From Pontimonas sp. (GTDB lineage Bacteria; Actinomycetota; Actinomycetes; Actinomycetales; Microbacteriaceae): a stretch of 64,000 nucleotides of DNA. The translations under genes were made by a program, and so were the position numbers. Shown here piece by piece: positions 1 through 64,000 of this stretch. The notes under the pieces are model-generated. The model ran no database searches, had not been told where the DNA came from, and saw only the letters and a list, made by a program, of their open reading frames with translations. The stretch lies in contig JAGYJI010000005.1 of NCBI GenBank assembly GCA_018402295.1, positions 141,067 to 205,066 on the forward strand, written 5' to 3'. Numbering within the stretch: position 1 is the stretch's first letter; each line of letters starts with the position of its first letter.

Positions 1-1866
1 GTCACCGAAATCCGTGACCGGATGCTCGAGCTCAACGAGGAGATCACCTGGGTTCCCGCGAACGTGAAGGATGGCCAATTTGGTAAGTGGCTCTCTAACG
101 CGAGGGACTGGTCCATCTCCCGCAACCGCTACTGGGGCTCACCGATTCCGGTGTGGAAGAGCGACAACCCTGATTTCCCGCGAATTGATGTCTACGGGTC
201 CCTCGAGGAACTCGAGCGGGACTTTGGCGTAAAGCCCACTGACCTGCACCGCCCGGCCATTGATGAGCTGGTGCGCCCCAACCCGGATGACCCCAGCGGA
301 CACTCGATGATGCGACGCATCCCCGATGTGTTGGACGTCTGGTTTGACTCAGGGTCGATGCCCTTCGCTCAGGTTCACTATCCCTTCGAGAACCCTGACT
401 GGTTTGATTCTCACAACCCCGCCGACTTCATCGTCGAATACATCGGCCAAACCCGTGGCTGGTTTTACACGATGCACATTTTGGCCACGGCGCTGTTTGA
501 TCGTCCCGCGTTCAAACAGGTCATCTCCCACGGAATCGTTCTGGGCTCTGATGGCCAGAAAATGTCGAAGAGCCTGCAGAACTATCCGGATGTGTCCGAA
601 GTGTTTGAGCGCGATGGGGCCGACGCGATGCGCTGGTTCCTGATGTCAAGCTCGGTGATTCGAGGCGGAAACCTTGTGGTCACGGAGGAGGGAATCCGTG
701 AGGGTGTCCGTCAGTTCCTCCTGCCCTACTGGAGCACCTACTACTTCCTCAGTTTGTACGTGGGCGATCACGAGCCAGTCTGGCGAACAGACTCCCGTAA
801 CGTTCTTGACCGCTACATTCTGGCGAAAACACGAAACCTGATCGAGGTGACGACAGCAGAATTTGAGGCGCTTGACTCACCCATGGCGGCAGCCGCCATC
901 CGCGATTTCGCGGACGTGCTGACTAATTGGTACGTGCGTCGCAGTCGCGAAAGATTCTGGGATGGCACCAATACCGACGCTCTGGACACCCTCTACACAG
1001 TTTTGGAAACGGTGTCCCGCGTTGCCGCCCCCCTGGCACCCCTGGTGACCGAGGAGGTCTGGCGTGGCCTCACCGGTGGTGACAGCGTTCACCTCACGGA
1101 CTGGCCCGAGGCGTCCGACTTCCCCGCTGATGATGACCTGGTGTTCGCGATGGACACCGTTCGTGATGTTGCCTCCGCCGGATTGGCGCTTCGCAAATCC
1201 CACGGATTGCGCGTGCGGTTGCCGCTGACCTCGCTCACCATCGTGACCGAGAACGCAGCCGGCGTGGAGGGCTTTCTCGATATTTTGGCTGAGGAGCTCA
1301 ACGTCCAAGAGGTCATCACGCGGGAACTCGATGACCGGGTCGCCACCGAGTTGGGGATCGGCAAGAAACTGCTCCCTCAGTCGCGGGTCTTGGGGCCACG
1401 GCTTGGGTCCGGAGTCCAGAGCATCATTCAGGGTGCGAAGGCGGGTGACTGGTCCATTGAGGGCGGTGTCGTCACCGTGTCAGGCGTTGCCCTGGAGGAG
1501 GGCGAATATGTGCTCGAGTTCACCTCGGAGGGTGACGACACCGCGGTGCAGTTCTTGGCAAGTGGAGGATTTGTCCTCCTCGACACCACGGTGACCCCGG
1601 AGCTTGCGGCCGAGGGTCTCGCGCGCGATGTGGTGCGCTGGATTCAACAGGAGCGCAAAAACGCGGGGCTCGATGTCTCAGACCGCATCGTGACGGTCCT
1701 CGAAGCGGATCAGGTCGCCCAGGAGGCACTCGCGACCCACCAGGACATGGTTGCCAGCGAGACCCTGTCGGTGAGCATTGAGTGTGTTGATTTAGCTGGC
1801 GGTGACGATGTCCTGGCCGTGGGGGAAAACTCTAAGATTCGTGTGAAAGTGTCGAAGAGTGGCTGA
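1..1866 (+). CDS. ileS: Isoleucyl-tRNA synthetase, C-terminal part (5' end outside window)
   Basis: Charges tRNA-Ile with isoleucine in the cytoplasm. The frame is open from base 1, so about 620 C-terminal residues are present and the N-terminal HIGH half lies upstream. The class I KMSKS loop is visible as GQKMSKS, preceded by the WFDSGSMP stretch of the catalytic core and followed by the helical anticodon-binding domain ([11 protein letters not shown]) and the long C-terminal extension of the eukaryote-like IleS type usual in Actinobacteria. The stop codon overlaps the GTG start of folC, so the two genes are probably co-transcribed and translationally coupled. No frame break is seen in this part. 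Confidence 0.97.
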
Positions 1867-3203
1867 CACCCCCTCTGATGACCGCCTTGCCGCTGCCGCC
1901 GTGGAGGAAGCCCTTTACGCGCGAATCGGGGAGGGAACCCCCAAGCGGCGATTGGAAGCAACGAGGCGGGCAGTTGAATTACTCGGTGATCCTCAACGCA
2001 TGTATGGCGTGATTCACATCGCCGGAACGAACGGGAAAACCTCCACCGCTCGGATCACCGAGAGCCTGTTGCGCTCCCACGGTCTTCGGGTGGGGCTCAT
2101 GACCTCGCCCCACCTGCACCGGTTGACTGAGCGCATCGTGATCGATGGTGAACCCATCTCGGATCGGTTGTTGGCAGAGAACTGGGCGGATGTGGAGCCT
2201 TTCCTGCAGATGGTGGATGCGGAACTTCTGGCGAACTCGGAGCCTCCGCTGACCTTCTATGAGGCCCTCACCGTGCTCACCTTCGCGTGTTTTGCTGATG
2301 CCCCCGTGGATGTTGCCGTCATCGAGGTGGGCATGGGTGGAGAGTGGGATGCCACCAATGTGGTGGTCGCAGATGTCGCCGTATTGACACCCATCGCGAT
2401 GGATCACGCAGAATTTTTGGGCGACACCATTCGAGAAATTGCCCGAACCAAAGCCGGCATCGTGAAGCCCGCGTCCCGAGTAGTGAGTGCCGTCCAGAGC
2501 GAGGACGCCATGGATGAGATTCTGCGTGCCTGCACGCTCTCCGAAGCAACGCTTCGGGTCATGGGACGCGACTTTTATCTGACCAACATGGAGAGTGCGG
2601 TGGGCGGTCAAATGATTTCGGTGTCCGGAATTGCCGGGGAGTATCGGAATCTGGGGCTACCTCTCTTTGGTGACTATCAGGCGGATAACGCTGCACTCGC
2701 TATTGCCGCGGTGGAATCGTTCTTGGGCAATGGTGAAATCCCGCTGGGTGCTGAAGTGGTGGAGGACGGAATCCTGTTGTCCTCCAGTCCGGGGCGCCTG
2801 CAGATCATTGACCACCACCCCACGGTCATTATCGATGCCGCTCACAATCCACACAGCGCTGAGGCTCTGTGTCGCGCGATCATGGGGTCGTTTAGTTTCT
2901 CCCGGCTGATTTGTGTCCTCGGAATTCTGCAAGAAAAAGACGTCATCGGCATTGTCGAGGCCCTGGACCCTGTGGTGGACCACTTCGTGGTCACCCAGTC
3001 GCATTCGGACAGGGCTCATCTCGGTATCGGATCTTGCCGACACCGTCTCCGCAATCGCCGGTCCTGATCGGGTCGATTCCCGGGGAGACGTCGATTCCGC
3101 TCTCGAGCGCGCCAAAGAACTCAGTGGCGTCGAGGGAGGGGTCCTGGTGACCGGCTCCATCACGCTGATCGGTGAGGTTCGAGGGGGCTCAGGCCATGGC
3201 TAA
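1859..3203 (+). CDS. folC: Folylpolyglutamate synthase / dihydrofolate synthase (one apparent frame break)
   Basis: Adds glutamates to folates and joins glutamate to dihydropteroate. A GTG start overlaps the ileS stop. The Mur-ligase P-loop GTNGKTST appears near residue 52, followed by [14 protein letters not shown] and the C-terminal domain motif [10 protein letters not shown]. The ORF breaks near base 3017: frame 1 ends in an unrelated tail after [10 protein letters not shown], while the next frame gives [15 protein letters not shown] and ends in [11 protein letters not shown], the normal FolC ending. Removing one C at 3017 restores about 447 residues. The break is probably a sequence error. 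The stop overlaps the next gene. Confidence 0.94.
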
Positions 3204-3546
3204 GCGGGAAAAGAGCGCGACCGAATCACTGCTCCAGATTGCACTCGGATTGGAAATGGTGGTTGTGTTCTTCGGGGCACTCGTCATCAACGGTTTACGT
3301 CTCTACAGCGGACCGGTGGTGCTGGTGGGGGCGCTGGTGACCTTCGTTGTGTTGGTTCTTTTGTATGGCTCGGTGCGCTATCGAATCGGGCAGATTCTGG
3401 GGCACGTGTTTCAGGTAGTGCTGCTGGGGAGCTTTGTCTGGGATGTGGCCATCGGGCTGTCCTTCGCGGTCGTGGTGGCGTTCTGGATTTTTGGAGCAAT
3501 CCGAGGCCCCCTGTTGGATCGAAACAAGCCGGAATCGAGCCAGTAG
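3196..3546 (+). CDS. DUF4233 family small membrane protein
   Basis: A 116-residue integral membrane protein of the DUF4233 family, which commonly sits directly after folC in Actinobacteria; its function is unknown. I chose the ATG at 3196 ([14 protein letters not shown]) over the GTG at 3172 because it matches the family N-terminus and overlaps the folC stop by 8 nt. About four hydrophobic segments are visible (MVVVFFGALVING, VVLVGALVTFVVLVLLYG, VFQVVLLGSFVWDVAIGL, FAVVVAFWIFGAI). The tail is charged. It is probably part of the ileS-folC transcription unit. Confidence 0.85.
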   Translation: MAKREKSATESLLQIALGLEMVVVFFGALVINGLRLYSGPVVLVGALVTFVVLVLLYGSVRYRIGQILGHVFQVVLLGSFVWDVAIGLSFAVVVAFWIFGAIRGPLLDRNKPESSQ

Positions 3547-3549
3547 GCT
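3544..3549 (+). promoter_or_regulatory. Possible -10 box of ndk within a small inverted repeat
   Basis: TAGGCT fits the TAnnnT -10 pattern and lies about 34 nt before the ndk start, leaving a short leader with the Shine-Dalgarno AAGGAG. It sits inside the perfect repeat CGAGCC-AGTA-GGCTCG (3536-3551), which also spans the end of the preceding gene. No clear -35 is visible. Confidence 0.4.
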
Positions 3550-3582
3550 CGGTGACAACCTCAACACTAAGGAGTCCTTCGC

Positions 3583-4005
3583 ATGTCTGCACCCCAGGAA
3601 ACACTCGTCCTCATTAAGCCAGACGGTGTTGCCAGAAACTTGACGGGAGAGATCGTCTCCCGGATTGAAGCGAAGGGGTATCAGCTGGTGGATATTCGCA
3701 TGGTGCAGCCCGATCGCGATCTTCTGCGTGCGCACTATGCCGAACACGAAGGTAAGCCGTTTTTCGACCCACTGGTGACGTTTATGGAATCAGGTCCCGT
3801 TGTGGCTATTCGGGTCGCCGGGAACCGCGTGATCGAGGGAATTCGTTCGCTCTGCGGAGCAACTGATCCGACGGCGGCGGCACCGGGGACTATTCGTGGC
3901 GATCTGGGTCGGGACTGGGGATTGCCGGTTCAACAAAATCTGGTTCACGCCAGCGATTCACCCGAAACAGCGCAGCGCGAGCTGGCTCTCTGGTTCTCCT
4001 CCTAG
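3583..4005 (+). CDS. ndk: Nucleoside diphosphate kinase
   Basis: Transfers the terminal phosphate between nucleoside triphosphates and diphosphates through a phosphohistidine. At 140 residues it is full length for the family. LVLIKPDGVARN is the N-terminal signature, GTIRGDLG the nucleotide-binding loop, and NLVHASDSPE carries the active-site His. The ATG is preceded by AAGGAG. Its TAG stop shares the palindrome CTAG with the stop of the convergent VKOR gene. Confidence 0.97.
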   Translation: MSAPQETLVLIKPDGVARNLTGEIVSRIEAKGYQLVDIRMVQPDRDLLRAHYAEHEGKPFFDPLVTFMESGPVVAIRVAGNRVIEGIRSLCGATDPTAAAPGTIRGDLGRDWGLPVQQNLVHASDSPETAQRELALWFSS

Positions 4006-4596
4006 AAGGAGAACAGCAGAGGGAACTGGATCAGGATTGACAAGCCGATGACGGCGTAGTTGATGACAATCAGAATCCAGCTGTAGGGGAGCCATTGAGC
4101 CCCCAGTTTCTTAAGCCGTGGTGAGGACCCGAGAATTCCCTGCTTCATGGCCCAGGGCAGGAAGATCCACCACAGAATCATGTGGATGGCCCACACCACC
4201 ATGCAGTAGAGGCACAAGAAACCAATCACGAAAACGGCTTGGTAGAACATCCACATGAGCCAGAAGTAGGACGCAAAAAGGCCCAGGGTTGTGAGAACCC
4301 AGAAGCCGCGTTTGAATGTCGAGCCCGTCATCACTGCGGCACCGATAGCCGCCACCACGGCGTAGCCGCCAATCCCGTAGAGCTGGTTGGGGATGTCAAA
4401 GAACAGGGTGGCTTGCCAGCTCTGCATGACGTTGCCGCAGGAGAAGAACGGGTTGATATCGCAACTGGGCTTCTCCCCGGTAAGCGCTAACCGGTAGCCC
4501 TCTCCCGCGAGAATCAACGATGCTGACCCAGCCTGCAAGACCGCTGACCATCAGAAAAAGTCCCATGCCGGTGGCGCGTCTCGTGGGGTAATTCAC
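4002..4596 (-). CDS. Vitamin K epoxide reductase (VKOR) family membrane protein (one apparent frame break)
   Basis: A quinone-linked membrane oxidase of thiols that re-oxidises a DsbA-like partner for disulfide formation in secreted proteins. Two cysteine pairs typical of bacterial VKOR are visible: CDINPFFSCG with the following SW, and CLYCMVVW in the third to fourth membrane segments. About five membrane helices are seen. The ORF track starts at 4538, but the upstream frame supplies NYPTRRATGMGLFLMVSGLAGW, the first helix; an apparent extra base near 4525 separates them. The start is set at GTG 4596 because a CATAAT -10 box lies exactly 6 nt upstream. No DsbA partner is encoded in the window. 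Merged length is about 197 residues. Confidence 0.88.
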
Positions 4597-4602
4597 GAGC
4601 TG

Positions 4603-4608
4603 ATTATG
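4603..4608 (-). promoter_or_regulatory. Leaderless -10 box for the VKOR gene
   Basis: On the minus strand CATAAT is followed by 6 nt (CAGCTC) and then GTG, so +1 would be the first base of the start codon. This supports the extended N-terminus, which the ORF track misses because of the frame break. No good -35 is visible. Confidence 0.6.
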
Positions 4609-4826
4609 ACAGCACCCCGTGAGAATTAGGTGACGGTGTGCGATACTGGTCGTAGCGCCATCGCCAGAGACGACGAAGCGCAACCACAAGATTTCTCGGA
4701 TGACCATCCGAATACGGGGAAAACCCCTACAACCTAGTTTTTTCAATGCGTCTATGCACGTATTGCCGAAGCGCAATTGTGTTCCCAGCCAGTGGTGCCA
4801 GGGAATGTGTGAGGAGTACGCCAGTA

Positions 4827-6837
4827 ATGGTGACACGAAAAAAAGAAGACGAAAAAAAGCCTGACAAGAAGCCTGCGGCAGCCAAGAAAGTTGCCGCAGA
4901 CAAGCCAGTAAAGAAGGCTCCTGCCGCGCCAAAAGTTGCCAAGACCACGAAGGCGTCGGCATCAAAGGCCACCAAGCCAGCCGCCCCGACAACGACGTCC
5001 CTGGTGTTCCAAGCGCCAGACCCCGGGTTGTTCCCGACCTGGACACCAGGCTCCGAGTCCCCGGATGGCGAGACTGTTGTTCGACGGCGCTCGCGCGCAA
5101 ACCGTAAGCCGCTCACCGAGGACAAAAAAACGTCCGAGGCCTCTGCCGATTCCGGGAAACCTCAGAAAGTTCGAGGGTCCACCCGTCTGGAGGCCAAGCG
5201 TCAACGCCGTCGTGATGGTCGAGAGGGCAGTCGTCGTCGCGGAACCGTGACGGAAACAGAGTTCCTCGCTCGTCGTGAAAGTGTCGATCGGGTGATGGTG
5301 GTCCGTGAGACTACCGATCGCACCCAGATCGCTGTTCTCGAGGACAACGTTGTCGTGGAGCACTACGTCGCACGATCCGAAGAGTCGAGCCTGATCGGCA
5401 ATGTCTATCTCGGTCGCGTGCAAAACGTGCTGCCGAGCATGGAGGCCGCCTTCGTCGACATTGGTCGAGGTCGAAACGCCGTGCTGTATTCCGGTGAAGT
5501 CGATTGGGAAGCTGCCGCGGAAGGCGGAGCGACGGGTCCGCGTCGCATTGAACTTGCTCTGAAGACCGGCGACACCGTCTTGGTCCAGGTCACCAAGGAC
5601 CCCGTGGGCCACAAGGGCGCCCGGTTGACCAGCCAAATTAGTCTTCCCGGTCGCTACCTCGTGTATGTCCCCGGTGGAGCCATGAACGGTATTTCACGCA
5701 AGCTCCCCGACAAGGAGCGCACCCGCCTGAAAGCCATCCTGAAGCAGGTGCTGCCCGAAACTGCTGGTGTCATTGTGCGCACGGCAGCTGAGGGTGCGAC
5801 GGAGGAGCAGCTCACCAGTGATGTGGAGCGCTTGCAGAAGCAGTGGGCAGAGCTGTCCGCTCAAGCGGAGAAGAGCCAAGCGCCTGCGCTGTTGCACTCG
5901 GAGCCGGACCTGCTTGGTCAAGATCATCCGTGATGTGTTTAACGAGGACTTCCAGAAGATTGTCATCTCTGGTTCTCACGCCTCGACGACCATTGAGAAT
6001 TACCTCACCCAGGTGGCACCTGACTTGATTGCGCGCATGGAGGCGTACGCCTCCGACGCCGATCCTTTCGTGGAGTACCGGGTCAATGAGGGAATTGCGA
6101 AGGCGCTTGATCGGAAGGTCTGGTTGCCCAGCGGTGGGTCGCTGGTCATTGACCGTACCGAAGCGATGACGGTAGTCGATGTCAACACCGGGAAGTTTGT
6201 GGGGTCGGGGGGAAACCTCGAAGAGACGGTCACGAAGAACAACTTGGAAGCGGCCGAGGAAATCGTCCGCCAACTCCGCCTCCGAGACATCGGTGGAATC
6301 ATCGTGGTCGACTTCATCGACATGGTTCTCGAATCCAACCGTGACCTCGTCTTGCAGCGCCTGATGGAGTGCTTGGGACGCGATCGCACAAAGCATCAGG
6401 TTGCCGAAGTCACCAGTCTTGGACTGGTTCAGATGACCCGGAAGAAGCTGGGACTGGGACTGTTGGAGACCTTCAGTGAGACCTGCGAGATTTGTCAGGG
6501 CCGAGGCTTGATTGTCCAGCATGAGCCGGTGTCGCGGTCCAAGTCGGAGAGTGCGCCGTCGAAGAAGCGCAAGTCCTCTGGTTCCTCACAACCCACCGTT
6601 GCCCCGCACCAAATAACGGATGACGCGCGCAATGCAATCGCTCAGATCGCGAAGAGCACTGTGGGGCACGCATCGGCTTCGTCGCCTGAGGCAGACAAGC
6701 CCGCCGCAGCGGCATCCCGTCGAGCAAAAAAGCCGGCAGCGGAGAAGCCCGAACTGCTCGACTCTGTCTTGGCCGCGCTCCCCGAAGCCCCAGCACCTGG
6801 GACGTCCAAACGGCGCCGTCGAGCAACGAGCGGGTAA
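4827..6837 (+). CDS. rne: Ribonuclease E/G family endoribonuclease (one apparent frame break)
   Basis: Endonuclease of rRNA maturation and mRNA decay. A Lys/Ala-rich N-terminal extension of about 110 residues precedes the S1 domain (GNVYLGRVQNVLPSMEAAFVDIG). The catalytic Mg-binding aspartates are in VDVNTGKFVG and IVVDFIDM, the zinc-link pair in CEICQGRG, and a basic low-complexity tail follows. The first ORF ends wrongly after LLHSEPDL; an extra C at 5913 explains it, since the next frame continues LVKIIRDVFNEDF. The start is ATG 4827 with a GAGGAG ribosome site about 10 nt upstream; the earlier ATG 4746 lacks one. About 669 residues after merging. The gene is divergent from VKOR, with 230 nt between them. 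Confidence 0.93.
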
Positions 6838-6838
6838 C

Positions 6839-6856
6839 GAGCTTTTTCGCAAGCTC
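6839..6856 (+). terminator. Weak hairpin after rne
   Basis: GAGCTT-TTTCGC-AAGCTC gives a 6-bp stem just after the rne stop and before the next promoter. There is no T tract, so termination is uncertain. Confidence 0.3.
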
Positions 6857-6863
6857 CGGGAGA

Positions 6864-6869
6864 TAGCCT
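6864..6869 (+). promoter_or_regulatory. Leaderless -10 box for the permease trio
   Basis: TAGCCT followed by 6 nt and the ATG at 6876 predicts a transcript that begins at the start codon. There is no Shine-Dalgarno before this ATG. Confidence 0.55.
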
Positions 6870-6875
6870 TCAGCC

Positions 6876-7850
6876 ATGAGACGCCTGGTTCCCCTCGCGC
6901 TTCTGCTGGGGCTTGTGGGCGTGATCGCGCTGCGATCGTGGACGAGCGAAAATTTGGCTCCCTTTCGGGGCCAACTTCAAGACGTCATCACTCTCGCTCT
7001 TTCATTGCTGATTGAGTCGCTTCCCTTCATTGTCCTGGGAATTGCGCTGTCGATAGTGGTTCAGGTGTTTGTTCCGCCTTCCTGGCTGGAGAGCTGGCTC
7101 CCGAAGAATCCGTTCGCCAGACGCGCGATCGTGTCACTTTTTGGGATGTTCCTGCCGGTGTGTGAATGCGGAAACGTGCCGCTCGCTCGCGGGCTGATGG
7201 GGCGCGGTTACGGGGTGGGTGACTCTGTCACCTTCCTGTTTGCTGCCCCGATTGTCAATCCGGTCACCATCATTACGACTCATCAAGCCTTTGGTTTCGA
7301 TGATGGCATTTTGGTCGCACGTCTGGTGGCGGGCTATCTCATTGCGAATCTGCTCGGCTGGTTGTTCTCTCTCCACCCCAACCCCGAGAGCCTTCTGACC
7401 TCACAGTTTGTTCGCGAGTGCGCGCTCCCGGCGACGCAGCGAGGCGACACACAGTTGCAGAGGGTCGGGTCGCTGTTTGTTTCCGAATCCACCGCCCTCA
7501 TGCCAGCGCTGACCTTGGGCGCCTTTATTGCGGGAGCAATTCAGGTGGGGGTGTCTCGGGAAGTGCTGTTGGCGCTCGGGACCGACCCCATCGTCAGCGT
7601 GGTGGCCCTGATCATTCTGGCTTTCGTGATTTCTGTGTGCGCCAATGTGGATGCGTTTTTCATTCTTCCGTTTGCTCAGACATTCTTGCCCGGCTCGATT
7701 GTGGCGTTTCTCGTTTTTGGGCCACTGATTGATATCAAGATGGTGGCGCTCCTGCGCACCACGTTCGCCGGCCGGACGATTGCCCTCATGGCGGTAGTGG
7801 TGGGTCTGTGTTCGCTGGCGTTGGGGATGGTGATGAACAGTGCTGGATAA
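6876..7850 (+). CDS. DUF318/ArsP-like permease
   Basis: A 324-residue polytopic membrane protein of the PF03773 (ArsP/YraQ) permease family. About eight hydrophobic segments are visible, with two repeated halves each carrying a polar motif. The first half has the hallmark LPVCECGNVPLARGL, whose CxCxxxP cysteines are proposed to bind a thiophilic metal or metalloid; the second half has SVCANVDAFFILPFA. Some family members export organoarsenicals, others are of unknown substrate, so the substrate here is not known. The last 11 bases overlap the start of its TIGR03943-type partner, implying coupled translation. Confidence 0.85.
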   Translation: MRRLVPLALLLGLVGVIALRSWTSENLAPFRGQLQDVITLALSLLIESLPFIVLGIALSIVVQVFVPPSWLESWLPKNPFARRAIVSLFGMFLPVCECGNVPLARGLMGRGYGVGDSVTFLFAAPIVNPVTIITTHQAFGFDDGILVARLVAGYLIANLLGWLFSLHPNPESLLTSQFVRECALPATQRGDTQLQRVGSLFVSESTALMPALTLGAFIAGAIQVGVSREVLLALGTDPIVSVVALIILAFVISVCANVDAFFILPFAQTFLPGSIVAFLVFGPLIDIKMVALLRTTFAGRTIALMAVVVGLCSLALGMVMNSAG

Positions 7851-8580
7851 AGTCATCGCGTGGCGAGGAGTGTTTGCCATCGGAGTTCTCACACTGGTGA
7901 CGGTGTGGCTGGGCTGGCAGGGCATGCTCGGTTTCTACATCCACCCCCGATACAACCTCTTCACCCTGGCGATGGCGGTGATCGGGGTTACCCTGATGGC
8001 CATAGCGTTCTTTGTCCCTCACACCGGGCACTCCCACGCTGGTCATAAACATGCGAAGGGCCATTCTGTTATGGAGTGGCTGTCCCTCAGCCTCATTGCC
8101 GTCGTCGTCGTTATTGCGCTGGTGCTGCCGCCCACCACTTTGTCGAGTTACACGGCCGAAAACCGGAGTTTTGGCACCGTCGCAACCTCACCCGCCGCGG
8201 ATGCCATTGACGTCGACTCAACAACCTCGGGCTTTGAAAATCTGACCGTTCGAGACTGGGCGAGCCTGTTGATTCAAACCCAAGACCCTTCCTTCTTCCG
8301 GGGCAAACCATTCAGCGCGTTGGGCACCATCACCGACAGCGGAGACCCTGATGTGTTCTTCCTCACCAGGTTCGTCGTGACCTGCTGTGCGGTGGACGCT
8401 CAGCCGGTGAGTATCCCGGTGTACTACCCCGGCTGGGGTGATGACTTCGCGGTTGATTCCTGGGTCACCGTGAACGGTGGGTTCCAGGTTCTTCCCCAGG
8501 TGGCAGAACCCGGGAACCTCGCCGTCGTGCCAGCCGACGTGGTGGACGAGGAGGTGCCGCGTGAGCCTTACCTTTTCTGA
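7840..8580 (+). CDS. TIGR03943 (YcgQ-type) permease-associated membrane protein
   Basis: A 246-residue protein of the TIGR03943/DUF1980 family, usually encoded beside a DUF318 permease. Two N-terminal helices and a third (VMEWLSLSLIAVVVVIALVLPPTTL) flank a histidine-rich cytoplasmic or interhelical stretch, HTGHSHAGHKHAKGH, which looks able to bind a divalent metal. The C-terminal domain contains FFLTRFVVTCCAVDAQPVSIPVYY with a conserved-looking CC pair. Together with the permease it probably forms a two-component transport unit for a metal or metalloid; this is inference from pairing and motifs. The GTG at 7840 lies within the permease gene. Confidence 0.83.
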   Translation: MLDKVIAWRGVFAIGVLTLVTVWLGWQGMLGFYIHPRYNLFTLAMAVIGVTLMAIAFFVPHTGHSHAGHKHAKGHSVMEWLSLSLIAVVVVIALVLPPTTLSSYTAENRSFGTVATSPAADAIDVDSTTSGFENLTVRDWASLLIQTQDPSFFRGKPFSALGTITDSGDPDVFFLTRFVVTCCAVDAQPVSIPVYYPGWGDDFAVDSWVTVNGGFQVLPQVAEPGNLAVVPADVVDEEVPREPYLF

Positions 8581-9949
8581 CCGCGGTGTCACCCCCGGCG
8601 CGACACATTTTCGCACCCTGGTGGTGGTGATGGTGACCGTGTTGGCTCTGGTGATTGTGGGAGTTGGCGCCTGGAGCATGCTCCAGGGCCCCAAGCTCCG
8701 GGATGTTCAGATTGACGAGTCGTCCCTGCATCAAAGAGCTGGCGCCTTTGTGTCGCTGCGCTCTGATCGCGCCATTGACCCGGTCGCCATCGACCAGGTT
8801 CGGATCACCCCTGACGCCCCCTTCACCCTGAACGATGATGGGCTGAGTGTTCGGCTGACCTTCGAGCAGCCCTTACTTGCCGACACCGAGTATCGAGTGG
8901 ATATCTCGGGAGTGCGCCCCTCGGGCCTTGGCCAGGAGGGCTCCTGGTCCACGACCTTCACTACCGGCGGTTTTGATTTCGTGTTCCTGCGCGACCTGGG
9001 GGACACCCGGGAAATCCACCGCGCTGTGCCAGGTGCGGCAGGGTCAGAGGTTCTCTATTCGGCTCCGGGGATTATCTCGGTCACTCCGGTGGCGTCCATT
9101 CTGGCGGCAGTTCGGGAAGTGGGTGATGAGCGCTTGCTTGAACTCATTGACCCGTCCACCGGGGTGGCGGAGCGAGTGGTTCTTCCGCCTGGGTACGAGA
9201 TTGTGGATCTCGCCAACGCCTCCTGGGGCACCACACTGGTGACCATTCAAAACGTGACCCCGCCCGCCGTGGGGTCAGTGTTTGGGGCCCTGGTTCTCCT
9301 CGATGTGCTCAGTGATCGCACGCCAGAGATTGTTCGTGGGATTGCCGGCCAACCCCTCTCCGTTCGCTCCGTTGCCGTGTCACCGCAGAGCGGTGAAATC
9401 CTGGTCTGGCAGAAAAACCAGGAACTGGTGAGGTTCAACCCTCTGACCCAGGTGGTGTTGCCGGTGGGGACCGCAGCCGAGCTGTGGGGTTTTGATTCCC
9501 TGGGCACACAGGCCTTGTATGTGGATGGGTTGGGGACTCTCTCCCAGGACCTCGCCACCGGGGAACTCACTCGTGTCCCTCGCGGAGAATTTGAGGGGAC
9601 GTCGCTACGCCATCAAAAGTTTGCTCTTGCCCCGGACGGACTCCGTCTCCACCGCGCTCAGTTGCCGGGTCTGGGGGAGGGCAATCCCTACTCGATTGTC
9701 ACCAGGGAGGATTCCGAGGGAATCCACACCCTCGTGACCGGGTCACTGGACACCCCCGGCAGCATCGGGAACATTGGGTTGTCGCCCAATGGGCAGTTCC
9801 TGTTGGTGGAGTTCAACCCGGAGGGCAGTCCGCTGGGGTATCAGGGTTTGACCGCCGAACAGATCACCACCGGCACAGTGATTCGAGTGCTGGATCTTCG
9901 CGACAACACGGTCGTGGGGGAGTTTCCAGGCTTCGGCTTCGTCTGGTGA
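8561..9949 (+). CDS. Membrane-anchored Ig-like and beta-propeller protein, function unknown
   Basis: A 462-residue protein; start GTG 8561 is chosen because GAGGAGGT stands just upstream and it overlaps the preceding stop by 20 nt (the track's start at 8477 is an extension). Residues about 18-38 form one membrane anchor (LVVVMVTVLALVIVGVGAW). Then comes a domain resembling bacterial Ig-like/Big_5 folds (ITPDAPFTLNDDGLSVRLTFEQPL, TEYRVDISGV), and a long beta-rich part with repeated VLLD/EILVW/FLLVEF strands that resembles a WD40-like propeller. There is no catalytic motif. It is co-transcribed with the permease pair, perhaps as an exported sensor or scaffold; that role is conjecture. Confidence 0.7.
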   Translation: MSLTFSDRGVTPGATHFRTLVVVMVTVLALVIVGVGAWSMLQGPKLRDVQIDESSLHQRAGAFVSLRSDRAIDPVAIDQVRITPDAPFTLNDDGLSVRLTFEQPLLADTEYRVDISGVRPSGLGQEGSWSTTFTTGGFDFVFLRDLGDTREIHRAVPGAAGSEVLYSAPGIISVTPVASILAAVREVGDERLLELIDPSTGVAERVVLPPGYEIVDLANASWGTTLVTIQNVTPPAVGSVFGALVLLDVLSDRTPEIVRGIAGQPLSVRSVAVSPQSGEILVWQKNQELVRFNPLTQVVLPVGTAAELWGFDSLGTQALYVDGLGTLSQDLATGELTRVPRGEFEGTSLRHQKFALAPDGLRLHRAQLPGLGEGNPYSIVTREDSEGIHTLVTGSLDTPGSIGNIGLSPNGQFLLVEFNPEGSPLGYQGLTAEQITTGTVIRVLDLRDNTVVGEFPGFGFVW

Positions 9950-9986
9950 TTCTCCTGGTTGCCCAGGGCTCAGCAATGGTCTATTC

Positions 9987-10015
9987 TTGACCCTCGGTGC
10001 TGTTTTCGGTATTTC
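9987..10015 (+). promoter_or_regulatory. Candidate promoter of rplU-rpmA
   Basis: TTGACC, a 17-nt spacer and TATTTC form a -35/-10 pair, giving a leader of about 37 nt before the GTG of rplU. The -35 is good and the -10 weak. An alternative -10, TATTCT at 9982-9987, overlaps the -35. Confidence 0.45.
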
Positions 10016-10058
10016 TCAGAGCATCCTCACTTTCTAGGTAACAAGGCAGGTTGTCATC

Positions 10059-10373
10059 GTGGTTTACGCGGTTGTGCGCGCAGGTGGGCGCCAGGAAAAA
10101 GTTGAAGTTGGATCCATCATTACGGTGGACCGACTTTCCGCCCAGGCAAAAAAGTCGTTGACTCTTGCTCCGGTTCTCTACGTTGATGGTGACAAGGTCA
10201 CTCACGACAAGGCAGAACTCGCCAAAATCACGGTGAGCGCTGAGGTTATCGAAGACCTTCGCGGCCCCAAGATTGTCATCCAGAAGTACAAGAACAAGAC
10301 CGGCTACAAGGCTCGTCAGGGATTCCGTGCGGATCTGACGAAAATTAAAGTCACCGGCATCACGAAGAAGTAA
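10059..10373 (+). CDS. rplU: 50S ribosomal protein L21
   Basis: A 104-residue full-length L21 that binds 23S rRNA in the large subunit. The family signatures [14 protein letters not shown] at the start and [17 protein letters not shown] near the C-terminus are both present. The GTG start is preceded by an AAGGCAGG-like ribosome site. It is followed after 11 nt by rpmA, the usual bacterial order. Confidence 0.97.
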
Positions 10374-10384
10374 AGGGCTAGCTC

Positions 10385-10642
10385 ATGGCACATAAAAAAG
10401 GTGCGTCCTCGACTCGTAACGGTCGCGACTCCAACCCCCAGTACCTGGGAGTGAAGCGCTTCGGCGGTCAGGTCGTCAAAGCCGGCGAAATCATCGTGCG
10501 TCAGCGCGGAACCCACTTTCACCCCGGTGACAATGTCGGTCGCGGTAACGATGACACCCTGTTTGCCCTCGCAGCAGGCGAAGTGAAGTTTGGCACCAAA
10601 GGCGGCCGCAAAGTAGTCGCTGTGGTCGACTCCGCCACCTAA
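10385..10642 (+). CDS. rpmA: 50S ribosomal protein L27
   Basis: An 85-residue L27, whose N-terminus reaches the peptidyl-transferase centre. [16 protein letters not shown] is the mature-type N-terminus without the cleaved extension found in Firmicutes. [10 protein letters not shown] and [12 protein letters not shown] are the conserved core. It is the second gene of the L21-L27 operon and ends just before a strong hairpin. Confidence 0.98.
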
Positions 10643-10662
10643 GATTTTCACACTGTAGTGCG

Positions 10663-10684
10663 AGGGCGAGCTTCGGCTCGCCCT
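10663..10684 (+). terminator. Strong hairpin between rpmA and obg
   Basis: AGGGCGAGC-TTCG-GCTCGCCCT is a perfect 9-bp stem with a stable TTCG tetraloop, followed by TTGCGCTT. It probably ends or attenuates the ribosomal-protein transcript before obg; the T run is short, so read-through is likely. Confidence 0.7.
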
Positions 10685-10694
10685 TTGCGCTTAG

Positions 10695-12217
<1,523 letters not shown>

Positions 12218-12228
<11 letters not shown>

Positions 12229-13000
12229 AGACCAAGCCCACACCGCATCCCGCGTTGTCGTCAAGGTGGGGTCATCCTCGATCAGTGGTGAACGAGAACA
12301 CCAGATATCTGGCCTCGTGGATGCCCTGGCCGCGTGGCAGAAAGCTGGCTCCGAGGTCGTCTTGGTCTCCTCGGGCGCGATTGCCGTGGGGGCACCTTTT
12401 TTGAAGCTCAGCGATCGCCCACAAGACCTTGCCACCCAGCAGGCCGCCGCGGCTGTGGGACAAAACCTCCTGATGGGCAGGTACCAGGGACTTTTTGACA
12501 CGTTCTCCATCATCACCGGTCAGGTGCTATTGACCGTGGGGGATCTGGAAAACGGGACCCACCGCACGAACGCGTTGCGCACCATCGAAAGGCTCTTGGG
12601 CCTGGGAATTATCCCGATTGTCAACGAAAACGACACTGTGGCAACCCAGGAGATTCGCTTTGGCGACAACGACCGCCTGGCCGCCCTGGTGAGCGAACTG
12701 GTGGGTGCGGATCTCCTTGTCCTCCTGAGCGATGTGGATGCGCTCTACACGCACCCCCCGACGGACCCTCGAGCCGTCAAGATTGACACCGTGCCCTTTG
12801 GGGACCCCTTGGAGGGTGTTGAGCTTGGGGAGGCTCTGGTGAACAGTGTGGGCACCGGGGGCGCTGTCACAAAAGTCAGTGCCGCCAAAGTCGCCACCAC
12901 GGCGGGGATTCCCACCCTCTTGAGTGCGACAGAGTCCCTCGGGGCCCTGGTGACGGGGGAAATCCTCGGTACCTGGTTTGAGCCAGCCCACATACACTAA
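12218..13000 (+). CDS. proB: Glutamate 5-kinase (short form without PUA domain)
   Basis: First step of proline synthesis: phosphorylates glutamate to glutamyl 5-phosphate. The amino-acid kinase fold is seen in [28 protein letters not shown] and [12 protein letters not shown]. At 260 residues it ends after the kinase domain, so the C-terminal PUA domain of longer ProB proteins is absent; both forms occur in bacteria. It starts inside the obg end (ATG 12218, or 12221). proA follows after 5 nt. Confidence 0.95.
12993..12998 (+). promoter_or_regulatory. Leaderless -10 box for proA inside the proB end
   Basis: TACACT is followed by 7 nt and ATG 13006. It overlaps the proB stop codon, so proA may have its own leaderless transcript besides the proB read-through. 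There is no Shine-Dalgarno before the proA ATG. Confidence 0.45.
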
Positions 13001-13005
13001 CTGTC

Positions 13006-14332
13006 ATGGCTGGCCCCACCATCACCCTTGCTCCTGAGCTCCTGGAGTTATTTCGTGCCTCGAGGGTTGCTGCCAGGGCTTTGACCACAGCGTCTTCCGC
13101 CCAGCGGGATCAAGCACTCGCAGCCATCCAGGAGACTGTGAGCTCCCATTCCCGACAGATTATCGAGAACAATGCCGAAGACCTCGAGCGGGGTGCAGCC
13201 GAGGGGATGGACGTCAGTCTCCAGGATCGCCTCCGCCTGACCGAGGAGAGAGTCCAGGGGCTTGTCGACTCTGTTGGCGTGATCCGATCGTTGCCGGACC
13301 CGGTGGGGGATGTCATCCGGGAGATGACGTTGGCCAATGGTCTTCAGGTGACGCAGGTGCGGGTGCCTTTTGGCGTGATCGGGGCGATTTATGAAGCCAG
13401 GCCCAATGTCACCGTGGATATCGCCGCACTTGCACTCAAAAGCGGCAATGCGGTGGTGATGCGAGGCGGCGCTGCAGCGCTGGAGAGCAACAAGTTGCTG
13501 GTGTCACTGATGCGTGATGCTCTGACCTCGGTAGGCCTGCCAGCAGACGCGATTGCCACAGTGGACGATTGGGGTCGAGAGGGCGCTCAAGCACTCATGA
13601 AGGGTCGAGGCTTCATTGATGTGCTGATTCCCCGAGGGTCTGCGTCGCTCATCGAGACGGTGGTCACAGAATCCACCGTTCCCGTGATCGAAACCGGGTC
13701 AGGAATCGTCCACATCTTTGTGGACGCCACCGCGTCTGGCTGAGCAGGCGGTGGAGATTATTCACAACGCCAAAGTTCAGCGACCCAGTGTGTGTAACTC
13801 GGTCGAAACCGTGCTGGTTCACCGGGATGCACTGGGCCTTGTTCCGGCAATTGCCGAGCGCTTGGTGGCTTCGGGAGTCACCTTGCACGCCGATGAGGCC
13901 ATTCGTGAGTTGGTGCCCACTGCCGTGCCCGCTACCGAGGAGGACTGGGCAACGGAATACCTCTCCCTCGATCTGTCTCTCAAAGTAGTGGCGAGCCTTG
14001 ATGAGGCCTTGGAGCACATTCGCACCTACTCCACCCAACACACCGAATCCATCCTCACTGCAGACATGGCCAATGCGGAGCGGTTTCTCACCGAGGTGGA
14101 TTCCGCGGCTGTCATGGTGAACGCCTCAACCCGCTTCACCGATGGCGGTGAGTTTGGCTTTGGTGCGGAGGTGGGAATTTCCACCCAAAAACTCCACGCC
14201 AGGGGCCCGATGGGTCTGCCCGAGCTCACCAGCACCAAGTGGATTGTTCGCGGTCGACGGCCAGGTTCGCAGCTGAGTGCAAGGCGCCGCGCATCTTCCT
14301 CCGGTAGATTAGAGTCACCCGCATCCAGGTAA
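13006..14332 (+). CDS. proA: Gamma-glutamyl phosphate reductase (one apparent frame break)
   Basis: Second step of proline synthesis: NADPH-dependent reduction of glutamyl 5-phosphate to the semialdehyde. [19 protein letters not shown] and [11 protein letters not shown] mark the cofactor domain, and [15 protein letters not shown] carries the catalytic Cys. [21 protein letters not shown] is the C-terminal signature. The ORF breaks near 13732 (extra G or two missing bases): the first frame ends IVHIFVDAT, the next continues [14 protein letters not shown]. Merged length about 441 residues, normal for ProA. Confidence 0.95.
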
Positions 14333-14349
14333 GGAGAACACGAGACCTC

Positions 14350-14535
14350 ATGACCGACACCATTATTGCCGCCGGTGAAGTTGTTAACGAGCTGCCCTTC
14401 CCCGCTCTGGTCTACGGCGCTGTCTTTCTCGTGGGGTTCTTTGCGCTGGGCTGGTTGACCTACAGTTACCGCAACGTCGCGAACCGGCACCGCCTGAAAA
14501 CTCAGGGCTCCAGCGACGCCTCCGCTCACCACTAG
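14350..14535 (+). CDS. Small single-pass membrane protein, unknown function
   Basis: A 61-residue protein with one clear membrane segment (ALVYGAVFLVGFFALGWLTYSY) and a basic, His-ending tail. AAGGAGA stands upstream and a possible -10 (TAGATT) lies in the proA tail. It sits between proA and nadD, 6 nt before nadD. I do not recognise a named family. Confidence 0.75.
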   Translation: MTDTIIAAGEVVNELPFPALVYGAVFLVGFFALGWLTYSYRNVANRHRLKTQGSSDASAHH

Positions 14536-14541
14536 GACGCA

Positions 14542-15138
14542 ATGTCTTCGAAGCGCCGCCCCCGCATTGGAATCATGGGTGGAACGTTCGACCCCATCCA
14601 CCATGGCCACTTGGTGGCAGCGAGTGAAGTCCAGGTGGCGCTAGAGCTCGATGAAGTGATCTTTGTCCCCACAGGTAAGCCGGCGGACAAACCCGACGTC
14701 TCAGAGGCCGAGCACCGCTATTTGATGACGGTCATTGCCACTGCCTCGAATCCCCGGTTCCGCGTGAGTAGGGTGGATATCGATCGGCCTGGCTTCACCT
14801 ACACCGTCGACACGTTGCGCGATATGCGCAAAGAATTGGCTGGTGCGGACCTGTTCTTCATCACCGGAGCGGACGCCATTGCTGCGGTGTTGTCGTGGAA
14901 AGACGCCCCTGAGCTCACCACCCTCGCGCACTTCGTGGGAGTGTCCAGGCCCGGCCACGACCTCCGGGTCGATTCCCTCCCGAGCGAGCATGTGACAGTC
15001 TTGGAGGTGCCTGCGTTGGCGATTTCGTCCTCCGATTGTCGAGCTCGAGTCGCTGAGGGTAACTCTGTCTGGTACCTGGTGCCCGATGGGGTTGTTCAAT
15101 ACATTGCCAAACACGAGCTTTATCGGGACGACACGTGA
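14542..15138 (+). CDS. nadD: Nicotinate-nucleotide adenylyltransferase
   Basis: Makes deamido-NAD from nicotinate mononucleotide and ATP. The nucleotidyltransferase motif [15 protein letters not shown] is at residues about 10-24, and [13 protein letters not shown] is the C-terminal ISSTxxR-type motif. At 198 residues it is full length. The last bases overlap the GTG of the next gene (ACGTGA), indicating coupled translation. Confidence 0.97.
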
Positions 15139-15974
15139 CCTACATTCCTCCGGCTCAGCCGATGACCAGACGGGAGAGGCGCCAGCTCGAAGAGCAGAGC
15201 GTTCTCTCGCAGGGGTATGTCCCGGAACCTCCGGCGGAGGTGCCGGTAGCGCAACCTGCGCCTCTGGTGGCGCCTGCCGCGGTGCCGGCGGCACCGATGA
15301 CCAGGCGTGAGCGGAAAATGCTGGAGGAAACCGGCGCTATTCCCATTCCCCCCGAATACCAGCAACCGGCGCAGTCTTCCCCTTTGCAGGACACCTCCTT
15401 GGTGGAAGTTACCCAAGTCGCCCCCGCCCCACCTTCTCCCGGTCCGGAGGAGCCACTTCCCCCGGTTTTCGGCCCACCGCAGACCAATCCCCTGCCCGAG
15501 GTTCCCGCTGCGCTTGCTCCGCAGCAGAGCGCACCGCCGGTGGCTCCCTCCGACACAATTTTTCCCAGCCGGGTCGTGGGGGATGTCACGATGGCCACCA
15601 GCTCACTCATCTTGCCCACCACTCCGATGGTGGACATGTCGGGGCCGGTGGGCGACACGGGAGAAATTATCGTGACGGGGCAGATCACCTTGCCCAACCG
15701 GGTCTCTGAGACGGGCACAATCCCCTCGATGAGGGAAGACCGGGATGACGAGGAACGCTTTGATGCCTATGTCACGGGCGAACTTGCGGCCATGGCCCAC
15801 CCCATCCGCGCGGTGAAGGCCGTGTCAGGTCAAGGAGATGACACGGATATCCTGCTCGTGAGGCGGGTGCGATGGGGAACCGCAGCAATTCTGACCGCCA
15901 CGGGGGCGGGAGTATTAGGAGTTGGAGCTGTCGCCCTCCTCGTGCTGGCACTTCTTACTGACACACTGGTCTAA
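15135..15974 (+). CDS. Proline-rich membrane protein with paired MTRRER repeats, unknown function
   Basis: A 279-residue protein starting at GTG 15135, overlapping the nadD stop. Two copies of a basic/acidic motif are visible, [13 protein letters not shown] near residue 10 and [13 protein letters not shown] near residue 54, separated by a Pro/Val/Ala-rich linker. A long low-complexity, probably disordered middle follows, then one C-terminal membrane helix ([23 protein letters not shown]). The topology looks like a cytoplasmic or exported disordered arm on a C-terminal anchor. It lies between nadD and rsfS, an arrangement I associate with actinobacteria. No function can be assigned. Confidence 0.75.
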
Positions 15975-15994
15975 ATGGCTGGGATAAGGAATCT

Positions 15995-16393
15995 ATGACC
16001 GCGAGCGATAGCGCTTCGCACCGCACCGTTCTTGCCGCCACCGCAGCGAGTGACAAGTTGGCCACCGATTTGGTCGCTCTCGATGTGTCAGAGCACATCG
16101 CTCTGACCGACGCTTTCCTGATCTGTAGCGGCCGGAATGAACGAATGGTGCAGGCCATTGCTGATGAGGTGGAGGAGCGCCTGGGGGAGGATGGCGCCAA
16201 GCGCATCCGGCAGGAAGGCCGTGCTGAGGGTCGCTGGATACTGCTGGACTTTGGTGACGTGGTCGTGCACGTGTTCCACGAAGAGGAGCGGCTCTACTAC
16301 CAGTTGGAGCGTTTGTGGCGGGATTGTCCGGTGATCTCGCTTCCTCCGGGTCTCGGTGTTGAGAGCGACCCTGGCACCCAGGAAGGGCTGTAG
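15995..16393 (+). CDS. rsfS: Ribosomal silencing factor RsfS
   Basis: Binds L14 of the large subunit and blocks subunit joining in starvation. A 132-residue protein with the DUF143 signatures VALDVSEHIALTDAFLICSG, RWILLDFGDVVVHVF and LERLWRDC. The ATG at 15995 follows an AAGGA site. Location after nadD is the classic context. Confidence 0.96.
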   Translation: MTASDSASHRTVLAATAASDKLATDLVALDVSEHIALTDAFLICSGRNERMVQAIADEVEERLGEDGAKRIRQEGRAEGRWILLDFGDVVVHVFHEEERLYYQLERLWRDCPVISLPPGLGVESDPGTQEGL

Positions 16394-16419
16394 TAGGCTT
16401 TCGATTGCTTTGCACACAG

Positions 16420-16492
16420 GGGCCTGTGGCGCAGCTGGTAGCGCACCTGCATGGCATGCAGGGGGTCAGGGGTTCGAGTCCCCTCAGGTCCA
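16420..16492 (+). tRNA. tRNA-Ala, anticodon GGC
   Basis: A complete 73-nt cloverleaf can be folded. The acceptor strands GGGCCTG and CAGGTCC pair fully and contain the G3:U70 wobble that identifies alanine tRNA. The D arm is GCGC/GCGC, the anticodon stem CCTGC/GCAGG with loop ATGGCAT (anticodon GGC), the variable loop GGGTC, and the T arm AGGGG/CCCCT with loop TTCGAGT. Discriminator is A. CCA is not fully encoded. A TAGGCT-like -10 lies about 20 nt upstream. Confidence 0.97.
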
Positions 16493-16517
16493 CAATTTTC
16501 TCGGGAGGTGCCAGGTC

Positions 16518-17159
16518 ATGAGTGACGCTTTATCCAAGCGCCAGGACTATGGGTCGCTGTCCCTGGAGGAGGGCGCTCTGCTGCCGGATCCCCTAGAGCA
16601 GCTCACTCTCTGGGTGAAAGAGGCCGACGAGGCAGAGATTTATGAGCCCAACGCTATGGTGCTCTCCACCCTTGATCCTGACGGGGAACCCTCCTCCCGG
16701 ACGGTGCTGCTGCGGGGTATTGATGAGCACGGTCTGTATTTTTACACCGACTATGGGTCCCGCAAAGGGCTCGCTCTGTTGGCGAACCCTGCGGTCTCGG
16801 TGGTGTTCCCCTGGTATCGCCAACACCGCCAAGTAATCGTCTACGGTCACGCCACACCCACCAACCCCGAGGTGTCCGACGCCTACTTCCAGACCCGTCC
16901 GCGCGGTTCTCAGATTGGGGCCTGGGCGAGCGACCAGTCACGTCCGATTGACTCTCGCGATCTCCTGGAAGCAAAAGTCCAGGAGATGGAAGCTCGATTC
17001 GCTGGTGACGACGCGATTCCACGGCCAGAATCGTGGGGTGGGTTCCTGATTGAGCCCCAGCGCATGGAGTTTTGGGCGGGACGAACATCTCGGTTGCACG
17101 ACCGCATCAGTTTTCAGCGAGACGCTGAGGGGTGGTCCGTCACCCGCCTTCAGCCCTAG
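16518..17159 (+). CDS. pdxH: Pyridoxamine 5'-phosphate oxidase
   Basis: FMN enzyme that oxidises pyridoxine/pyridoxamine phosphate to pyridoxal phosphate. Start ATG 16518 is chosen because GGGAGGTG stands before it; the track's start at 16356 would run through the tRNA. The 213 residues carry SSRTVLLRGIDEHGLYFYTDYGSRKG (FMN site), RQVIVYG, SQIGAWASDQSRPI and EFWAGRTSRLHDRI near the end, the PdxH C-terminal signature. Confidence 0.96.
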   Translation: MSDALSKRQDYGSLSLEEGALLPDPLEQLTLWVKEADEAEIYEPNAMVLSTLDPDGEPSSRTVLLRGIDEHGLYFYTDYGSRKGLALLANPAVSVVFPWYRQHRQVIVYGHATPTNPEVSDAYFQTRPRGSQIGAWASDQSRPIDSRDLLEAKVQEMEARFAGDDAIPRPESWGGFLIEPQRMEFWAGRTSRLHDRISFQRDAEGWSVTRLQP

Positions 17160-17199
17160 GGAATATTTCGCCCCGGCGCACGGTTACTTCTGGAGTCTG

Positions 17200-17215
17200 A
17201 CCAGGTTCACCTGGT
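17200..17215. promoter_or_regulatory. Inverted repeat, candidate operator of the LLM gene
   Basis: ACCAGGT-TC-ACCTGGT is a perfect 7-bp inverted repeat with a 2-nt spacer, 35 nt before the LLM oxidoreductase ATG. Its size and position fit a repressor site, but no regulator gene is adjacent. Confidence 0.4.
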
Positions 17216-17249
17216 ACTTTCAGGCCACGATATGTGAGGGGAAAAGCCC

Positions 17250-18311
17250 ATGAAGGATGTTCACTTCGGTCTTGGCACGTTTGGTGATGTCACCCACGGA
17301 CCCGGCGGTGTTCCCCTGCCCTATGCCGACGTTATTCGCAACGTTGTCGCCCAAGCGGTCCTCGCCGACGAGGTGGGCGTGGACGCGATCATCCTGGGCG
17401 AGCATCACCGCGATGATTTCGCCATTTCGACTCCGGAAACAATCCTTGCCGGTATTGCCACCACGACCTCTCGCATCATTTTGAGTTCCGGGGTGACGGT
17501 GTTGTCCTCGGATGATCCCATCCGGGTGTTCCAAAGATTTGCCACGATTGATGCGCTCTCCGGCGGGCGCGCGGAGATTATTGCCGGGCGCGGATCCTTT
17601 ACCGAGTCCTTCCCGCTGTTTGGATACGAGCTGGAGAACTACCAGGTTCTCTTCGAGGAGAAACTCAACCTTCTGTCCGAACTGCTGAAGGAGACCCCGG
17701 TGACGTGGTCGGGCACCACCAGGCCAGCCCTGTCGGACCAAGATGTCTTCCCCAAGTCTCACTCCGGAAACATTCGGACCTGGGTGGGGGTGGGCGGGAG
17801 TCCAGAATCGGTGGTGCGCGCTGCTGGCTATGGTTTCCCTTTGATGCTCGCCATCATTGGGGGAGAGCCCGAGCGCTTTGCCCCCTACGTCGATTTGTAC
17901 TACCGGGCACTGGAACAGCTGGGTAAGCCCGTGCAGCCCATTGGTGTGCACTCACCCGGCCACATCGCACAGACTGACGAGCAAGCCATCGAAGAGCTGT
18001 GGCCGCACTACGAGGCATCCTTTGGCCGTATCGGGCGTGAGCGTGGTTGGGCTCCGCTCACCAAGGAGCACTACCTGAACGAAGTCCACCACGGTTCGCT
18101 GTTTGTGGGATCACCGGAAACCGTTGCCCGCAAAATTGCCCGGGTTGTCGGCGCGTTGGGGCTAGCAAGGTTCGACCTCAAATACTCCACTGGCCCGATG
18201 TCTCACGAGACGTTGATGAGCAGTATCGAGATGTATGGCACCAAGGTCATCCCGATGGTGCGTGACATCCTCGCGAGCGGAGTGACCGCTCACGAGGCAG
18301 CCACACGCTAG
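17250..18311 (+). CDS. LLM-class flavin-dependent oxidoreductase
   Basis: A 353-residue luciferase-like (TIM barrel) monooxygenase using reduced FMN or F420. GVDAIILGEHHRDDF and TTSRIILSSGVTVLSSDDPIRVFQRFATID followed by RAEIIAGRGSF are typical. The substrate cannot be told. The ATG has GAGGGGAAAAG upstream. It converges on the rhodanese gene, and the stop codons of both genes share the palindrome CTAG. Confidence 0.85.
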   Translation: MKDVHFGLGTFGDVTHGPGGVPLPYADVIRNVVAQAVLADEVGVDAIILGEHHRDDFAISTPETILAGIATTTSRIILSSGVTVLSSDDPIRVFQRFATIDALSGGRAEIIAGRGSFTESFPLFGYELENYQVLFEEKLNLLSELLKETPVTWSGTTRPALSDQDVFPKSHSGNIRTWVGVGGSPESVVRAAGYGFPLMLAIIGGEPERFAPYVDLYYRALEQLGKPVQPIGVHSPGHIAQTDEQAIEELWPHYEASFGRIGRERGWAPLTKEHYLNEVHHGSLFVGSPETVARKIARVVGALGLARFDLKYSTGPMSHETLMSSIEMYGTKVIPMVRDILASGVTAHEAATR

Positions 18312-18670
18312 TTGATAACGGGTACTCCGCTGTAGTTGCTCGCCTGTTCGACGCTTCCACCATTGATCATGCTGGTGAAGCCCATGTTGGACATTTGCGA
18401 GATGGCCTGACCGGACCGGTTACCGGAGCGGCAGTAGATGAAGTAGTCCTCGGTGGGATCGAGCTGACTCACCTGGGCAGCAAAGTCTGGGGATTGGACG
18501 TCGATGTTGAGGGCACCTTCTAGGTGTCCGCCGGCGAATTCAGCGGGGGTGCGAACGTCAATAATCACGGTTCCCTCTGCCAAGCCCACGGGTTCGGACG
18601 GTGTGGAGCACGCGGCAACGCCTAGCGTAACGCCGAAAACCAACAGTATGGCGGTGAGGATTCTTTTCAC
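18308..18670 (-). CDS. Lipoprotein rhodanese-domain sulfurtransferase
   Basis: A 120-residue single-domain rhodanese with an N-terminal lipoprotein signal (VFGVTLGVAAC, Cys about residue 21), so it is anchored on the outside of the membrane. The active-site loop is CRSGNR, and VIIDVRTPAEFAGGH is the domain start. It probably handles sulfane sulfur or persulfides. The GTG start is preceded by AAGGTCTC. A CsoR/CstR-type operator overlaps its promoter, which fits sulfur- or copper-responsive control. No regulator of that family is in the window. Confidence 0.9.
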   Translation of the reverse strand: MKRILTAILLVFGVTLGVAACSTPSEPVGLAEGTVIIDVRTPAEFAGGHLEGALNIDVQSPDFAAQVSQLDPTEDYFIYCRSGNRSGQAISQMSNMGFTSMINGGSVEQASNYSGVPVIN

Positions 18671-18705
18671 GAGAGACCTTTCTGGAGAAGCAGGAGATAC
18701 CTCAG

Positions 18706-18731
18706 ACTATATCAAATACCCCCTGGGGTAT
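18706..18731 (-). promoter_or_regulatory. Rhodanese promoter with CsoR/CstR-like operator
   Basis: On the minus strand TATAGT (complement of 18706-18711) is a near-consensus -10. Directly upstream, plus-strand ATACCCCCTGGGGTAT at 18716-18731 is an ATACCCC/GGGGTAT inverted repeat with a 2-nt spacer, the layout of CsoR-family (copper or persulfide) operators. It would block the -35/-10 spacer. Confidence 0.65.
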
Positions 18732-18734
18732 AGT

Positions 18735-19817
18735 TCAGGACTCGTCCAGGATTCCGAGTTTTCTCAATTCTGAGGCAAGTCCCGCTCCATTAGGTGCTGA
18801 CACCCAGGGAATGGTGAGGGGATTGTGGGTGCGATCAAAATGTCTCCTGCCACCAGCCAGGAGGGCCTCAGGCGCCAACAGCTCCCGAATCGCAATTGCC
18901 CGGACACTCTCGGGGCGGGCCATCGCCAGTTCTGCATAGAGCGTTTCGTCGTGCTGGCCGTCATCGCCGATCAGAATCCACTTCAGGTGGGGGAACTCCG
19001 CAGCTAATCGCTGGAGGTTGTGGCGCTTGTGTGAGCGGCCACTGCGAAACCAGCGGTCATGGGTGGGTCCCCAGTCGGTCAGCAGCAGTGGGCCCTGCGG
19101 ATAGAGGTGGCGGGAGAGGAAACGGGTGAGCGTGGCCGCCACATTCCACGCACCGGTGGAGAGATAGACGACTGGGGCATCCGGGTTGTCCCGCTGTAGT
19201 CGATCGAGCAGAACGGCCATGCCGGGAACCGGCCGACGAGCGTTCTCGTCCCGGACGAACGAATTCCAGGCCGCTAGGAGAGGCCGGGGCAGAGCCGTCA
19301 CCATGACGGTGTCATCGATATCGCAGATGATCCCCAGGTCTGCCGTTTCGGGAACGACTCGGATGCGGGCGGCGACGGGGAGTGAGTCGTCGCTCGCGAG
19401 AGTGATGGTGTGCCAGCCCGGCGGTAGGTCCACCGGAATGACCTGGTCAATCACCCCACCACGATCCGCGGTGACCTCGAATTCCTCATCGCCAATATGG
19501 ATGGTCACACATGCCCCGGCGACGGGGACACCGGTAAAGCTTCGCCAGCCACGCACCTTGCGCTGCTTCCCGGTGCTACTCGGCCGAGGCTTCAGAAGGA
19601 GGACTCGGGAGAGCACTCGAATCCAGCCCTCCGAGCCGTAGCCGGTGAAGGGCATGATGTGGGTGGTGTGACCGCGGGAGCGTCCCCACTGGCAACGAAG
19701 ACGCTGTACCCGATCCTCGAGAGCCGATGCGCGGTGGACTTTCTCAGCACGTTCAGGGGAAACCCTCGAGGAATTATTATCCACAGGTGTTAGTTTCGCA
19801 GACACCTGGCCAGTCAT
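18735..19817 (-). CDS. App1-like phosphatase (DUF2183 family)
   Basis: A 360-residue protein resembling yeast phosphatidate phosphatase App1. The HAD-like catalytic motif DIDDTV follows ADLGIIC, and VVYLSTGAWN, GRSHKRHNLQRL and ILIGDDGQHDETLYAE are the conserved later motifs. The N-terminal third has a beta-rich domain (VPVAGACVTIHIGDEEFEVTADRGG). Bacterial substrates are not established. It is transcribed away from the TetR gene, with about 110 nt between them. The stop lies 3 bases beyond the rhodanese operator, so the two minus-strand genes are close but separately promoted. Confidence 0.82.
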   Translation of the reverse strand: MTGQVSAKLTPVDNNSSRVSPERAEKVHRASALEDRVQRLRCQWGRSRGHTTHIMPFTGYGSEGWIRVLSRVLLLKPRPSSTGKQRKVRGWRSFTGVPVAGACVTIHIGDEEFEVTADRGGVIDQVIPVDLPPGWHTITLASDDSLPVAARIRVVPETADLGIICDIDDTVMVTALPRPLLAAWNSFVRDENARRPVPGMAVLLDRLQRDNPDAPVVYLSTGAWNVAATLTRFLSRHLYPQGPLLLTDWGPTHDRWFRSGRSHKRHNLQRLAAEFPHLKWILIGDDGQHDETLYAELAMARPESVRAIAIRELLAPEALLAGGRRHFDRTHNPLTIPWVSAPNGAGLASELRKLGILDES

Positions 19818-19929
19818 CTTTTCACTAGGCTCACTGTGACCTCATGGCGGGCCAAATATGTCACTATCATTCTTGTGATCGTCATGATGGCGTCCTCGTC
19901 ACCATTACGGAGCAGTCCCTCAGAAGGGT

Positions 19930-20581
19930 GTGTGTACCATCAGCATCGTCGACAATCCCGTGTCTTACTCTCCCTTGACCCCTATTCGGGTGGAGCCTGT
20001 CCAAGCGCGCAGCGCTGCCAGGGTGGGAGCGCTTCTCGATGCTGCCTGCCAGACCATGCACGAGGTGGGCTATGAACAGCTGACCACGGCCATGGTGGCC
20101 GAGCGCGCGGGAGCTTCTATCGGCACGGTGTATCGCTACTTCCCCGATCGCGTTGCTGTCTTGCAGGCCGTGGCCGCCAGAAACCTTGAGAGAGTGACGC
20201 AGGCTTTGCGCGCAGACCTCAGCCAAGGCTGCGCCCGCCACCGTGAATGCTGCGCTGGGTACAGCACTGGACACTCTCACGCGCTTTTTCCGGGAAGAAC
20301 CGGGATTTCGTTCACTGCGAGTGGGTGATGTTCTCGACATCCGCCCCCTGGCGGGCAGCCGAGGCGGTAACGCCGACATTGCAGCTGTCATCAAGGACTA
20401 TCTGCACGATGCTCACGGCCTCCGTCTTGATTCGGCCGGACGAGTAGCCATCGAGACAGCGGTTGATGTGGTGGATGCGCTTCTGGGCAGGGCATTCATG
20501 CACTCAGATCGCGGGGAGAGCACCGTGCTGTCTGAGGCCAAGCGGGTTTCCCAGTGCATCGTTCAGGAGTTCACGAGCTAA
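19930..20581 (+). CDS. TetR-family regulator (one apparent frame break)
   Basis: Helix-turn-helix regulator of about 216 residues. The TetR DNA-binding region is clear: LLDAACQTMHEVGYEQLTTAMVAERAGASIGTVYRYFPDR. The first ORF ends wrongly after RADLS; removing one C at 20224 restores KAAPATVNAALGTALDTLTRFF and the ligand domain. It stands directly upstream of the OpuB-type transporter in the same direction and probably controls it or itself. The GTG at 19930 is the likely start; no strong ribosome site is visible. Confidence 0.83.
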
Positions 20582-20716
20582 GTTCCGTGGAGCACCACCG
20601 GCTGTTCTTCCCTGAGTGTCCCGTGGGAGTTGTCGGTGGTCGGGTTCGCGTGAACTGGCAAGGGCTGGTTGACTGGGGTATTCCTGGTTGCCCCGAAAGC
20701 CCTGCGGAGATTGTTC

Positions 20717-21532
20717 ATGATTCAGTTCAGCTCCGTGCGCAAAGAATATTCCGGTGGCACAGTTGCCGTTGAAGATTTCTCCATGACAGCACCCACGGGA
20801 TCGGTCACCGTTTTGGTGGGCTCCAGTGGTTGCGGGAAGACGACCCTCCTGCGGATGGTCAATCGCATGGTGGACCCCACCTCCGGTGTGGTCTCCATCG
20901 ATGGCACCAGCGTGGCGGAGCGTGACCCGGTGCACTTGCGCCGCTCGATCGGGTACGTCATGCAAAGCGGCGGGCTCCTTCCCCACAAAACAGTGGCGGA
21001 GAACATCAACACTGTTGCCACCTTGCGCGGGGTCCCGAAGCTCGAGCGCGAAGCGCGCAGGGAAGAGCTGATGGCCACCGTGGGGCTTGATGCCGAGCTT
21101 GCAGACCGATACCCCGCGCAGCTCTCCGGTGGGCAACAGCAACGGGTGGGGGTTGCCAGGGCGCTGGCTGTGGACCCCAACATCTTGCTCATGGATGAGC
21201 CCTTTGGTGCTGTTGACCCTCTTGTTCGCTCCGATCTCCAACAGGAACTTCTGGCGTTGCAGAAAACGTTGGCCAAAACAGTTCTCTTTGTCACCCACGA
21301 TATTGATGAGGCGTTCCTGCTGGGTGACTATGTCGCCATTGTGGAGGTGGGTGGCCGAATCGTGCAGCACGGGACTCCGGAAGACATTGTGGCGAACCCC
21401 GCCAACGATTTTGTGGAAGCTTTCATTGGGGCGGATCGTGGAGCGCGGGCGCTCCGAATTGAGGAGCGCTCAGGCCAGAAGATTGTTGTCGATGGCACCG
21501 GCCGGGTCGCCGGTCGCCTCACCGAGAGCTGA
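20717..21532 (+). CDS. OpuB/OpuC-type ABC transporter ATPase
   Basis: ATP-binding subunit of a betaine/choline/carnitine importer. Walker A is GSSGCGKTT, the signature LSGGQQQR, Walker B ILLMDEPFGAVDP and the switch His in VTHDIDEAF. At 271 residues it lacks the pair of CBS domains found in longer OpuCA/ProV proteins. Start ATG 20717 (MIQFSSVRKEY) has GGAGA upstream; the track start at 20669 is an extension. The first permease follows after 5 nt. Confidence 0.93.
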   Translation: MIQFSSVRKEYSGGTVAVEDFSMTAPTGSVTVLVGSSGCGKTTLLRMVNRMVDPTSGVVSIDGTSVAERDPVHLRRSIGYVMQSGGLLPHKTVAENINTVATLRGVPKLEREARREELMATVGLDAELADRYPAQLSGGQQQRVGVARALAVDPNILLMDEPFGAVDPLVRSDLQQELLALQKTLAKTVLFVTHDIDEAFLLGDYVAIVEVGGRIVQHGTPEDIVANPANDFVEAFIGADRGARALRIEERSGQKIVVDGTGRVAGRLTES

Positions 21533-21537
21533 CGCCC

Positions 21538-22199
21538 ATGGAGTGGTTTTTTGCTAACTGGGAACTCGTGGGGTCGCTCACCCTCGATCACATGCGTATC
21601 TCGCTCATTCCTATTGTTCTGGGATTCCTCATTTCTCTCCCGATTGGCTGGTTTGCCCAGCGCGTTCCTGCTACCCGGGGCCTCGTTCTGGGTGGGGTGG
21701 GAATCTTGTACACGGTCCCGTCCCTGGCACTGTTCATGCTGTTGCCTCCGGTGCTCGGGATATCTCAGTTCTCTCCGAAGCAAACGTGATTATTGCGCTC
21801 ACCATCTATGCGGTGGCGATCATGGTGCGGACCGTGGCGGACGCGTTTGCCAGCATCGAACCCCGCGCCTTGCGCGCCGCCACCGCGTTGGGATATGCCG
21901 AATGGGGTCGCTTTTTTGCGGTCGAATTACCCCTCGCTGGACCGGTCTTGCTCGCCGGCCTGCGGGTGGTTGCCGTCAGCACGGTGAGCTTGGTGACTGT
22001 GGGGGTGTTGGTGGGAATTCAGAGTCTGGGGTATCTCTTCACCGATGGTTTCCAGCGACGAATCATCCCCGAGGTTCTCACCGGGGTCATCATGACGTTT
22101 CTGGTGGCGCTGCTGTTTGATGCCGTCCTGGTGGCACTGGGCCGCGTCATCATGCCCTGGTCGCGCCTCGCCACACAACCCGCACAGGCAGGTGCCTAA
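21538..22199 (+). CDS. OpuBB-type ABC transporter permease (one apparent frame break)
   Basis: Membrane subunit of the importer, about 219 residues with five or six helices. The first ORF ends after LLPPVLGI; the other frame continues SVLSEANVIIALTIYAVAIMVRTVADAF, explained by a duplicated AT at 21760-21761. The EAA-like coupling loop AATALGYAEWGRFFAVELPLAGPVLLAGL is cut here only by wording, not by a frame break. The stop overlaps the start of the second permease (TAATG). Confidence 0.88.
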
Positions 22200-22977
22200 T
22201 GGATCTGTTCCTTGAGGCCCTGGCGTGGTTGTTCTCGCCGGAGCAGTACCGGGGGAGGGCTCACTTCCCCAGCGCACGCTGGAGCACCTTGCGTACACCG
22301 CGGGTGCGACCCTGATTGCTGCCCTCATTGCCGTGCCGATTGGATACTTCATCGGCCACACCGGCCGGGGAGGGACCTGGGTTGTGGGAATCACCGGAGC
22401 TGCGCGAGCTCTGCCCTCTTTTGGGTTGATACTTCTGCTGGTGCTGCTCTTGGGTGTCTCGGAGCGGGTCACCGCCTCTCTTGTGGCACTTGTTCTCTTG
22501 GGAATTCCCCCGTTGATGGCCGGAGCCTATGCGGGAATGCAGCAGATTCCTCGGGCAACGATTGATGCCGCCCGCGCTCAAGGCATGACGGAGTGGCAAA
22601 TTGTGGGAAAGGTCGAGATTCCTCTGTCCTTGCCCCTGCTTCTTGGCGGCCTCCGAGGAGCAGTCCTTCAGATTGTTGCCACCGCGACACTCGTGGCCTA
22701 TGTGGGACTGGGGGGACTGGGGTATGACATCATCCAAGGAATCCCTCTTCGCCGTTTCGATCAGACGATGGGGGCAGCGCTCGTCATCGTGGTCGTCGCG
22801 CTCACCCTCGATGGGTTACTCGCCGCAGCAACCAGGTGGGTAACTCCCCGTGGCGTCCATCAGGGACGCCTCGCCGATGTCCGTGCGAGAGACTCGCTCT
22901 CCCGCACGGCCCCAGTGGCCTCCGCGGTCGCTAGCCCAGAAAAAGAGATAACACAGCAAAGGAAAACAACATCATGA
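22199..22977 (+). CDS. OpuBD-type ABC transporter permease (one apparent frame break)
   Basis: Second membrane subunit, about 259 residues. The ORF track begins at 22225, but the natural ATG at 22199 (MDLFLEALAWLFSPEQYR) overlaps the previous stop; one G seems missing from the run at 22251-22255, after which GEGSLPQRTLEHLAYT continues. The coupling motif AARAQGMTEWQIVGKVEIPLSLPLLLGGL is recognisable as IDAARAQGMTEWQ with PLSLPLLLGG. The C-terminus overlaps the binding-protein start. Confidence 0.9.
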
Positions 22978-23843
22978 TGAGAACGAAAATGACTGGACTG
23001 GCGGGGCTTGCACTTTCTGCCGGTCTTGTTCTTGGCGGCTGTGCCGCTGGCGGTGCCAGCGACGAGCCCATTGTGGTCGGCTCACAGGCCTACTACTCCA
23101 ACGAAATCATCGCCGAGATTTACGCTCAGGCGCTGGAGGGTGCTGGCTTCGAGGTGGAGCGTGCGTTCCAAATCGGTCAGCGCGACGCGTACTTGCCTGA
23201 GCTGGAGTCCGGAGCGGTGGATTTGTTCCCCGAGTACACCGGAAACCTGTTGCAGTATTACGCGCCCGACACCATGGCCACCCAGGCCGATGAGGTCTAC
23301 TCGGAGCTCGCTACCGCGCTTCCGGAGGGTCTCACGGCGTTGGAGATGTCACCCGCCACTGACCAGGACTCCTACAACGTGACCGCTGATTTCGCGGCCG
23401 CAAACGGTCTGGTCAGCATTGCTGATCTGGCCAGTGTTGACGGTCTGATCCTCGGTGGCGCCCCCGAGCTCGAAGAGCGTCCCTATGGACCCCAGGGCTT
23501 GTTGGAGACCTACGGCGTGACCGTGGCCTTTGACGCTACGGGCGACATCACGGTGGACGCGCTGCTCGAGGGCGTCATCAACGTCGCCAACGTCTACAGC
23601 GGTGACCCCAGGATCGCGGACTTCGGTCTGGTGACCCTGGCGGACCCCGAGGGCCTCTTCTTGGCCTCTAACGTTGTGCCCATCGCCTCCAGTGAGGTCG
23701 CTGATGCGATTGCGGGGATCATCAACCCCATCAGTGCCGCACTGACCCCTGAGGGTTTGGTGGCGTTGAACCTGCAGAGCACCAAGGGCCAAATGTCCGC
23801 GGCTGATATCGCCACGGAATGGCTTGCTGCTAACGGCTTCTAA
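22974..23843 (+). CDS. OpuBC/ProX-type substrate-binding lipoprotein
   Basis: Extracytoplasmic binding protein of the importer, 289 residues. Lipobox LVLGGC at about residues 17-22 predicts lipid anchoring. IVVGSQAYYSNEIIAEIYAQAL and VDLFPEYTGNLLQYY are signatures of the quaternary-amine binding family (OpuAC). Substrate is probably glycine betaine, choline or a relative; aromatic-box residues cannot be assigned by eye. It ends the operon ATPase-permease-permease-binding protein, followed by a strong terminator. Confidence 0.92.
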   Translation: MMRTKMTGLAGLALSAGLVLGGCAAGGASDEPIVVGSQAYYSNEIIAEIYAQALEGAGFEVERAFQIGQRDAYLPELESGAVDLFPEYTGNLLQYYAPDTMATQADEVYSELATALPEGLTALEMSPATDQDSYNVTADFAAANGLVSIADLASVDGLILGGAPELEERPYGPQGLLETYGVTVAFDATGDITVDALLEGVINVANVYSGDPRIADFGLVTLADPEGLFLASNVVPIASSEVADAIAGIINPISAALTPEGLVALNLQSTKGQMSAADIATEWLAANGF

Positions 23844-23855
23844 GCCACTAGCGGG

Positions 23856-23886
23856 GTGTGGGGGTGGCCCTGGGCCATCCCCACAC
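23856..23886. terminator. Bidirectional terminator between the Opu operon and dedA
   Basis: GTGTGGGGGTGGCC-CTG-GGCCATCCCCACAC forms a 14-bp stem with a single G:U pair and a 3-nt loop, then TGCGTTT. It lies between convergent genes and could serve both. Confidence 0.75.
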
Positions 23887-23891
23887 TGCGT

Positions 23892-24548
23892 TTAAGGGGT
23901 GTGCTCAGGGTCGTCATCGTCGTCCGGATGGGCAAACCGGTTCAGAATTTGTTTGATGACAAACAGCAGGACCAGCGACACCGCAAAAATTCCGATGAAA
24001 ATCCATCCGGCTTGGTCGAGGGTGTCTTTGAGACCCCGATAGGTCTCCGCGGCTCCCGAGCCAATAGACACATAGAGAAAAGCCCAGATGATGGAGGCCG
24101 GGGTGAGCCAGCTCATAAAGGTTCGATAGCGCATCACCGACATCCCCGCGGTAAGCGGCACCACGGAGTGGAAGACCGGCAGAAATCTCGAGATGAAGAC
24201 GGCGATGCCACCGCGTCGCTTCACGAAGCGGTCTGCTTTTCGCCAGCGGTCCTCACCAATGCGATACCCGAGCCAGCTCCCGCGGAGCTTGGGGCCAAAG
24301 ATTCGCCCAATCCAGAAGCCAAAGGAGCTTCCCAATAGGGCCCCAATAACGACCGCCACCACGGTAAAAATGAATTCCAGCACCGTGGTGACCCCGGTGC
24401 TGGAGACCAGCACAATGGTGTCACCGGGCACGATAAGCCCAATCAGCACGCTGGTTTCGAGCATGATGGCGATGCCGGTCAGGACAACGCGGAGCACGGG
24501 AGGAACGTCCTCGATGAACCCGAGGATGCTATCGAGGATTTCGTTCAT
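23892..24548 (-). CDS. DedA-family membrane protein
   Basis: A 218-residue polytopic protein of the DedA/SNARE-associated family, members of which act as lipid carrier flippases or in membrane homeostasis. LIVPGDTIVLVSS, GSSFGFWIGRIFGPKLRGSW and the hallmark FISRFLPVFHSVVPLTAGMS are visible. The tail is acidic (HPDDDDDPEHTP). On the minus strand TAGACT lies 9 nt before the ATG, so the leader is at most a few bases. Confidence 0.9.
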   Translation of the reverse strand: MNEILDSILGFIEDVPPVLRVVLTGIAIMLETSVLIGLIVPGDTIVLVSSTGVTTVLEFIFTVVAVVIGALLGSSFGFWIGRIFGPKLRGSWLGYRIGEDRWRKADRFVKRRGGIAVFISRFLPVFHSVVPLTAGMSVMRYRTFMSWLTPASIIWAFLYVSIGSGAAETYRGLKDTLDQAGWIFIGIFAVSLVLLFVIKQILNRFAHPDDDDDPEHTP

Positions 24549-24588
24549 TACCGGGGGAGTCTATTGCTAGCAGGGTGAATAAATGCCT

Positions 24589-25386
24589 CTAGGGCTGGGT
24601 GGGAATCGGCTGAGCGAGGGATAACCATTGGTGCTGCCACAACTCTCGGCGCCCAGGAACCATGCTCAGTGGAGGACCCTCCACAAATCCCGTCGCTACT
24701 CGGATGCCCTGCAGTGCACTGAGAATCCAGACCTCGGCTCCCTCGAGGTCGGACACGCTCACATCCTCCGCAACGACAGGGATGCCGGCACTCCGGGCAT
24801 AGTCGGTGAGAACCGCTTCGGTGATACCGGGGAGGTGGGGAGTGGTGGGAGGAATCACGGTCGGGTAGTCGTTTCCCGCCAGCCAGATCATGAGTGAGCT
24901 GTAGGCGCCCTCCACCAGAAGGTCATCGGCGGTGGTGATGATGGCTTCGGTCGCTCCCAGGGGTGCCACCTGTGTGCGAAGAGCGAGCAAGGCTTCTAGG
25001 TCAGGACCCTTGGTGTGGGGGAACCGCCTCGGGTCGTGTGGCGCCCTGGCAATGACCACCTCGGAACTCCACGGCGGAGCGGGCCTTTCTCGATAGCGCA
25101 GCGTTGCACCACCGGGGGTCTCCACGGCTTCAATCCGGGGAAACCATGATCCCTCGGTGGGAAGAGCGCTCACCAGCGCCGACAGAAAAGCATCCAGTCG
25201 ATTGGGAGTTATGTCCGTGCCCGAGAGCACAGAGTCAGAGAAACGTTCCAGGTGGCGCTCCAGTGCCACCACCAGGCCGTTCTCCAGGCGGAAAGAATCA
25301 GCGACCAGCGTGGTCTGCCGGGCCGGGTCGCACCACTCGATGGGAGAGAAGAGCTCCCCCGAGAACTGGTACAGAATCTGACTCAT
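24589..25386 (-). CDS. pabC: PLP class IV aminotransferase-fold protein, likely aminodeoxychorismate lyase
   Basis: Likely converts 4-amino-4-deoxychorismate to p-aminobenzoate and pyruvate. The 265 residues have the fold-type IV pattern: VADSFRLENGLVVALERHLERF (N-terminal), ATEAIITTADDLLVEGAYSSLMIWL and LPGITEAVLTDYARSAGIPVVAEDV. The lysine expected for the PLP Schiff base may be that in HTKGPDL. The assignment rests mainly on its position divergent to pabB with only 12 bp between them; D-amino-acid or branched-chain transaminase relatives are alternatives. The ATG at 25386 appears leaderless. Confidence 0.75.
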   Translation of the reverse strand: MSQILYQFSGELFSPIEWCDPARQTTLVADSFRLENGLVVALERHLERFSDSVLSGTDITPNRLDAFLSALVSALPTEGSWFPRIEAVETPGGATLRYRERPAPPWSSEVVIARAPHDPRRFPHTKGPDLEALLALRTQVAPLGATEAIITTADDLLVEGAYSSLMIWLAGNDYPTVIPPTTPHLPGITEAVLTDYARSAGIPVVAEDVSVSDLEGAEVWILSALQGIRVATGFVEGPPLSMVPGRRELWQHQWLSLAQPIPTQP

Positions 25387-25399
25387 AGGCTAAAGGCTA
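25386..25399. promoter_or_regulatory. Nested divergent leaderless promoters of pabC and pabB
   Basis: On the plus strand TAGGCT (25386-25391), 7 nt, then the pabB ATG. On the minus strand TAGCCT (complement of 25394-25399), 7 nt, then the pabC ATG. Each -10 box overlaps the other gene's start codon, so the whole intergenic space is 12 bp and the two promoters cannot be occupied together. Confidence 0.55.
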
Positions 25400-26720
25400 T
25401 GACGAAGGGCTTTCTGAGGCATCCTTTGCACCACCGTGCCACGCCCGCCGAAGCCTTCCATGCTCTCTGTGGAGAGAGCCCGAACGCCTTCTGGTTTGAT
25501 CACCACGGTGAACGTGGCAGCGGAGTCTCCTATGTTGCTCTCGGCAGTCCGCTGACACTGAGTGAGAACTGGCGTGCTGAGGTTCGCTCAGCCTGGTCTG
25601 GTCTGTCCGTGCCAGAGGGCTTGGACCTTGGAGGCGTGCCGCTGGGCATCCACCTCGTCTTGCCCTATGAGCTGGGTTCCCACACGCTGGGCGTTGAGGA
25701 CTCGGGTGACGCAATTCCACTGGCGTTTGTGGTGGACCGGGTGCTCGAGGTCCGCCACGACAGTGGCGAGCTCATCGCATGGGCGCTGGGCTCGAAAGAC
25801 GCGCTGGCTCCCTGGGTGGAGAGCATTGAGCAGGCCCTCGACGCCATGTCGCCCCTGCCAGACCCTGTGCTCGATTCGGTGCGTGAGGTTACCTGGCGAG
25901 ACTCCGAAGCGCGCTACCTCGAGATGATTCAGAGTGCACAGGACTTTATTTCTCAGGGGGACGCCTACCAGCTCTGTGTCACGACATCGCTGTCCGTCGG
26001 AGCACGTGTGGACCCGGTGGCTTTGCACCGGGTCATGCGGGAGTCCAACCCCACACACCATCAAGCGCTGATGCGCTTTGAGGACGTGACCCTTGTTTCG
26101 GCGTCACCGGAAACTTTCCTCTCGGTATCCCAGGAGGGGGAGATCATCACCCGGCCCATCAAGGGCACCCGGCCTCGCGGTGTTACCCCGGAGCAGGATG
26201 CAGCACTGAGTGCTGAACTCCTGGAGAGCGACAAAGAGCGTGCCGAAAACTTGATGATTGTGGATTTGATGCGCAATGACCTATCCCGGGTATGTGAGAC
26301 CGGCAGCGTGCGAGTCCCGGAGCTCTTGGTCGTGGAGAGCTATGCCACGGTTCACCAGCTTGTCAGCACCATCACGGGCCAGATTCGAGAAGGCCTTGAC
26401 CTCCTCGATGTCCTGGAGGCCGCCTTCCCCGCGGGTTCCATGACGGGGGCGCCCAAGAAGCGCGCGGTGGAAATTCTGCAAGAGCTAGAGGGTCGCCCCG
26501 GGGTCTCTACTCCGGAACCTATGGAGTGTGGCGGGCTGATGGAAGTGCAGAGTTCGCGATGACGATTCGCACCGCCATCGTGGGACCGGACTCACTGACG
26601 GTGGGTGTGGGCGGTGGCATCACAGCGTTGAGTGAGCCCCCGGAAGAAATCCGGGAAGTCGGGATCAAAGCCCAGGCTTTTCTTCGTGCGCTTGGCGTAG
26701 AGCAAGTTGGTTATTCTTGA
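25399..26720 (+). CDS. pabB: Aminodeoxychorismate synthase component I (one apparent frame break)
   Basis: Chorismate-binding enzyme that makes aminodeoxychorismate for folate. Motifs are GDAYQLCVTTSL, ITRPIKGTRPRG, RAENLMIVDLMRNDLSRV and PAGSMTGAPKKRAVEIL. The ORF ends wrongly after LEGRP; one C missing at 26496-26499 restores RGLYSGTYGVWRADGSAEFAMTIRTA, the normal C-terminus, seen in the track as a separate ORF at 26526. The start is ATG 25399; the track start at 25252 overlaps pabC. No glutaminase subunit is found nearby. Merged length is about 440 residues. Confidence 0.93.
26712..26717 (+). promoter_or_regulatory. Leaderless -10 box for leuS
   Basis: TATTCT, 6 nt, then GTG at 26724. It lies within the 3' end of pabB and decides in favour of the GTG over the following ATG 26727. 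Confidence 0.55.
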
Positions 26721-26723
26721 GAA

Positions 26724-29286
26724 GTGATGACTTCGTCTGGTGCGCCTGAATCCGAGGGCGACCAAGCGTTTGACCCCCACGCGCTAGAAGCCAAATGGTC
26801 GGCCTACTGGGACGAAGCAGAACCCTTCACTGTTCCGCTGGAAGGCGATGATCGTCCCCGGAAATACGTGTTGGACATGTTCCCCTACCCCTCGGGCGAC
26901 CTCCACATGGGTCACGCGGAAGTGTATGCACTGGGCGACGTTGTCGCTCGATACTGGCGGTCTGCAGGGCTTCCAAGTTCTCCACCCGATTGGCTGGGAT
27001 TCCTTTGGGCTACCGGCAGAAAACGCTGCAATCAAGCGTGGAGTAGACCCGCGGGAGTGGACCTACTCGAACATCGACCAGCAAAAAGCCTCCATGAAGC
27101 GCTACGCGGCATCGTTTGACTGGTCACGTGTGCTGCACACCTCAGACCCTGAGTACTACAAGTGGAACCAGTGGTTGTTCCTGAAAATGTATGAAAAAGG
27201 CCTCGCCTATCGCAAAGACTCCTGGGTCAACTGGGATCCCGTCGATCAGACGGTGCTCGCCAACGAGCAGGTTCTCCCCGATGGGACTTCGGATCGCAGC
27301 GGCGCGATGGTGGTCAAGAAGAAACTCACCCAGTGGTATTTCACGATCACCGATTACGCGGATCGTCTCCTGGATGATCTCAACCAGTTGGAAGGCCGCT
27401 GGCCCGCCAAAGTCCTCGCCATGCAGCGCAACTGGATTGGCCGCTCGGAGGGCGCCGAAGTTGATTTCGTCATTGAGGGCAGGGACACCCCGGTGACCAT
27501 CTTCACCACCCGCCCCGACACCCTCTTTGGCGCCACGTTCATGGTGGTCGCACCGGATTCTGACCTTGCCGCAGAACTCGTCGAAGGGTCCAGCACCGAG
27601 GTCCAGGAGGCCTTTGCCTCGTACCTGGAAGCAGCGCAGAAAGCGACCGAAATTGATCGTCAGGACGCGTCTCGAGAAAAAACGGGTGTTTTCCTCGAGC
27701 GCTACGGGATCAACCCGGTCAACGGTGAGCGGTTGCCGATCTGGGCGGCAGATTATGTCTTGGCTGATTACGGAACAGGCGCCATCATGGCTGTTCCCGC
27801 CCACGACCAGCGTGACCTCGACTTTGCCCTGAAATATGACCTTCCGGTTCGCGTGGTCCTGGACACCAACGCCCCCGTGACAGGCGCGATTCCCGTGGTG
27901 ACCGAGGAGATGCTGGCCACCGGAGACATTCCACTGGCCAACCCTGCGGAGACGGGGGAAGCGCTGCCCGGCGATGGGCGCATGATCAACTCCGGTCCCC
28001 TGGATGGGTTGAGTAAACAAAACGCCATCACCCGGATTATCGAACTCCTGGACGACGCAGGAACTGGGCGGCGCGCAAAAACCTACCGACTGCGCGATTG
28101 GCTGATTTCGCGGCAACGCTACTGGGGAACCCCAATCCCGATCCTCTATGACGAGGACGGGAAAGAGATTCCGGTGGCACTCGATCAGCTTCCGGTGACC
28201 TTGCCTCCCAGTGAGGGATTGGATTTGAAGCCCAAAGGCTCGTCACCGCTGGGAGCGGTGACCGACTGGGTGGAGGTGGAGCAGGATGGGAAAATTCTGC
28301 GACGCGACGCCGACACCATGGACACGTTCGTCGATAGTTCCTGGTATTTCCTCCGTTTTCTCTCTCCCCACGATGACACCCAAGCGTTTGATGTGGCGCA
28401 GGCGGAGAAATGGGCGCCAGTGGATCAATACGTGGGCGGGGTGGAGCACGCCATTTTGCACCTGCTCTACGCCCGATTCATCACCAAGGTTCTTTTCGAC
28501 CTGGGGTATGTCTCGTTCACCGAGCCCTTTACGTCATTGCTCAACCAGGGAATGGTCATTTTGGATGGCGCCAAAATGAGCAAGTCCAAGGGCAACCTGG
28601 TCTATTTCACCGAGGAGCTTGATTCCTACGGTGTGGATGCGGTGCGACTCACGATGGCCTTTGCCGGGCCTCCCGAGGACGACATCGACTGGCGGGACGT
28701 CTCGCCGGTGGGGTCACAAAAGTTTTTGGCCAGAGCGTGGCGCCTCTCCGGAGAGGTCTCCAGCACACCGGGTGTGCACGTCAGCGGAGGAGATGTGGCG
28801 CTTCGCCGCCATGTTCACCGGTTCCTAGCCGACATCCCGGGCCTTATCGAGAGCTTCAAGTTCAACGTGGCGGTGGCGCGCACGATGGAACTGGTGAACC
28901 ACACCCGGAAGACCATTGACCAGGGACCAGGTGCGGCAGATCCTGCTGTTCGAGAATCAGCGGAAGCTATTGCGATCGCGCTCTCCATGTTTGCCCCGCA
29001 CACCGCGGAAGACATGTGGGAGCGTCTCGGGCACGAGCCCTCAGTGGCTTTGGTGCGCTGGCCAGAGGCCGACCACACGCTCTTGGTGGAAGAGTCGGTG
29101 ACCGCGATTGTCCAGGTAAATGGCAAAGTACGGGAACGACTGGAAGTCCCTCCCACCATTGGTGGGGATGATTTGGAAAAACTCGCGAGGGAGTCGCCCT
29201 CGATCATGCGAGCGCTGGAGGGCAAGACTGTCGTGAACGTGGTGGTTCGAGCTCCCAAAGTGGTCTCCATTCAGGTCAGCGACTAG
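26724..29286 (+). CDS. leuS: Leucyl-tRNA synthetase (one apparent frame break)
   Basis: Charges tRNA-Leu with leucine. The HIGH-type motif is HMGH in [14 protein letters not shown], and the KMSKS loop is [12 protein letters not shown]. The editing domain with [18 protein letters not shown] lies between. [16 protein letters not shown] belongs to the catalytic core. The first ORF leaves frame after RYWRS; removing one G at 26964 joins it to [20 protein letters not shown]. Merged length is about 853 residues, as expected. The GTG start appears leaderless. Confidence 0.97.
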
Positions 29287-29358
29287 TCCACATCCAACCC
29301 TCGCGGGCCCTTATTCCCAGGTGGGGGTCTCCGACCCTGAGACGGTCTCGGTGTCCTT

Positions 29359-29364
29359 TAGCGT
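29359..29364 (+). promoter_or_regulatory. Leaderless -10 box for comEA
   Basis: TAGCGT is followed by 6 nt (GCGCGG) and ATG 29371. No Shine-Dalgarno precedes the ATG. Confidence 0.45.
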
Positions 29365-29370
29365 GCGCGG

Positions 29371-30045
29371 ATGGGCATATCTAAGACACTGTGGGAGATT
29401 CTTGACCACCAGCGACGCCAGCCGGCGATAGTTGACTCCCGTGACCCTGGGGCCACCGATCATTTCGCACCGCCGCGTCCCCTGCGCTGGAAGGTAGGAG
29501 TGAGCGCCGCCCTCGTGCTGATTGCCGGGGTCGTGGTGGTGGTTGTGGGAGGCAGCTTTGTTCGGTCGTTGGCCCCTGCTCCCGAGCCACTTCCCGTGGC
29601 GGAGGTTGCCACCACCACCGACAGTGTCGCGGAGGAAGTGGTAGTCGTCCACGTTGTCGGCGCGGTTGCAGACCCGGGAGTGGTGTCGCTGCCGGCCTCC
29701 TCCCGAGTCCAGGACGCACTCCTGCTGGCTGGTGGCGCCCTGGAGGAAGCTGAGCTTGCGGGGGTGAATCTCGCGCGAATTGTCTTCGATGGAGAACAAA
29801 TTGTCGTTCCGCGCAAAGGCGAGCCCGTCGTGTCTGCCTCGCCTGGCGCTCCCGGGCCGATTAGTCTCTCGCGTGCCGACCAGGCAACGCTGGAAACCCT
29901 GCCCCGCATTGGCCCCGCAACAGCGGAGCGCATTATCGCCTGGAGAGAAGAGCACGGACCTTTTCAGAGCGTTGAGGACTTGCTGGCGATCTCAGGGATT
30001 GGCCCGGCGACCCTGGAGGGTCTCGCCGACCGTGTTGTTCCGTGA
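29371..30045 (+). CDS. comEA: ComEA-type DNA-binding competence protein
   Basis: A 224-residue membrane-anchored protein that binds incoming double-stranded DNA at the cell surface. One N-terminal helix (VGVSAALVLIAGVVVVVVGGSFV) is followed by a SLBB domain (VVVHVVGAVADPGVVSLPASSRVQDALLLAGG) and a C-terminal double helix-hairpin-helix (LETLPRIGPATAERIIAWREEHGPF; LAISGIGPATLEGL). It overlaps comEC by 4 nt (GTGA), giving a DNA-uptake operon. Confidence 0.93.
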   Translation: MGISKTLWEILDHQRRQPAIVDSRDPGATDHFAPPRPLRWKVGVSAALVLIAGVVVVVVGGSFVRSLAPAPEPLPVAEVATTTDSVAEEVVVVHVVGAVADPGVVSLPASSRVQDALLLAGGALEEAELAGVNLARIVFDGEQIVVPRKGEPVVSASPGAPGPISLSRADQATLETLPRIGPATAERIIAWREEHGPFQSVEDLLAISGIGPATLEGLADRVVP

Positions 30046-32352
30046 ATGAGTCCGATACCCGAGCTGACACCCAAGGATCTGCAGGCTTCTCCTCCCCGGG
30101 GCTGCTCGGGTGGGGCTCTGCAGCTCTGGGGATTTGGCTTCGACCGGGGTGGGGAGGAGCCATCGCCCTGGGAGCTCTAGCCCTTATCTGCGTCTCACTG
30201 ATCCGGGGCAGGCGAGAACACCCGCTAGTGCAGATGGCGGTGGTGAGCGCCATTGCTGCCCTGATGATGCTCTCGGTGGTGTTGGGGGCTCATCATCGTG
30301 AGCAACCTGCCTTGTCAGACCGCGAGGACTCAGAGGTGAGTGTCACGGTGTCACTGCGCGAGACCTACACCCCGGGTACCCGGTCGCTGAGTGTGAGCCT
30401 CACCTCGGTTGATGGTGAGGCAGTGTGGGGCGGGGAGTGTCCGCTGTACTCGTCGGTGCGGAATTGGGCGAGCGAACACCCTACGGCTCCACCGCAGCGG
30501 TGAGCGGGTACCTCCAAAAGTCCGACACCTGGGACAACAACAGCTGGACGGTGATGGTGCGCGGCGAACCCGAATGGGTTCAGCCACCCGGCTGGTTTCT
30601 GTCCAGCACTGACATGCTTCGCCAGGGGCTTCTGGATCGGTCGGTGAACTTAGACGGAGACGGTGGGCGACTTGCTCCCCGGTCTTGCCATTGGTGACAC
30701 CAGTGCAGTCGATCGTGGACTGGTGCAGGCCATGCGAGACACCTCGCTGAGTCACCTCGTGGCGGTGTCGGGAGCAAACTGCGCGGTGGTGGTGGGCATC
30801 GTCGTGGGGCTGATTTCTCTTGTCCGCGGCGGAGTGTGGGCAAAGCTGATTGGTGGCACGCTGGCTCTGGCGGGGTTTGTGGTCTTGGTCACTCCCGAGC
30901 CCAGCATCATCCGCGCCGCCATCATGGCCGTCATTGTTCTGATTTTTCTGGCGTTGGATAAACCCTTGAAGGGAATCCCTGTCCTGGGGATGACCGTCCT
31001 GATTATTCTTGCGGCAAACCCCTGGATGGCACTCGACTTTGCGTTTGCTCTTTCCGTTCTGGCCTCTGGCGGAATACTGCTGTTGGTGGGACCGCTCAGT
31101 GACCTGCTCGGCACCGTGGCGCCCCGATGGCTGGCAGTGGTGGTGGCCATACCGATTGCGGCGCAGGTGGCCTGCCAGCCCGTGTTGATTCTGCTGAACC
31201 CAGTAGTTCCCGTGTGGTCCGTGGTGGCCAACGCCCTGGCGGCACCCGCTGCGCCCCTCGCCACCATCCTCGGGATGCTCGTCTGCGTCACCGGACCACT
31301 CCTTCCGCCCGTGGCTGACGCTCTTGCCTGGGCAGCGTGGTGGCCCTCAGCGTTCATTGCCTTTCTCGGCCGGTTCTTCGCCTCCCTCCCACTCGTCACT
31401 GTGCCTTTCGCATCCGGACTCCCGGGCGTGCTCCTGATGGTGGGGGTGGCGTGGGGCTCGGTCGCATTCTTCCTCCTGCGACATCCCGCGCAGAGACGGT
31501 GGCGGCGACTCACGGGAGCGATCGCGGCGTTCTCCCTGGTGGCCGTGTGGCTGGGATATTTTCTTCCGGGCACTCTGGCGGCAGCCTCCATCCCGAAAGA
31601 GTGGGTCATCGCTCAATGCGATGTGGGTCAAGGAGATGCACTGGTCATCCGCAGTGGAGGCAGAACTGTTCTCATCGACACCGGCAAGTATCCCGAAAAG
31701 CTCAGCAGTTGCCTCAGTTTTCTGGGTGTTCGACACCTTGATCTCGCCATCATCAGCTCACTTTGACTCTGATCACGTGGGGGCCTGGCCGGTTATCGCT
31801 GATCGGGTCGACCAGGTGTGGGTGGGGCCGGTCCTCGAGGACGATCATCGTGACATTGCCACCGCCCTCACATCCGCCGGCGCCACTGTTCTTGAGGTGA
31901 GTGCGGGGACCCAGCTGGATGTGGGTGATTACCGGCTCCGTGTTGTCTGGCCCTACTCCGAGTCTTTTGCTGAGCCCGGCAATGACTCCAGCGTGGTGGT
32001 GTCACTCGAACCCTCTTCCCAGTGCGGGTCGTGCGTGAGTGCTCTGTTCTTAGGTGACCTGGGAGAGCAACCTCAGCGCATTCTGATGGGTCGGGAAAAC
32101 TTGGGAGCACTCGATGTGGTGAAGGTCAGCCACCACGGATCGAGGGACCAATATGACGGTCTCTACCGAGCAGTTCAGGCCCAGGTGGGGCTTATTGGGG
32201 TGGGTGAAGAAAACACCTATGGTCACCCGACGAGGGGAGCGCTTGACATTCTCCAGGCATCAGGCACTCTCCCTCTGCGCTCCGACCAAGAGGGAATCGT
32301 GACCCTGAGTGTCGACGCGGAAGGACAGCTCGTGGTCTGGAGCGAAAGGTGA
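30042..32352 (+). CDS. comEC: ComEC/Rec2-type DNA-uptake channel (three apparent frame breaks)
   Basis: Inner-membrane channel for single-stranded DNA in transformation. The reading is broken three times: a G missing in 30427-30430, a G extra in 30665-30667, and a T extra at 31758. The joined protein has about 769 residues: N-terminal helices and OB-like soluble domain, then the competence domain (GDTSAVDRGLVQAMRDTSLSHLVAVSGANCAVVVG), a polytopic core, and the C-terminal metallo-beta-lactamase-like domain (VIAQCDVGQGDALVIRSGGRTVLIDTG, IISHFDSDHVG, VVKVSHHGSRDQ). The HxxxDH-type residues are intact after correction, so the domain may be active. Confidence 0.9.
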
Positions 32353-32396
32353 GCCCGCTCTCAGTAGTCTGGACGGAAGAGCACGAGAGGGGCATC

Positions 32397-33414
32397 ATGG
32401 CGGGACAGAGCGCACCGGTTGTGCCCTGGCACGGTATTCGCGAGACCGCCGTGATTCTTCTCACGGGCACCGAATCGTTCCTGGCTGATCGAGCTCTTCG
32501 GATTCTGACCGACCGGATGAAATCCAGTGACGCCGGTGTGGAAATCAATGACTTGGATGCCGCTGACTACCAGCAGGGAGACCTCCTTCAACTGGCAAGC
32601 CCCAGTTTGTTTGGGGAGCCCCGGCTGTTGCGGGTCCAGGCTGTCGAGAAATGCAACGATGCATTTCTCGAGGATGCGCTGTCCTATCTGAGCGCTCCCG
32701 AAGCTGATGTAGTCGTGGTGTTGCGCCACGGTGGCGGTAATCGGGGCAAAAAGCTCCTCGATGCCATCAAATCGGCGGGAGCGGCTGCGCTGGTGGTCGA
32801 GTGCAAAGAAATCAAGAAAGACGCGGAGCGCGTCACGTTTGTCCAACAGGAATTCCAGCGCCATGGGGTGACCATCGAGCCTCGAGCAGTTCGTGCACTG
32901 GTCGATGCGTTCAGCACCGACTTGGCCGAACTCGCTTCGGCCTGCTCGCAGCTCATTACCGATGTGGGGAGCGCTGGAATCACCGCTGCCACCGTGGAGC
33001 GCTACTACGGGGGACGAGTCGAAGCCACCACCTTCCAGATCGCTGATCAGGCAATCTCTGGGCATTTTGCGGAAGCACTGGCGCTCCTTCGCCACGCGCA
33101 TGAACTCGGGTGTTGAGCCGGTCATGATTGTGGCTGCGTTTGCCATGAAGCTTCGCACCATGGCCTTGGTGGGTGGAGCGAGCGGAAGCATTGACGCCGT
33201 GGCGGGAGAGCTCGGGATGGCTCCCTGGCAAGCTCGAAATGCGCGCTCCAGTCTCCAAGGCTGGGATCAAGCCGGTCTGGGCGCAGCCATTCTGGAGGTT
33301 GCCCACACTGATGGAGCGGTCAAAGGGTCAGGACCCAACCCCGCGTATGCACTGGAGCGCATGGTTCGGGTGGTGGCGATGCGAGGAAAAGCTATGGAGC
33401 TGCGCGCAGGCTGA
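32397..33414 (+). CDS. holA: DNA polymerase III delta subunit (one apparent frame break)
   Basis: Clamp-loader subunit that opens the sliding clamp. AVILLTGTESFLADRAL and ASPSLFGEPRLLRVQAVEK mark the N-terminal domain; FQIADQAISGHFAEALALLRHAHELG leads to the C-terminal collar. The first ORF ends after HELG; one extra base near 33110 joins it to VEPVMIVAAFAMKLRTM. The ATG at 32397 follows GAGAGGGG; the track start 32349 overlaps comEC. Merged length is about 338 residues. It stands after comEC, a common neighbour. Confidence 0.93.
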
Positions 33415-33417
33415 GGA

Positions 33418-33495
33418 CTAGGCCCAGGGGCGGAAAATGTAGATGAAGCCCATGGCGATGAAGAGCACGGTGTAGAGCTGGAAGTTTCTTTTCAC
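33418..33495 (-). CDS. 25-residue membrane microprotein (not in ORF track)
   Basis: A GTG-started frame on the minus strand gives MKRNFQLYTVLFIAMGFIYI followed by FRPWA and TAG. It is basic at the N-terminus with one hydrophobic helix. AAGGGGG stands 6 nt before the GTG, the best ribosome site in the area. That site lies in the arm of a 6-bp hairpin. The frame fills most of the gap between holA and the PKS gene. Function unknown; it could be a chance ORF. Confidence 0.5.
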   Translation of the reverse strand: MKRNFQLYTVLFIAMGFIYIFRPWA

Positions 33496-33500
33496 TAAAG

Positions 33501-33516
33501 CCCCCTTGTGAGGGGG
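33501..33516 (-). promoter_or_regulatory. Hairpin covering the microprotein ribosome site
   Basis: CCCCCT-TGTG-AGGGGG on the plus strand is a perfect 6-bp repeat; on the minus strand the AGGGGG arm is the Shine-Dalgarno of the microprotein frame. It could hide the site, or be a short terminator stem. Confidence 0.4.
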
Positions 33517-33591
33517 AGAGTAGCAAAGCAAGGTGGTGATTACCCCTGTGTCGGAGTATTTTCCTGAATGCTCCACATCTCGCGAAACTGC

Positions 33592-33597
33592 TAGCTT
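33592..33597 (+). promoter_or_regulatory. Leaderless -10 box for the type III PKS cluster
   Basis: TAGCTT, 6 nt, then ATG 33604. This argues for the ATG rather than the GTG at 33601, and suggests the four-gene cluster has its own promoter. Confidence 0.5.
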
Positions 33598-33603
33598 TCA
33601 GTG

Positions 33604-34654
33604 ATGGCGGGGATAGTCGCAGTGTCAGCAGTTCTGCCTGAGTTTGTCCACCCCCAGTCCGACATCACCGAGGCTCTCGTGGCGGGTTTGGGAGCTGACG
33701 AGAAGACGGCCACCGTGATTCGTCGTGTTCACGCCGCCACCGGCGTGAACACCCGGCATTTGGTGATGCCGATTTCGGAATACACGGCACTGGATGGTTT
33801 CACCCACGCCAACCGTCTCTTTCGTGAGCTGGGGCTTCCTCTGGTTGAGCGGGCTGTGCGGGAAGCACTCAACACCGCCTCCCTCGCCCCCGAGGACATC
33901 GATTTTCTGTTCTTCACCACGGTGACTGGTGTGGGCGCGCCCTCGTTGGACGCTGAGTTGATTCAGGCGGTCGGGCTCAGGCCCGATGTCGAGAAGAATC
34001 CCGAGCTTTGGGCTTGGCTGTGTGGCGGGAGCCTCCGCGCTGGCGCGCGTTGCTGATTTGTTGCAGGGGCATCCGGGTGCCACCGCACTGGTGGTCTCCA
34101 TCGAATTGTGTTCTCTCACAGTCCAGTGGGATGACCGTTCCATGGCCAACATCGTCGGAACGGGACTCTTTGGTGATGGTGCCTCAGCCGTCGTGATGGT
34201 GGGTGCGGATCACCCCACGCCTGCCTTCGCGAAGATTGTCGGGTCGCGCAGCGCTCTCTATCCTGAGAGCTTGGACGCCATCGGGTGGACCATTGGCTCG
34301 TTTGGGTTTCGCTTGATGTTGACCGCAGCAGTTCCGGAACTGATCGCCAGCAGCCTCGCGGCTGATCTGGATCAGCTTCTTGCGGATCATCGGCTGGAAC
34401 GCTCAGATATTGATGTCTGGGTTGCACACCCCGGAGGTCCCCGCGTTTTGGAAGCGTTCTCGGACTCTCTGGGTCTGGAGCCCGCCGATCTTGCCGTGAG
34501 TTGGGATGTGATGGCGGAGGTGGGGAACCTGTCCTCGAGCGCCGTGCTGCACGTTCTGGAGCGACAAGATCGCCACCCTGCAGGACATAAAGGAGTACTT
34601 TTTGCGGTGGGCCCCGGCGTGAGCGCCGAACTCGTTCTTGTGGAGTGGACATGA
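33604..34654 (+). CDS. Type III polyketide synthase (one apparent frame break)
   Basis: Chalcone-synthase-like ketosynthase that extends a starter CoA with malonyl units and cyclises it. The fold is recognisable from VIRRVHAATGVNTRH and DIDFLFFTTVTGVGAPSLDAELI. The active-site Cys lies in FGLGCVAGASALARVADLL, the catalytic His in WVAHPGGPRVLEAF and the Asn in EVGNLSSSAVLHVLE, so the Cys-His-Asn triad is intact. One extra G at 33991 breaks the frame between LRPDV and RRIPSFGLGC. About 349 residues. The three next genes overlap or abut it, giving a small biosynthetic operon. Confidence 0.92.
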
Positions 34655-35169
34655 TTGCTTTTACGCTGCTCGTCTTGGCAACAGGATTCGAGCGCCTGTA
34701 TGAACTGCGAGTCTCGATTCGCCACGCTCGAATCGCCTTTGCCCAGGGTGGCAAAGAGTTTGGTCAAGCCCACTTCCCGTGGATGGTGGTGCTCCACACC
34801 AGTTTGCTGTTTGGCGCTGTGGCCGAGGTGTGGCTGTTGGATCGACCCTTTATCCCCGTGCTGGGCTGGACCATGGTTGTCCTGGTGGTTCTGAGCCAGG
34901 CTGGTCGTTACTGGGTCATCTGGGCCCTGGGTTGGCAGTGGAACACCCGAGTGATTGTGGTTCCCGGTGCCGCCCGCGTCACCCGGGGACCGTATCGGTT
35001 CCCGTGGCTCGCTCACCCGAACTACTGGATTGTGGCGGTGGAGGGTATTGCCCTTCCGCTGGTCCACTCAGCCTGGATCACCGCGATTGTCTTCACCGTG
35101 TTGAACGCAGTGCTCCTGTTGGGATTCAGAATTCCCGCTGAGAATCGCGCCCTGGAGATGCTTCGATGA
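34651..35169 (+). CDS. Isoprenylcysteine carboxyl methyltransferase (ICMT)-like membrane methyltransferase
   Basis: A 172-residue membrane protein with four or five helices. GRYWVIWALGWQWNTRVIVVPG and GPYRFPWLAHPNYWIVAVEG match the S-adenosylmethionine-binding region of ICMT/PEMT-type enzymes (the RxPxxH-N-Y pattern). In type III PKS operons such homologues O-methylate the lipid phenol product. ATG 34651 overlaps the PKS stop (ATGA); GTG 34645 is the alternative. Its end overlaps the next gene in the same way. Confidence 0.85.
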   Translation: MIAFTLLVLATGFERLYELRVSIRHARIAFAQGGKEFGQAHFPWMVVLHTSLLFGAVAEVWLLDRPFIPVLGWTMVVLVVLSQAGRYWVIWALGWQWNTRVIVVPGAARVTRGPYRFPWLAHPNYWIVAVEGIALPLVHSAWITAIVFTVLNAVLLLGFRIPAENRALEMLR

Positions 35170-36201
35170 CCCCCGGGTGGTTGTCGTGGGTGGAGGGCCG
35201 GTGGGCCTCGCCTCGGCAATATTCGCACAGCAATCGGGTTTGTCCCCGCTCGTTATTGAATCGGGAGTGCCCGATGGGGACAAAGCCTGTGGGGAGGGGC
35301 TGATGCCCGGTGTCGCCCCCTGTTGGCAGAGTTGGGAATTGATCCTCCGGGTCACGAACTGGTGGGGGTCAGCTATCGCCAGGATGGCAAATCTGTCGAG
35401 CATAGGTTTGCTCATCGCTCGGGTCGAGGGGTCAGAAGAACAGTGCTGATCGAGGCTCTTCGTGAAAGGGCTGATGCCCTGGGTATTGAGCGCAGGAGCG
35501 CTCGGGTCACTGACCTCATCATGAATGCGTCCAGTGTGTCCCTGGGACTTGCCGAGGGTGGTCGGGTCGAGGCGGACTATGTGGTGGCGTGTGATGGGTT
35601 GCACTCGACGATCGCGAAAGAGTTGGGGCTGATCAAGCCGTCGACAAAGCGCGGTCGCCGCTACGGGTTGCGCCAACACTTTGCGGTGTCCCCTGGTCGT
35701 CCTTCATCGAGGTGTATTACGCAGGGGCCGCCGAGCTCTATGTCACTCCGGTCGATGAGAACACCGTCGGCATCGCCGTGCTCGGGACCCAAGGGGGTCA
35801 ATCTTGACGAGACGGTGGCGGCAATTCCCGAAATCAGCCAGCACCTTGAGGGCGCGACAAGTGTCTCGGAGCTCCGGGGAGCGGGTCCTTTCCCTCACCG
35901 GGTCAGGAAAGCCCGGGTGGGACGGGTGGTCTTGGTGGGCGACGCAGCTGGCTACGTGGATGCGATTACCGGCGAAGGGCTCAGGGTGGGTTTCGCCCAA
36001 GCCCGAGAGGCGATTTCGGCTATCGCCGATAATCGACTGGCGTCCTATCCGAGGAGATGGCGCGCGGTGACTCGGGAGTTCAGAGTCCTCACCCGAGGCC
36101 TGGTGCTGCTGGCTTCCTCGCCGCTTCGACGCTCCATTGTTCCTCTTGCCAGAGCTCTTCCCAGTGTGTTTGGGATGGTTGTCAACCGCCTGGCGAGGTA
36201 G
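35166..36201 (+). CDS. FAD-dependent oxidoreductase, geranylgeranyl-reductase/hydroxylase type (four apparent frame breaks)
   Basis: Flavoenzyme of about 345 residues. The natural start is ATG 35166 overlapping the methyltransferase stop. Bases seem missing from C runs at 35170-35174, 35316-35320 and 35690-35693, and one G extra at 35793-35797. After correction: Rossmann motif VVVVGGGPVGLASAIFA, DKACGEGLMPGVAPLLAELG, VACDGLHSTIAKELGL, SPWSSFIEVYYAGAAELYV, and the FAD pyrophosphate motif VGDAAGYVDAITGEGL. The DKxCGEGL pattern is shared by geranylgeranyl reductases and halogenase-like hydroxylases; context favours oxidation of the PKS product. The track's middle section is a wrong frame. Confidence 0.82.
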
Positions 36202-36205
36202 CGAG

Positions 36206-37030
36206 GTGTCGACACTGGGGGCGCTGATTCGCGCCACGCACCCGGGCCCCACCCTGGCAGTGACTGCTCTCGCAGGGCTCCTCTGCGCGGGCTTCGGTGT
36301 TGAGTGGGACACAGCGATTGTGGTGGTCCTCGCAGTGTTTCTCAACCAAGCCTCAGTTGGCATTTCCAATGACGCCATAGATAGCCCTCGCGACACCGAG
36401 GCAAAGCGTTGGGAGAAACCCATTCCCGCCGGTGATCTGTCACTGGGACTCGCGTGGAGCGTCGCCGGCATTGCGGCGGTGGCGTCACTGGTTCTGTCCT
36501 TCCTGGTGGGTCCCCTGGTTGCTCTCGCGCAGGCTGTCTTTCTGGCGGCGGGGTGGCTCTATAACCTCGGCCTGAAGGCCACAGTGTGGTCGGGAGCCTG
36601 CTACGCGGTGGGGTTTGGGTCCCTGCCGGTCGTGGTGTCATACGCCGCACCATCCCCGCAGTTTCCCCCGGTGTGGGTCGTGGTGATTGCCGCACTCTTG
36701 GGGCTCTCTGCCCATTTTGCGAATGTGCTCCCTGATCTGGGGACGGATCGAACTCAGGGGGTTGTGGGCCTGCCACACGTGCTTGGACCCCGAGTCGTGC
36801 CGGCAGCTCTCGTGGTTCTCACCCTGGTTTCTGGGGTGGTCTTGGTCGTGGGGGCTGGCTCCGCCGGCTTTGTGGCAACAGCTCCGTCTGCGGTAGCGGC
36901 GGCGGCTCTTGGTTTCTGGGCCGCCTGGGCTTCGCGAAAACCTGACCCGGGTGCCCTGCCTTTTCAGCTATCGATGGCGGCGGCTCTGGTGCTCGCAATG
37001 GGTCTGGCCGTGGGTCTTACGACAGGGTGA
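36206..37030 (+). CDS. UbiA-family prenyltransferase
   Basis: A 274-residue polytopic membrane enzyme that transfers an isoprenoid chain to an aromatic acceptor. Both Asp-rich motifs are present: NDAIDSPRDTEAKRWEKPIP (NxxxDxxxD) in the second loop and NVLPDLGTDRTQG (DxxxD) in the sixth. Seven to nine helices are seen. Start GTG 36206 lies 4 nt after the FAD gene stop; the track start 36137 is inside that gene. It suggests that the phenolic product is prenylated. It overlaps the convergent next gene by 14 nt. Confidence 0.88.
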   Translation: MSTLGALIRATHPGPTLAVTALAGLLCAGFGVEWDTAIVVVLAVFLNQASVGISNDAIDSPRDTEAKRWEKPIPAGDLSLGLAWSVAGIAAVASLVLSFLVGPLVALAQAVFLAAGWLYNLGLKATVWSGACYAVGFGSLPVVVSYAAPSPQFPPVWVVVIAALLGLSAHFANVLPDLGTDRTQGVVGLPHVLGPRVVPAALVVLTLVSGVVLVVGAGSAGFVATAPSAVAAAALGFWAAWASRKPDPGALPFQLSMAAALVLAMGLAVGLTTG

Positions 37031-37334
37031 GGCCTGGCATCTTTCCATCGCCATAGGTGGCGCTCACTTCAGAGATGATGACCTGGTATCCCTCGTACCA
37101 TTTCGCATACTCTTTCTTGGCGCGAACGTGCTCGGGAAACCTGGCGAAAGTATCCACAGTGTCGCGATCGGTAAAGAAGTAGACCACATTTTTGGCAGTT
37201 TTATCCTCAGACCACCACCGGTCAACCCCGACGAAGCCTTCCAGAGACTTCGCGTAATCGTCGATGACCTTATCGAGCGCAAAAAACTCGTCATCGAGTG
37301 TGCCAGGGGTGAACATGAAGGAACACGCGAACAT
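37017..37334 (-). CDS. ABM-like small protein, function unknown
   Basis: A 105-residue soluble protein beginning MFACSFMFTPG (ATG 37334; the track start 37364 is longer). The pattern, with FFALDKVIDDYAKSLEGFVGVDRWWSED and NVVYFFTDRDTVDTFARFPEHVRAKKEYAKWYEGYQVIISEV, resembles dimeric alpha-beta barrel (antibiotic-biosynthesis-monooxygenase-like) proteins. Such proteins can be heme- or quinone-related oxygenases or cyclases, so a link to the convergent PKS/UbiA genes is possible but not shown. Confidence 0.7.
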   Translation of the reverse strand: MFACSFMFTPGTLDDEFFALDKVIDDYAKSLEGFVGVDRWWSEDKTAKNVVYFFTDRDTVDTFARFPEHVRAKKEYAKWYEGYQVIISEVSATYGDGKMPGLTLS

Positions 37335-37367
37335 GGAATAAGTGTGGCAGAACCCGCTTAACAACGT

Positions 37368-37394
37368 TGGGCCCCACCGTGATGATGGGACCCA
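37368..37394 (-). terminator. Possible hairpin after rpsT
   Basis: TGGGCCCCA and TGGGACCCA can pair with one mismatch across a 9-nt loop, 15 nt beyond the rpsT stop on the minus strand. There is no T tract. Confidence 0.35.
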
Positions 37395-37408
37395 CAGTCG
37401 TTAAGGCT

Positions 37409-37669
37409 TTAGAGGGCTGCTGCCTGCTTAGCGATGGCTGACTTACGGTTCGCTGCCTGGTTCTTGTGCAGAACACCTTTGCTGGCGGCCTTGTCGAGCT
37501 TCTTGGTAGCCAGCTTGACGGCTGCTGCAGCCTTGTCTTTGTCGCCAGACTTGATGGCTTCACGAGCTTGACGCACGGTGGTCTTGAGCTCGCTCTTGAC
37601 CGCACGGTTGCGATCGGTTGCCTTCTGGTTGGTCTTGATGCGCTTGATCTGCGACTTGATATTTGCCAC
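37409..37669 (-). CDS. rpsT: 30S ribosomal protein S20
   Basis: An 86-residue primary 16S rRNA-binding protein. [17 protein letters not shown] and the Lys/Ala-rich helices to [14 protein letters not shown] are the family pattern. GTG 37669 is the start because AAAAGGA lies just upstream; the track start 37708 adds 13 spurious residues. It is divergent from lepA, the standard arrangement next to holA/lepA in actinobacteria. The 178 nt between them hold the two promoters; I see no clear operator there. Confidence 0.96.
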
Positions 37670-37847
37670 GCTGTGTCCTTTTTGGTGTGTTGTCAGGCCC
37701 AGGGACATCCTGGTGGGGCCTTGCGGCGAAAGTCAGGATGCGTTCCTAGCTTCAGAAGAGAGGGTCTGAGGCTAAGCGAGCCAATCGGCAACGATACCAG
37801 GTGAATACGCGCCTCGCCAACGGTTTCGCGTGGGACAATCATCTGAC

Positions 37848-39696
37848 ATGTCTCCTGACTCTGACCGCGATATCCAGCCGGCCTCCACCGATGTGTGGCG
37901 CCTGCGCAATTTTTCGATCATTGCCCACATCGATCACGGCAAGTCGACTCTGGCTGACCGCATGTTGCAGCTCACCGGAATCGTGCAGGATCGCGATATG
38001 CGGGCCCAGTACCTCGACCGTATGGACATTGAGCGCGAGCGCGGAATCACCATCAAGAGCCAAGCGGTGCGGATGCCGTGGACCGCAGAAGGCAAGACCT
38101 ACGCGCTCAACATGATTGACACTCCTGGGCACGTGGACTTTACCTACGAGGTGTCCAGGTCTCTGGCTGCCTGTGAGGGCGCAATTTTGTTGGTGGACGC
38201 GGCCCAGGGTATTGAGGCACAAACGCTGGCAAACCTGTACCTGGCGATGGAAAACGACCTCACGATTATCCCGGTGTTGAACAAGATTGATCTGCCGGCT
38301 GCCGACCCTGAGCGATATGCCGAGGAACTTGCCCACCTCATTGGTGGCTCACCCGATGATGTTTTGCGCGTCAGTGGCAAAACCGGAATGGGTGTGGAGG
38401 CTCTGCTGGACCGGGTGGTGGAGCTGATTCCAGCACCCACAGGTGATGCGGATGCGCCAGCCCGCGCGTTGATTTTTGACTCTGTCTATGACGCCTATCG
38501 CGGGGTAGTGACCTACGTCCGGATGATCGATGGGTCTCTCTCGCCCCGGGAGCGCATCGAGATGATGTCCACCAGGGCGCAGCACGAACTGCTCGAGATT
38601 GGTGTGAGCTCCCTGAACCCACTCCCTCTCAGGGATTGGGTGTGGGGGAGGTGGGATATCTCATCACCGGGGTGAAGGATGTGCGTCAATCGAAAGTCGG
38701 GGACACGGTCACCTCCATCAAGAAGCGGGCAACCCAAGCGTTGCCCGGCTACACCGAACCCAAGCCCATGGTGTTCTCCGGCCTCTACCCGATTGATGGC
38801 AGTGATTACCCCGACCTTCGGGAAGCTCTCGACAAGCTCAAACTCTCTGATGCAGCACTGGTCTATGAGCCAGAAACCTCCGTTGCTCTCGGGTTTGGGT
38901 TCCGCTGTGGCTTTCTTGGGCTCCTGCATCTGGAGATTGTGTCGGAGCGCCTCGAGCGCGAGTTTGGCCTTGATTTGATTGCGACAGCACCCTCGGTTGT
39001 CTACACCGTGGAGCTCGATGATGGCACCAGCCAGGAGGTCACCAACCCCTCAGAGTTCCCGACCGGTCGGGTGACGTCGGTGCGGGAGCCGGTAGTCAAC
39101 GCGGCGGTCCTTGCGCCGAAGGACTATGTCGGGGTCATCATGGAGTTGTGCCAGGACAAGCGGGGTGTTCTCCAGGGAATGGAGTACTTGGGGAGAACCG
39201 CGTGGAGATCAAATACACCATTCCGCTGGGTGAAATTGTCTTCGACTTTTTTGACCAACTGAAGTCCAAAACGGCCGGATATGCGTCCCTCGATTATGAA
39301 CCCGCGGGTGACGCCGAGGGCGATCTGGTCAAGGTCGATATTTTGCTGCAGGGCGATCGGGTGGATGCGTTCAGCGCCATCGTCCACAAAGACAAGGCCT
39401 ATGCCTACGGGGTCATGATGACCGGTCGCCTGCGAGAGCTCATTCCTCGGCAACAGTTCGAGGTTCCCATCCAGGCGGCCATTGGTGCGCGGATCATTGC
39501 TCGCGAGAACATTCGCGCGATGCGCAAAGACGTTCTCGCGAAGTGTTACGGCGGTGACATTACCCGGAAGCGGAAACTGTTGGAGAAGCAAAAAGAGGGC
39601 AAAAAGCGTATGAAAATGGTGGGCCGTGTGGAGGTTCCGCAGGACGCATTTATTGCAGCACTCTCCGGTGATGTCGAGAAGAAGAAAGGCAAGTAG
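37848..39696 (+). CDS. lepA: Elongation factor 4 (LepA), two apparent frame breaks
   Basis: Ribosome-dependent GTPase that back-translocates or aids initiation. P-loop [10 protein letters not shown], switch [16 protein letters not shown] and NKIDLP are all visible. A C is missing at 38611-38613: ELLEIGVSS joins [27 protein letters not shown] is missing at 39190-39193: QGMEYLG joins [21 protein letters not shown]. The C-terminal domain ends with [23 protein letters not shown]. About 616 residues, normal. ATG 37848 is chosen; a GACAAT -10 lies 8 nt upstream, so the leader is nearly absent. Confidence 0.96.
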
Positions 39697-39713
39697 CGCT
39701 CATCCCCAGTCGC

Positions 39714-39719
39714 TACGCT
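39714..39719 (+). promoter_or_regulatory. Leaderless -10 box for the 39726 membrane gene
   Basis: TACGCT, 6 nt, then GTG 39726. This decides the start of a gene whose N-terminus the ORF track misses. Confidence 0.5.
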
Positions 39720-39725
39720 TAGGCC

Positions 39726-40111
39726 GTGTCTCCTTCCACTCTCCACCGCATCATCGTCTCGATCTATGTGGTGTTGAGCCTGGCGGCTCTGGGTCGCTCG
39801 AGTTTCCAAATTCTCACCAAATTCGAGGAAGCCCCCTCGCCTACAGCCTCTCGGCGTTGGCCGCCGTGGTCTATGTGATCGCGACGATTTCCGTGGCACT
39901 GGGGCATCGCCCGATTGCCCGACGGATCGCGCAGTGGTCGCTGAGTTTTGAACTCGCGGGTGTGCTCGGGGTGGGAGCGCTCAGCCTGATTGTCCCGGAG
40001 CTTTTCCCCGACCAAACAGTGTGGTCACAGTTTGGGATGGGGTATCTGTTCATTCCCCTTGTCCTGCCAGTCCTCGGGCTGTGGTGGCTGACCAAGCGAG
40101 CACGAGTATGA
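39726..40111 (+). CDS. Conserved-looking small membrane protein (one apparent frame break)
   Basis: A 128-residue protein with about four helices. The start GTG 39726 gives MSPSTLHRIIVSIYVVLSLA, and the frame then reaches GRSSFQILTKFEEAP before the break; a C missing at 39832-39836 joins it to [61 protein letters not shown] follows. The tail TKRARV ends within the ribF start (ATGA). I know similar proteins upstream of ribF in actinobacteria but no function. Confidence 0.75.
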
Positions 40112-41049
40112 GCCCGGTATCGGTCAACTACGGACTCGACTCCCTTCCCGGTGACGGGACACGTCGAGCCGTCACGATTGGAAAGTTTGATGGCGTCCAT
40201 CGCGGTCACCGTCAAGTTATTTCGCAACTTTTGTCGATGGCGGGGAAAGCGGAGCCCACCGTCATCACCTTTGATCGCCACCCCCACGCCACCTTGAAGC
40301 CGGGGAGTGCGCCGACCCCCATCCTCAGCGACAGTCAGAAAATCGAGCTGCTCGCCGCCGCCGGGGTCTCACGAGTTGTCGTGCTTCCTTTTGATGAAGA
40401 GCTCTCCGCATTGAGCCACGAAGACTTTTCGAAAACTGTTCTTGCGCAGGGCCTCTCCACGAGTGTCGTGCTGGTGGGGGAAGATTTCCGATACGGGCAT
40501 GGCGGGGCGGGGACTATCGAGACCCTGCGTGCGGAGGGTGATCACTGGGGTTTTCGAGTGGAAGTGGTTGCTGATGTCTGCGAAGCGGAGGGCGAGCGCG
40601 TCTCCTCCACCATGATTCGACGATTGCTGGCAGCGGGAGAGGTTTCCACCGTCCACGGACTGCTGGATCGCTACCACTGTGTCCGCGGTGAAGTCGGGCA
40701 CGGATTTGAGCGGGGTCGAGTGTTGGGATATCCCACCGCAAACCTGCGGGAGAACATTGAGGGGCTCCTCCCCGCCGATGGCGTCTATGCCACCCGGGTG
40801 ATTCATCAGGGCACGTCCTATCCTGCGGCAACATCGTTGGGGGTGAACCCCACGTTTGGCGACGTGAATGAGCGCACCCTGGAGTCCCACCTGATGGACG
40901 TGACACTGGACCTCTATGGCGAAACCGTCACCATCGAGTTTGTGAAGTTCATTCGGGGGATGCAAAAGTTCCCCTCCCCAGACGCGCTTGCCGAGCAGAT
41001 GGCGCGTGATGAAGAGGTCATCCGGGGAATCTTGGCGTCGACTCCGTGA
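40108..41049 (+). CDS. ribF: Bifunctional riboflavin kinase / FAD synthetase
   Basis: Makes FMN and FAD. The N-terminal adenylyltransferase domain has TIGKFDGVHRGH and VVLVGEDFRYG with SSTMIRRLLAAGEV; the C-terminal kinase has GYPTANLRE, PADGVYATRV and GVNPTFGDVNERTLESHLMD. At 313 residues it is full length. ATG 40108 overlaps the previous stop; the track start 40021 is inside the neighbour. Confidence 0.97.
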   Translation: MSPVSVNYGLDSLPGDGTRRAVTIGKFDGVHRGHRQVISQLLSMAGKAEPTVITFDRHPHATLKPGSAPTPILSDSQKIELLAAAGVSRVVVLPFDEELSALSHEDFSKTVLAQGLSTSVVLVGEDFRYGHGGAGTIETLRAEGDHWGFRVEVVADVCEAEGERVSSTMIRRLLAAGEVSTVHGLLDRYHCVRGEVGHGFERGRVLGYPTANLRENIEGLLPADGVYATRVIHQGTSYPAATSLGVNPTFGDVNERTLESHLMDVTLDLYGETVTIEFVKFIRGMQKFPSPDALAEQMARDEEVIRGILASTP

Positions 41050-41053
41050 CCCC

Positions 41054-41059
41054 TAGGCT
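41054..41059 (+). promoter_or_regulatory. Leaderless -10 box for the MFS gene
   Basis: TAGGCT, 6 nt, then GTG 41066, directly after the ribF stop. Confidence 0.5.
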
Positions 41060-41065
41060 TGCCGG

Positions 41066-42283
41066 GTGAGCCCCTCGATTCGATCCACTCTCATTCTCGC
41101 GATGACGGGGATTGTTCTGTTTGCGCTCGGAATTCGCACCGGTGTTGCTGCGGTGTCGCCGCTGTCGGCGCGCATGGATCTGGACGTGCCACTGGAAGGT
41201 TTGACTCTGGGAATTCTGGGAACAATCCCTCCCGTGGCTTATGCGGTGTCGGCCGCATTGTCACCCTGGTTTGCACGGAAAGTGGGCCTCGAGGGTGCCG
41301 TCATTCTGGTGGGTGTGTTGGGGGCAGTGGCCCACGTCTGGCGAGGCATCTCACCCACCTACGTGTCGTTGTTTATCGCCACGATTGTGCTGATGTTGGC
41401 AGCTGGAGTGGGAAATGTGATTCTGCCCGGCTTGGTCAAGCTCTACGCTCCCGAGCGGATCGGACCCCTCACTGCTGCCTACGGGACGGCGATGGCGTTT
41501 AGCTCTGCCGCGCCCACCGTCCTGGGTGTGTGGCTGGCCGATGAATTCGGGTGGCGGTGGTCCTTGGCTGCCTGGGCTGTGATCAGTGTGGTGGGAATCA
41601 TTCCCTGGCTGTTGTTGTGGCCAAAGGCGAAAGCGAAAGGTCTGCAGGAAGCGGTCATTACCGCAACGCTGCCCATTGTCACCGCACCGGTATCCCTGTT
41701 TCGCTCTCCGACAGCGATCTCTATCATGGCGATTTTTGCCGTATCGGGGGCGATGGCTTACTCCTGGTTTGCGGTTCTCCCCCCGGCTCTGATGGAGCTC
41801 TCCGGGGTGAGCGCGCAGTCCGCCGCCCTTGCGCTGGGGCTCTTCACAATCATGGGGTTCCCGATGTCGCTGATTGTTCCTCCGCTGACGGTCCGGCGGG
41901 GGTGGAGCGCGCCCCTGGTGGGCGCGTCCATGGTGTTCAACATGATGGGGCTCACGGGACTCTTGCTCGCTCCCACGGTCCTGCCGTTTCTCTGGGTGAC
42001 GTTCCTGTCGATGGGTCCACTCACTTTTGCGATGTCACTGGCTCTCATGAGTCATCGCACGGTGAACCACCTCTCCGCGTTGATCTTGAGTGGGTTTGTC
42101 AACAAGTGGGGTTATCTCTTTGCCGCGGGTGCCCCCGTTCTGGTGGGTCTGGGTCGAGAAATCTCGGGGGAGTGGACGGCGAGCCTGTTGGGGCTTCTTG
42201 CACTCAGCCTTGTTTCTCTGCCGGCGATGTTGATTCTGTCGCGGGAGCAGATCGTCGATAAGGAGCTCTCCTCGCACCGCTAA
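41066..42283 (+). CDS. MFS transporter, CynX/NimT-like
   Basis: A 405-residue 12-helix transporter. SPLSARMDLDVPLEGLTLGILGTIPP and the GNVILPGLVKLYAPERIGPLTAAYGTAMAFSSAAPTVLGVWL stretch match the cyanate/nitroimidazole (CynX/NimT) subfamily pattern, whose substrates vary. Nothing shows the substrate. It precedes the SorC/deoC operon on the same strand but has and ends before that operon's own promoter; its TAA overlaps the first inverted repeat there. Confidence 0.82.
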   Translation: MSPSIRSTLILAMTGIVLFALGIRTGVAAVSPLSARMDLDVPLEGLTLGILGTIPPVAYAVSAALSPWFARKVGLEGAVILVGVLGAVAHVWRGISPTYVSLFIATIVLMLAAGVGNVILPGLVKLYAPERIGPLTAAYGTAMAFSSAAPTVLGVWLADEFGWRWSLAAWAVISVVGIIPWLLLWPKAKAKGLQEAVITATLPIVTAPVSLFRSPTAISIMAIFAVSGAMAYSWFAVLPPALMELSGVSAQSAALALGLFTIMGFPMSLIVPPLTVRRGWSAPLVGASMVFNMMGLTGLLLAPTVLPFLWVTFLSMGPLTFAMSLALMSHRTVNHLSALILSGFVNKWGYLFAAGAPVLVGLGREISGEWTASLLGLLALSLVSLPAMLILSREQIVDKELSSHR

Positions 42284-42316
42284 TGCTCATCTGAGCATAA
42301 GTGCCAACAATTGTTG
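42283..42316. promoter_or_regulatory. Two inverted repeats upstream of the SorC regulator
   Basis: ATGCTCA-TC-TGAGCAT (42283-42298) and the perfect 12-bp palindrome CAACAATTGTTG (42305-42316) lie side by side; the second overlaps the -35 box. They are good candidate operators for self-regulation of the deoxyribose operon. Confidence 0.6.
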
Positions 42317-42342
42317 ATTCTTCTCCTGGCTGTCTCTACGCT
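42314..42342 (+). promoter_or_regulatory. Promoter of sorC-deoC-aldehyde dehydrogenase operon, leaderless
   Basis: TTGATT (-35), 17 nt, TACGCT (-10), 6 nt, then ATG 42349. Of the leaderless promoters here this has the best -35. Confidence 0.6.
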
Positions 42343-42348
42343 GGAGAT

Positions 42349-43320
42349 ATGCCCACCCGGTCGCCCGTTGATGCTGATCTGCTCGCTGTGCGGGCAGCGG
42401 AGCTCTATTACCAAGAGGACAAGACCCAGGACGAGATTGGCTCCCTGCTCGGTATTACCCGCTGGAAGGTGGGGAGGCTTCTCACCGAGGCAAAAGCCCG
42501 CGGGATCATTCGGATCGAGATTGTTCACCCGCAGGCGAGGCGCCTGGGTATGGAGCACGATCTTGTCGACGCTTACGGCCTCGAGGCCTGTGTGGTGGTT
42601 CCCCACGATGACCCCGACGCGATTGGGGAGCGAGTCGCCCGGGCCGCTGCCGATTACCTGGTCGCGATGAGACCCCGCACCCACCGACTGGGAGTGAGCT
42701 GGGGCAAAACTCTGCACCGGGTCGCCCAGCTACTTCCCGAGGGCTGGGCCACTTCCCTCTCGGTTGTTCAGGTGAACGGAGGAGTAAGTCACAGCTCGCA
42801 GCCCGGCTTAGCTTCCGCCACTGCCACGATGATTGCCCAGAAAGCGGGCGGGTCCGTCACCCTGCTGCCAACGCCTGCCATTGTCGAAAAAGAAGACACC
42901 AAGCGCGCACTGGAGAAAGACAAAGGCGTCGCCGGGGTGCTCGAGCAAGCCCAGTCATCTGACACTTTTTTGTTTAGCGCAGGCCCCGCCACAGAGGTGA
43001 GCATTCACGTGCAATCGGGCTATATCGATCATGCCGATATCGCCCGATTGCAACAGCGCGGTGCTGTGGGCGATGTCTGGGGTCGCTACATCACCGCCGA
43101 GGGACAGATAGCGGATGACGCTCTGGATGGGCGAACTCTCGGGCTCTCGCTCGACGTTCTGCGCTCTGCTCCTCGGAGCATTGCGGTGGTGGCCGGAGCC
43201 GATAAACACGACGTTGCGCTCGCCATCGCGAAAAATGCCCTAGCGACCGTCATGATTACCGATGAAGCCACTGCGGCCTTTCTGCTGAGGGCCGCCCACA
43301 CCGCGAGAGACGCCTCATGA
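42349..43320 (+). CDS. SorC/DeoR-type transcriptional regulator
   Basis: A 323-residue regulator with an N-terminal HTH (AELYYQEDKTQDEIGSLLGITRWKVGRLLTEA) and a C-terminal sugar-phosphate-binding SorC domain (RLGVSWGKTLHRVAQ; AIVEKEDTKRALEKDKGVAGVLEQAQ; GRYITAEGQ). The effector is probably deoxyribose 5-phosphate, by analogy with DeoR of this fold. It overlaps deoC by 4 nt (ATGA). The start ATG 42349 follows a leaderless promoter; the track start 42301 lies upstream of it. Confidence 0.9.
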   Translation: MPTRSPVDADLLAVRAAELYYQEDKTQDEIGSLLGITRWKVGRLLTEAKARGIIRIEIVHPQARRLGMEHDLVDAYGLEACVVVPHDDPDAIGERVARAAADYLVAMRPRTHRLGVSWGKTLHRVAQLLPEGWATSLSVVQVNGGVSHSSQPGLASATATMIAQKAGGSVTLLPTPAIVEKEDTKRALEKDKGVAGVLEQAQSSDTFLFSAGPATEVSIHVQSGYIDHADIARLQQRGAVGDVWGRYITAEGQIADDALDGRTLGLSLDVLRSAPRSIAVVAGADKHDVALAIAKNALATVMITDEATAAFLLRAAHTARDAS

Positions 43321-44324
43321 CCCGAGTTCCCGCAGTACCCCAGACGCCCCGGTCCCAGACAGTCCTCGGGGGCAGCCCCACCGAGAAAGCGCTGAAGCGC
43401 TTCCTCGAGGGAATCCCGGGTGTTGACACCGTGGGAGCTGAGGCTCGTGCTGCCGGCTTCAACACTCGCTCCCTCAAAACCTCCACCAAAAAGTGGGGTC
43501 TTGACACCATCATCTCCATGGTCGATTTGACCACTCTTGAGGGAGCTGACACTCCGGGCAAAGTGCGAACCCTCGCCAAGAAGGCAACTATGCCTGATCC
43601 CCACGACCTCACGGCCCCCAACGTTGCGGCAGTGTGTGTCTATGGCGACATGGTCGCGGAAACCCGAGCTGCATTGGGTGACTGGCACGTGACGAAGAGA
43701 CCGGGTGGCGTTGCAGTAGCGGCAGTTGCCACCGCGTTCCCCAGTGGACGCGCAAGCCTTCCCGTCAAAATTTTGGACACGACGTTCGCGGTCTCGGAGG
43801 GTGCTGACGAGATTGACATGGTGATCGATAGGGGAGCGTTCCTCGCCGGCAACATAGGTCTGGTCTTTGATCAGATTGTCCAGGTCAAAGAGGCCTGTCA
43901 GCGCTCTGATGGCAGCTATGCCCACCTGAAAGTGATTCTTGAGACCGGTGAGCTCGCCACACTGGATAACGTGCGACGAGCCAGTTGGCTCGCCATTCTG
44001 GCCGGTGCTGACTTCATCAAAACCTCCACGGGCAAAGTGCAACCGGCAGCAACGCTGCCGGTGACCACCACCATGCTCGAAGTGATTCGTGACTGGCACG
44101 CCATGACCGGGGAGAAAATCGGGATGAAGCCTGCTGGAGGGATTAGAGCGAGCAAAGATGCGCTTCGCTACCTCGTGGCTGTTGCGGAGACTGTCGGCGA
44201 AGAGTGGCTTACTCCGGACCTGTTCAGATTCGGTGCCTCCAGCCTCCTGAACGACGTCGTCATGCAACGCCAAAAAATGACAACCGGTCACTACAGTGGC
44301 CCCGACTATGTGAGCGTGGACTAA
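43317..44324 (+). CDS. deoC: Deoxyribose-phosphate aldolase
   Basis: Splits 2-deoxyribose 5-phosphate into glyceraldehyde 3-phosphate and acetaldehyde. The Schiff-base Lys is in ADFIKTSTGKV, and the second Lys in KPAGGIRASKDAL; DEIDMVIDRGAFLAG is the conserved core. At 335 residues it is of the longer type. Acetaldehyde could be oxidised by the dehydrogenases encoded just downstream, which gives the operon a clear logic. Confidence 0.95.
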   Translation: MTRVPAVPQTPRSQTVLGGSPTEKALKRFLEGIPGVDTVGAEARAAGFNTRSLKTSTKKWGLDTIISMVDLTTLEGADTPGKVRTLAKKATMPDPHDLTAPNVAAVCVYGDMVAETRAALGDWHVTKRPGGVAVAAVATAFPSGRASLPVKILDTTFAVSEGADEIDMVIDRGAFLAGNIGLVFDQIVQVKEACQRSDGSYAHLKVILETGELATLDNVRRASWLAILAGADFIKTSTGKVQPAATLPVTTTMLEVIRDWHAMTGEKIGMKPAGGIRASKDALRYLVAVAETVGEEWLTPDLFRFGASSLLNDVVMQRQKMTTGHYSGPDYVSVD

Positions 44325-44326
44325 TC

Positions 44327-45785
44327 ATGAGTTTCCTGGACTATGCCCCAGCACCCGAATCAACAGCGGTGCTGAACCTCAAAAAGAGCTACGGCTTATT
44401 CATCGGTGGCGAGTTTGTTGATGGCTCGGGGTCTTCTTTCCCCACAGTGTCACCGTCCACTGAGGAGATCATCACCACGGTGGCCGAAGCCAACCAGGCT
44501 GATGTGGACCAGGCGGTTGCCGCAGCTCGAAAGGCGTACGACAAGACGTGGTCTCGGATGTCGGGCAGCGAGCGGGGCAAGTATCTCTTCCGTATCGCTC
44601 GAATCCTGCAGGAGCGCGCTCGCGAGCTCGCGGTCGCCGAAACCCTGGATAACGGGAAACCCATCCGTGAGACCAGGGATGTTGATATTCCCCTGGTCGC
44701 CGCCTGGTTCTTCTATTACGCCGGCTGGGCCGACAAACTCGACTACGCGGGAGCAGGCCCCAACCCGAAAGCTTTAGGGGTTGCCGCCCAAATCATCCCG
44801 TGGAATTTCCCGCTGTTGATGCTGGCCTGGAAAATTGCCCCCGCGTTGGCTGCGGGGAACACCGTTGTTCTCAAACCCGCAGAGACCACCCCGCTGACTG
44901 CTCTGCTGTTTGCCGAGATATGCCAGCAAGCCGAGCTTCCCCCGGGAGTGGTCAACATTGTGACCGGTGCTGGACGCCACGGGCGCCGCCCTGGTTGCCC
45001 ACCCCGACATCAACAAGGTCGCCTTCACCGGCTCCACTCCGGTGGGGCGAAAGATTGCCCAAACGTTGGCTGGGTCATCGACCAAGGTGACGTTGGAGCT
45101 CGGCGGCAAGGGAGCCAACATCATCTTTGATGATGCCGCGATCGATCAGGCCATCGAGGGTGTGGTGAGTGGGATTTTCTTCAACCAGGGCCACGTCTGC
45201 TGCGCTGGTTCGACGGCTGCTCGTTCAGGAAAACATTCACGACGATGTGGTGTCCCGACTGCAGCGTCGCCTGTCTACGCTGAGACTCGGTGACCCGCTC
45301 GACAAGAACACCGACATCGGTGCCGTCAACTCCCAGGCCCAACTGGAGCGCATCACCGAGATTGCCAACAGCGGTGATGACGAGGGCGCAATCGGTGGAG
45401 CGCTGCCTGCGAGATTCCAGCCAAGGGTTTCTGGTTCCCGCCCACAGTGTTTACCGATGTTCACACCAGTCACCGGATTGCCCGGGAAGAAATTTTTGGC
45501 CCGGTGCTCTCCGTGATGACGTTTAGGACACCCGATGAGGCTGTTGCCAAAGCCAACAACACCCCGTACGGGTTGAGCGCGGGAATCTGGACGGAGAAAG
45601 CATCCCGGATGCTGTCGATTGCTGACAAGCTCCGAGCCGGGGTTATCTGGGCGAACACGTTCAACAAGTTTGACCCGGCAAGCCCCTTTGGTGGCTACAA
45701 GGAATCCGGATACGGCCGAGAGGGTGGACGCCACGGACTGTTCCCCTACCTCGAATCCTCCGACTGGACGAAAGGCGGTCGATGA
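44327..45785 (+). CDS. NAD-dependent aldehyde dehydrogenase (three apparent frame breaks)
   Basis: Oxidises an aldehyde, probably the acetaldehyde from DeoC. ATG 44327 follows the deoC stop by 2 nt. Corrections: an extra G near 44972, an extra A at 45213, a base missing near 45393. The joined 485 residues show [33 protein letters not shown], the Glu motif LELGGKGA, the catalytic Cys in GHVCCAGSR and [13 protein letters not shown]. All catalytic residues are intact after joining. The stop overlaps the next gene (ATGATG). Confidence 0.92.
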
Positions 45786-46648
45786 TGGCCAGGCTCGCAA
45801 TACCGAAGACCTACAAGCTCTACATCGGGGGAAAGTTTCCTCGCTCGGAGAGCGGATACACCTTTGAGGTGACCACCCCGAAAGGTGATTTCCTGGCCAA
45901 TGCGGCTCAGGCGAGCCGCAAAGATGCCCGCGATGCTGTGTCAGCAGCGCGGTCTGCTCAGTCCGGATTTGCGGGGCTCACCGCCTATAACCGTGGCCAG
46001 ATTCTGTATCGGATCGCGGAGGTTCTCGAGGGCCGGGTGGACCAGTTTGTCGAGGAGATTCGAGCCAGCGAGGGCGTGAGCGCTCAGGCTGCGCAGAAGC
46101 AGGTGGAGCAGTCCATCGACACCTGGGTCTGGTACGCCGGGTTTGCCGACAAGTATGCCCAAATTGCCGGAAATGGGAACCCTGTCGCTGGCCCCTACTT
46201 CAACCTCTCCACTCCCGAACCCACGGGTGTGGTGGTGGCACTTGCTCCCGCGGGAAAGACCGGAGAGAGCCTTCTGGGTCTCAGTGCGGTGCTTGGCTCC
46301 GATTCTGACCAGTGGGAACACCGCCGTGGTGCTCTCCCACCCCACCCAACCGCTCTCGGCCATCAGCTTCGCTGAGGTTCTCGCCACCAGTGATGTTCCA
46401 GGCGGTGTGGTCAATATTCTGACCGGGAACCCCGAGCCGCTCATGCCCTGGCTGGCCGCCCACGCTGACGTGAATGCCCTCGACCTCGCCGGAGGATCTG
46501 AGGGTGACTGGGTGAGCTGGCAGAGTGACGCCGCAGAAACTCTCAAACGGGTTCTTCCCCGAGCATGGGGATTCCCGCACGCAGTCTGGAGCGGATCGTG
46601 GCATTCACCGAGCTGAAGACGGTGTGGCACACCAAGGCTCTGGGATAG
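45782..46648 (+). CDS. Truncated aldehyde dehydrogenase-like protein (two apparent frame breaks)
   Basis: About 288 residues that match the N-terminal cofactor half of aldehyde dehydrogenases (YIGGKFPRSESGYTFEV, TGVVVALAP, SGNTAVVLSHPTQPLS, PGGVVNILTGNPEPL). An extra G near 46295 and a C missing at 46557-46560 are needed; the last frame ends ERIVAFTELKTVWHTKALG. The catalytic Cys region is absent although the gene ends cleanly 3 nt before truB. It may be a non-catalytic partner of the preceding enzyme; the pairing after deoC is known to me from other actinobacteria. Confidence 0.8.
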
Positions 46649-46651
46649 ACC

Positions 46652-47539
46652 ATGGCGTCCGGGATCGTCCTTGTGGATAAACCCCTGGGGCTGAGCTCTC
46701 ACAGCGCTGTCTCCGGTGTTCGTAAAGCGCTGGACACCAAGAAAGTGGGCCACGCCGGAACCTTGGATCCAGCAGCGACCGGCCTCCTGGTGATGGGCGT
46801 GGGGGCGGGGACACGACTGCTGACCTACCTGGTGGGACTGGACAAGTCCTACACCGCAACCCTGCGCCTGGGGCATGAGACCACCACGGACGACGCCGAG
46901 GGCGAGAAAGTGGGGGAGACCTCCACAGAGCTTGGATCTCTCAGCGACGACGCGATTCGTGGAGCCCTTGAGCCTTTTCGCGGTGAGATCGACCAGGTTC
47001 CCAGCACCTATAGCGCGATCAAGGTGGAGGGCAAGCGCGCCTATGACTTGGCGCGTTCTGGCCAGGATGTGGAGCTCACAAGCCGACGGGTGACCGTGTC
47101 TCGCCTGGAGGCCGGGAGCATTGCGCGGGGTGCGGACTTTATCGATGTGGAGCTGGTCGTGGAGTGCTCGTCGGGGACCTATATTCGAGCTCTCGCGCGC
47201 GATATCGGGCGAGCTTTGGGAGTGGGTGGGCACCTGGTGGCACTGCGGCGAACGCGGGTGGGGCCTTTTAGTGTGGAGGGAACCCCTCGTCCTCAGGACG
47301 TGGAGGCGTCACAGCTGCAGGGGCTTGCCCTCGTTGCTTCACAGATCATGCCGGTGGTCACCCTCACTAAGACCGAGGTTGCAGATATTTCGCACGGTCG
47401 AGCGGTGCACGCGGAGGACTGGCCCTCACCGGGACCGCTGGCCGGGTGCGATGAGGACACCGGGAGCTTGGTGGCAATTCTCGAAGCTTCTGGAGGTCGC
47501 AGCCGTATCCTGATGGGAGTTCCCCACACCGAGCGCTGA
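46652..47539 (+). CDS. truB: tRNA pseudouridine(55) synthase
   Basis: Makes pseudouridine 55 in the T loop of tRNAs. LVDKPLGLSSHSAVSGVRK and HAGTLDPAATGLLVMGVGAGTRL contain the catalytic Asp; YSAIKVEGKRAYDLAR and CSSGTYIRALARDIG are the other core motifs. At 295 residues it has the C-terminal extension of TruB. ATG 46652 is 3 nt after the preceding stop. Confidence 0.97.
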   Translation: MASGIVLVDKPLGLSSHSAVSGVRKALDTKKVGHAGTLDPAATGLLVMGVGAGTRLLTYLVGLDKSYTATLRLGHETTTDDAEGEKVGETSTELGSLSDDAIRGALEPFRGEIDQVPSTYSAIKVEGKRAYDLARSGQDVELTSRRVTVSRLEAGSIARGADFIDVELVVECSSGTYIRALARDIGRALGVGGHLVALRRTRVGPFSVEGTPRPQDVEASQLQGLALVASQIMPVVTLTKTEVADISHGRAVHAEDWPSPGPLAGCDEDTGSLVAILEASGGRSRILMGVPHTER

Positions 47540-47566
47540 GAGAGATTCAGCGGAGAGGATTCCCCC

Positions 47567-47935
47567 GTGGTCGAGTGGTTTTACTGGGTGCAGCTCTCTG
47601 TCGCAATTCTCGCCGGTGTCTTGGCGGTGGGCTTTGCCCTAGCCAAGCGCACCCCGAATGACTACACCCTGGGCTCGATTGCCCTCGTGGGTCTGCTTCT
47701 GCTTGTCCAAATTGTGGTGGCCATTGTTCAACCGGCACTGGGTAACTCACCCAGCGGGAGCTTGCTCGAGTTTTGGATGTATTTGATCACGGCGTTCTTG
47801 ATGGTGATTGCCGGATTCGTGTGGGCGCTGGTGGAGCGCTCCATCATGTCCAACGTCATGCTGGGGCTGCTCGCTGGCTCGCTTGCGGTGATGCTGGTGC
47901 GAATGGACGTCATCTGGTTTGTGAACAGTGCCTAG
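47567..47935 (+). CDS. Small four-helix membrane protein, unknown function
   Basis: A 122-residue membrane protein with helices VQLSVAILAGVLAVGFALA, GSIALVGLLLLVQIVVAIV, WMYLITAFLMVIAGFVWAL and VMLGLLAGSLAVMLVRM. Start GTG 47567. The end overlaps the hemW GTG by 8 nt. I recognise no family. Confidence 0.75.
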   Translation: MVEWFYWVQLSVAILAGVLAVGFALAKRTPNDYTLGSIALVGLLLLVQIVVAIVQPALGNSPSGSLLEFWMYLITAFLMVIAGFVWALVERSIMSNVMLGLLAGSLAVMLVRMDVIWFVNSA

Positions 47936-49148
47936 TCCTGCCCCAGAGGGCGAGGTTGCGCCCCCCCATGGTCTGTTGCCGGCTTCTGCGTCCGCTGGCG
48001 CGGAGAGCAGAAACCTGGGACTCTACATCCACGTTCCGTTTTGTGCGGTGCGCTGTGGGTACTGCGATTTCAACACCTACACCGCCCAGGAGCTAGACGG
48101 TGTGTCCCAGGCCAGCTATCCCGCTCAGGCGATGGCGGAGATGACGTTTGCCAAGCGCGCCCTGGACGACTCCGGTGTTCTGCCACGGCCACTCTCCACA
48201 GTGTTTCTGGGTGGCGGGACACCCACACTTCTGGGGCCTGAACCCCTGGCTGCCATGCTCGAGCACGCGAGGAACACCTTTGGCCTGGAGAGTGACGCCG
48301 AGGTCACCGTGGAGGCTAATCCCGACAGTGTGAGCGCTCTGGACCTGCAGGCACTGGCTGGTGCCGGAGTGACCAGGGTGTCCTTCGGGGTGCAATCCAG
48401 TGACCCGTCAGTGCTTGCCACCCTGGATCGCACCCACGACCCGGAGCGGGTCCCAGCAGTAATCCAGTGGGCGAGGGACGCAGAGATCCAGGTCTCGCTC
48501 GACCTCATTTATGGAACACCGGGGGAGACCCTGGAGAGCTGGGGCACCACACTCCAGAGCGCTCGTGAGCTCGAGCCCGACCACGTTTCGGCGTACGCAT
48601 TGATTGTGGAGAAGGGCACCGCGTTAGCGGCCAGGATTTCTCGAGGTGAGCTGTCGATGCCCGATGATGATCTCCACGCGGAGATGTATACCCTGGCTGA
48701 TCAGCTCCTCGCGGAGGCTGGATACGCGTGGTACGAGGTCAGTAACTGGGCTCGAACCCCGGCCCACCAGTCGCGCCACAACCTGTCCTATTGGACCTCT
48801 GAAGACTGGTGGGGGATTGGCCCAGGGGCCCACTCCCATGTGGGAGGGGTTCGCTGGTGGAACGTCAAACACCCGTCTGCCTATGCGGCGCGCATCGGCG
48901 ACGGTGTGTCACCCGCGCAGGCGAGAGAAATTCTGAGTGATGCCACAGCCCAGATGGAGCGGGTGCTTCTGGGCATTCGATTGCGACACGGGGTGGAGGT
49001 CACCGACATCGCGCCTGGGCACCAGGCCCAGCTGGCGGAATGGGTGTCTCGCGGTTTACTGGAGGGGCGAGAGTTATTGGCTGGTCGCGTAGTTCCGACC
49101 CTGCAGGGGCGCTTGGTGGCTGATTTTCTGGCACGTGAGCTGACCTGA
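47928..49148 (+). CDS. hemW: Radical SAM coproporphyrinogen III oxidase-like heme chaperone HemW
   Basis: A 406-residue radical SAM protein. The iron-sulfur motif is CAVRCGYCDFNTY (CxxxCxxC), followed by FLGGGTPTLL. RQSRHNLSYW-like HN...YW (HQSRHNLSYWTSEDWWGIGPGAHSH in part) matches HemW rather than true HemN. It probably delivers heme to membrane proteins. GTG 47928 overlaps the previous gene. It precedes hrcA, the usual actinobacterial order. Confidence 0.93.
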   Translation: MPSPAPEGEVAPPHGLLPASASAGAESRNLGLYIHVPFCAVRCGYCDFNTYTAQELDGVSQASYPAQAMAEMTFAKRALDDSGVLPRPLSTVFLGGGTPTLLGPEPLAAMLEHARNTFGLESDAEVTVEANPDSVSALDLQALAGAGVTRVSFGVQSSDPSVLATLDRTHDPERVPAVIQWARDAEIQVSLDLIYGTPGETLESWGTTLQSARELEPDHVSAYALIVEKGTALAARISRGELSMPDDDLHAEMYTLADQLLAEAGYAWYEVSNWARTPAHQSRHNLSYWTSEDWWGIGPGAHSHVGGVRWWNVKHPSAYAARIGDGVSPAQAREILSDATAQMERVLLGIRLRHGVEVTDIAPGHQAQLAEWVSRGLLEGRELLAGRVVPTLQGRLVADFLARELT

Positions 49149-49171
49149 GGCGCTCCACCAGCCATCCTCGC

Positions 49172-49203
49172 TACTATTAGCAATCAACAGGCCAGACTGC
49201 CAG
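49172..49203 (+). promoter_or_regulatory. hrcA promoter with degenerate CIRCE element
   Basis: TACTAT (49172-49177) is a plausible -10. TTAGCAATC, 9 nt, GACTGCCAG (49177-49203) matches CIRCE (TTAGCACTC-N9-GAGTGCTAA) in 14 of 18 arm positions with the exact spacing. The left arm is 8/9, the right arm weaker. Confidence 0.6.
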
Positions 49204-49230
49204 TTTCTGTCTGAGGAGGTGACGATACGC

Positions 49231-50265
49231 ATGGTGTCAGATCGCGCCCTCGAAGTGCTCCGCGTCATCGTTCAGGACTACATCGACTCCAAAGAACCGG
49301 TGGCTTCCAAAGCCATTGCTGATCGCCACGGTTTTGGCGTGTCAGCGGCCACTATTCGCAACGACATGGCCCTGTTGGAAGAAGAGGAGCTGATTGCCGC
49401 TCCGCACACCTCGGCAGGTCGCATTCCGACTGACAAGGGGTATCGGGTCTTTGTGGATCAACTGGCGGGGGTGAAGCCACTGACCTCTGCGCAGCGCCGA
49501 GCCATTGAGCAGTTTTTGAGCGAGTCCGCCGACTTGGATGACACTCTGACCAGGACGGTGCGACTGCTGTCCCAACTCACCAACCAGGTCGCCATTTTGC
49601 AGTATCCGAGCTTGAGTGTGGCGACTGTTCGCCACGTGGAATTGCTCCCGATGGGAACCCACCGGGTGATGACCGTCCTGATCACCGATGGCGGTTCGGT
49701 GGATCAAAACATTGTGGAGTGCCAGCAGGAACTAGATGAGGAACTGATCGGGGAGTTGCGCGCGCACCTCAACCAGCACTTGGTGGGGGTATCCCTCGCG
49801 CAGATGCCCGCCAAGCTGCGCGCTCTCCCCGCCACGGTGTCACCGCGTCGAGCGGAGTTGGTGGAGGCGCTCTGCGATGCGCTCCTGCACGCGGTGGAGG
49901 GCCACCGCTCTGATCGCATGCTGATGGCCGGCGCTGCCAACCTGGTGCGAGGTGAACAGGATTTTGCGTCGTCTGTGTATCCGGTGTTGGAAGCTATCGA
50001 ACAGCAGGTGACTCTGCTCAAGTTGTTTACCGAGATGAAGTGGGAATCCGAAGAGGTCCAGGCCCGAATCGGACGAGAAAACGAGGGTCCCTTCGCTGAA
50101 ACCGCAGTGTTGGCCTCCACCTACCAATCGGGCTCTGAGCACAGCGCTACCCTCGGGGTGGTGGGTCCTACTCGGATGGATTATTCGAGCAACATGACCG
50201 CAGTGCGCGCTGTCGCCAGCTATCTCACGCGACTGCTCGGACCGAACGAATCAGAAAGAGCGTAA
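49231..50265 (+). CDS. hrcA: Heat-inducible transcription repressor HrcA
   Basis: Binds CIRCE elements and represses chaperone genes until heat shock frees it. VSDRALEVLRVIVQDYIDSKEPVASKAI and VSAATIRNDMALLEEEELI form the winged helix; HTSAGRIPTDKGYRVFVDQL is characteristic. The 344 residues are full length. ATG 49231 has GAGGAGGT upstream; GTG 49219 is the alternative. dnaJ follows after 6 nt, so HrcA probably controls itself and dnaJ. Confidence 0.96.
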   Translation: MVSDRALEVLRVIVQDYIDSKEPVASKAIADRHGFGVSAATIRNDMALLEEEELIAAPHTSAGRIPTDKGYRVFVDQLAGVKPLTSAQRRAIEQFLSESADLDDTLTRTVRLLSQLTNQVAILQYPSLSVATVRHVELLPMGTHRVMTVLITDGGSVDQNIVECQQELDEELIGELRAHLNQHLVGVSLAQMPAKLRALPATVSPRRAELVEALCDALLHAVEGHRSDRMLMAGAANLVRGEQDFASSVYPVLEAIEQQVTLLKLFTEMKWESEEVQARIGRENEGPFAETAVLASTYQSGSEHSATLGVVGPTRMDYSSNMTAVRAVASYLTRLLGPNESERA

Positions 50266-50271
50266 TTAGGC

Positions 50272-51369
50272 GTGAGTGTTGATCATTACGAAGTTCTCGG
50301 TGTTGCGCGAGAGGCAAGCCCGGAGGACATCAAGAAGGCCTACCGGAAACTAGCCCGAGAACTTCACCCCGACGTCAACGACGCCAAGGACGCGGAGGAG
50401 CGGTTCAAACAGGTCACCCACGCCTACGAGGTCCTCTCGAACCCCGAGCAGCGCGCGAGCTATGACATGGGTGGGCAAGCCGGATTTGGCGGATTTGGGC
50501 CATTTGGCGACATCTTTGAGACCTTCTTTGGTCAGGGCGGATCCCAGCGTGGTCCCAGCTCCCGGAAGGAACGCGGCCAGGACGCCCTGCTCCGAGTCGA
50601 TGTGGACCTCAAGGATGTGATTTTTGGTGTGACACAGACGCTGGAGGTGGACACCGCCGTTGTCTGTGAATCCTGCAACGGGTCGTGCGCATCACCGGGA
50701 ACACAGGCCCGTCGCTGCGACATTTGTGGTGGCACCGGCTCACTCCAGCGCACGGTTCGCTCGGTGCTGGGAAACATGGTCACACAGAGCCCCTGTGGAA
50801 GTTGCCGCGGATTTGGTGAGGTCATCGACAGCCCCTGCCCGACCTGTGCCGGGCAGGGTCGAGTCCGCGCCACCCGGTCGCTCTCGGTTGATATTCCCGG
50901 AGGTATTGAGACCGGGCAACGCATCCACCTCCCCGGTCAAGGCGAAGTGGGACACGGCGGCGGACCTTCCGGAGATTTGTATCTCGAGTTCACTGTTCGC
51001 GGCGACAAAATCTTCTCCCGCTCCGGTGATGACATCATCGCCACCATTGAAGTCGATGTCTTGGACGCGATCGAGGGTATTGATGTGAGCGTGGAGGCAC
51101 TCGATGGTGAGGTCACCATTCCGGTGAAGCCCGGAACACAAAGCGCCGACATCATCACGGTGAAAGGTCGCGGTGTGACCAAGCTTCGAGGCAATGGTCG
51201 AGGGGACCTGCGCCTGGGTGTTCAGGTCCTCACCCCCTCCAAATTGGGCGCCAAAGAGGCTGAACTGATCACCAAACTTCGCGCCCTGCGAAAGCCCGCT
51301 CCGCCCACGCTGGCCGGAGCGCAACAGGGTGTGTTCCAGAAATTCCGCGACCGCCTCTTCGGGGGATAA
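50272..51369 (+). CDS. dnaJ: Chaperone protein DnaJ
   Basis: Hsp40 co-chaperone of DnaK. J domain with HPD in [19 protein letters not shown]; a Gly/Phe-rich segment; zinc domain with [16 protein letters not shown] and CPTCAGQG. The first zinc repeat reads CESCNGSC instead of CxxCxGxG, a Gly-to-Cys change at its end. C-terminal domains follow to residue 365. The GTG start lies 6 nt after hrcA, and the pair is the second, hrcA-linked dnaJ type of actinobacteria. Confidence 0.95.
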
Positions 51370-51373
51370 CCCG

Positions 51374-52107
51374 GTGGCTCACCTGTATTACGTGGGCGCG
51401 GGGGAGACCCTGGAGCCTGGCTCGAGCGTTCGACTCCAGGGTGATGAGGCCCGTCACGCAGCGAGCGTGAGCCGTCTGGCGGTGGGCGAAGACATCCTGG
51501 TGGGGGACGGGGTGGGAACCCTCGCCACAGCTCGCGCCACCGCTGTGACCCCGAAAGAAGTTCTCCTGGAGGTTCACGACACCACCACCCATCCGCCCCA
51601 CCAGCCGGAGGTGTGGTTGGTGCAAGCACTTGCCAAAGGTGATCGCGATGAGCTGGCCATCCAAACCTGCACGGAACTCGGCGTGGACCGGATCATTCCC
51701 TGGCAAGCCTCCAGAAGTATTTCCCGATGGAAGGGCGACAAGCTCACCACAGGTGTGGCGCGGTGGCAAAAAATTGCCACCGAGGCATCCAAGCAGTCCC
51801 TGCGCGCCTGGATTCCCCAGGTGGAGCGGGCCATGACCACACAGGACATTGCGGATCTGGGCGACGCAGCACCAGTTGTTGCTGCTTGACCCAGACGCCA
51901 CCGATGCCCTGTCTGCCTATATCCCCCAGCGCGAGAAGAATCTGCTCGTGATTGTGGGCCCGGAGGGTGGTGTGGACGCAGGCAGAAAGAGAGCTGTTGC
52001 TGAGTTCCGGCGCCGTTGACCTGAAACTGGGGCGCACCGTTCTTCGCACCTCCAGTGCGGGGCCGGCAGCGCTTGCCGTGCTCAATAGCGCGATGGGGCG
52101 CTGGTGA
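51374..52107 (+). CDS. rsmE: 16S rRNA (uracil-1498) methyltransferase (two apparent frame breaks)
   Basis: Methylates N3 of U1498 in the decoding region. AHLYYVG and RLQGDEARHAASVSRLAVGE form the PUA-like start; VQALAKGDRDELAIQTCTELGVDRI and the knotted SAM site IVGPEGGV follow, ending LKLGRTVLRTSSAGPAAL. An extra C near 51872 hides QLLLLDPDATDALSAYIPQ, and an extra G near 51981 hides AERELLLSSGAVD. About 243 residues. The GTG at 51374 follows the dnaJ stop by 4 nt. Confidence 0.93.
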
Positions 52108-52152
52108 TAACTGGGTGCGACAGGCAAGGCCCTCGTTCTAGACTGGGGTCTC

Positions 52153-52500
52153 ATGAGCGAGCCATCGATTTTCACCCGGATTATTGCCGGTGAGATCCCT
52201 GCGGACATTGTGTTCCAGAACGACAGAATCATTGCTCTGCGCGATATCGCCCCGAAAGCTCCGGTCCACCTGCTGGTTGTCCCGACAACCGATGCCTACC
52301 GGGATGTGACGGAGCTCGCTGCGGGCGACCCGGCGCTGCTCCAGGAGATGGTGCAGGTGGCGAGCGACCTGGCTCACGAGCACGCCGATGGTGACTTCCG
52401 CCTGGTGTTCAACACCGGGGTTGGTGGCGGACAGACGGTCTTCCACGTTCACGCTCACGTCCTCGCAGGTGGCCTTGAAGAGGGATCACTTGCCGGCTAA
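52153..52500 (+). CDS. HIT-family (HINT-like) nucleotide hydrolase
   Basis: A 115-residue histidine-triad protein that cleaves adenosine phosphoramidate-type bonds. The active motif is HVHAHV near residue 101; IFTRIIAGEIPADIV is the family start. The -10-like TAGACT lies 8 nt before the ATG, so the leader is about two bases. Its stop overlaps the phoH start region. Confidence 0.93.
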   Translation: MSEPSIFTRIIAGEIPADIVFQNDRIIALRDIAPKAPVHLLVVPTTDAYRDVTELAAGDPALLQEMVQVASDLAHEHADGDFRLVFNTGVGGGQTVFHVHAHVLAGGLEEGSLAG

Positions 52501-53476
52501 ATCACCGAATTCTGTGTCCCTCACGGTGGATGTTGATGATGTCGCCATGATTCGTGTGCTCGGCGTGCACGACCGAGTTCTTGCGCAGGTGGAGGCTGAA
52601 TGTCCGGGTGTTGTCATTGTGGCCCGGGGAAACGCGATCACGATTTCTGGACCAGAGGACGACGTGGCCAGTGCCCACCAACTGGTGACGGATCTTGTTC
52701 AGATGGCCCGGGAGGGTGTTGATTTGGGAGCCAGGGATGTCTCCAGTGTTGTGGAGATCCAGCAGTCCACCGGGAAACAGGCAGCAGGTTTTCTGACCCA
52801 GCCCATCGTGTCCTCCCGAGGTCACACGATTCGACCGAAGACCATCGGCCAGAAGAACTATGTCGATGCCATCGAGGAGAACACGATTGTGTTTGGGGTG
52901 GGTCCGGCGGGAACCGGGAAAACCTACCTGGCGATGGCAAAAGCGGTTGCCGCGTTGGAGCGCAAAGAGGTGGACCGCATCATTTTGACCAGGCCCGCCG
53001 TGGAGGCGGGGGAGCGTCTCGGTTTTCTTCCGGGAACCCTGAGCGACAAGATTGACCCCTATTTGCGGCCACTGTTCGATGCGCTGCACGAAATGATGGA
53101 CCCCGACCTGATTCCCAAGCTGTTGGCCAGTGGAACGGTGGAGGTTGCACCCCTGGCCTATATGCGAGGTCGAACACTGAATTCCTCCTTCATCATCTTG
53201 GACGAAGCCCAAAACACCACACCGGAGCAGATGAAGATGTTCCTCACACGCCTGGGCTTTGGATCAAAAATGGTGATCACCGGCGATGTCACCCAGATCG
53301 ATCTTCCCGGTGGTACGAGCGGGTTGAAGCTGGTGGGCGGGATTTTGGAAGACATCGACGATATTCACTTTGAGTACCTCACCGCGAAAGATGTGGTTCG
53401 CCACTCGTTGGTCTCCGCAATTGTCGAGGCCTACGCGGTGCATGACTCCCAGAAGGACACCAAGAGTGTCCGTTGA
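52490..53476 (+). CDS. phoH: PhoH-like ATPase
   Basis: A 328-residue PhoH-family ATPase of uncertain role, associated with RNA and YbeY. Walker A is GVGPAGTGKTYLA, Walker B IILDEAQNTTPEQM. An N-terminal KH-like part precedes it. I prefer the TTG at 52490 because GAAGAGGG lies 5 nt before it; GTG 52514 is the alternative without a ribosome site. The track start 52388 lies inside the HIT gene. It overlaps HIT and ybeY. Confidence 0.93.
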   Translation: MPAKSPNSVSLTVDVDDVAMIRVLGVHDRVLAQVEAECPGVVIVARGNAITISGPEDDVASAHQLVTDLVQMAREGVDLGARDVSSVVEIQQSTGKQAAGFLTQPIVSSRGHTIRPKTIGQKNYVDAIEENTIVFGVGPAGTGKTYLAMAKAVAALERKEVDRIILTRPAVEAGERLGFLPGTLSDKIDPYLRPLFDALHEMMDPDLIPKLLASGTVEVAPLAYMRGRTLNSSFIILDEAQNTTPEQMKMFLTRLGFGSKMVITGDVTQIDLPGGTSGLKLVGGILEDIDDIHFEYLTAKDVVRHSLVSAIVEAYAVHDSQKDTKSVR

Positions 53477-53918
53477 GCTGACGAACGAGTCGGGCTTTTC
53501 CGTGGAGGAGGAGGCGCTCCAAGCGGTCACCCTGCACGCCATGGCTCAGCTGAAAGTCCACCCCGACGCTGAGGTGGCCATTGTCTTGGTGGACGAAAAG
53601 GCCATGTCAGAGCTGCACCTGCAGTGGATGGATGAGCCAGGTCCCACCGACGTGCTGAGCTTCCCGATGGATGAGCTGCGCCCCGGGTTGGAGGGCGAAG
53701 ACGCTGCCGAGGGAATCCTGGGAGATATTGTCCTGTGTCCGACGGTTGCCCAGAAGCAAGCCGAGGCCGCTGGCCACTCTCTGACGGAGGAGCTCCAGAT
53801 GCTCACGGTGCACGGCATGCTGCACCTGCTCGGGTTTGATCACGCCGAAGCCGAGGAAGAGAAAGAGATGTTTGGGCTGCAGGGAGACATTCTTCGCACC
53901 TTCCAGGAGAGTCGCTGA
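53466..53918 (+). CDS. ybeY: Endoribonuclease YbeY
   Basis: Zinc-dependent RNase of 16S rRNA 3' maturation. The metal motif HGMLHLLGFDH (HxxxHxxGxDH) is present; PGPTDVLSFPMDE and ILGDIVLC are the other conserved parts. Start GTG 53466 inside the phoH end gives 150 residues; the track start 53370 is out of place. It overlaps the next gene by one base. Confidence 0.96.
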   Translation: MSVELTNESGFSVEEEALQAVTLHAMAQLKVHPDAEVAIVLVDEKAMSELHLQWMDEPGPTDVLSFPMDELRPGLEGEDAAEGILGDIVLCPTVAQKQAEAAGHSLTEELQMLTVHGMLHLLGFDHAEAEEEKEMFGLQGDILRTFQESR

Positions 53919-55237
53919 TGGCCATCGCGTTTGTGGTTATTGCTCTGCTGCTGATTGTGGTGGGCGGTTTGCTGACCGCCATCGATTCGGCGTTTTCCTC
54001 GGTGGGAAAAAACGATCTGATTGAGGAAGCTGCCACGAGGCGGAACCCTCGAGCGCTCCACCGAATCGCCGCAGACTTGCCCGCTCACCTCACGGCGTTG
54101 CGCTTTATTCGCGTGGTGGTCGACACCATTGCCGCTGTGTTAATCACACTGGCGGCCTCGATGTGGCTGGAGCAGTGGTGGCAGGTGTTGTTGGTGGCCG
54201 GCGCCATTGTTACCGGGGTGTCGTTCGTGGTCGTGGGGTCCAGCCCCCGTGCTGTTGGTGCCAGAAACTCCTCCTTTATGGTCCGAACTTTTGGGGGGCT
54301 GGTGCGGGTGGTGCGCCTCGCGGTCGGCCCACTCGCCGAGGGTCTTGTGGTGTTGGGCAACATTGTCACCCCCGGTGTGGGGGCGGCTTCGACCCTCACC
54401 AGTGAGAACCAGTTCCGCAATTGGGTGGATGAGGCGACCGAGCGGGACATGCTGGAGGAGGAAGATCGCGAACTCCTGCACTCTGTTTTTGATTTTGGCG
54501 ACACCATTGTTCGAGAAATCATGGTGGCTAGAACCGACATGATCACGGTGGACGCTGAGGACAGCATCAACGACGTGATGTCGGTGTTCCTCGACCGGGG
54601 CGTCTCCCGCATGCCGGTGATCGGAAAAGACAGCGACGAAGTCATCGGCATTTGCTATCTCCGCGATGTGGCCCGCATCACACACGAAAAGACAGCCGCG
54701 GCCCTCAAGAAACCCATCGCGACCCTGGCCAAACCGGCGCTGTTTATTCCGGAGAGCAAGAACGCCGATGACACTCTGCGGTTTCTGCAGCGGGAACAGA
54801 ACCACCTCGCGATGGTCGTCGACGAATACGGTGGGATTGCAGGGCTGGTGACCCTGGAGGACCTCATTGAGGAACTCCTGGGTGAGATTTCTGATGAGTA
54901 CGACACAGACGTGGACGACATTTACCCGCTCGGACCCGACACCTATCGAGTGTCATCCAAATACGCCGTTGATGACTTAGAAGACCTCTACGACATCGAT
55001 ATCGAGGATGAAGATGTCGACACCGTGGGTGGCTTGTTGACCAAACTCATCGGTCGCCTGCCCGAGGGAGGCTCCAGTGCCTCCACCCCGGACCTGATTT
55101 TGGTGGCGGAGAAGACGGAGGGGCGCAATCAACGCGTCGCCTGGATTCGGGTGTCCCCGACGGAGGGCTGGCTGGAGCGGAAAGCTGTTCGCCAAGAAAT
55201 CGATCAGGCCAGTACCGGCGAAGTCCCGCTGCCATGA
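53918..55237 (+). CDS. CNNM/CBS-domain membrane protein (hemolysin family)
   Basis: A 439-residue protein with an N-terminal CNNM membrane domain of about three helices, two CBS domains (VREIMVARTDMITVDAEDSINDVMSVFLDRG; LAMVVDEYGGIAGLVTLEDLIEELLGEISDEYD) and a C-terminal CorC/HlyC domain. Relatives export magnesium or affect ion balance; hemolysis itself is not established. It sits between ybeY and era as in most actinobacteria and overlaps era by 4 nt (ATGA). Confidence 0.92.
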   Translation: MAIAFVVIALLLIVVGGLLTAIDSAFSSVGKNDLIEEAATRRNPRALHRIAADLPAHLTALRFIRVVVDTIAAVLITLAASMWLEQWWQVLLVAGAIVTGVSFVVVGSSPRAVGARNSSFMVRTFGGLVRVVRLAVGPLAEGLVVLGNIVTPGVGAASTLTSENQFRNWVDEATERDMLEEEDRELLHSVFDFGDTIVREIMVARTDMITVDAEDSINDVMSVFLDRGVSRMPVIGKDSDEVIGICYLRDVARITHEKTAAALKKPIATLAKPALFIPESKNADDTLRFLQREQNHLAMVVDEYGGIAGLVTLEDLIEELLGEISDEYDTDVDDIYPLGPDTYRVSSKYAVDDLEDLYDIDIEDEDVDTVGGLLTKLIGRLPEGGSSASTPDLILVAEKTEGRNQRVAWIRVSPTEGWLERKAVRQEIDQASTGEVPLP

Positions 55238-56129
55238 GTGAGGACACCTACCGAGCAGGCTTTGTCACGTTTGTGGGGCGCCCCAACGTCGGGCAAGTCG
55301 ACCCTGATGAACGCCCTGGTGGGTGAGAAAGTCGCCATCACCTCCTCCAAACCCCAAACCACCAGGCACGCCATCCGCGGGATCGTGCACCGGGATAACG
55401 GCCAGCTCATCATTGTGGACACTCCGGGTGTGCACCGCCCGAGGACGCTGCTGGGTCAACGACTCAACGATCTTGTGCAGTCGACACTCTCGGAAGTCGA
55501 TGTGATCGCGTTCTGTGTTCCCGCCACCGATGTCGTCGGCCCGGGCGACACCTACATCGCCAACGAAATCCTCAAATTCCCCAAAGCTCGAAAAATCGCC
55601 CTCATCACGAAAACCGACAGCGCCAGCCCGGAACAGATTGCGACCCGGTTGATGGAAGTGGACCAGTTGGCGGACTGGGAGACTCTGATTCCGCTCTCGG
55701 CGGTGTCCGGGGAGCAACTCGATGTGGTGGTCCGGGAGATTCTGGCCCTGATGCCAGAATCCGAAGCGCTCTATCCACCGGAGGACACCAGCGAGCAGAG
55801 CGTTGAGGTGCGCATTGCGGAGCTCATCCGGGAGGCAACCCTGGAGGGGGTCAGTGACGAGCTTCCCCACTCCATCGCGGTCACCATCGATGAGATGGGG
55901 GAGCGAGAGGATGGTCTAGCACCAGATTTTTGCCAGTTTGTGGGTCGAACGGGACAGCCAAAAAGGCATCATGATCGGCAAAGGTGGCGGGAAACTCAAA
56001 GACATTGGCTCGCGTGCGAGAGCCGAGGTTGAGGCGCTGCTGGGACACAAGGTGTACCTGTCCATTCAGGTCAAAGTGTCCAAAGAGTGGCAACGAGACG
56101 CCAAGAAGATCACCAAACTGGGTCTCTAG
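55234..56129 (+). CDS. era: GTPase Era (two apparent frame breaks)
   Basis: Ribosome-assembly GTPase that binds 16S rRNA. The natural start ATG 55234 gives [21 protein letters not shown] once one extra C at 55294 is removed; [17 protein letters not shown] and ITKTDSAS follow. An extra G at 55919 hides [23 protein letters not shown], which is the KH-domain signature. About 297 residues. The stop is 34 nt before the leuA leader peptide. Confidence 0.95.
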
Positions 56130-56150
56130 CGGGGTCACTGGGGTGCGTGT

Positions 56151-56156
56151 TACCCT
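56151..56156 (+). promoter_or_regulatory. -10 box placing +1 at the leuA leader peptide start
   Basis: TACCCT, 6 nt, then the GTG of the leader peptide at 56163, so the leader would be translated from the first base of the transcript. Confidence 0.55.
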
Positions 56157-56162
56157 ACACAG

Positions 56163-58041
<1,879 letters not shown>

Positions 58042-58047
58042 TCGGCA

Positions 58048-58066
58048 CTGCGGGTGTGCCCCGCAG
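58048..58066 (+). terminator. Hairpin after leuA
   Basis: CTGCGGG-TGTGC-CCCGCAG is a perfect 7-bp stem 6 nt after the leuA stop, without a T run. It separates leuA from the leaderless recO promoter. Confidence 0.5.
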
Positions 58067-58088
58067 GGTAAATGCGCTGTCGTGGCGG

Positions 58089-58094
58089 GATACT
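58089..58094 (+). promoter_or_regulatory. Leaderless -10 box for recO
   Basis: GATACT, 6 nt (AGGGGC), then ATG 58101. The purine-rich 6 nt could also act as a poor ribosome site, so this case is less clear. Confidence 0.45.
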
Positions 58095-58100
58095 AGGGGC

Positions 58101-58868
58101 ATGCCCACCTACCGAGACGATGCCATCGTGCTGCGCACGCATCTGCTCGGTGAATCCGACAAGATTGTGACCCTGCTGGGGCGCAGCCGAGGAAAAATCC
58201 GCGCCGTGGCCAAAGGAATCCGCAAAACTACGTCCCGTTTTGGAGCCAGGCTGGAGCCTTTCAACCAGGTGGATGCGATGTTTTATGAGGGCAAGAGCCT
58301 GGACATCATTCAGCAGGCCGAGTCACTGGGCTCCCACAGCCAGGCCATCGGTAAGGACTACGGCAAATACACCTGCGCGATGGTGATGGTGGAGACTGCG
58401 GACAAGCTCACCGATCACGACTACCAGCCCGCCCACTACTCGCTCCTGCTCGGCGGTCTTCGGGCCTTCGCCGCGGGCGATCACGACTCCAGTCTGATCG
58501 TGGACTCCTACCTGCTGCGCGCACTCGCGCTTGCCGGCTGGTCACCAAGCCTTGATACCTGCGCGGTCACCGGCGATGCCGGAGACCACAGTGCTTTTGC
58601 GGTGGACTTGGGGGGAGTGGTCTCCGACGAGGTGGCACCGCCGGGTTCCCCGCGCTTGCGAGAGGGCTCTAAAGCTCTGTTGCAGTCGCTGTTAGAGGGG
58701 GACTGGCCGGTTGCCGAGGACTCGGATGCTCTGACGAGGTCGCAAGTGTCGGGGTTGATAGCCGCCTACACGCAGTATCACCTGGAGCGTCACGTCAAAT
58801 CCCTCGCCCACCTCGATCGCACCCCGAGTAGTAGGCCCAGTAGTAGGCCCAGTAAGGCTGTGTCGTGA
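58101..58868 (+). CDS. recO: DNA repair protein RecO
   Basis: Loads RecA with RecR in gap repair. [51 protein letters not shown] is the OB-domain start seen in parts; the C-terminal helical domain carries a zinc-site remnant ([20 protein letters not shown]) in which some of the usual cysteines are missing. The last residues SSRPSSRP are coded by a 12-bp tandem repeat. ATG 58101 is chosen; track start 58056 is upstream of the promoter. It overlaps uppS by 4 nt. Confidence 0.94.
58827..58850 (+). repeat. 12-bp tandem repeat at the recO 3' end
   Basis: Two perfect copies of AGTAGTAGGCCC followed by a partial third (AGTA). In frame it encodes SSRP-SSRP. Copy number may vary between strains without frame loss. 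Confidence 0.75.
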
Positions 58869-59662
58869 GTTCACAGGAGTTCCTGCCCCTGGATTGGACG
58901 GGGGAGACACCGCCGCCCTTTGATCGGGAGAAAATCCCCGCCCACGTCGCACTCGTGATGGATGGCAATGGACGGTGGGCCAACGCGCGAGGTTTGCCTC
59001 GTGTGGAGGGTCACAAAGCCGGGGAGGCTGCGCTACTGGATGTGGTCGCGGGAGCCCTCCAAGCCGGGGTGTCACACCTCTCGGTGTATGCGTTTTCGAC
59101 TGAGAACTGGAATCGCTCCCCCGAGGAGGTGCGATTCCTGATGGGGTTCAATCGCGACGTGTTGAGGCGTAGGCGGGACCAACTCCACCACTGGGGGGTT
59201 CGGGTGCGCTGGTCGGGTCGCAGACCCAAGCTCTGGTCCAGTGTGATCAAAGACTTGGAGGCGGCGGAGAAACTGACCGCCTCCAACACCGAGCTCACGT
59301 TGACCATGTGTGTCAACTACGGCGGTCGAGCAGAAATCATCGATGCGATGCGGGGAATTGCCGCTGAGGTGGCCACGGGATCGATATCACCTGAGCGCAT
59401 TACCGAGAAAACCCTCGCGCGCCACCTCTATGTGCCCTCACAGCCCGATGTGGACCTGTTTGTGCGAACCTCTGGGGAGCAGCGCACCAGCAATTTCATG
59501 CTCTGGCAAAGCGCGTATGCGGAGATGGTGTTCCTGGACACCCTGTGGCCGGATATGAACCGCACCGCCCTGTGGGGAGCGATGAGCCAATACCAGTCCC
59601 GGGTGAGGCGCTTTGGTGGGGCTGTGGACCAACCGAAGACAGGGAACAAAGCCTCTAGCTAA
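58865..59662 (+). CDS. uppS: Undecaprenyl diphosphate synthase family (cis-prenyltransferase)
   Basis: Builds the C50-C55 lipid carrier for cell-wall synthesis from farnesyl diphosphate. The catalytic Asp is in [44 protein letters not shown] and [25 protein letters not shown] follow the five conserved regions in parts. At 265 residues it is the longer actinobacterial type. Start GTG 58865 overlaps recO (GTGA). Confidence 0.96.
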
Positions 59663-59671
59663 GATAGAGGC
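59651..59671. promoter_or_regulatory. Inverted repeat over the glyS -10 region
   Basis: GCCTCTA-GCTAAGA-TAGAGGC is a perfect 7-bp repeat overlapping the uppS stop. TAAGAT (59660-59665) inside it resembles a -10, about 50 nt before the glyS start. It could be an operator or an RNA stem. Confidence 0.4.
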
Positions 59672-59716
59672 TCTGTGCCGGGGGATTCCGGTCGCGAAAC
59701 CAAGGGAGCACCATCA

Positions 59717-61101
59717 GTGGCAGCCACAAGCAAGCTGGATAACGTCATCGCGCTAGCCAAGCGCCGGGGCTTTGTCTTCCAGTCCGGTGAAATCTATGGT
59801 GGTTCTCGCTCCGCCTGGGACTATGGTCCCCTGGGTGTTGAGCTCAAAGACAACATCAAGCGTCAGTGGTGGCGGCGGATGGTGCAATCCCGCGCCGATG
59901 TGGTGGGTTTGGATTCCGCCGTCATCCTCCCGAAAGCCGTCTGGGAAGCCTCCGGGCACGTCGAGGTGTTCTCTGACCCGCTGGTGGAGTGCCTCAGTTG
60001 CCACAAGCGCTATCGCGCTGATCACCTGCTCGAAGAGTTTGAGGAAAAGAAAGGCCGAGCTCCAGAGAATGGGCTTGCCGACATTGGCTGCCCGCACTGC
60101 GGCAACAAAGGAAAGTTCACCGAGCCGAAAGCCTTTAGTGGACTGTTGAAGACCTATTTGGGGCCCGTGGATGATGAGGCGGGAATGCACTATCTCCGCC
60201 CCGAGACCGCCCAGGGCATTTTTGTGAACTTCAACAACGTCGTCTCGACCGCACGGATGAAGCCCCCCTTTGGTATTGCTCAGATCGGTAAGAGCTTCCG
60301 CAACGAAATCACCCCGGGAATTTCATTTTCCGCACCCGCGAGTTTGAACAGATGGAGATGGAGTTCTTCGTCAAGCCCGGTGAGGATGAAACCTGGCACC
60401 AGTACTGGATTGATGAGCGTTTTGCCTGGTACACCGACTTGGGGATTAACCCAGAGAACCTGCGGCTGTATGAGCACCCGAAAGAGAAGCTGTCGCACTA
60501 CTCCAAGCGGACTGTCGACATTGAGTATCGCTTTGGCTTTCCCTCGGGAGAGTTCGGAGAGCTCGAAGGGGTTGCCAACCGGACAGACTTCGATCTCTCC
60601 ACCCACAGCAAGCACTCCGGTTCCGACCTCTCCTTCTTCGACCAATCACTGGACGAGCGCTGGACTCCGTATGTGATCGAGCCAGCCGCGGGACTCACGC
60701 GATCCCTGATGGCGTTCCTGGTGGACGCGTATCACGAAGATGAAGCACCCAACTCGAAAGGTGGGGTCGACCAAAGGACTGTGTTGCGCCTTGATCGCCG
60801 ACTCGCGCCGATCAAGGTTGCCATCTTGCCCCTGTCCCGACACGAACAGCTTTCTCCGCTGGCCCAGAAAGTCGCGGATGACCTGCGCCAACACTGGACC
60901 GTTGAGTTTGATGACGCCGGCGCTATTGGTCGGCGTTATCGACGCAACGACGAAATTGGAACTCCCTTTGCCGTCACCGTGGACTTTGAGTCCCTGGAGG
61001 ACAATGCGGTCACCATTCGCGAGCGTGACACCATGAGCCAAGAGCGGGTGTCCCTGGACAAGCTTCGGGATTACCTCGCCGCAGCTCTTGTAGGGGCGTA
61101 A
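59717..61101 (+). CDS. glyS: Glycyl-tRNA synthetase, single-chain type (one apparent frame break)
   Basis: Class II enzyme that charges tRNA-Gly, of the homodimeric (archaeal/eukaryote-like) type. [38 protein letters not shown] and RNEITPG belong to motifs 1-2; [10 protein letters not shown] is motif 3. Zinc-type cysteines are CLSCHKRY and [10 protein letters not shown] missing at 60316-60318 separates TPG from [22 protein letters not shown]. Start GTG 59717 follows AAGGGA; track start 59675 is longer. About 461 residues. Confidence 0.96.
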
Positions 61102-61103
61102 TC

Positions 61104-62261
61104 GTGGCGGGGCCGGCACTCGCCCAGAAGCCGTTGTCTATCGGCCCGCTGGAGCTTGATGTCCCCGTTGTCCTGGCACCGATGGCGGGAATCACCAACA
61201 CGGCGTTTCGGAGACTCTGTCGCGAATATGGCGTGGGTCTCTATGTCAGCGAAATGATCACCAGCCGGGCACTCGTGGAGAAAACCCCCACCAGCATGCG
61301 CCTGATCAAGCACCACGAGTCAGAAGTCCCCCGCAGCATCCAGCTCTACGGTGTGGAGCCCACCACCATCTCGGAAGCTATTCGCTTCCTGGTCGATGAG
61401 GACCGGTGTGACCACATTGATTTGAACTTCGGATGCCCTGTTCCCAAGGTGACCCGAAAAGGCGGGGGAGCGGCCCTGCCCTGGAAACGGAGCCTCTTTC
61501 GGGACATCGTGGAGAGCGCGGTGAGGGCTGCCGGAGATATTCCCGTCACCATCAAAATGCGCAAAGGCATCGACGACAACCACCTGACGTTCCTCGAAGC
61601 CGGGAAAGCAGCGGAAGGGGCTGGAGTGGCCTCGATTGCCCTGCACGCCCGCACCGCGTCACAGTTCTATTCCGGTCACGCCGACTGGGACGCCATTGGG
61701 GAGCTCAAGTCCCAGATCACCGGCGTTCCGGTGCTCGGCAACGGAGACATCTGGAGTGCTGAGGATGCCTTGGCGATGGTGAAACAGAGCGAATGTGACG
61801 GGGTTGTGGTGGGGCGCGGCTGTTTGGGACGTCCCTGGCTCTTTGGCGACCTGCAAGCCGCGTTCAAGGGTGAGGGTGTCCGCATTCAACCGGGTCTGGG
61901 AGCTGTTGCCGAGGCATTTCGTCGCCACGCAGAGCTTCTGGTGGAGTTTTTCGATGGCGACGAAGGACACGCCTGTCGCGATATTCGCAAACACGTGGCC
62001 TGGTATTTCAAGGGCTACCCGGTCGGCGGAAACGTCCGGGCACGACTTGCCACGGTGGAGTCTCTCCAGCAGATTGATGATTTCCTGGGTGAGCTGGACT
62101 GGTCTGCTCCCTATCCCACCGAAGGAGTGGAGGGTCCCCGCGGTCGCCAGGGGTCACCCAAGAAGGTCGCTCTGCCCGAGCGTTGGTTGGAGAGCAGGGA
62201 GCTGGCCTCCGGTGAGCGCGACACCCTGCGTCTTGCGGAAGTGGACTCCAGTGGTGGCTAA
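61104..62261 (+). CDS. dusB: tRNA-dihydrouridine synthase
   Basis: FMN enzyme that reduces uridines in the D loop of tRNA. VPVVLAPMAGITNTAFRRLCRE, IDLNFGCPVPKV with the catalytic Cys, KMRKGIDD, GNGDIWSAEDALAM and GVVVGRGCLGRPWLF are the family series. At 385 residues it matches the actinobacterial DusB type. GTG 61104 lies 2 nt after glyS. The end overlaps dgt. Confidence 0.95.
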   Translation: MAGPALAQKPLSIGPLELDVPVVLAPMAGITNTAFRRLCREYGVGLYVSEMITSRALVEKTPTSMRLIKHHESEVPRSIQLYGVEPTTISEAIRFLVDEDRCDHIDLNFGCPVPKVTRKGGGAALPWKRSLFRDIVESAVRAAGDIPVTIKMRKGIDDNHLTFLEAGKAAEGAGVASIALHARTASQFYSGHADWDAIGELKSQITGVPVLGNGDIWSAEDALAMVKQSECDGVVVGRGCLGRPWLFGDLQAAFKGEGVRIQPGLGAVAEAFRRHAELLVEFFDGDEGHACRDIRKHVAWYFKGYPVGGNVRARLATVESLQQIDDFLGELDWSAPYPTEGVEGPRGRQGSPKKVALPERWLESRELASGERDTLRLAEVDSSGG

Positions 62262-63465
62262 GACCTACACCGAGTTTGACCGTGAGCGCTTTGTTCCAGA
62301 AACCCACTCATCCTCGAGGAGTGATTTTGCGAGAGACCGAGGGCGACTTCTGCACTCCTCGGCGCTTCGGCGCTTAGCGGCAAAAACCCAGGTCCTCTCT
62401 CCGACAGCGGGCCTGGATTTTGCGAGAAACCGTCTCACCCACTCGTTGGAAGTGGCGCAAATAGGGCGAGAACTCGCCAATCGGCTGGGCCTTGACGCCG
62501 ATGTTGTCGAAACCGCCTGTTTGGCCCACGATCTTGGTCACCCGCCCTTTGGGCACAACGGTGAGCAGGCGCTCTCCGAGTGGGCAACCCAGTGCGGGGG
62601 TTTCGAAGGCAATGCGCAATCCTTCCGACTGCTGGTGAGACTGGAGCCCAAAGCCGTGGACCCCCAGGGGGTTCCCCGAGGGCTCAACCTCACCCGGACC
62701 AGCCTGTTGGCGAGCATCAAATACCCGTGGAGCGCTGAAACACCCGATATTGACCCCAGCGGCCGGAAGAAGTTTGGCGTGTATGCCGATGACCAGGACG
62801 TCTTCGCTTGGGTGCGTCAGGGACTCCCCGAGCGACGGCTCACCATTGAGGCTGAAGTCATGGACTTCTCCGATGATGTGGCCTATTCGGTGCACGATTT
62901 TGAGGACGCCATAGTCAATGGCTACCTCGATCCATCGGCACTGGCCTCGGAAAAAGATCGAGCGGACATCCTCCACGACATGGCAACCTGGGTCGGAAAA
63001 TCCTCTGCCGACTCGTTGGTCGCCGCGTGGGAGCGGCTCGCGAGCGTGCCGGGCTGGGTCACCGGCTTTCAGCCCTCGAGAGCACAATTGGCCACGCTCA
63101 AAAACCTCACCAGCACGCTGATTGGGCGCTTTGCTTTGGCGGCGACCATCGAGAGCGTGGAGGGCCTGGAGTCGTTGAGCGTTCCCGAGGACACTCAGGA
63201 CGAAATTGCACTTCTGAAAGGTCTCGTTGCGGTCCATGTCATGTCCCACACAGCCCGTCAGCCGGTCTATCACCACCAGAGGGATGTCGTGAAAGCACTT
63301 GCCCAGGCCCTGAGCGACGATCCACTTCTGATGGACGCCGTTTTCCAAGCCGATTACGCCGCAGCCACCACGGACGCTGCGAGGCAGCGCGTGGTGGTTG
63401 ACCAGGTAGCCTCACTCACCGATCAGTCCGCCATGGCGCTGTATGAGCGGCTTGGCATCTCCTAG
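62254..63465 (+). CDS. dgt: Deoxyguanosinetriphosphate triphosphohydrolase-like protein
   Basis: HD-domain hydrolase that removes triphosphate from dGTP or other dNTPs. SDFARDRGRLLHSSALRRLAAKTQV, NRLTHSLEVAQIGREL and the metal motif CLAHDLGHPPFGHNGEQAL are visible. At 403 residues it is the usual actinobacterial type. The ORF track starts at 61795 inside dusB; GTG 62254 (or 62251) begins the conserved part, overlapping dusB by 8 nt. Confidence 0.94.
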   Translation: MAKTYTEFDRERFVPETHSSSRSDFARDRGRLLHSSALRRLAAKTQVLSPTAGLDFARNRLTHSLEVAQIGRELANRLGLDADVVETACLAHDLGHPPFGHNGEQALSEWATQCGGFEGNAQSFRLLVRLEPKAVDPQGVPRGLNLTRTSLLASIKYPWSAETPDIDPSGRKKFGVYADDQDVFAWVRQGLPERRLTIEAEVMDFSDDVAYSVHDFEDAIVNGYLDPSALASEKDRADILHDMATWVGKSSADSLVAAWERLASVPGWVTGFQPSRAQLATLKNLTSTLIGRFALAATIESVEGLESLSVPEDTQDEIALLKGLVAVHVMSHTARQPVYHHQRDVVKALAQALSDDPLLMDAVFQADYAAATTDAARQRVVVDQVASLTDQSAMALYERLGIS

Positions 63466-63511
63466 TTCTCCACACCCATTTCTTCCCGGTGTGCCAGGAG
63501 CCTGGGCTAAC

Positions 63512-63517
63512 TAGACT
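63512..63517 (+). promoter_or_regulatory. Leaderless -10 box for dnaG
   Basis: TAGACT, 6 nt, then GTG 63524. The repeat CCAGG-AG-CCTGG (about 63494-63505) lies upstream and may be a terminator stem of dgt. Confidence 0.5.
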
Positions 63518-63523
63518 GGCGGT

Positions 63524-64000
63524 GTGGCGGGGTTGATTAAACGCGGAGACATCGATGAGGTGCGCCAGCGCGTCAACATTGCCGATGTTGTGGGCGATTA
63601 TGTGACGCTCAAGTCCGCCGGGGTCGGCTCCATGAAGGGGCTCTGCCCCTTCCACGATGAGCGAAGCCCCAGTTTTCATGTGCGCCCACAAGCCGGTTTT
63701 TATCACTGTTTTGGCTGCGGTGAGGGCGGCGATGCCTATAGTTTTTGCAGAAAATCGATCACCTGAGCTTCCAGGAAGCTGTCGAGCGTCTCGCGGAGCG
63801 GGTGGGATACCAGCTGACCTATGACGAGGGCAGTGGTGGCCAACCGGCGGGTAACCGGGCGCGCCTGTATGCGGCCAATCAGGCCGCAGAGAAATTCTTT
63901 CGTGAGCAGCTGGTCACCCCGGACGCGGCACTCGGGCGAGCATTCCTCGGCGAGCGCGGTTTCGATGCCCTCGCGGCGGAGCGTTTCGGGGTGGGGTATG
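63524..64000 (+). CDS. dnaG: DNA primase, N-terminal part (one apparent frame break; runs off the window)
   Basis: Makes RNA primers at the replication fork. The zinc-binding domain has CPFHDERSPSFHVRP and HCFGCGEGGDA (CHCC). The track ORF ends at 63766, but a T missing from the run at 63742-63746 restores FLQKIDHLSFQEAVERLAERVGYQL, which stays open to base 64000 with the start of the catalytic core linker (AANQAAEKFFREQLV, FLGERGF). About 160 residues are visible. Confidence 0.95.

Follow-up and report, generated by a model that had tools for sequence, protein, structure and literature searches.

A predicted doubly leaderless bidirectional promoter nested between pabC and pabB in the Microbacteriaceae

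The 18 bp at which the divergent genes pabC and pabB meet in the window (the whole 64,000-nt stretch of Pontimonas sp. DNA analysed here) read CATAGGCTAAAGGCTATG on the plus strand, and very probably form a doubly leaderless bidirectional promoter that serves both genes. The nested site is not a product of chance; shuffles lead one to expect 0.01 occurrences of the corresponding pattern, CATANNNTNNANNNTATG, in the window, which has one, and the 894 kb examined of this genome (60% complete) contain a single occurrence, with none of the reversed control. Bidirectional promoters and leaderless promoters were both already known. What is new is the 12/13-bp register, which makes use of start-codon bases, and its conservation across the family.

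The junction and its two predicted promoters

Re-reading the sequence confirmed the layout that an earlier note on this DNA had described, namely its coordinates and quoted core, the 12-bp gap and a -10 box 7 nt from each ATG (Table 1). It also bore out the claim that each box overlaps the start codon of the other gene: the overlap is exactly one base on either side (25386 and 25399), where the A that opens each ATG is complementary to the first T of the opposite hexamer. The term 'face-to-face', which the same note had used for the two promoters, is a misnomer, since the predicted transcripts run apart without overlapping; the arrangement is one of overlapping back-to-back promoters.

Table 1. 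Features of the pabC/pabB junction and the genes that flank it (window coordinates).
Feature	Position	Strand	Remark
pabC-like gene, class IV aminotransferase, putative aminodeoxychorismate lyase	24589..25386	-	265 aa
pabB, aminodeoxychorismate synthase component I	25399..26562	+	assembled frame broken near 26496
Junction CATAGGCTAAAGGCTATG	25384-25401	+	18 bp
Core quoted by the earlier note, ATAGGCTAAAGGCTAT	25385-25400		
Intergenic gap between the two ATGs, AGGCTAAAGGCT	25387..25398		12 bp
pabB ATG	25399-25401	+	
pabC ATG	25386-25384	-	
Predicted pabB -10 hexamer, TAGGCT	25386..25391	+	7 nt before the pabB ATG
Predicted pabC -10 hexamer, TAGCCT	25399-25394	-	7 nt before the pabC ATG
Predicted pabB transcription start, leaderless	25399	+	A of ATG; predicted from TANNNT spacing and the leaderless literature
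Predicted pabC transcription start, leaderless	25386	-	A of ATG; predicted likewise; 13 bp from that of pabB

Both ATG starts are backed by conservation, with the PabB and PabC proteins of relatives aligning from residue 1 at these positions. Each gene has a TANNNT whose first T lies 13 bp upstream of its start codon, close to the spacing by which leaderless genes are recognized, and each lacks a Shine-Dalgarno sequence at working distance. AAAGGCT precedes pabB, with a GG that ends 3 nt before the ATG and is thus too close for a normal Shine-Dalgarno, and the pabC ATG is preceded by TTTAGCCT.

The identity of PabB is clear from its match to TIGR00553 pabB (E 2.7e-77) and to Chorismate_bind (220 bits). 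PabC matches Pfam Aminotran_4 at 71.5 bits (cut-off 28.5); since the NCBIfam aminodeoxychorismate lyase models match it weakly and under their cut-offs, its exact activity rests on the partnership with pabB. The assembled pabB frame breaks at CCCCGGGG, and comparison with relatives places the conserved C-terminus in another frame, resuming after the break and running to about 26720. The leuS gene (26724-29286) likewise changes frame near 26960-26975, giving two probable indels in less than 500 bp of sequence. The frame breaks in pabB and leuS are probably assembly errors (indels) that leave the junction unaffected.

Leaderless genes of Actinobacteria can be recognized by a TANNNT that precedes the start codon by about 12 bp, as described from sequence (PMC3160421). 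We counted TANNNT by its spacing to the start upstream of 1,589 called starts in a complete genome of the same genus. Spacings of 6, 7, 8 and 9 nt were found 122, 52, 26 and 18 times, respectively, against about 7 per position elsewhere, the first T at the genome-wide peak lying 12-13 bp ahead of the start codon. No hexamer is commoner in this genome than TAGGCT (50 of 347), and TAGCCT is among the commonest. The pab boxes thus stand at the genome's own spacing and use common hexamers, which makes them ordinary members of its promoter class. No -35 element stands out on either side of 57 nested loci, whether judged by information content or by the best TTGACA match against shuffles, and the leaderless promoters of the complete genome, as a group, are likewise without a clear one. 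Within the part of the literature covered, we found no published transcription-start mapping for any member of the Microbacteriaceae.

Conservation and variation across the family

Conservation was counted in a survey anchored on PabB rather than from pattern hits, because the latter had been selected by the pattern itself. A PabB profile search of 150 Microbacteriaceae genomes yielded 109 new loci which, with 16 of the window's genus, made 125; the count excludes the 16 PabB matches of lowest similarity and one incomplete contig, and a neighboring pabC was identified by protein similarity. Although 11 of the 12 rows of the profile came from pattern hits, nearly every genome still returned its PabB.

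A pabC gene adjoins pabB in 92 of the 125 loci, divergently in every case, and the other 33 have no adjoining pabC. The nested form is found in 59 of the 92 divergent loci, in 28 genera, which, the loci being related by descent, does not amount to 59 independent gains. Here D, the distance in bp between predicted starts, is 12 in 45 loci and 13 in 14 (57 scored automatically, and L017 and L190 by inspection), and no locus found at either distance lacks a box. A further 14 of the 92, from 8 genera, carry a single shared TANNNTA core at D = 18-20 (L014, L015, L215, L226, L228, L231, L233, L243, L246, L250, L253, L258, L262, L266), and the remaining 19 have wider gaps or one recognizable box. The -10 boxes are therefore conserved in relatives, a check that the earlier note had proposed, and the contrary outcome that it had named, a widened gap with the boxes lost, is that of a minority (the 19, against 59 nests and 14 shared cores).

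The nest is present in Homoserinibacter, Salinibacterium, Galbitalea soli, Marisediminicola senii, Microcella and Frondihabitans, and the shared-core form in Agreia and Aurantimicrobium. Within the window's genus the junction is nearly invariant, reading CATAGGCTAAAGGCTATG or CATARGCTAAGGCTATG down to a pabB identity of about 43-46%, and the form kept by these relatives can be written CATARGCTAA(A)GGCTATG. At four loci (L234, L237, L238 and L275) the pabC box is kept and the pabB start lies 54-70 bp away, an apparent decay of the nest; at L234 and L238 the distant pabB start is preceded by a Shine-Dalgarno-like GGGAGG.

Across the family as a whole the junction is far from uniform, with 35 distinct sequences among 57 nested junctions. 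In both hexamers the three middle bases vary, whereas T, A and T never change, in part because the class is defined by them; such variation around constant letters points to TANNNT boxes rather than to one fixed operator. Family-wide, the pabC hexamer favors CC before its last T (TANCCT) more than does the pabB hexamer, which is TAGGMT-like.

Nested loci are spread over the family on the PabB tree, yet are far more clustered than shuffled labels would be, requiring 14 changes against a mean of 41.8. When only nested and shared-core loci are considered, at least three switches between the two forms are needed. One of these is clear: L014 and L015, which have a shared core, are placed among nested members of the window's own genus. 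Both keep TAGGCTAAAGGCTATG before pabB, with the pabC start 6 bp further off and the left TAGGCTA read both ways.

Pattern searches found similar nests at other genes. In many genera of the family, genes for a methionine aminopeptidase (M24) and for a SPOR-like protein of 57-81 aa diverge from nested leaderless boxes at D = 13 (L131, L135-L137, L139-L144, L147-L149). The genes upp (uracil phosphoribosyltransferase) and a tadA-like deaminase gene diverge from nested boxes at D = 12 or 13 (L138, L172, L173). In the complete genome of the window's genus, both the map/SPOR and the upp/tadA pairs are divergent and not nested. A pattern search found the 12-bp pattern to be rarer in other families of the order.

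Base economy and alternative readings

We worked out every distance that allows two divergent TANNNT-N6/7-RTG promoters to coexist. Most distances demand 12 fixed positions, and the cheap ones demand 10: these are 7, 12, 18 and 23 (spacings 6/6), 8, 13, 20 and 25 (7/7), and 19 and 24 (6/7). At 7, 8, 12 and 13 both genes must begin with ATG, since the start-codon A is there the pairing partner of the T in the facing box. Base sharing of one of these kinds is seen in all 73 close two-box pab loci (those with D no greater than 20), 12 as 6/6, 13 as 7/7 and the core at 18-20, and their start codons follow suit, with ATG/ATG at D = 12 and 13 and at least one GTG in 12 of the 14 loci at D = 18-20. 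Distances of 18 and 23 are preferred in Escherichia coli too (PMC12825309). Base economy accounts for the register, so that no appeal to regulation is needed.

At the pab junction, RNA polymerase with the housekeeping sigma factor would read the plus-strand TAGGCT and start pabB at its own ATG or, alternatively, would recognize the minus-strand TAGCCT and initiate pabC 13 bp away, likewise at the gene's own ATG. The hexamers lie side by side, and each would double as the initiation region of the other promoter. Since polymerase would have to bind and melt the same bases whichever way it faced, only one direction could be initiated at any moment. Polymerase complexes are in general so large that two promoters this close cannot be occupied simultaneously, and exclusive use by one polymerase at a time is expected to follow from the geometry. 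We infer transcription from both boxes, the start sites and the expression level from the sequence. As neither side shows a -35, the two promoters are more likely to be weak than strong, and the likely role of the junction would be to express two enzymes of the same pathway constitutively, at low and roughly matched levels, from minimal DNA. What keeps the close register in place is most likely that it needs the fewest specified bases; it would also be maintained because a change in a shared base would harm both genes, each shared base being in effect guarded twice.

The earlier note had gone further, proposing that mutual exclusion couples the two enzymes of p-aminobenzoate synthesis. The nest would then be a selected control device in which polymerase exclusion ties the output of PabB to that of PabC, which we consider unlikely. 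The geometry would indeed force exclusion, and the arrangement has been maintained in 28 genera, but base economy alone explains the spacing, neither flank of the 57 nested loci showed a -35, and anticorrelated expression of two enzymes that catalyze sequential steps would bring no obvious benefit. Bidirectional promoters of E. coli can be cited on both sides: transcription one way can be repressed when the opposite direction is strongly activated, and competition appeared once one direction was activated, yet all five of the promoters tested were too weak at basal level to compete (PMC12825309). On these three counts (sequential steps, no -35, and E. coli analogues that are basally too weak) the proposed coupling is unsupported. 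It is similarly doubtful that the 12/13-bp nest with shared start codons makes up a distinct class of bidirectional promoter, leaderless and restricted to ATG, that was selected and kept for coupling by polymerase exclusion. A regulatory switch at the junction is possible but unsupported.

Two other readings dispute the boxes themselves. Possibly only one hexamer works and the other gene is transcribed from an upstream start inside its neighbor, the second box being a by-product of symmetry. TANNNT is short, and L234, L237, L238 and L275 do retain one box with the start of the other gene moved away; however, both boxes have the spacing typical of leaderless genes across the genome, none of the loci found at D = 12 or 13 is missing either of them, the two hexamers are unlike each other and vary between genera, and neither ATG has a Shine-Dalgarno at normal spacing, all of which makes this reading quite improbable. 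Even harder to credit is that the conserved 12 bp are the operator of a regulator or a translation signal rather than two -10 boxes. The repeat AGGCTAA(A)GGCT, almost invariant in the window's genus, would fit such a signal, but the TANNNT letters are what stays constant across the family, and 14 loci, two of them in the window's genus, have the single TANNNTA core at another spacing instead. Because the inner bases of the hexamers differ between members of the family, we also discarded a fixed operator.

Relation to known promoters

If the junction is, as we favor, a doubly leaderless bidirectional promoter, it belongs near a type that was reportedly first defined in a 2021 paper by the Warman/Grainger group. 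According to the papers of Warman, Forrest, Wade and Grainger from which we take our definitions, bidirectional promoters have divergent transcription start sites 7-25 bp apart, most commonly 18, and bind polymerase in one orientation at a time (PMC12825309, PMC10268837). The pab junction resembles them in that its predicted -10 elements and start sites reciprocally overlap on opposite strands. The start distance predicted for it, 13 bp (12 or 13 in nested relatives), would lie inside this range. It differs in register: bidirectional promoters prefer 18 bp, then 10 and 23, whereas the pab nests stand at 12 or 13. The commonest register, in which pairing of -7 with -11 gives 18 bp, is usual rather than required, and is not that of the junction. 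Unlike these bidirectional promoters, the pab nest is predicted to make two leaderless transcripts, with the A of each start codon partnering the first T of the opposite -10.

The leaderless TANNNT genes of Actinobacteria resemble pabB and pabC in having a TANNNT some 12 bp ahead of the start codon, but they were described as single genes, and the word 'divergent' is absent from that text (PMC3160421). Closest of all are the shared-core pabC/pabB junctions at D = 18-20, which involve the same gene pair, are predicted to be leaderless on both sides and have overlapping -10 elements; they differ in having one 7-bp core that is read both ways, like the usual 18-bp bidirectional promoter, and often in using GTG. 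We found no description of two leaderless promoters nested through their start codons in the part of the literature covered. The remark in the earlier note that it knew of no description of such an arrangement therefore holds, within that literature, for the leaderless 12/13-bp form, and has to be given up for bidirectional promoters as such, which are known with start sites 7-25 bp apart.

The arithmetic of shared bases yields a testable rule, that close leaderless divergent pairs are expected at 12, 13, 18-20 and 23-25 bp, with those at 12 and 13 bp using ATG only. More generally, the junction indicates that a bidirectional promoter can recruit start codons into the opposite -10 element, and such a predicted promoter has been kept at one gene pair across at least 28 genera, in some lineages switching to the usual shared-core form. 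The pabC/pabB junction thereby offers natural variants of both geometries in front of the same genes, a system in which to ask whether regulation or economy keeps them.
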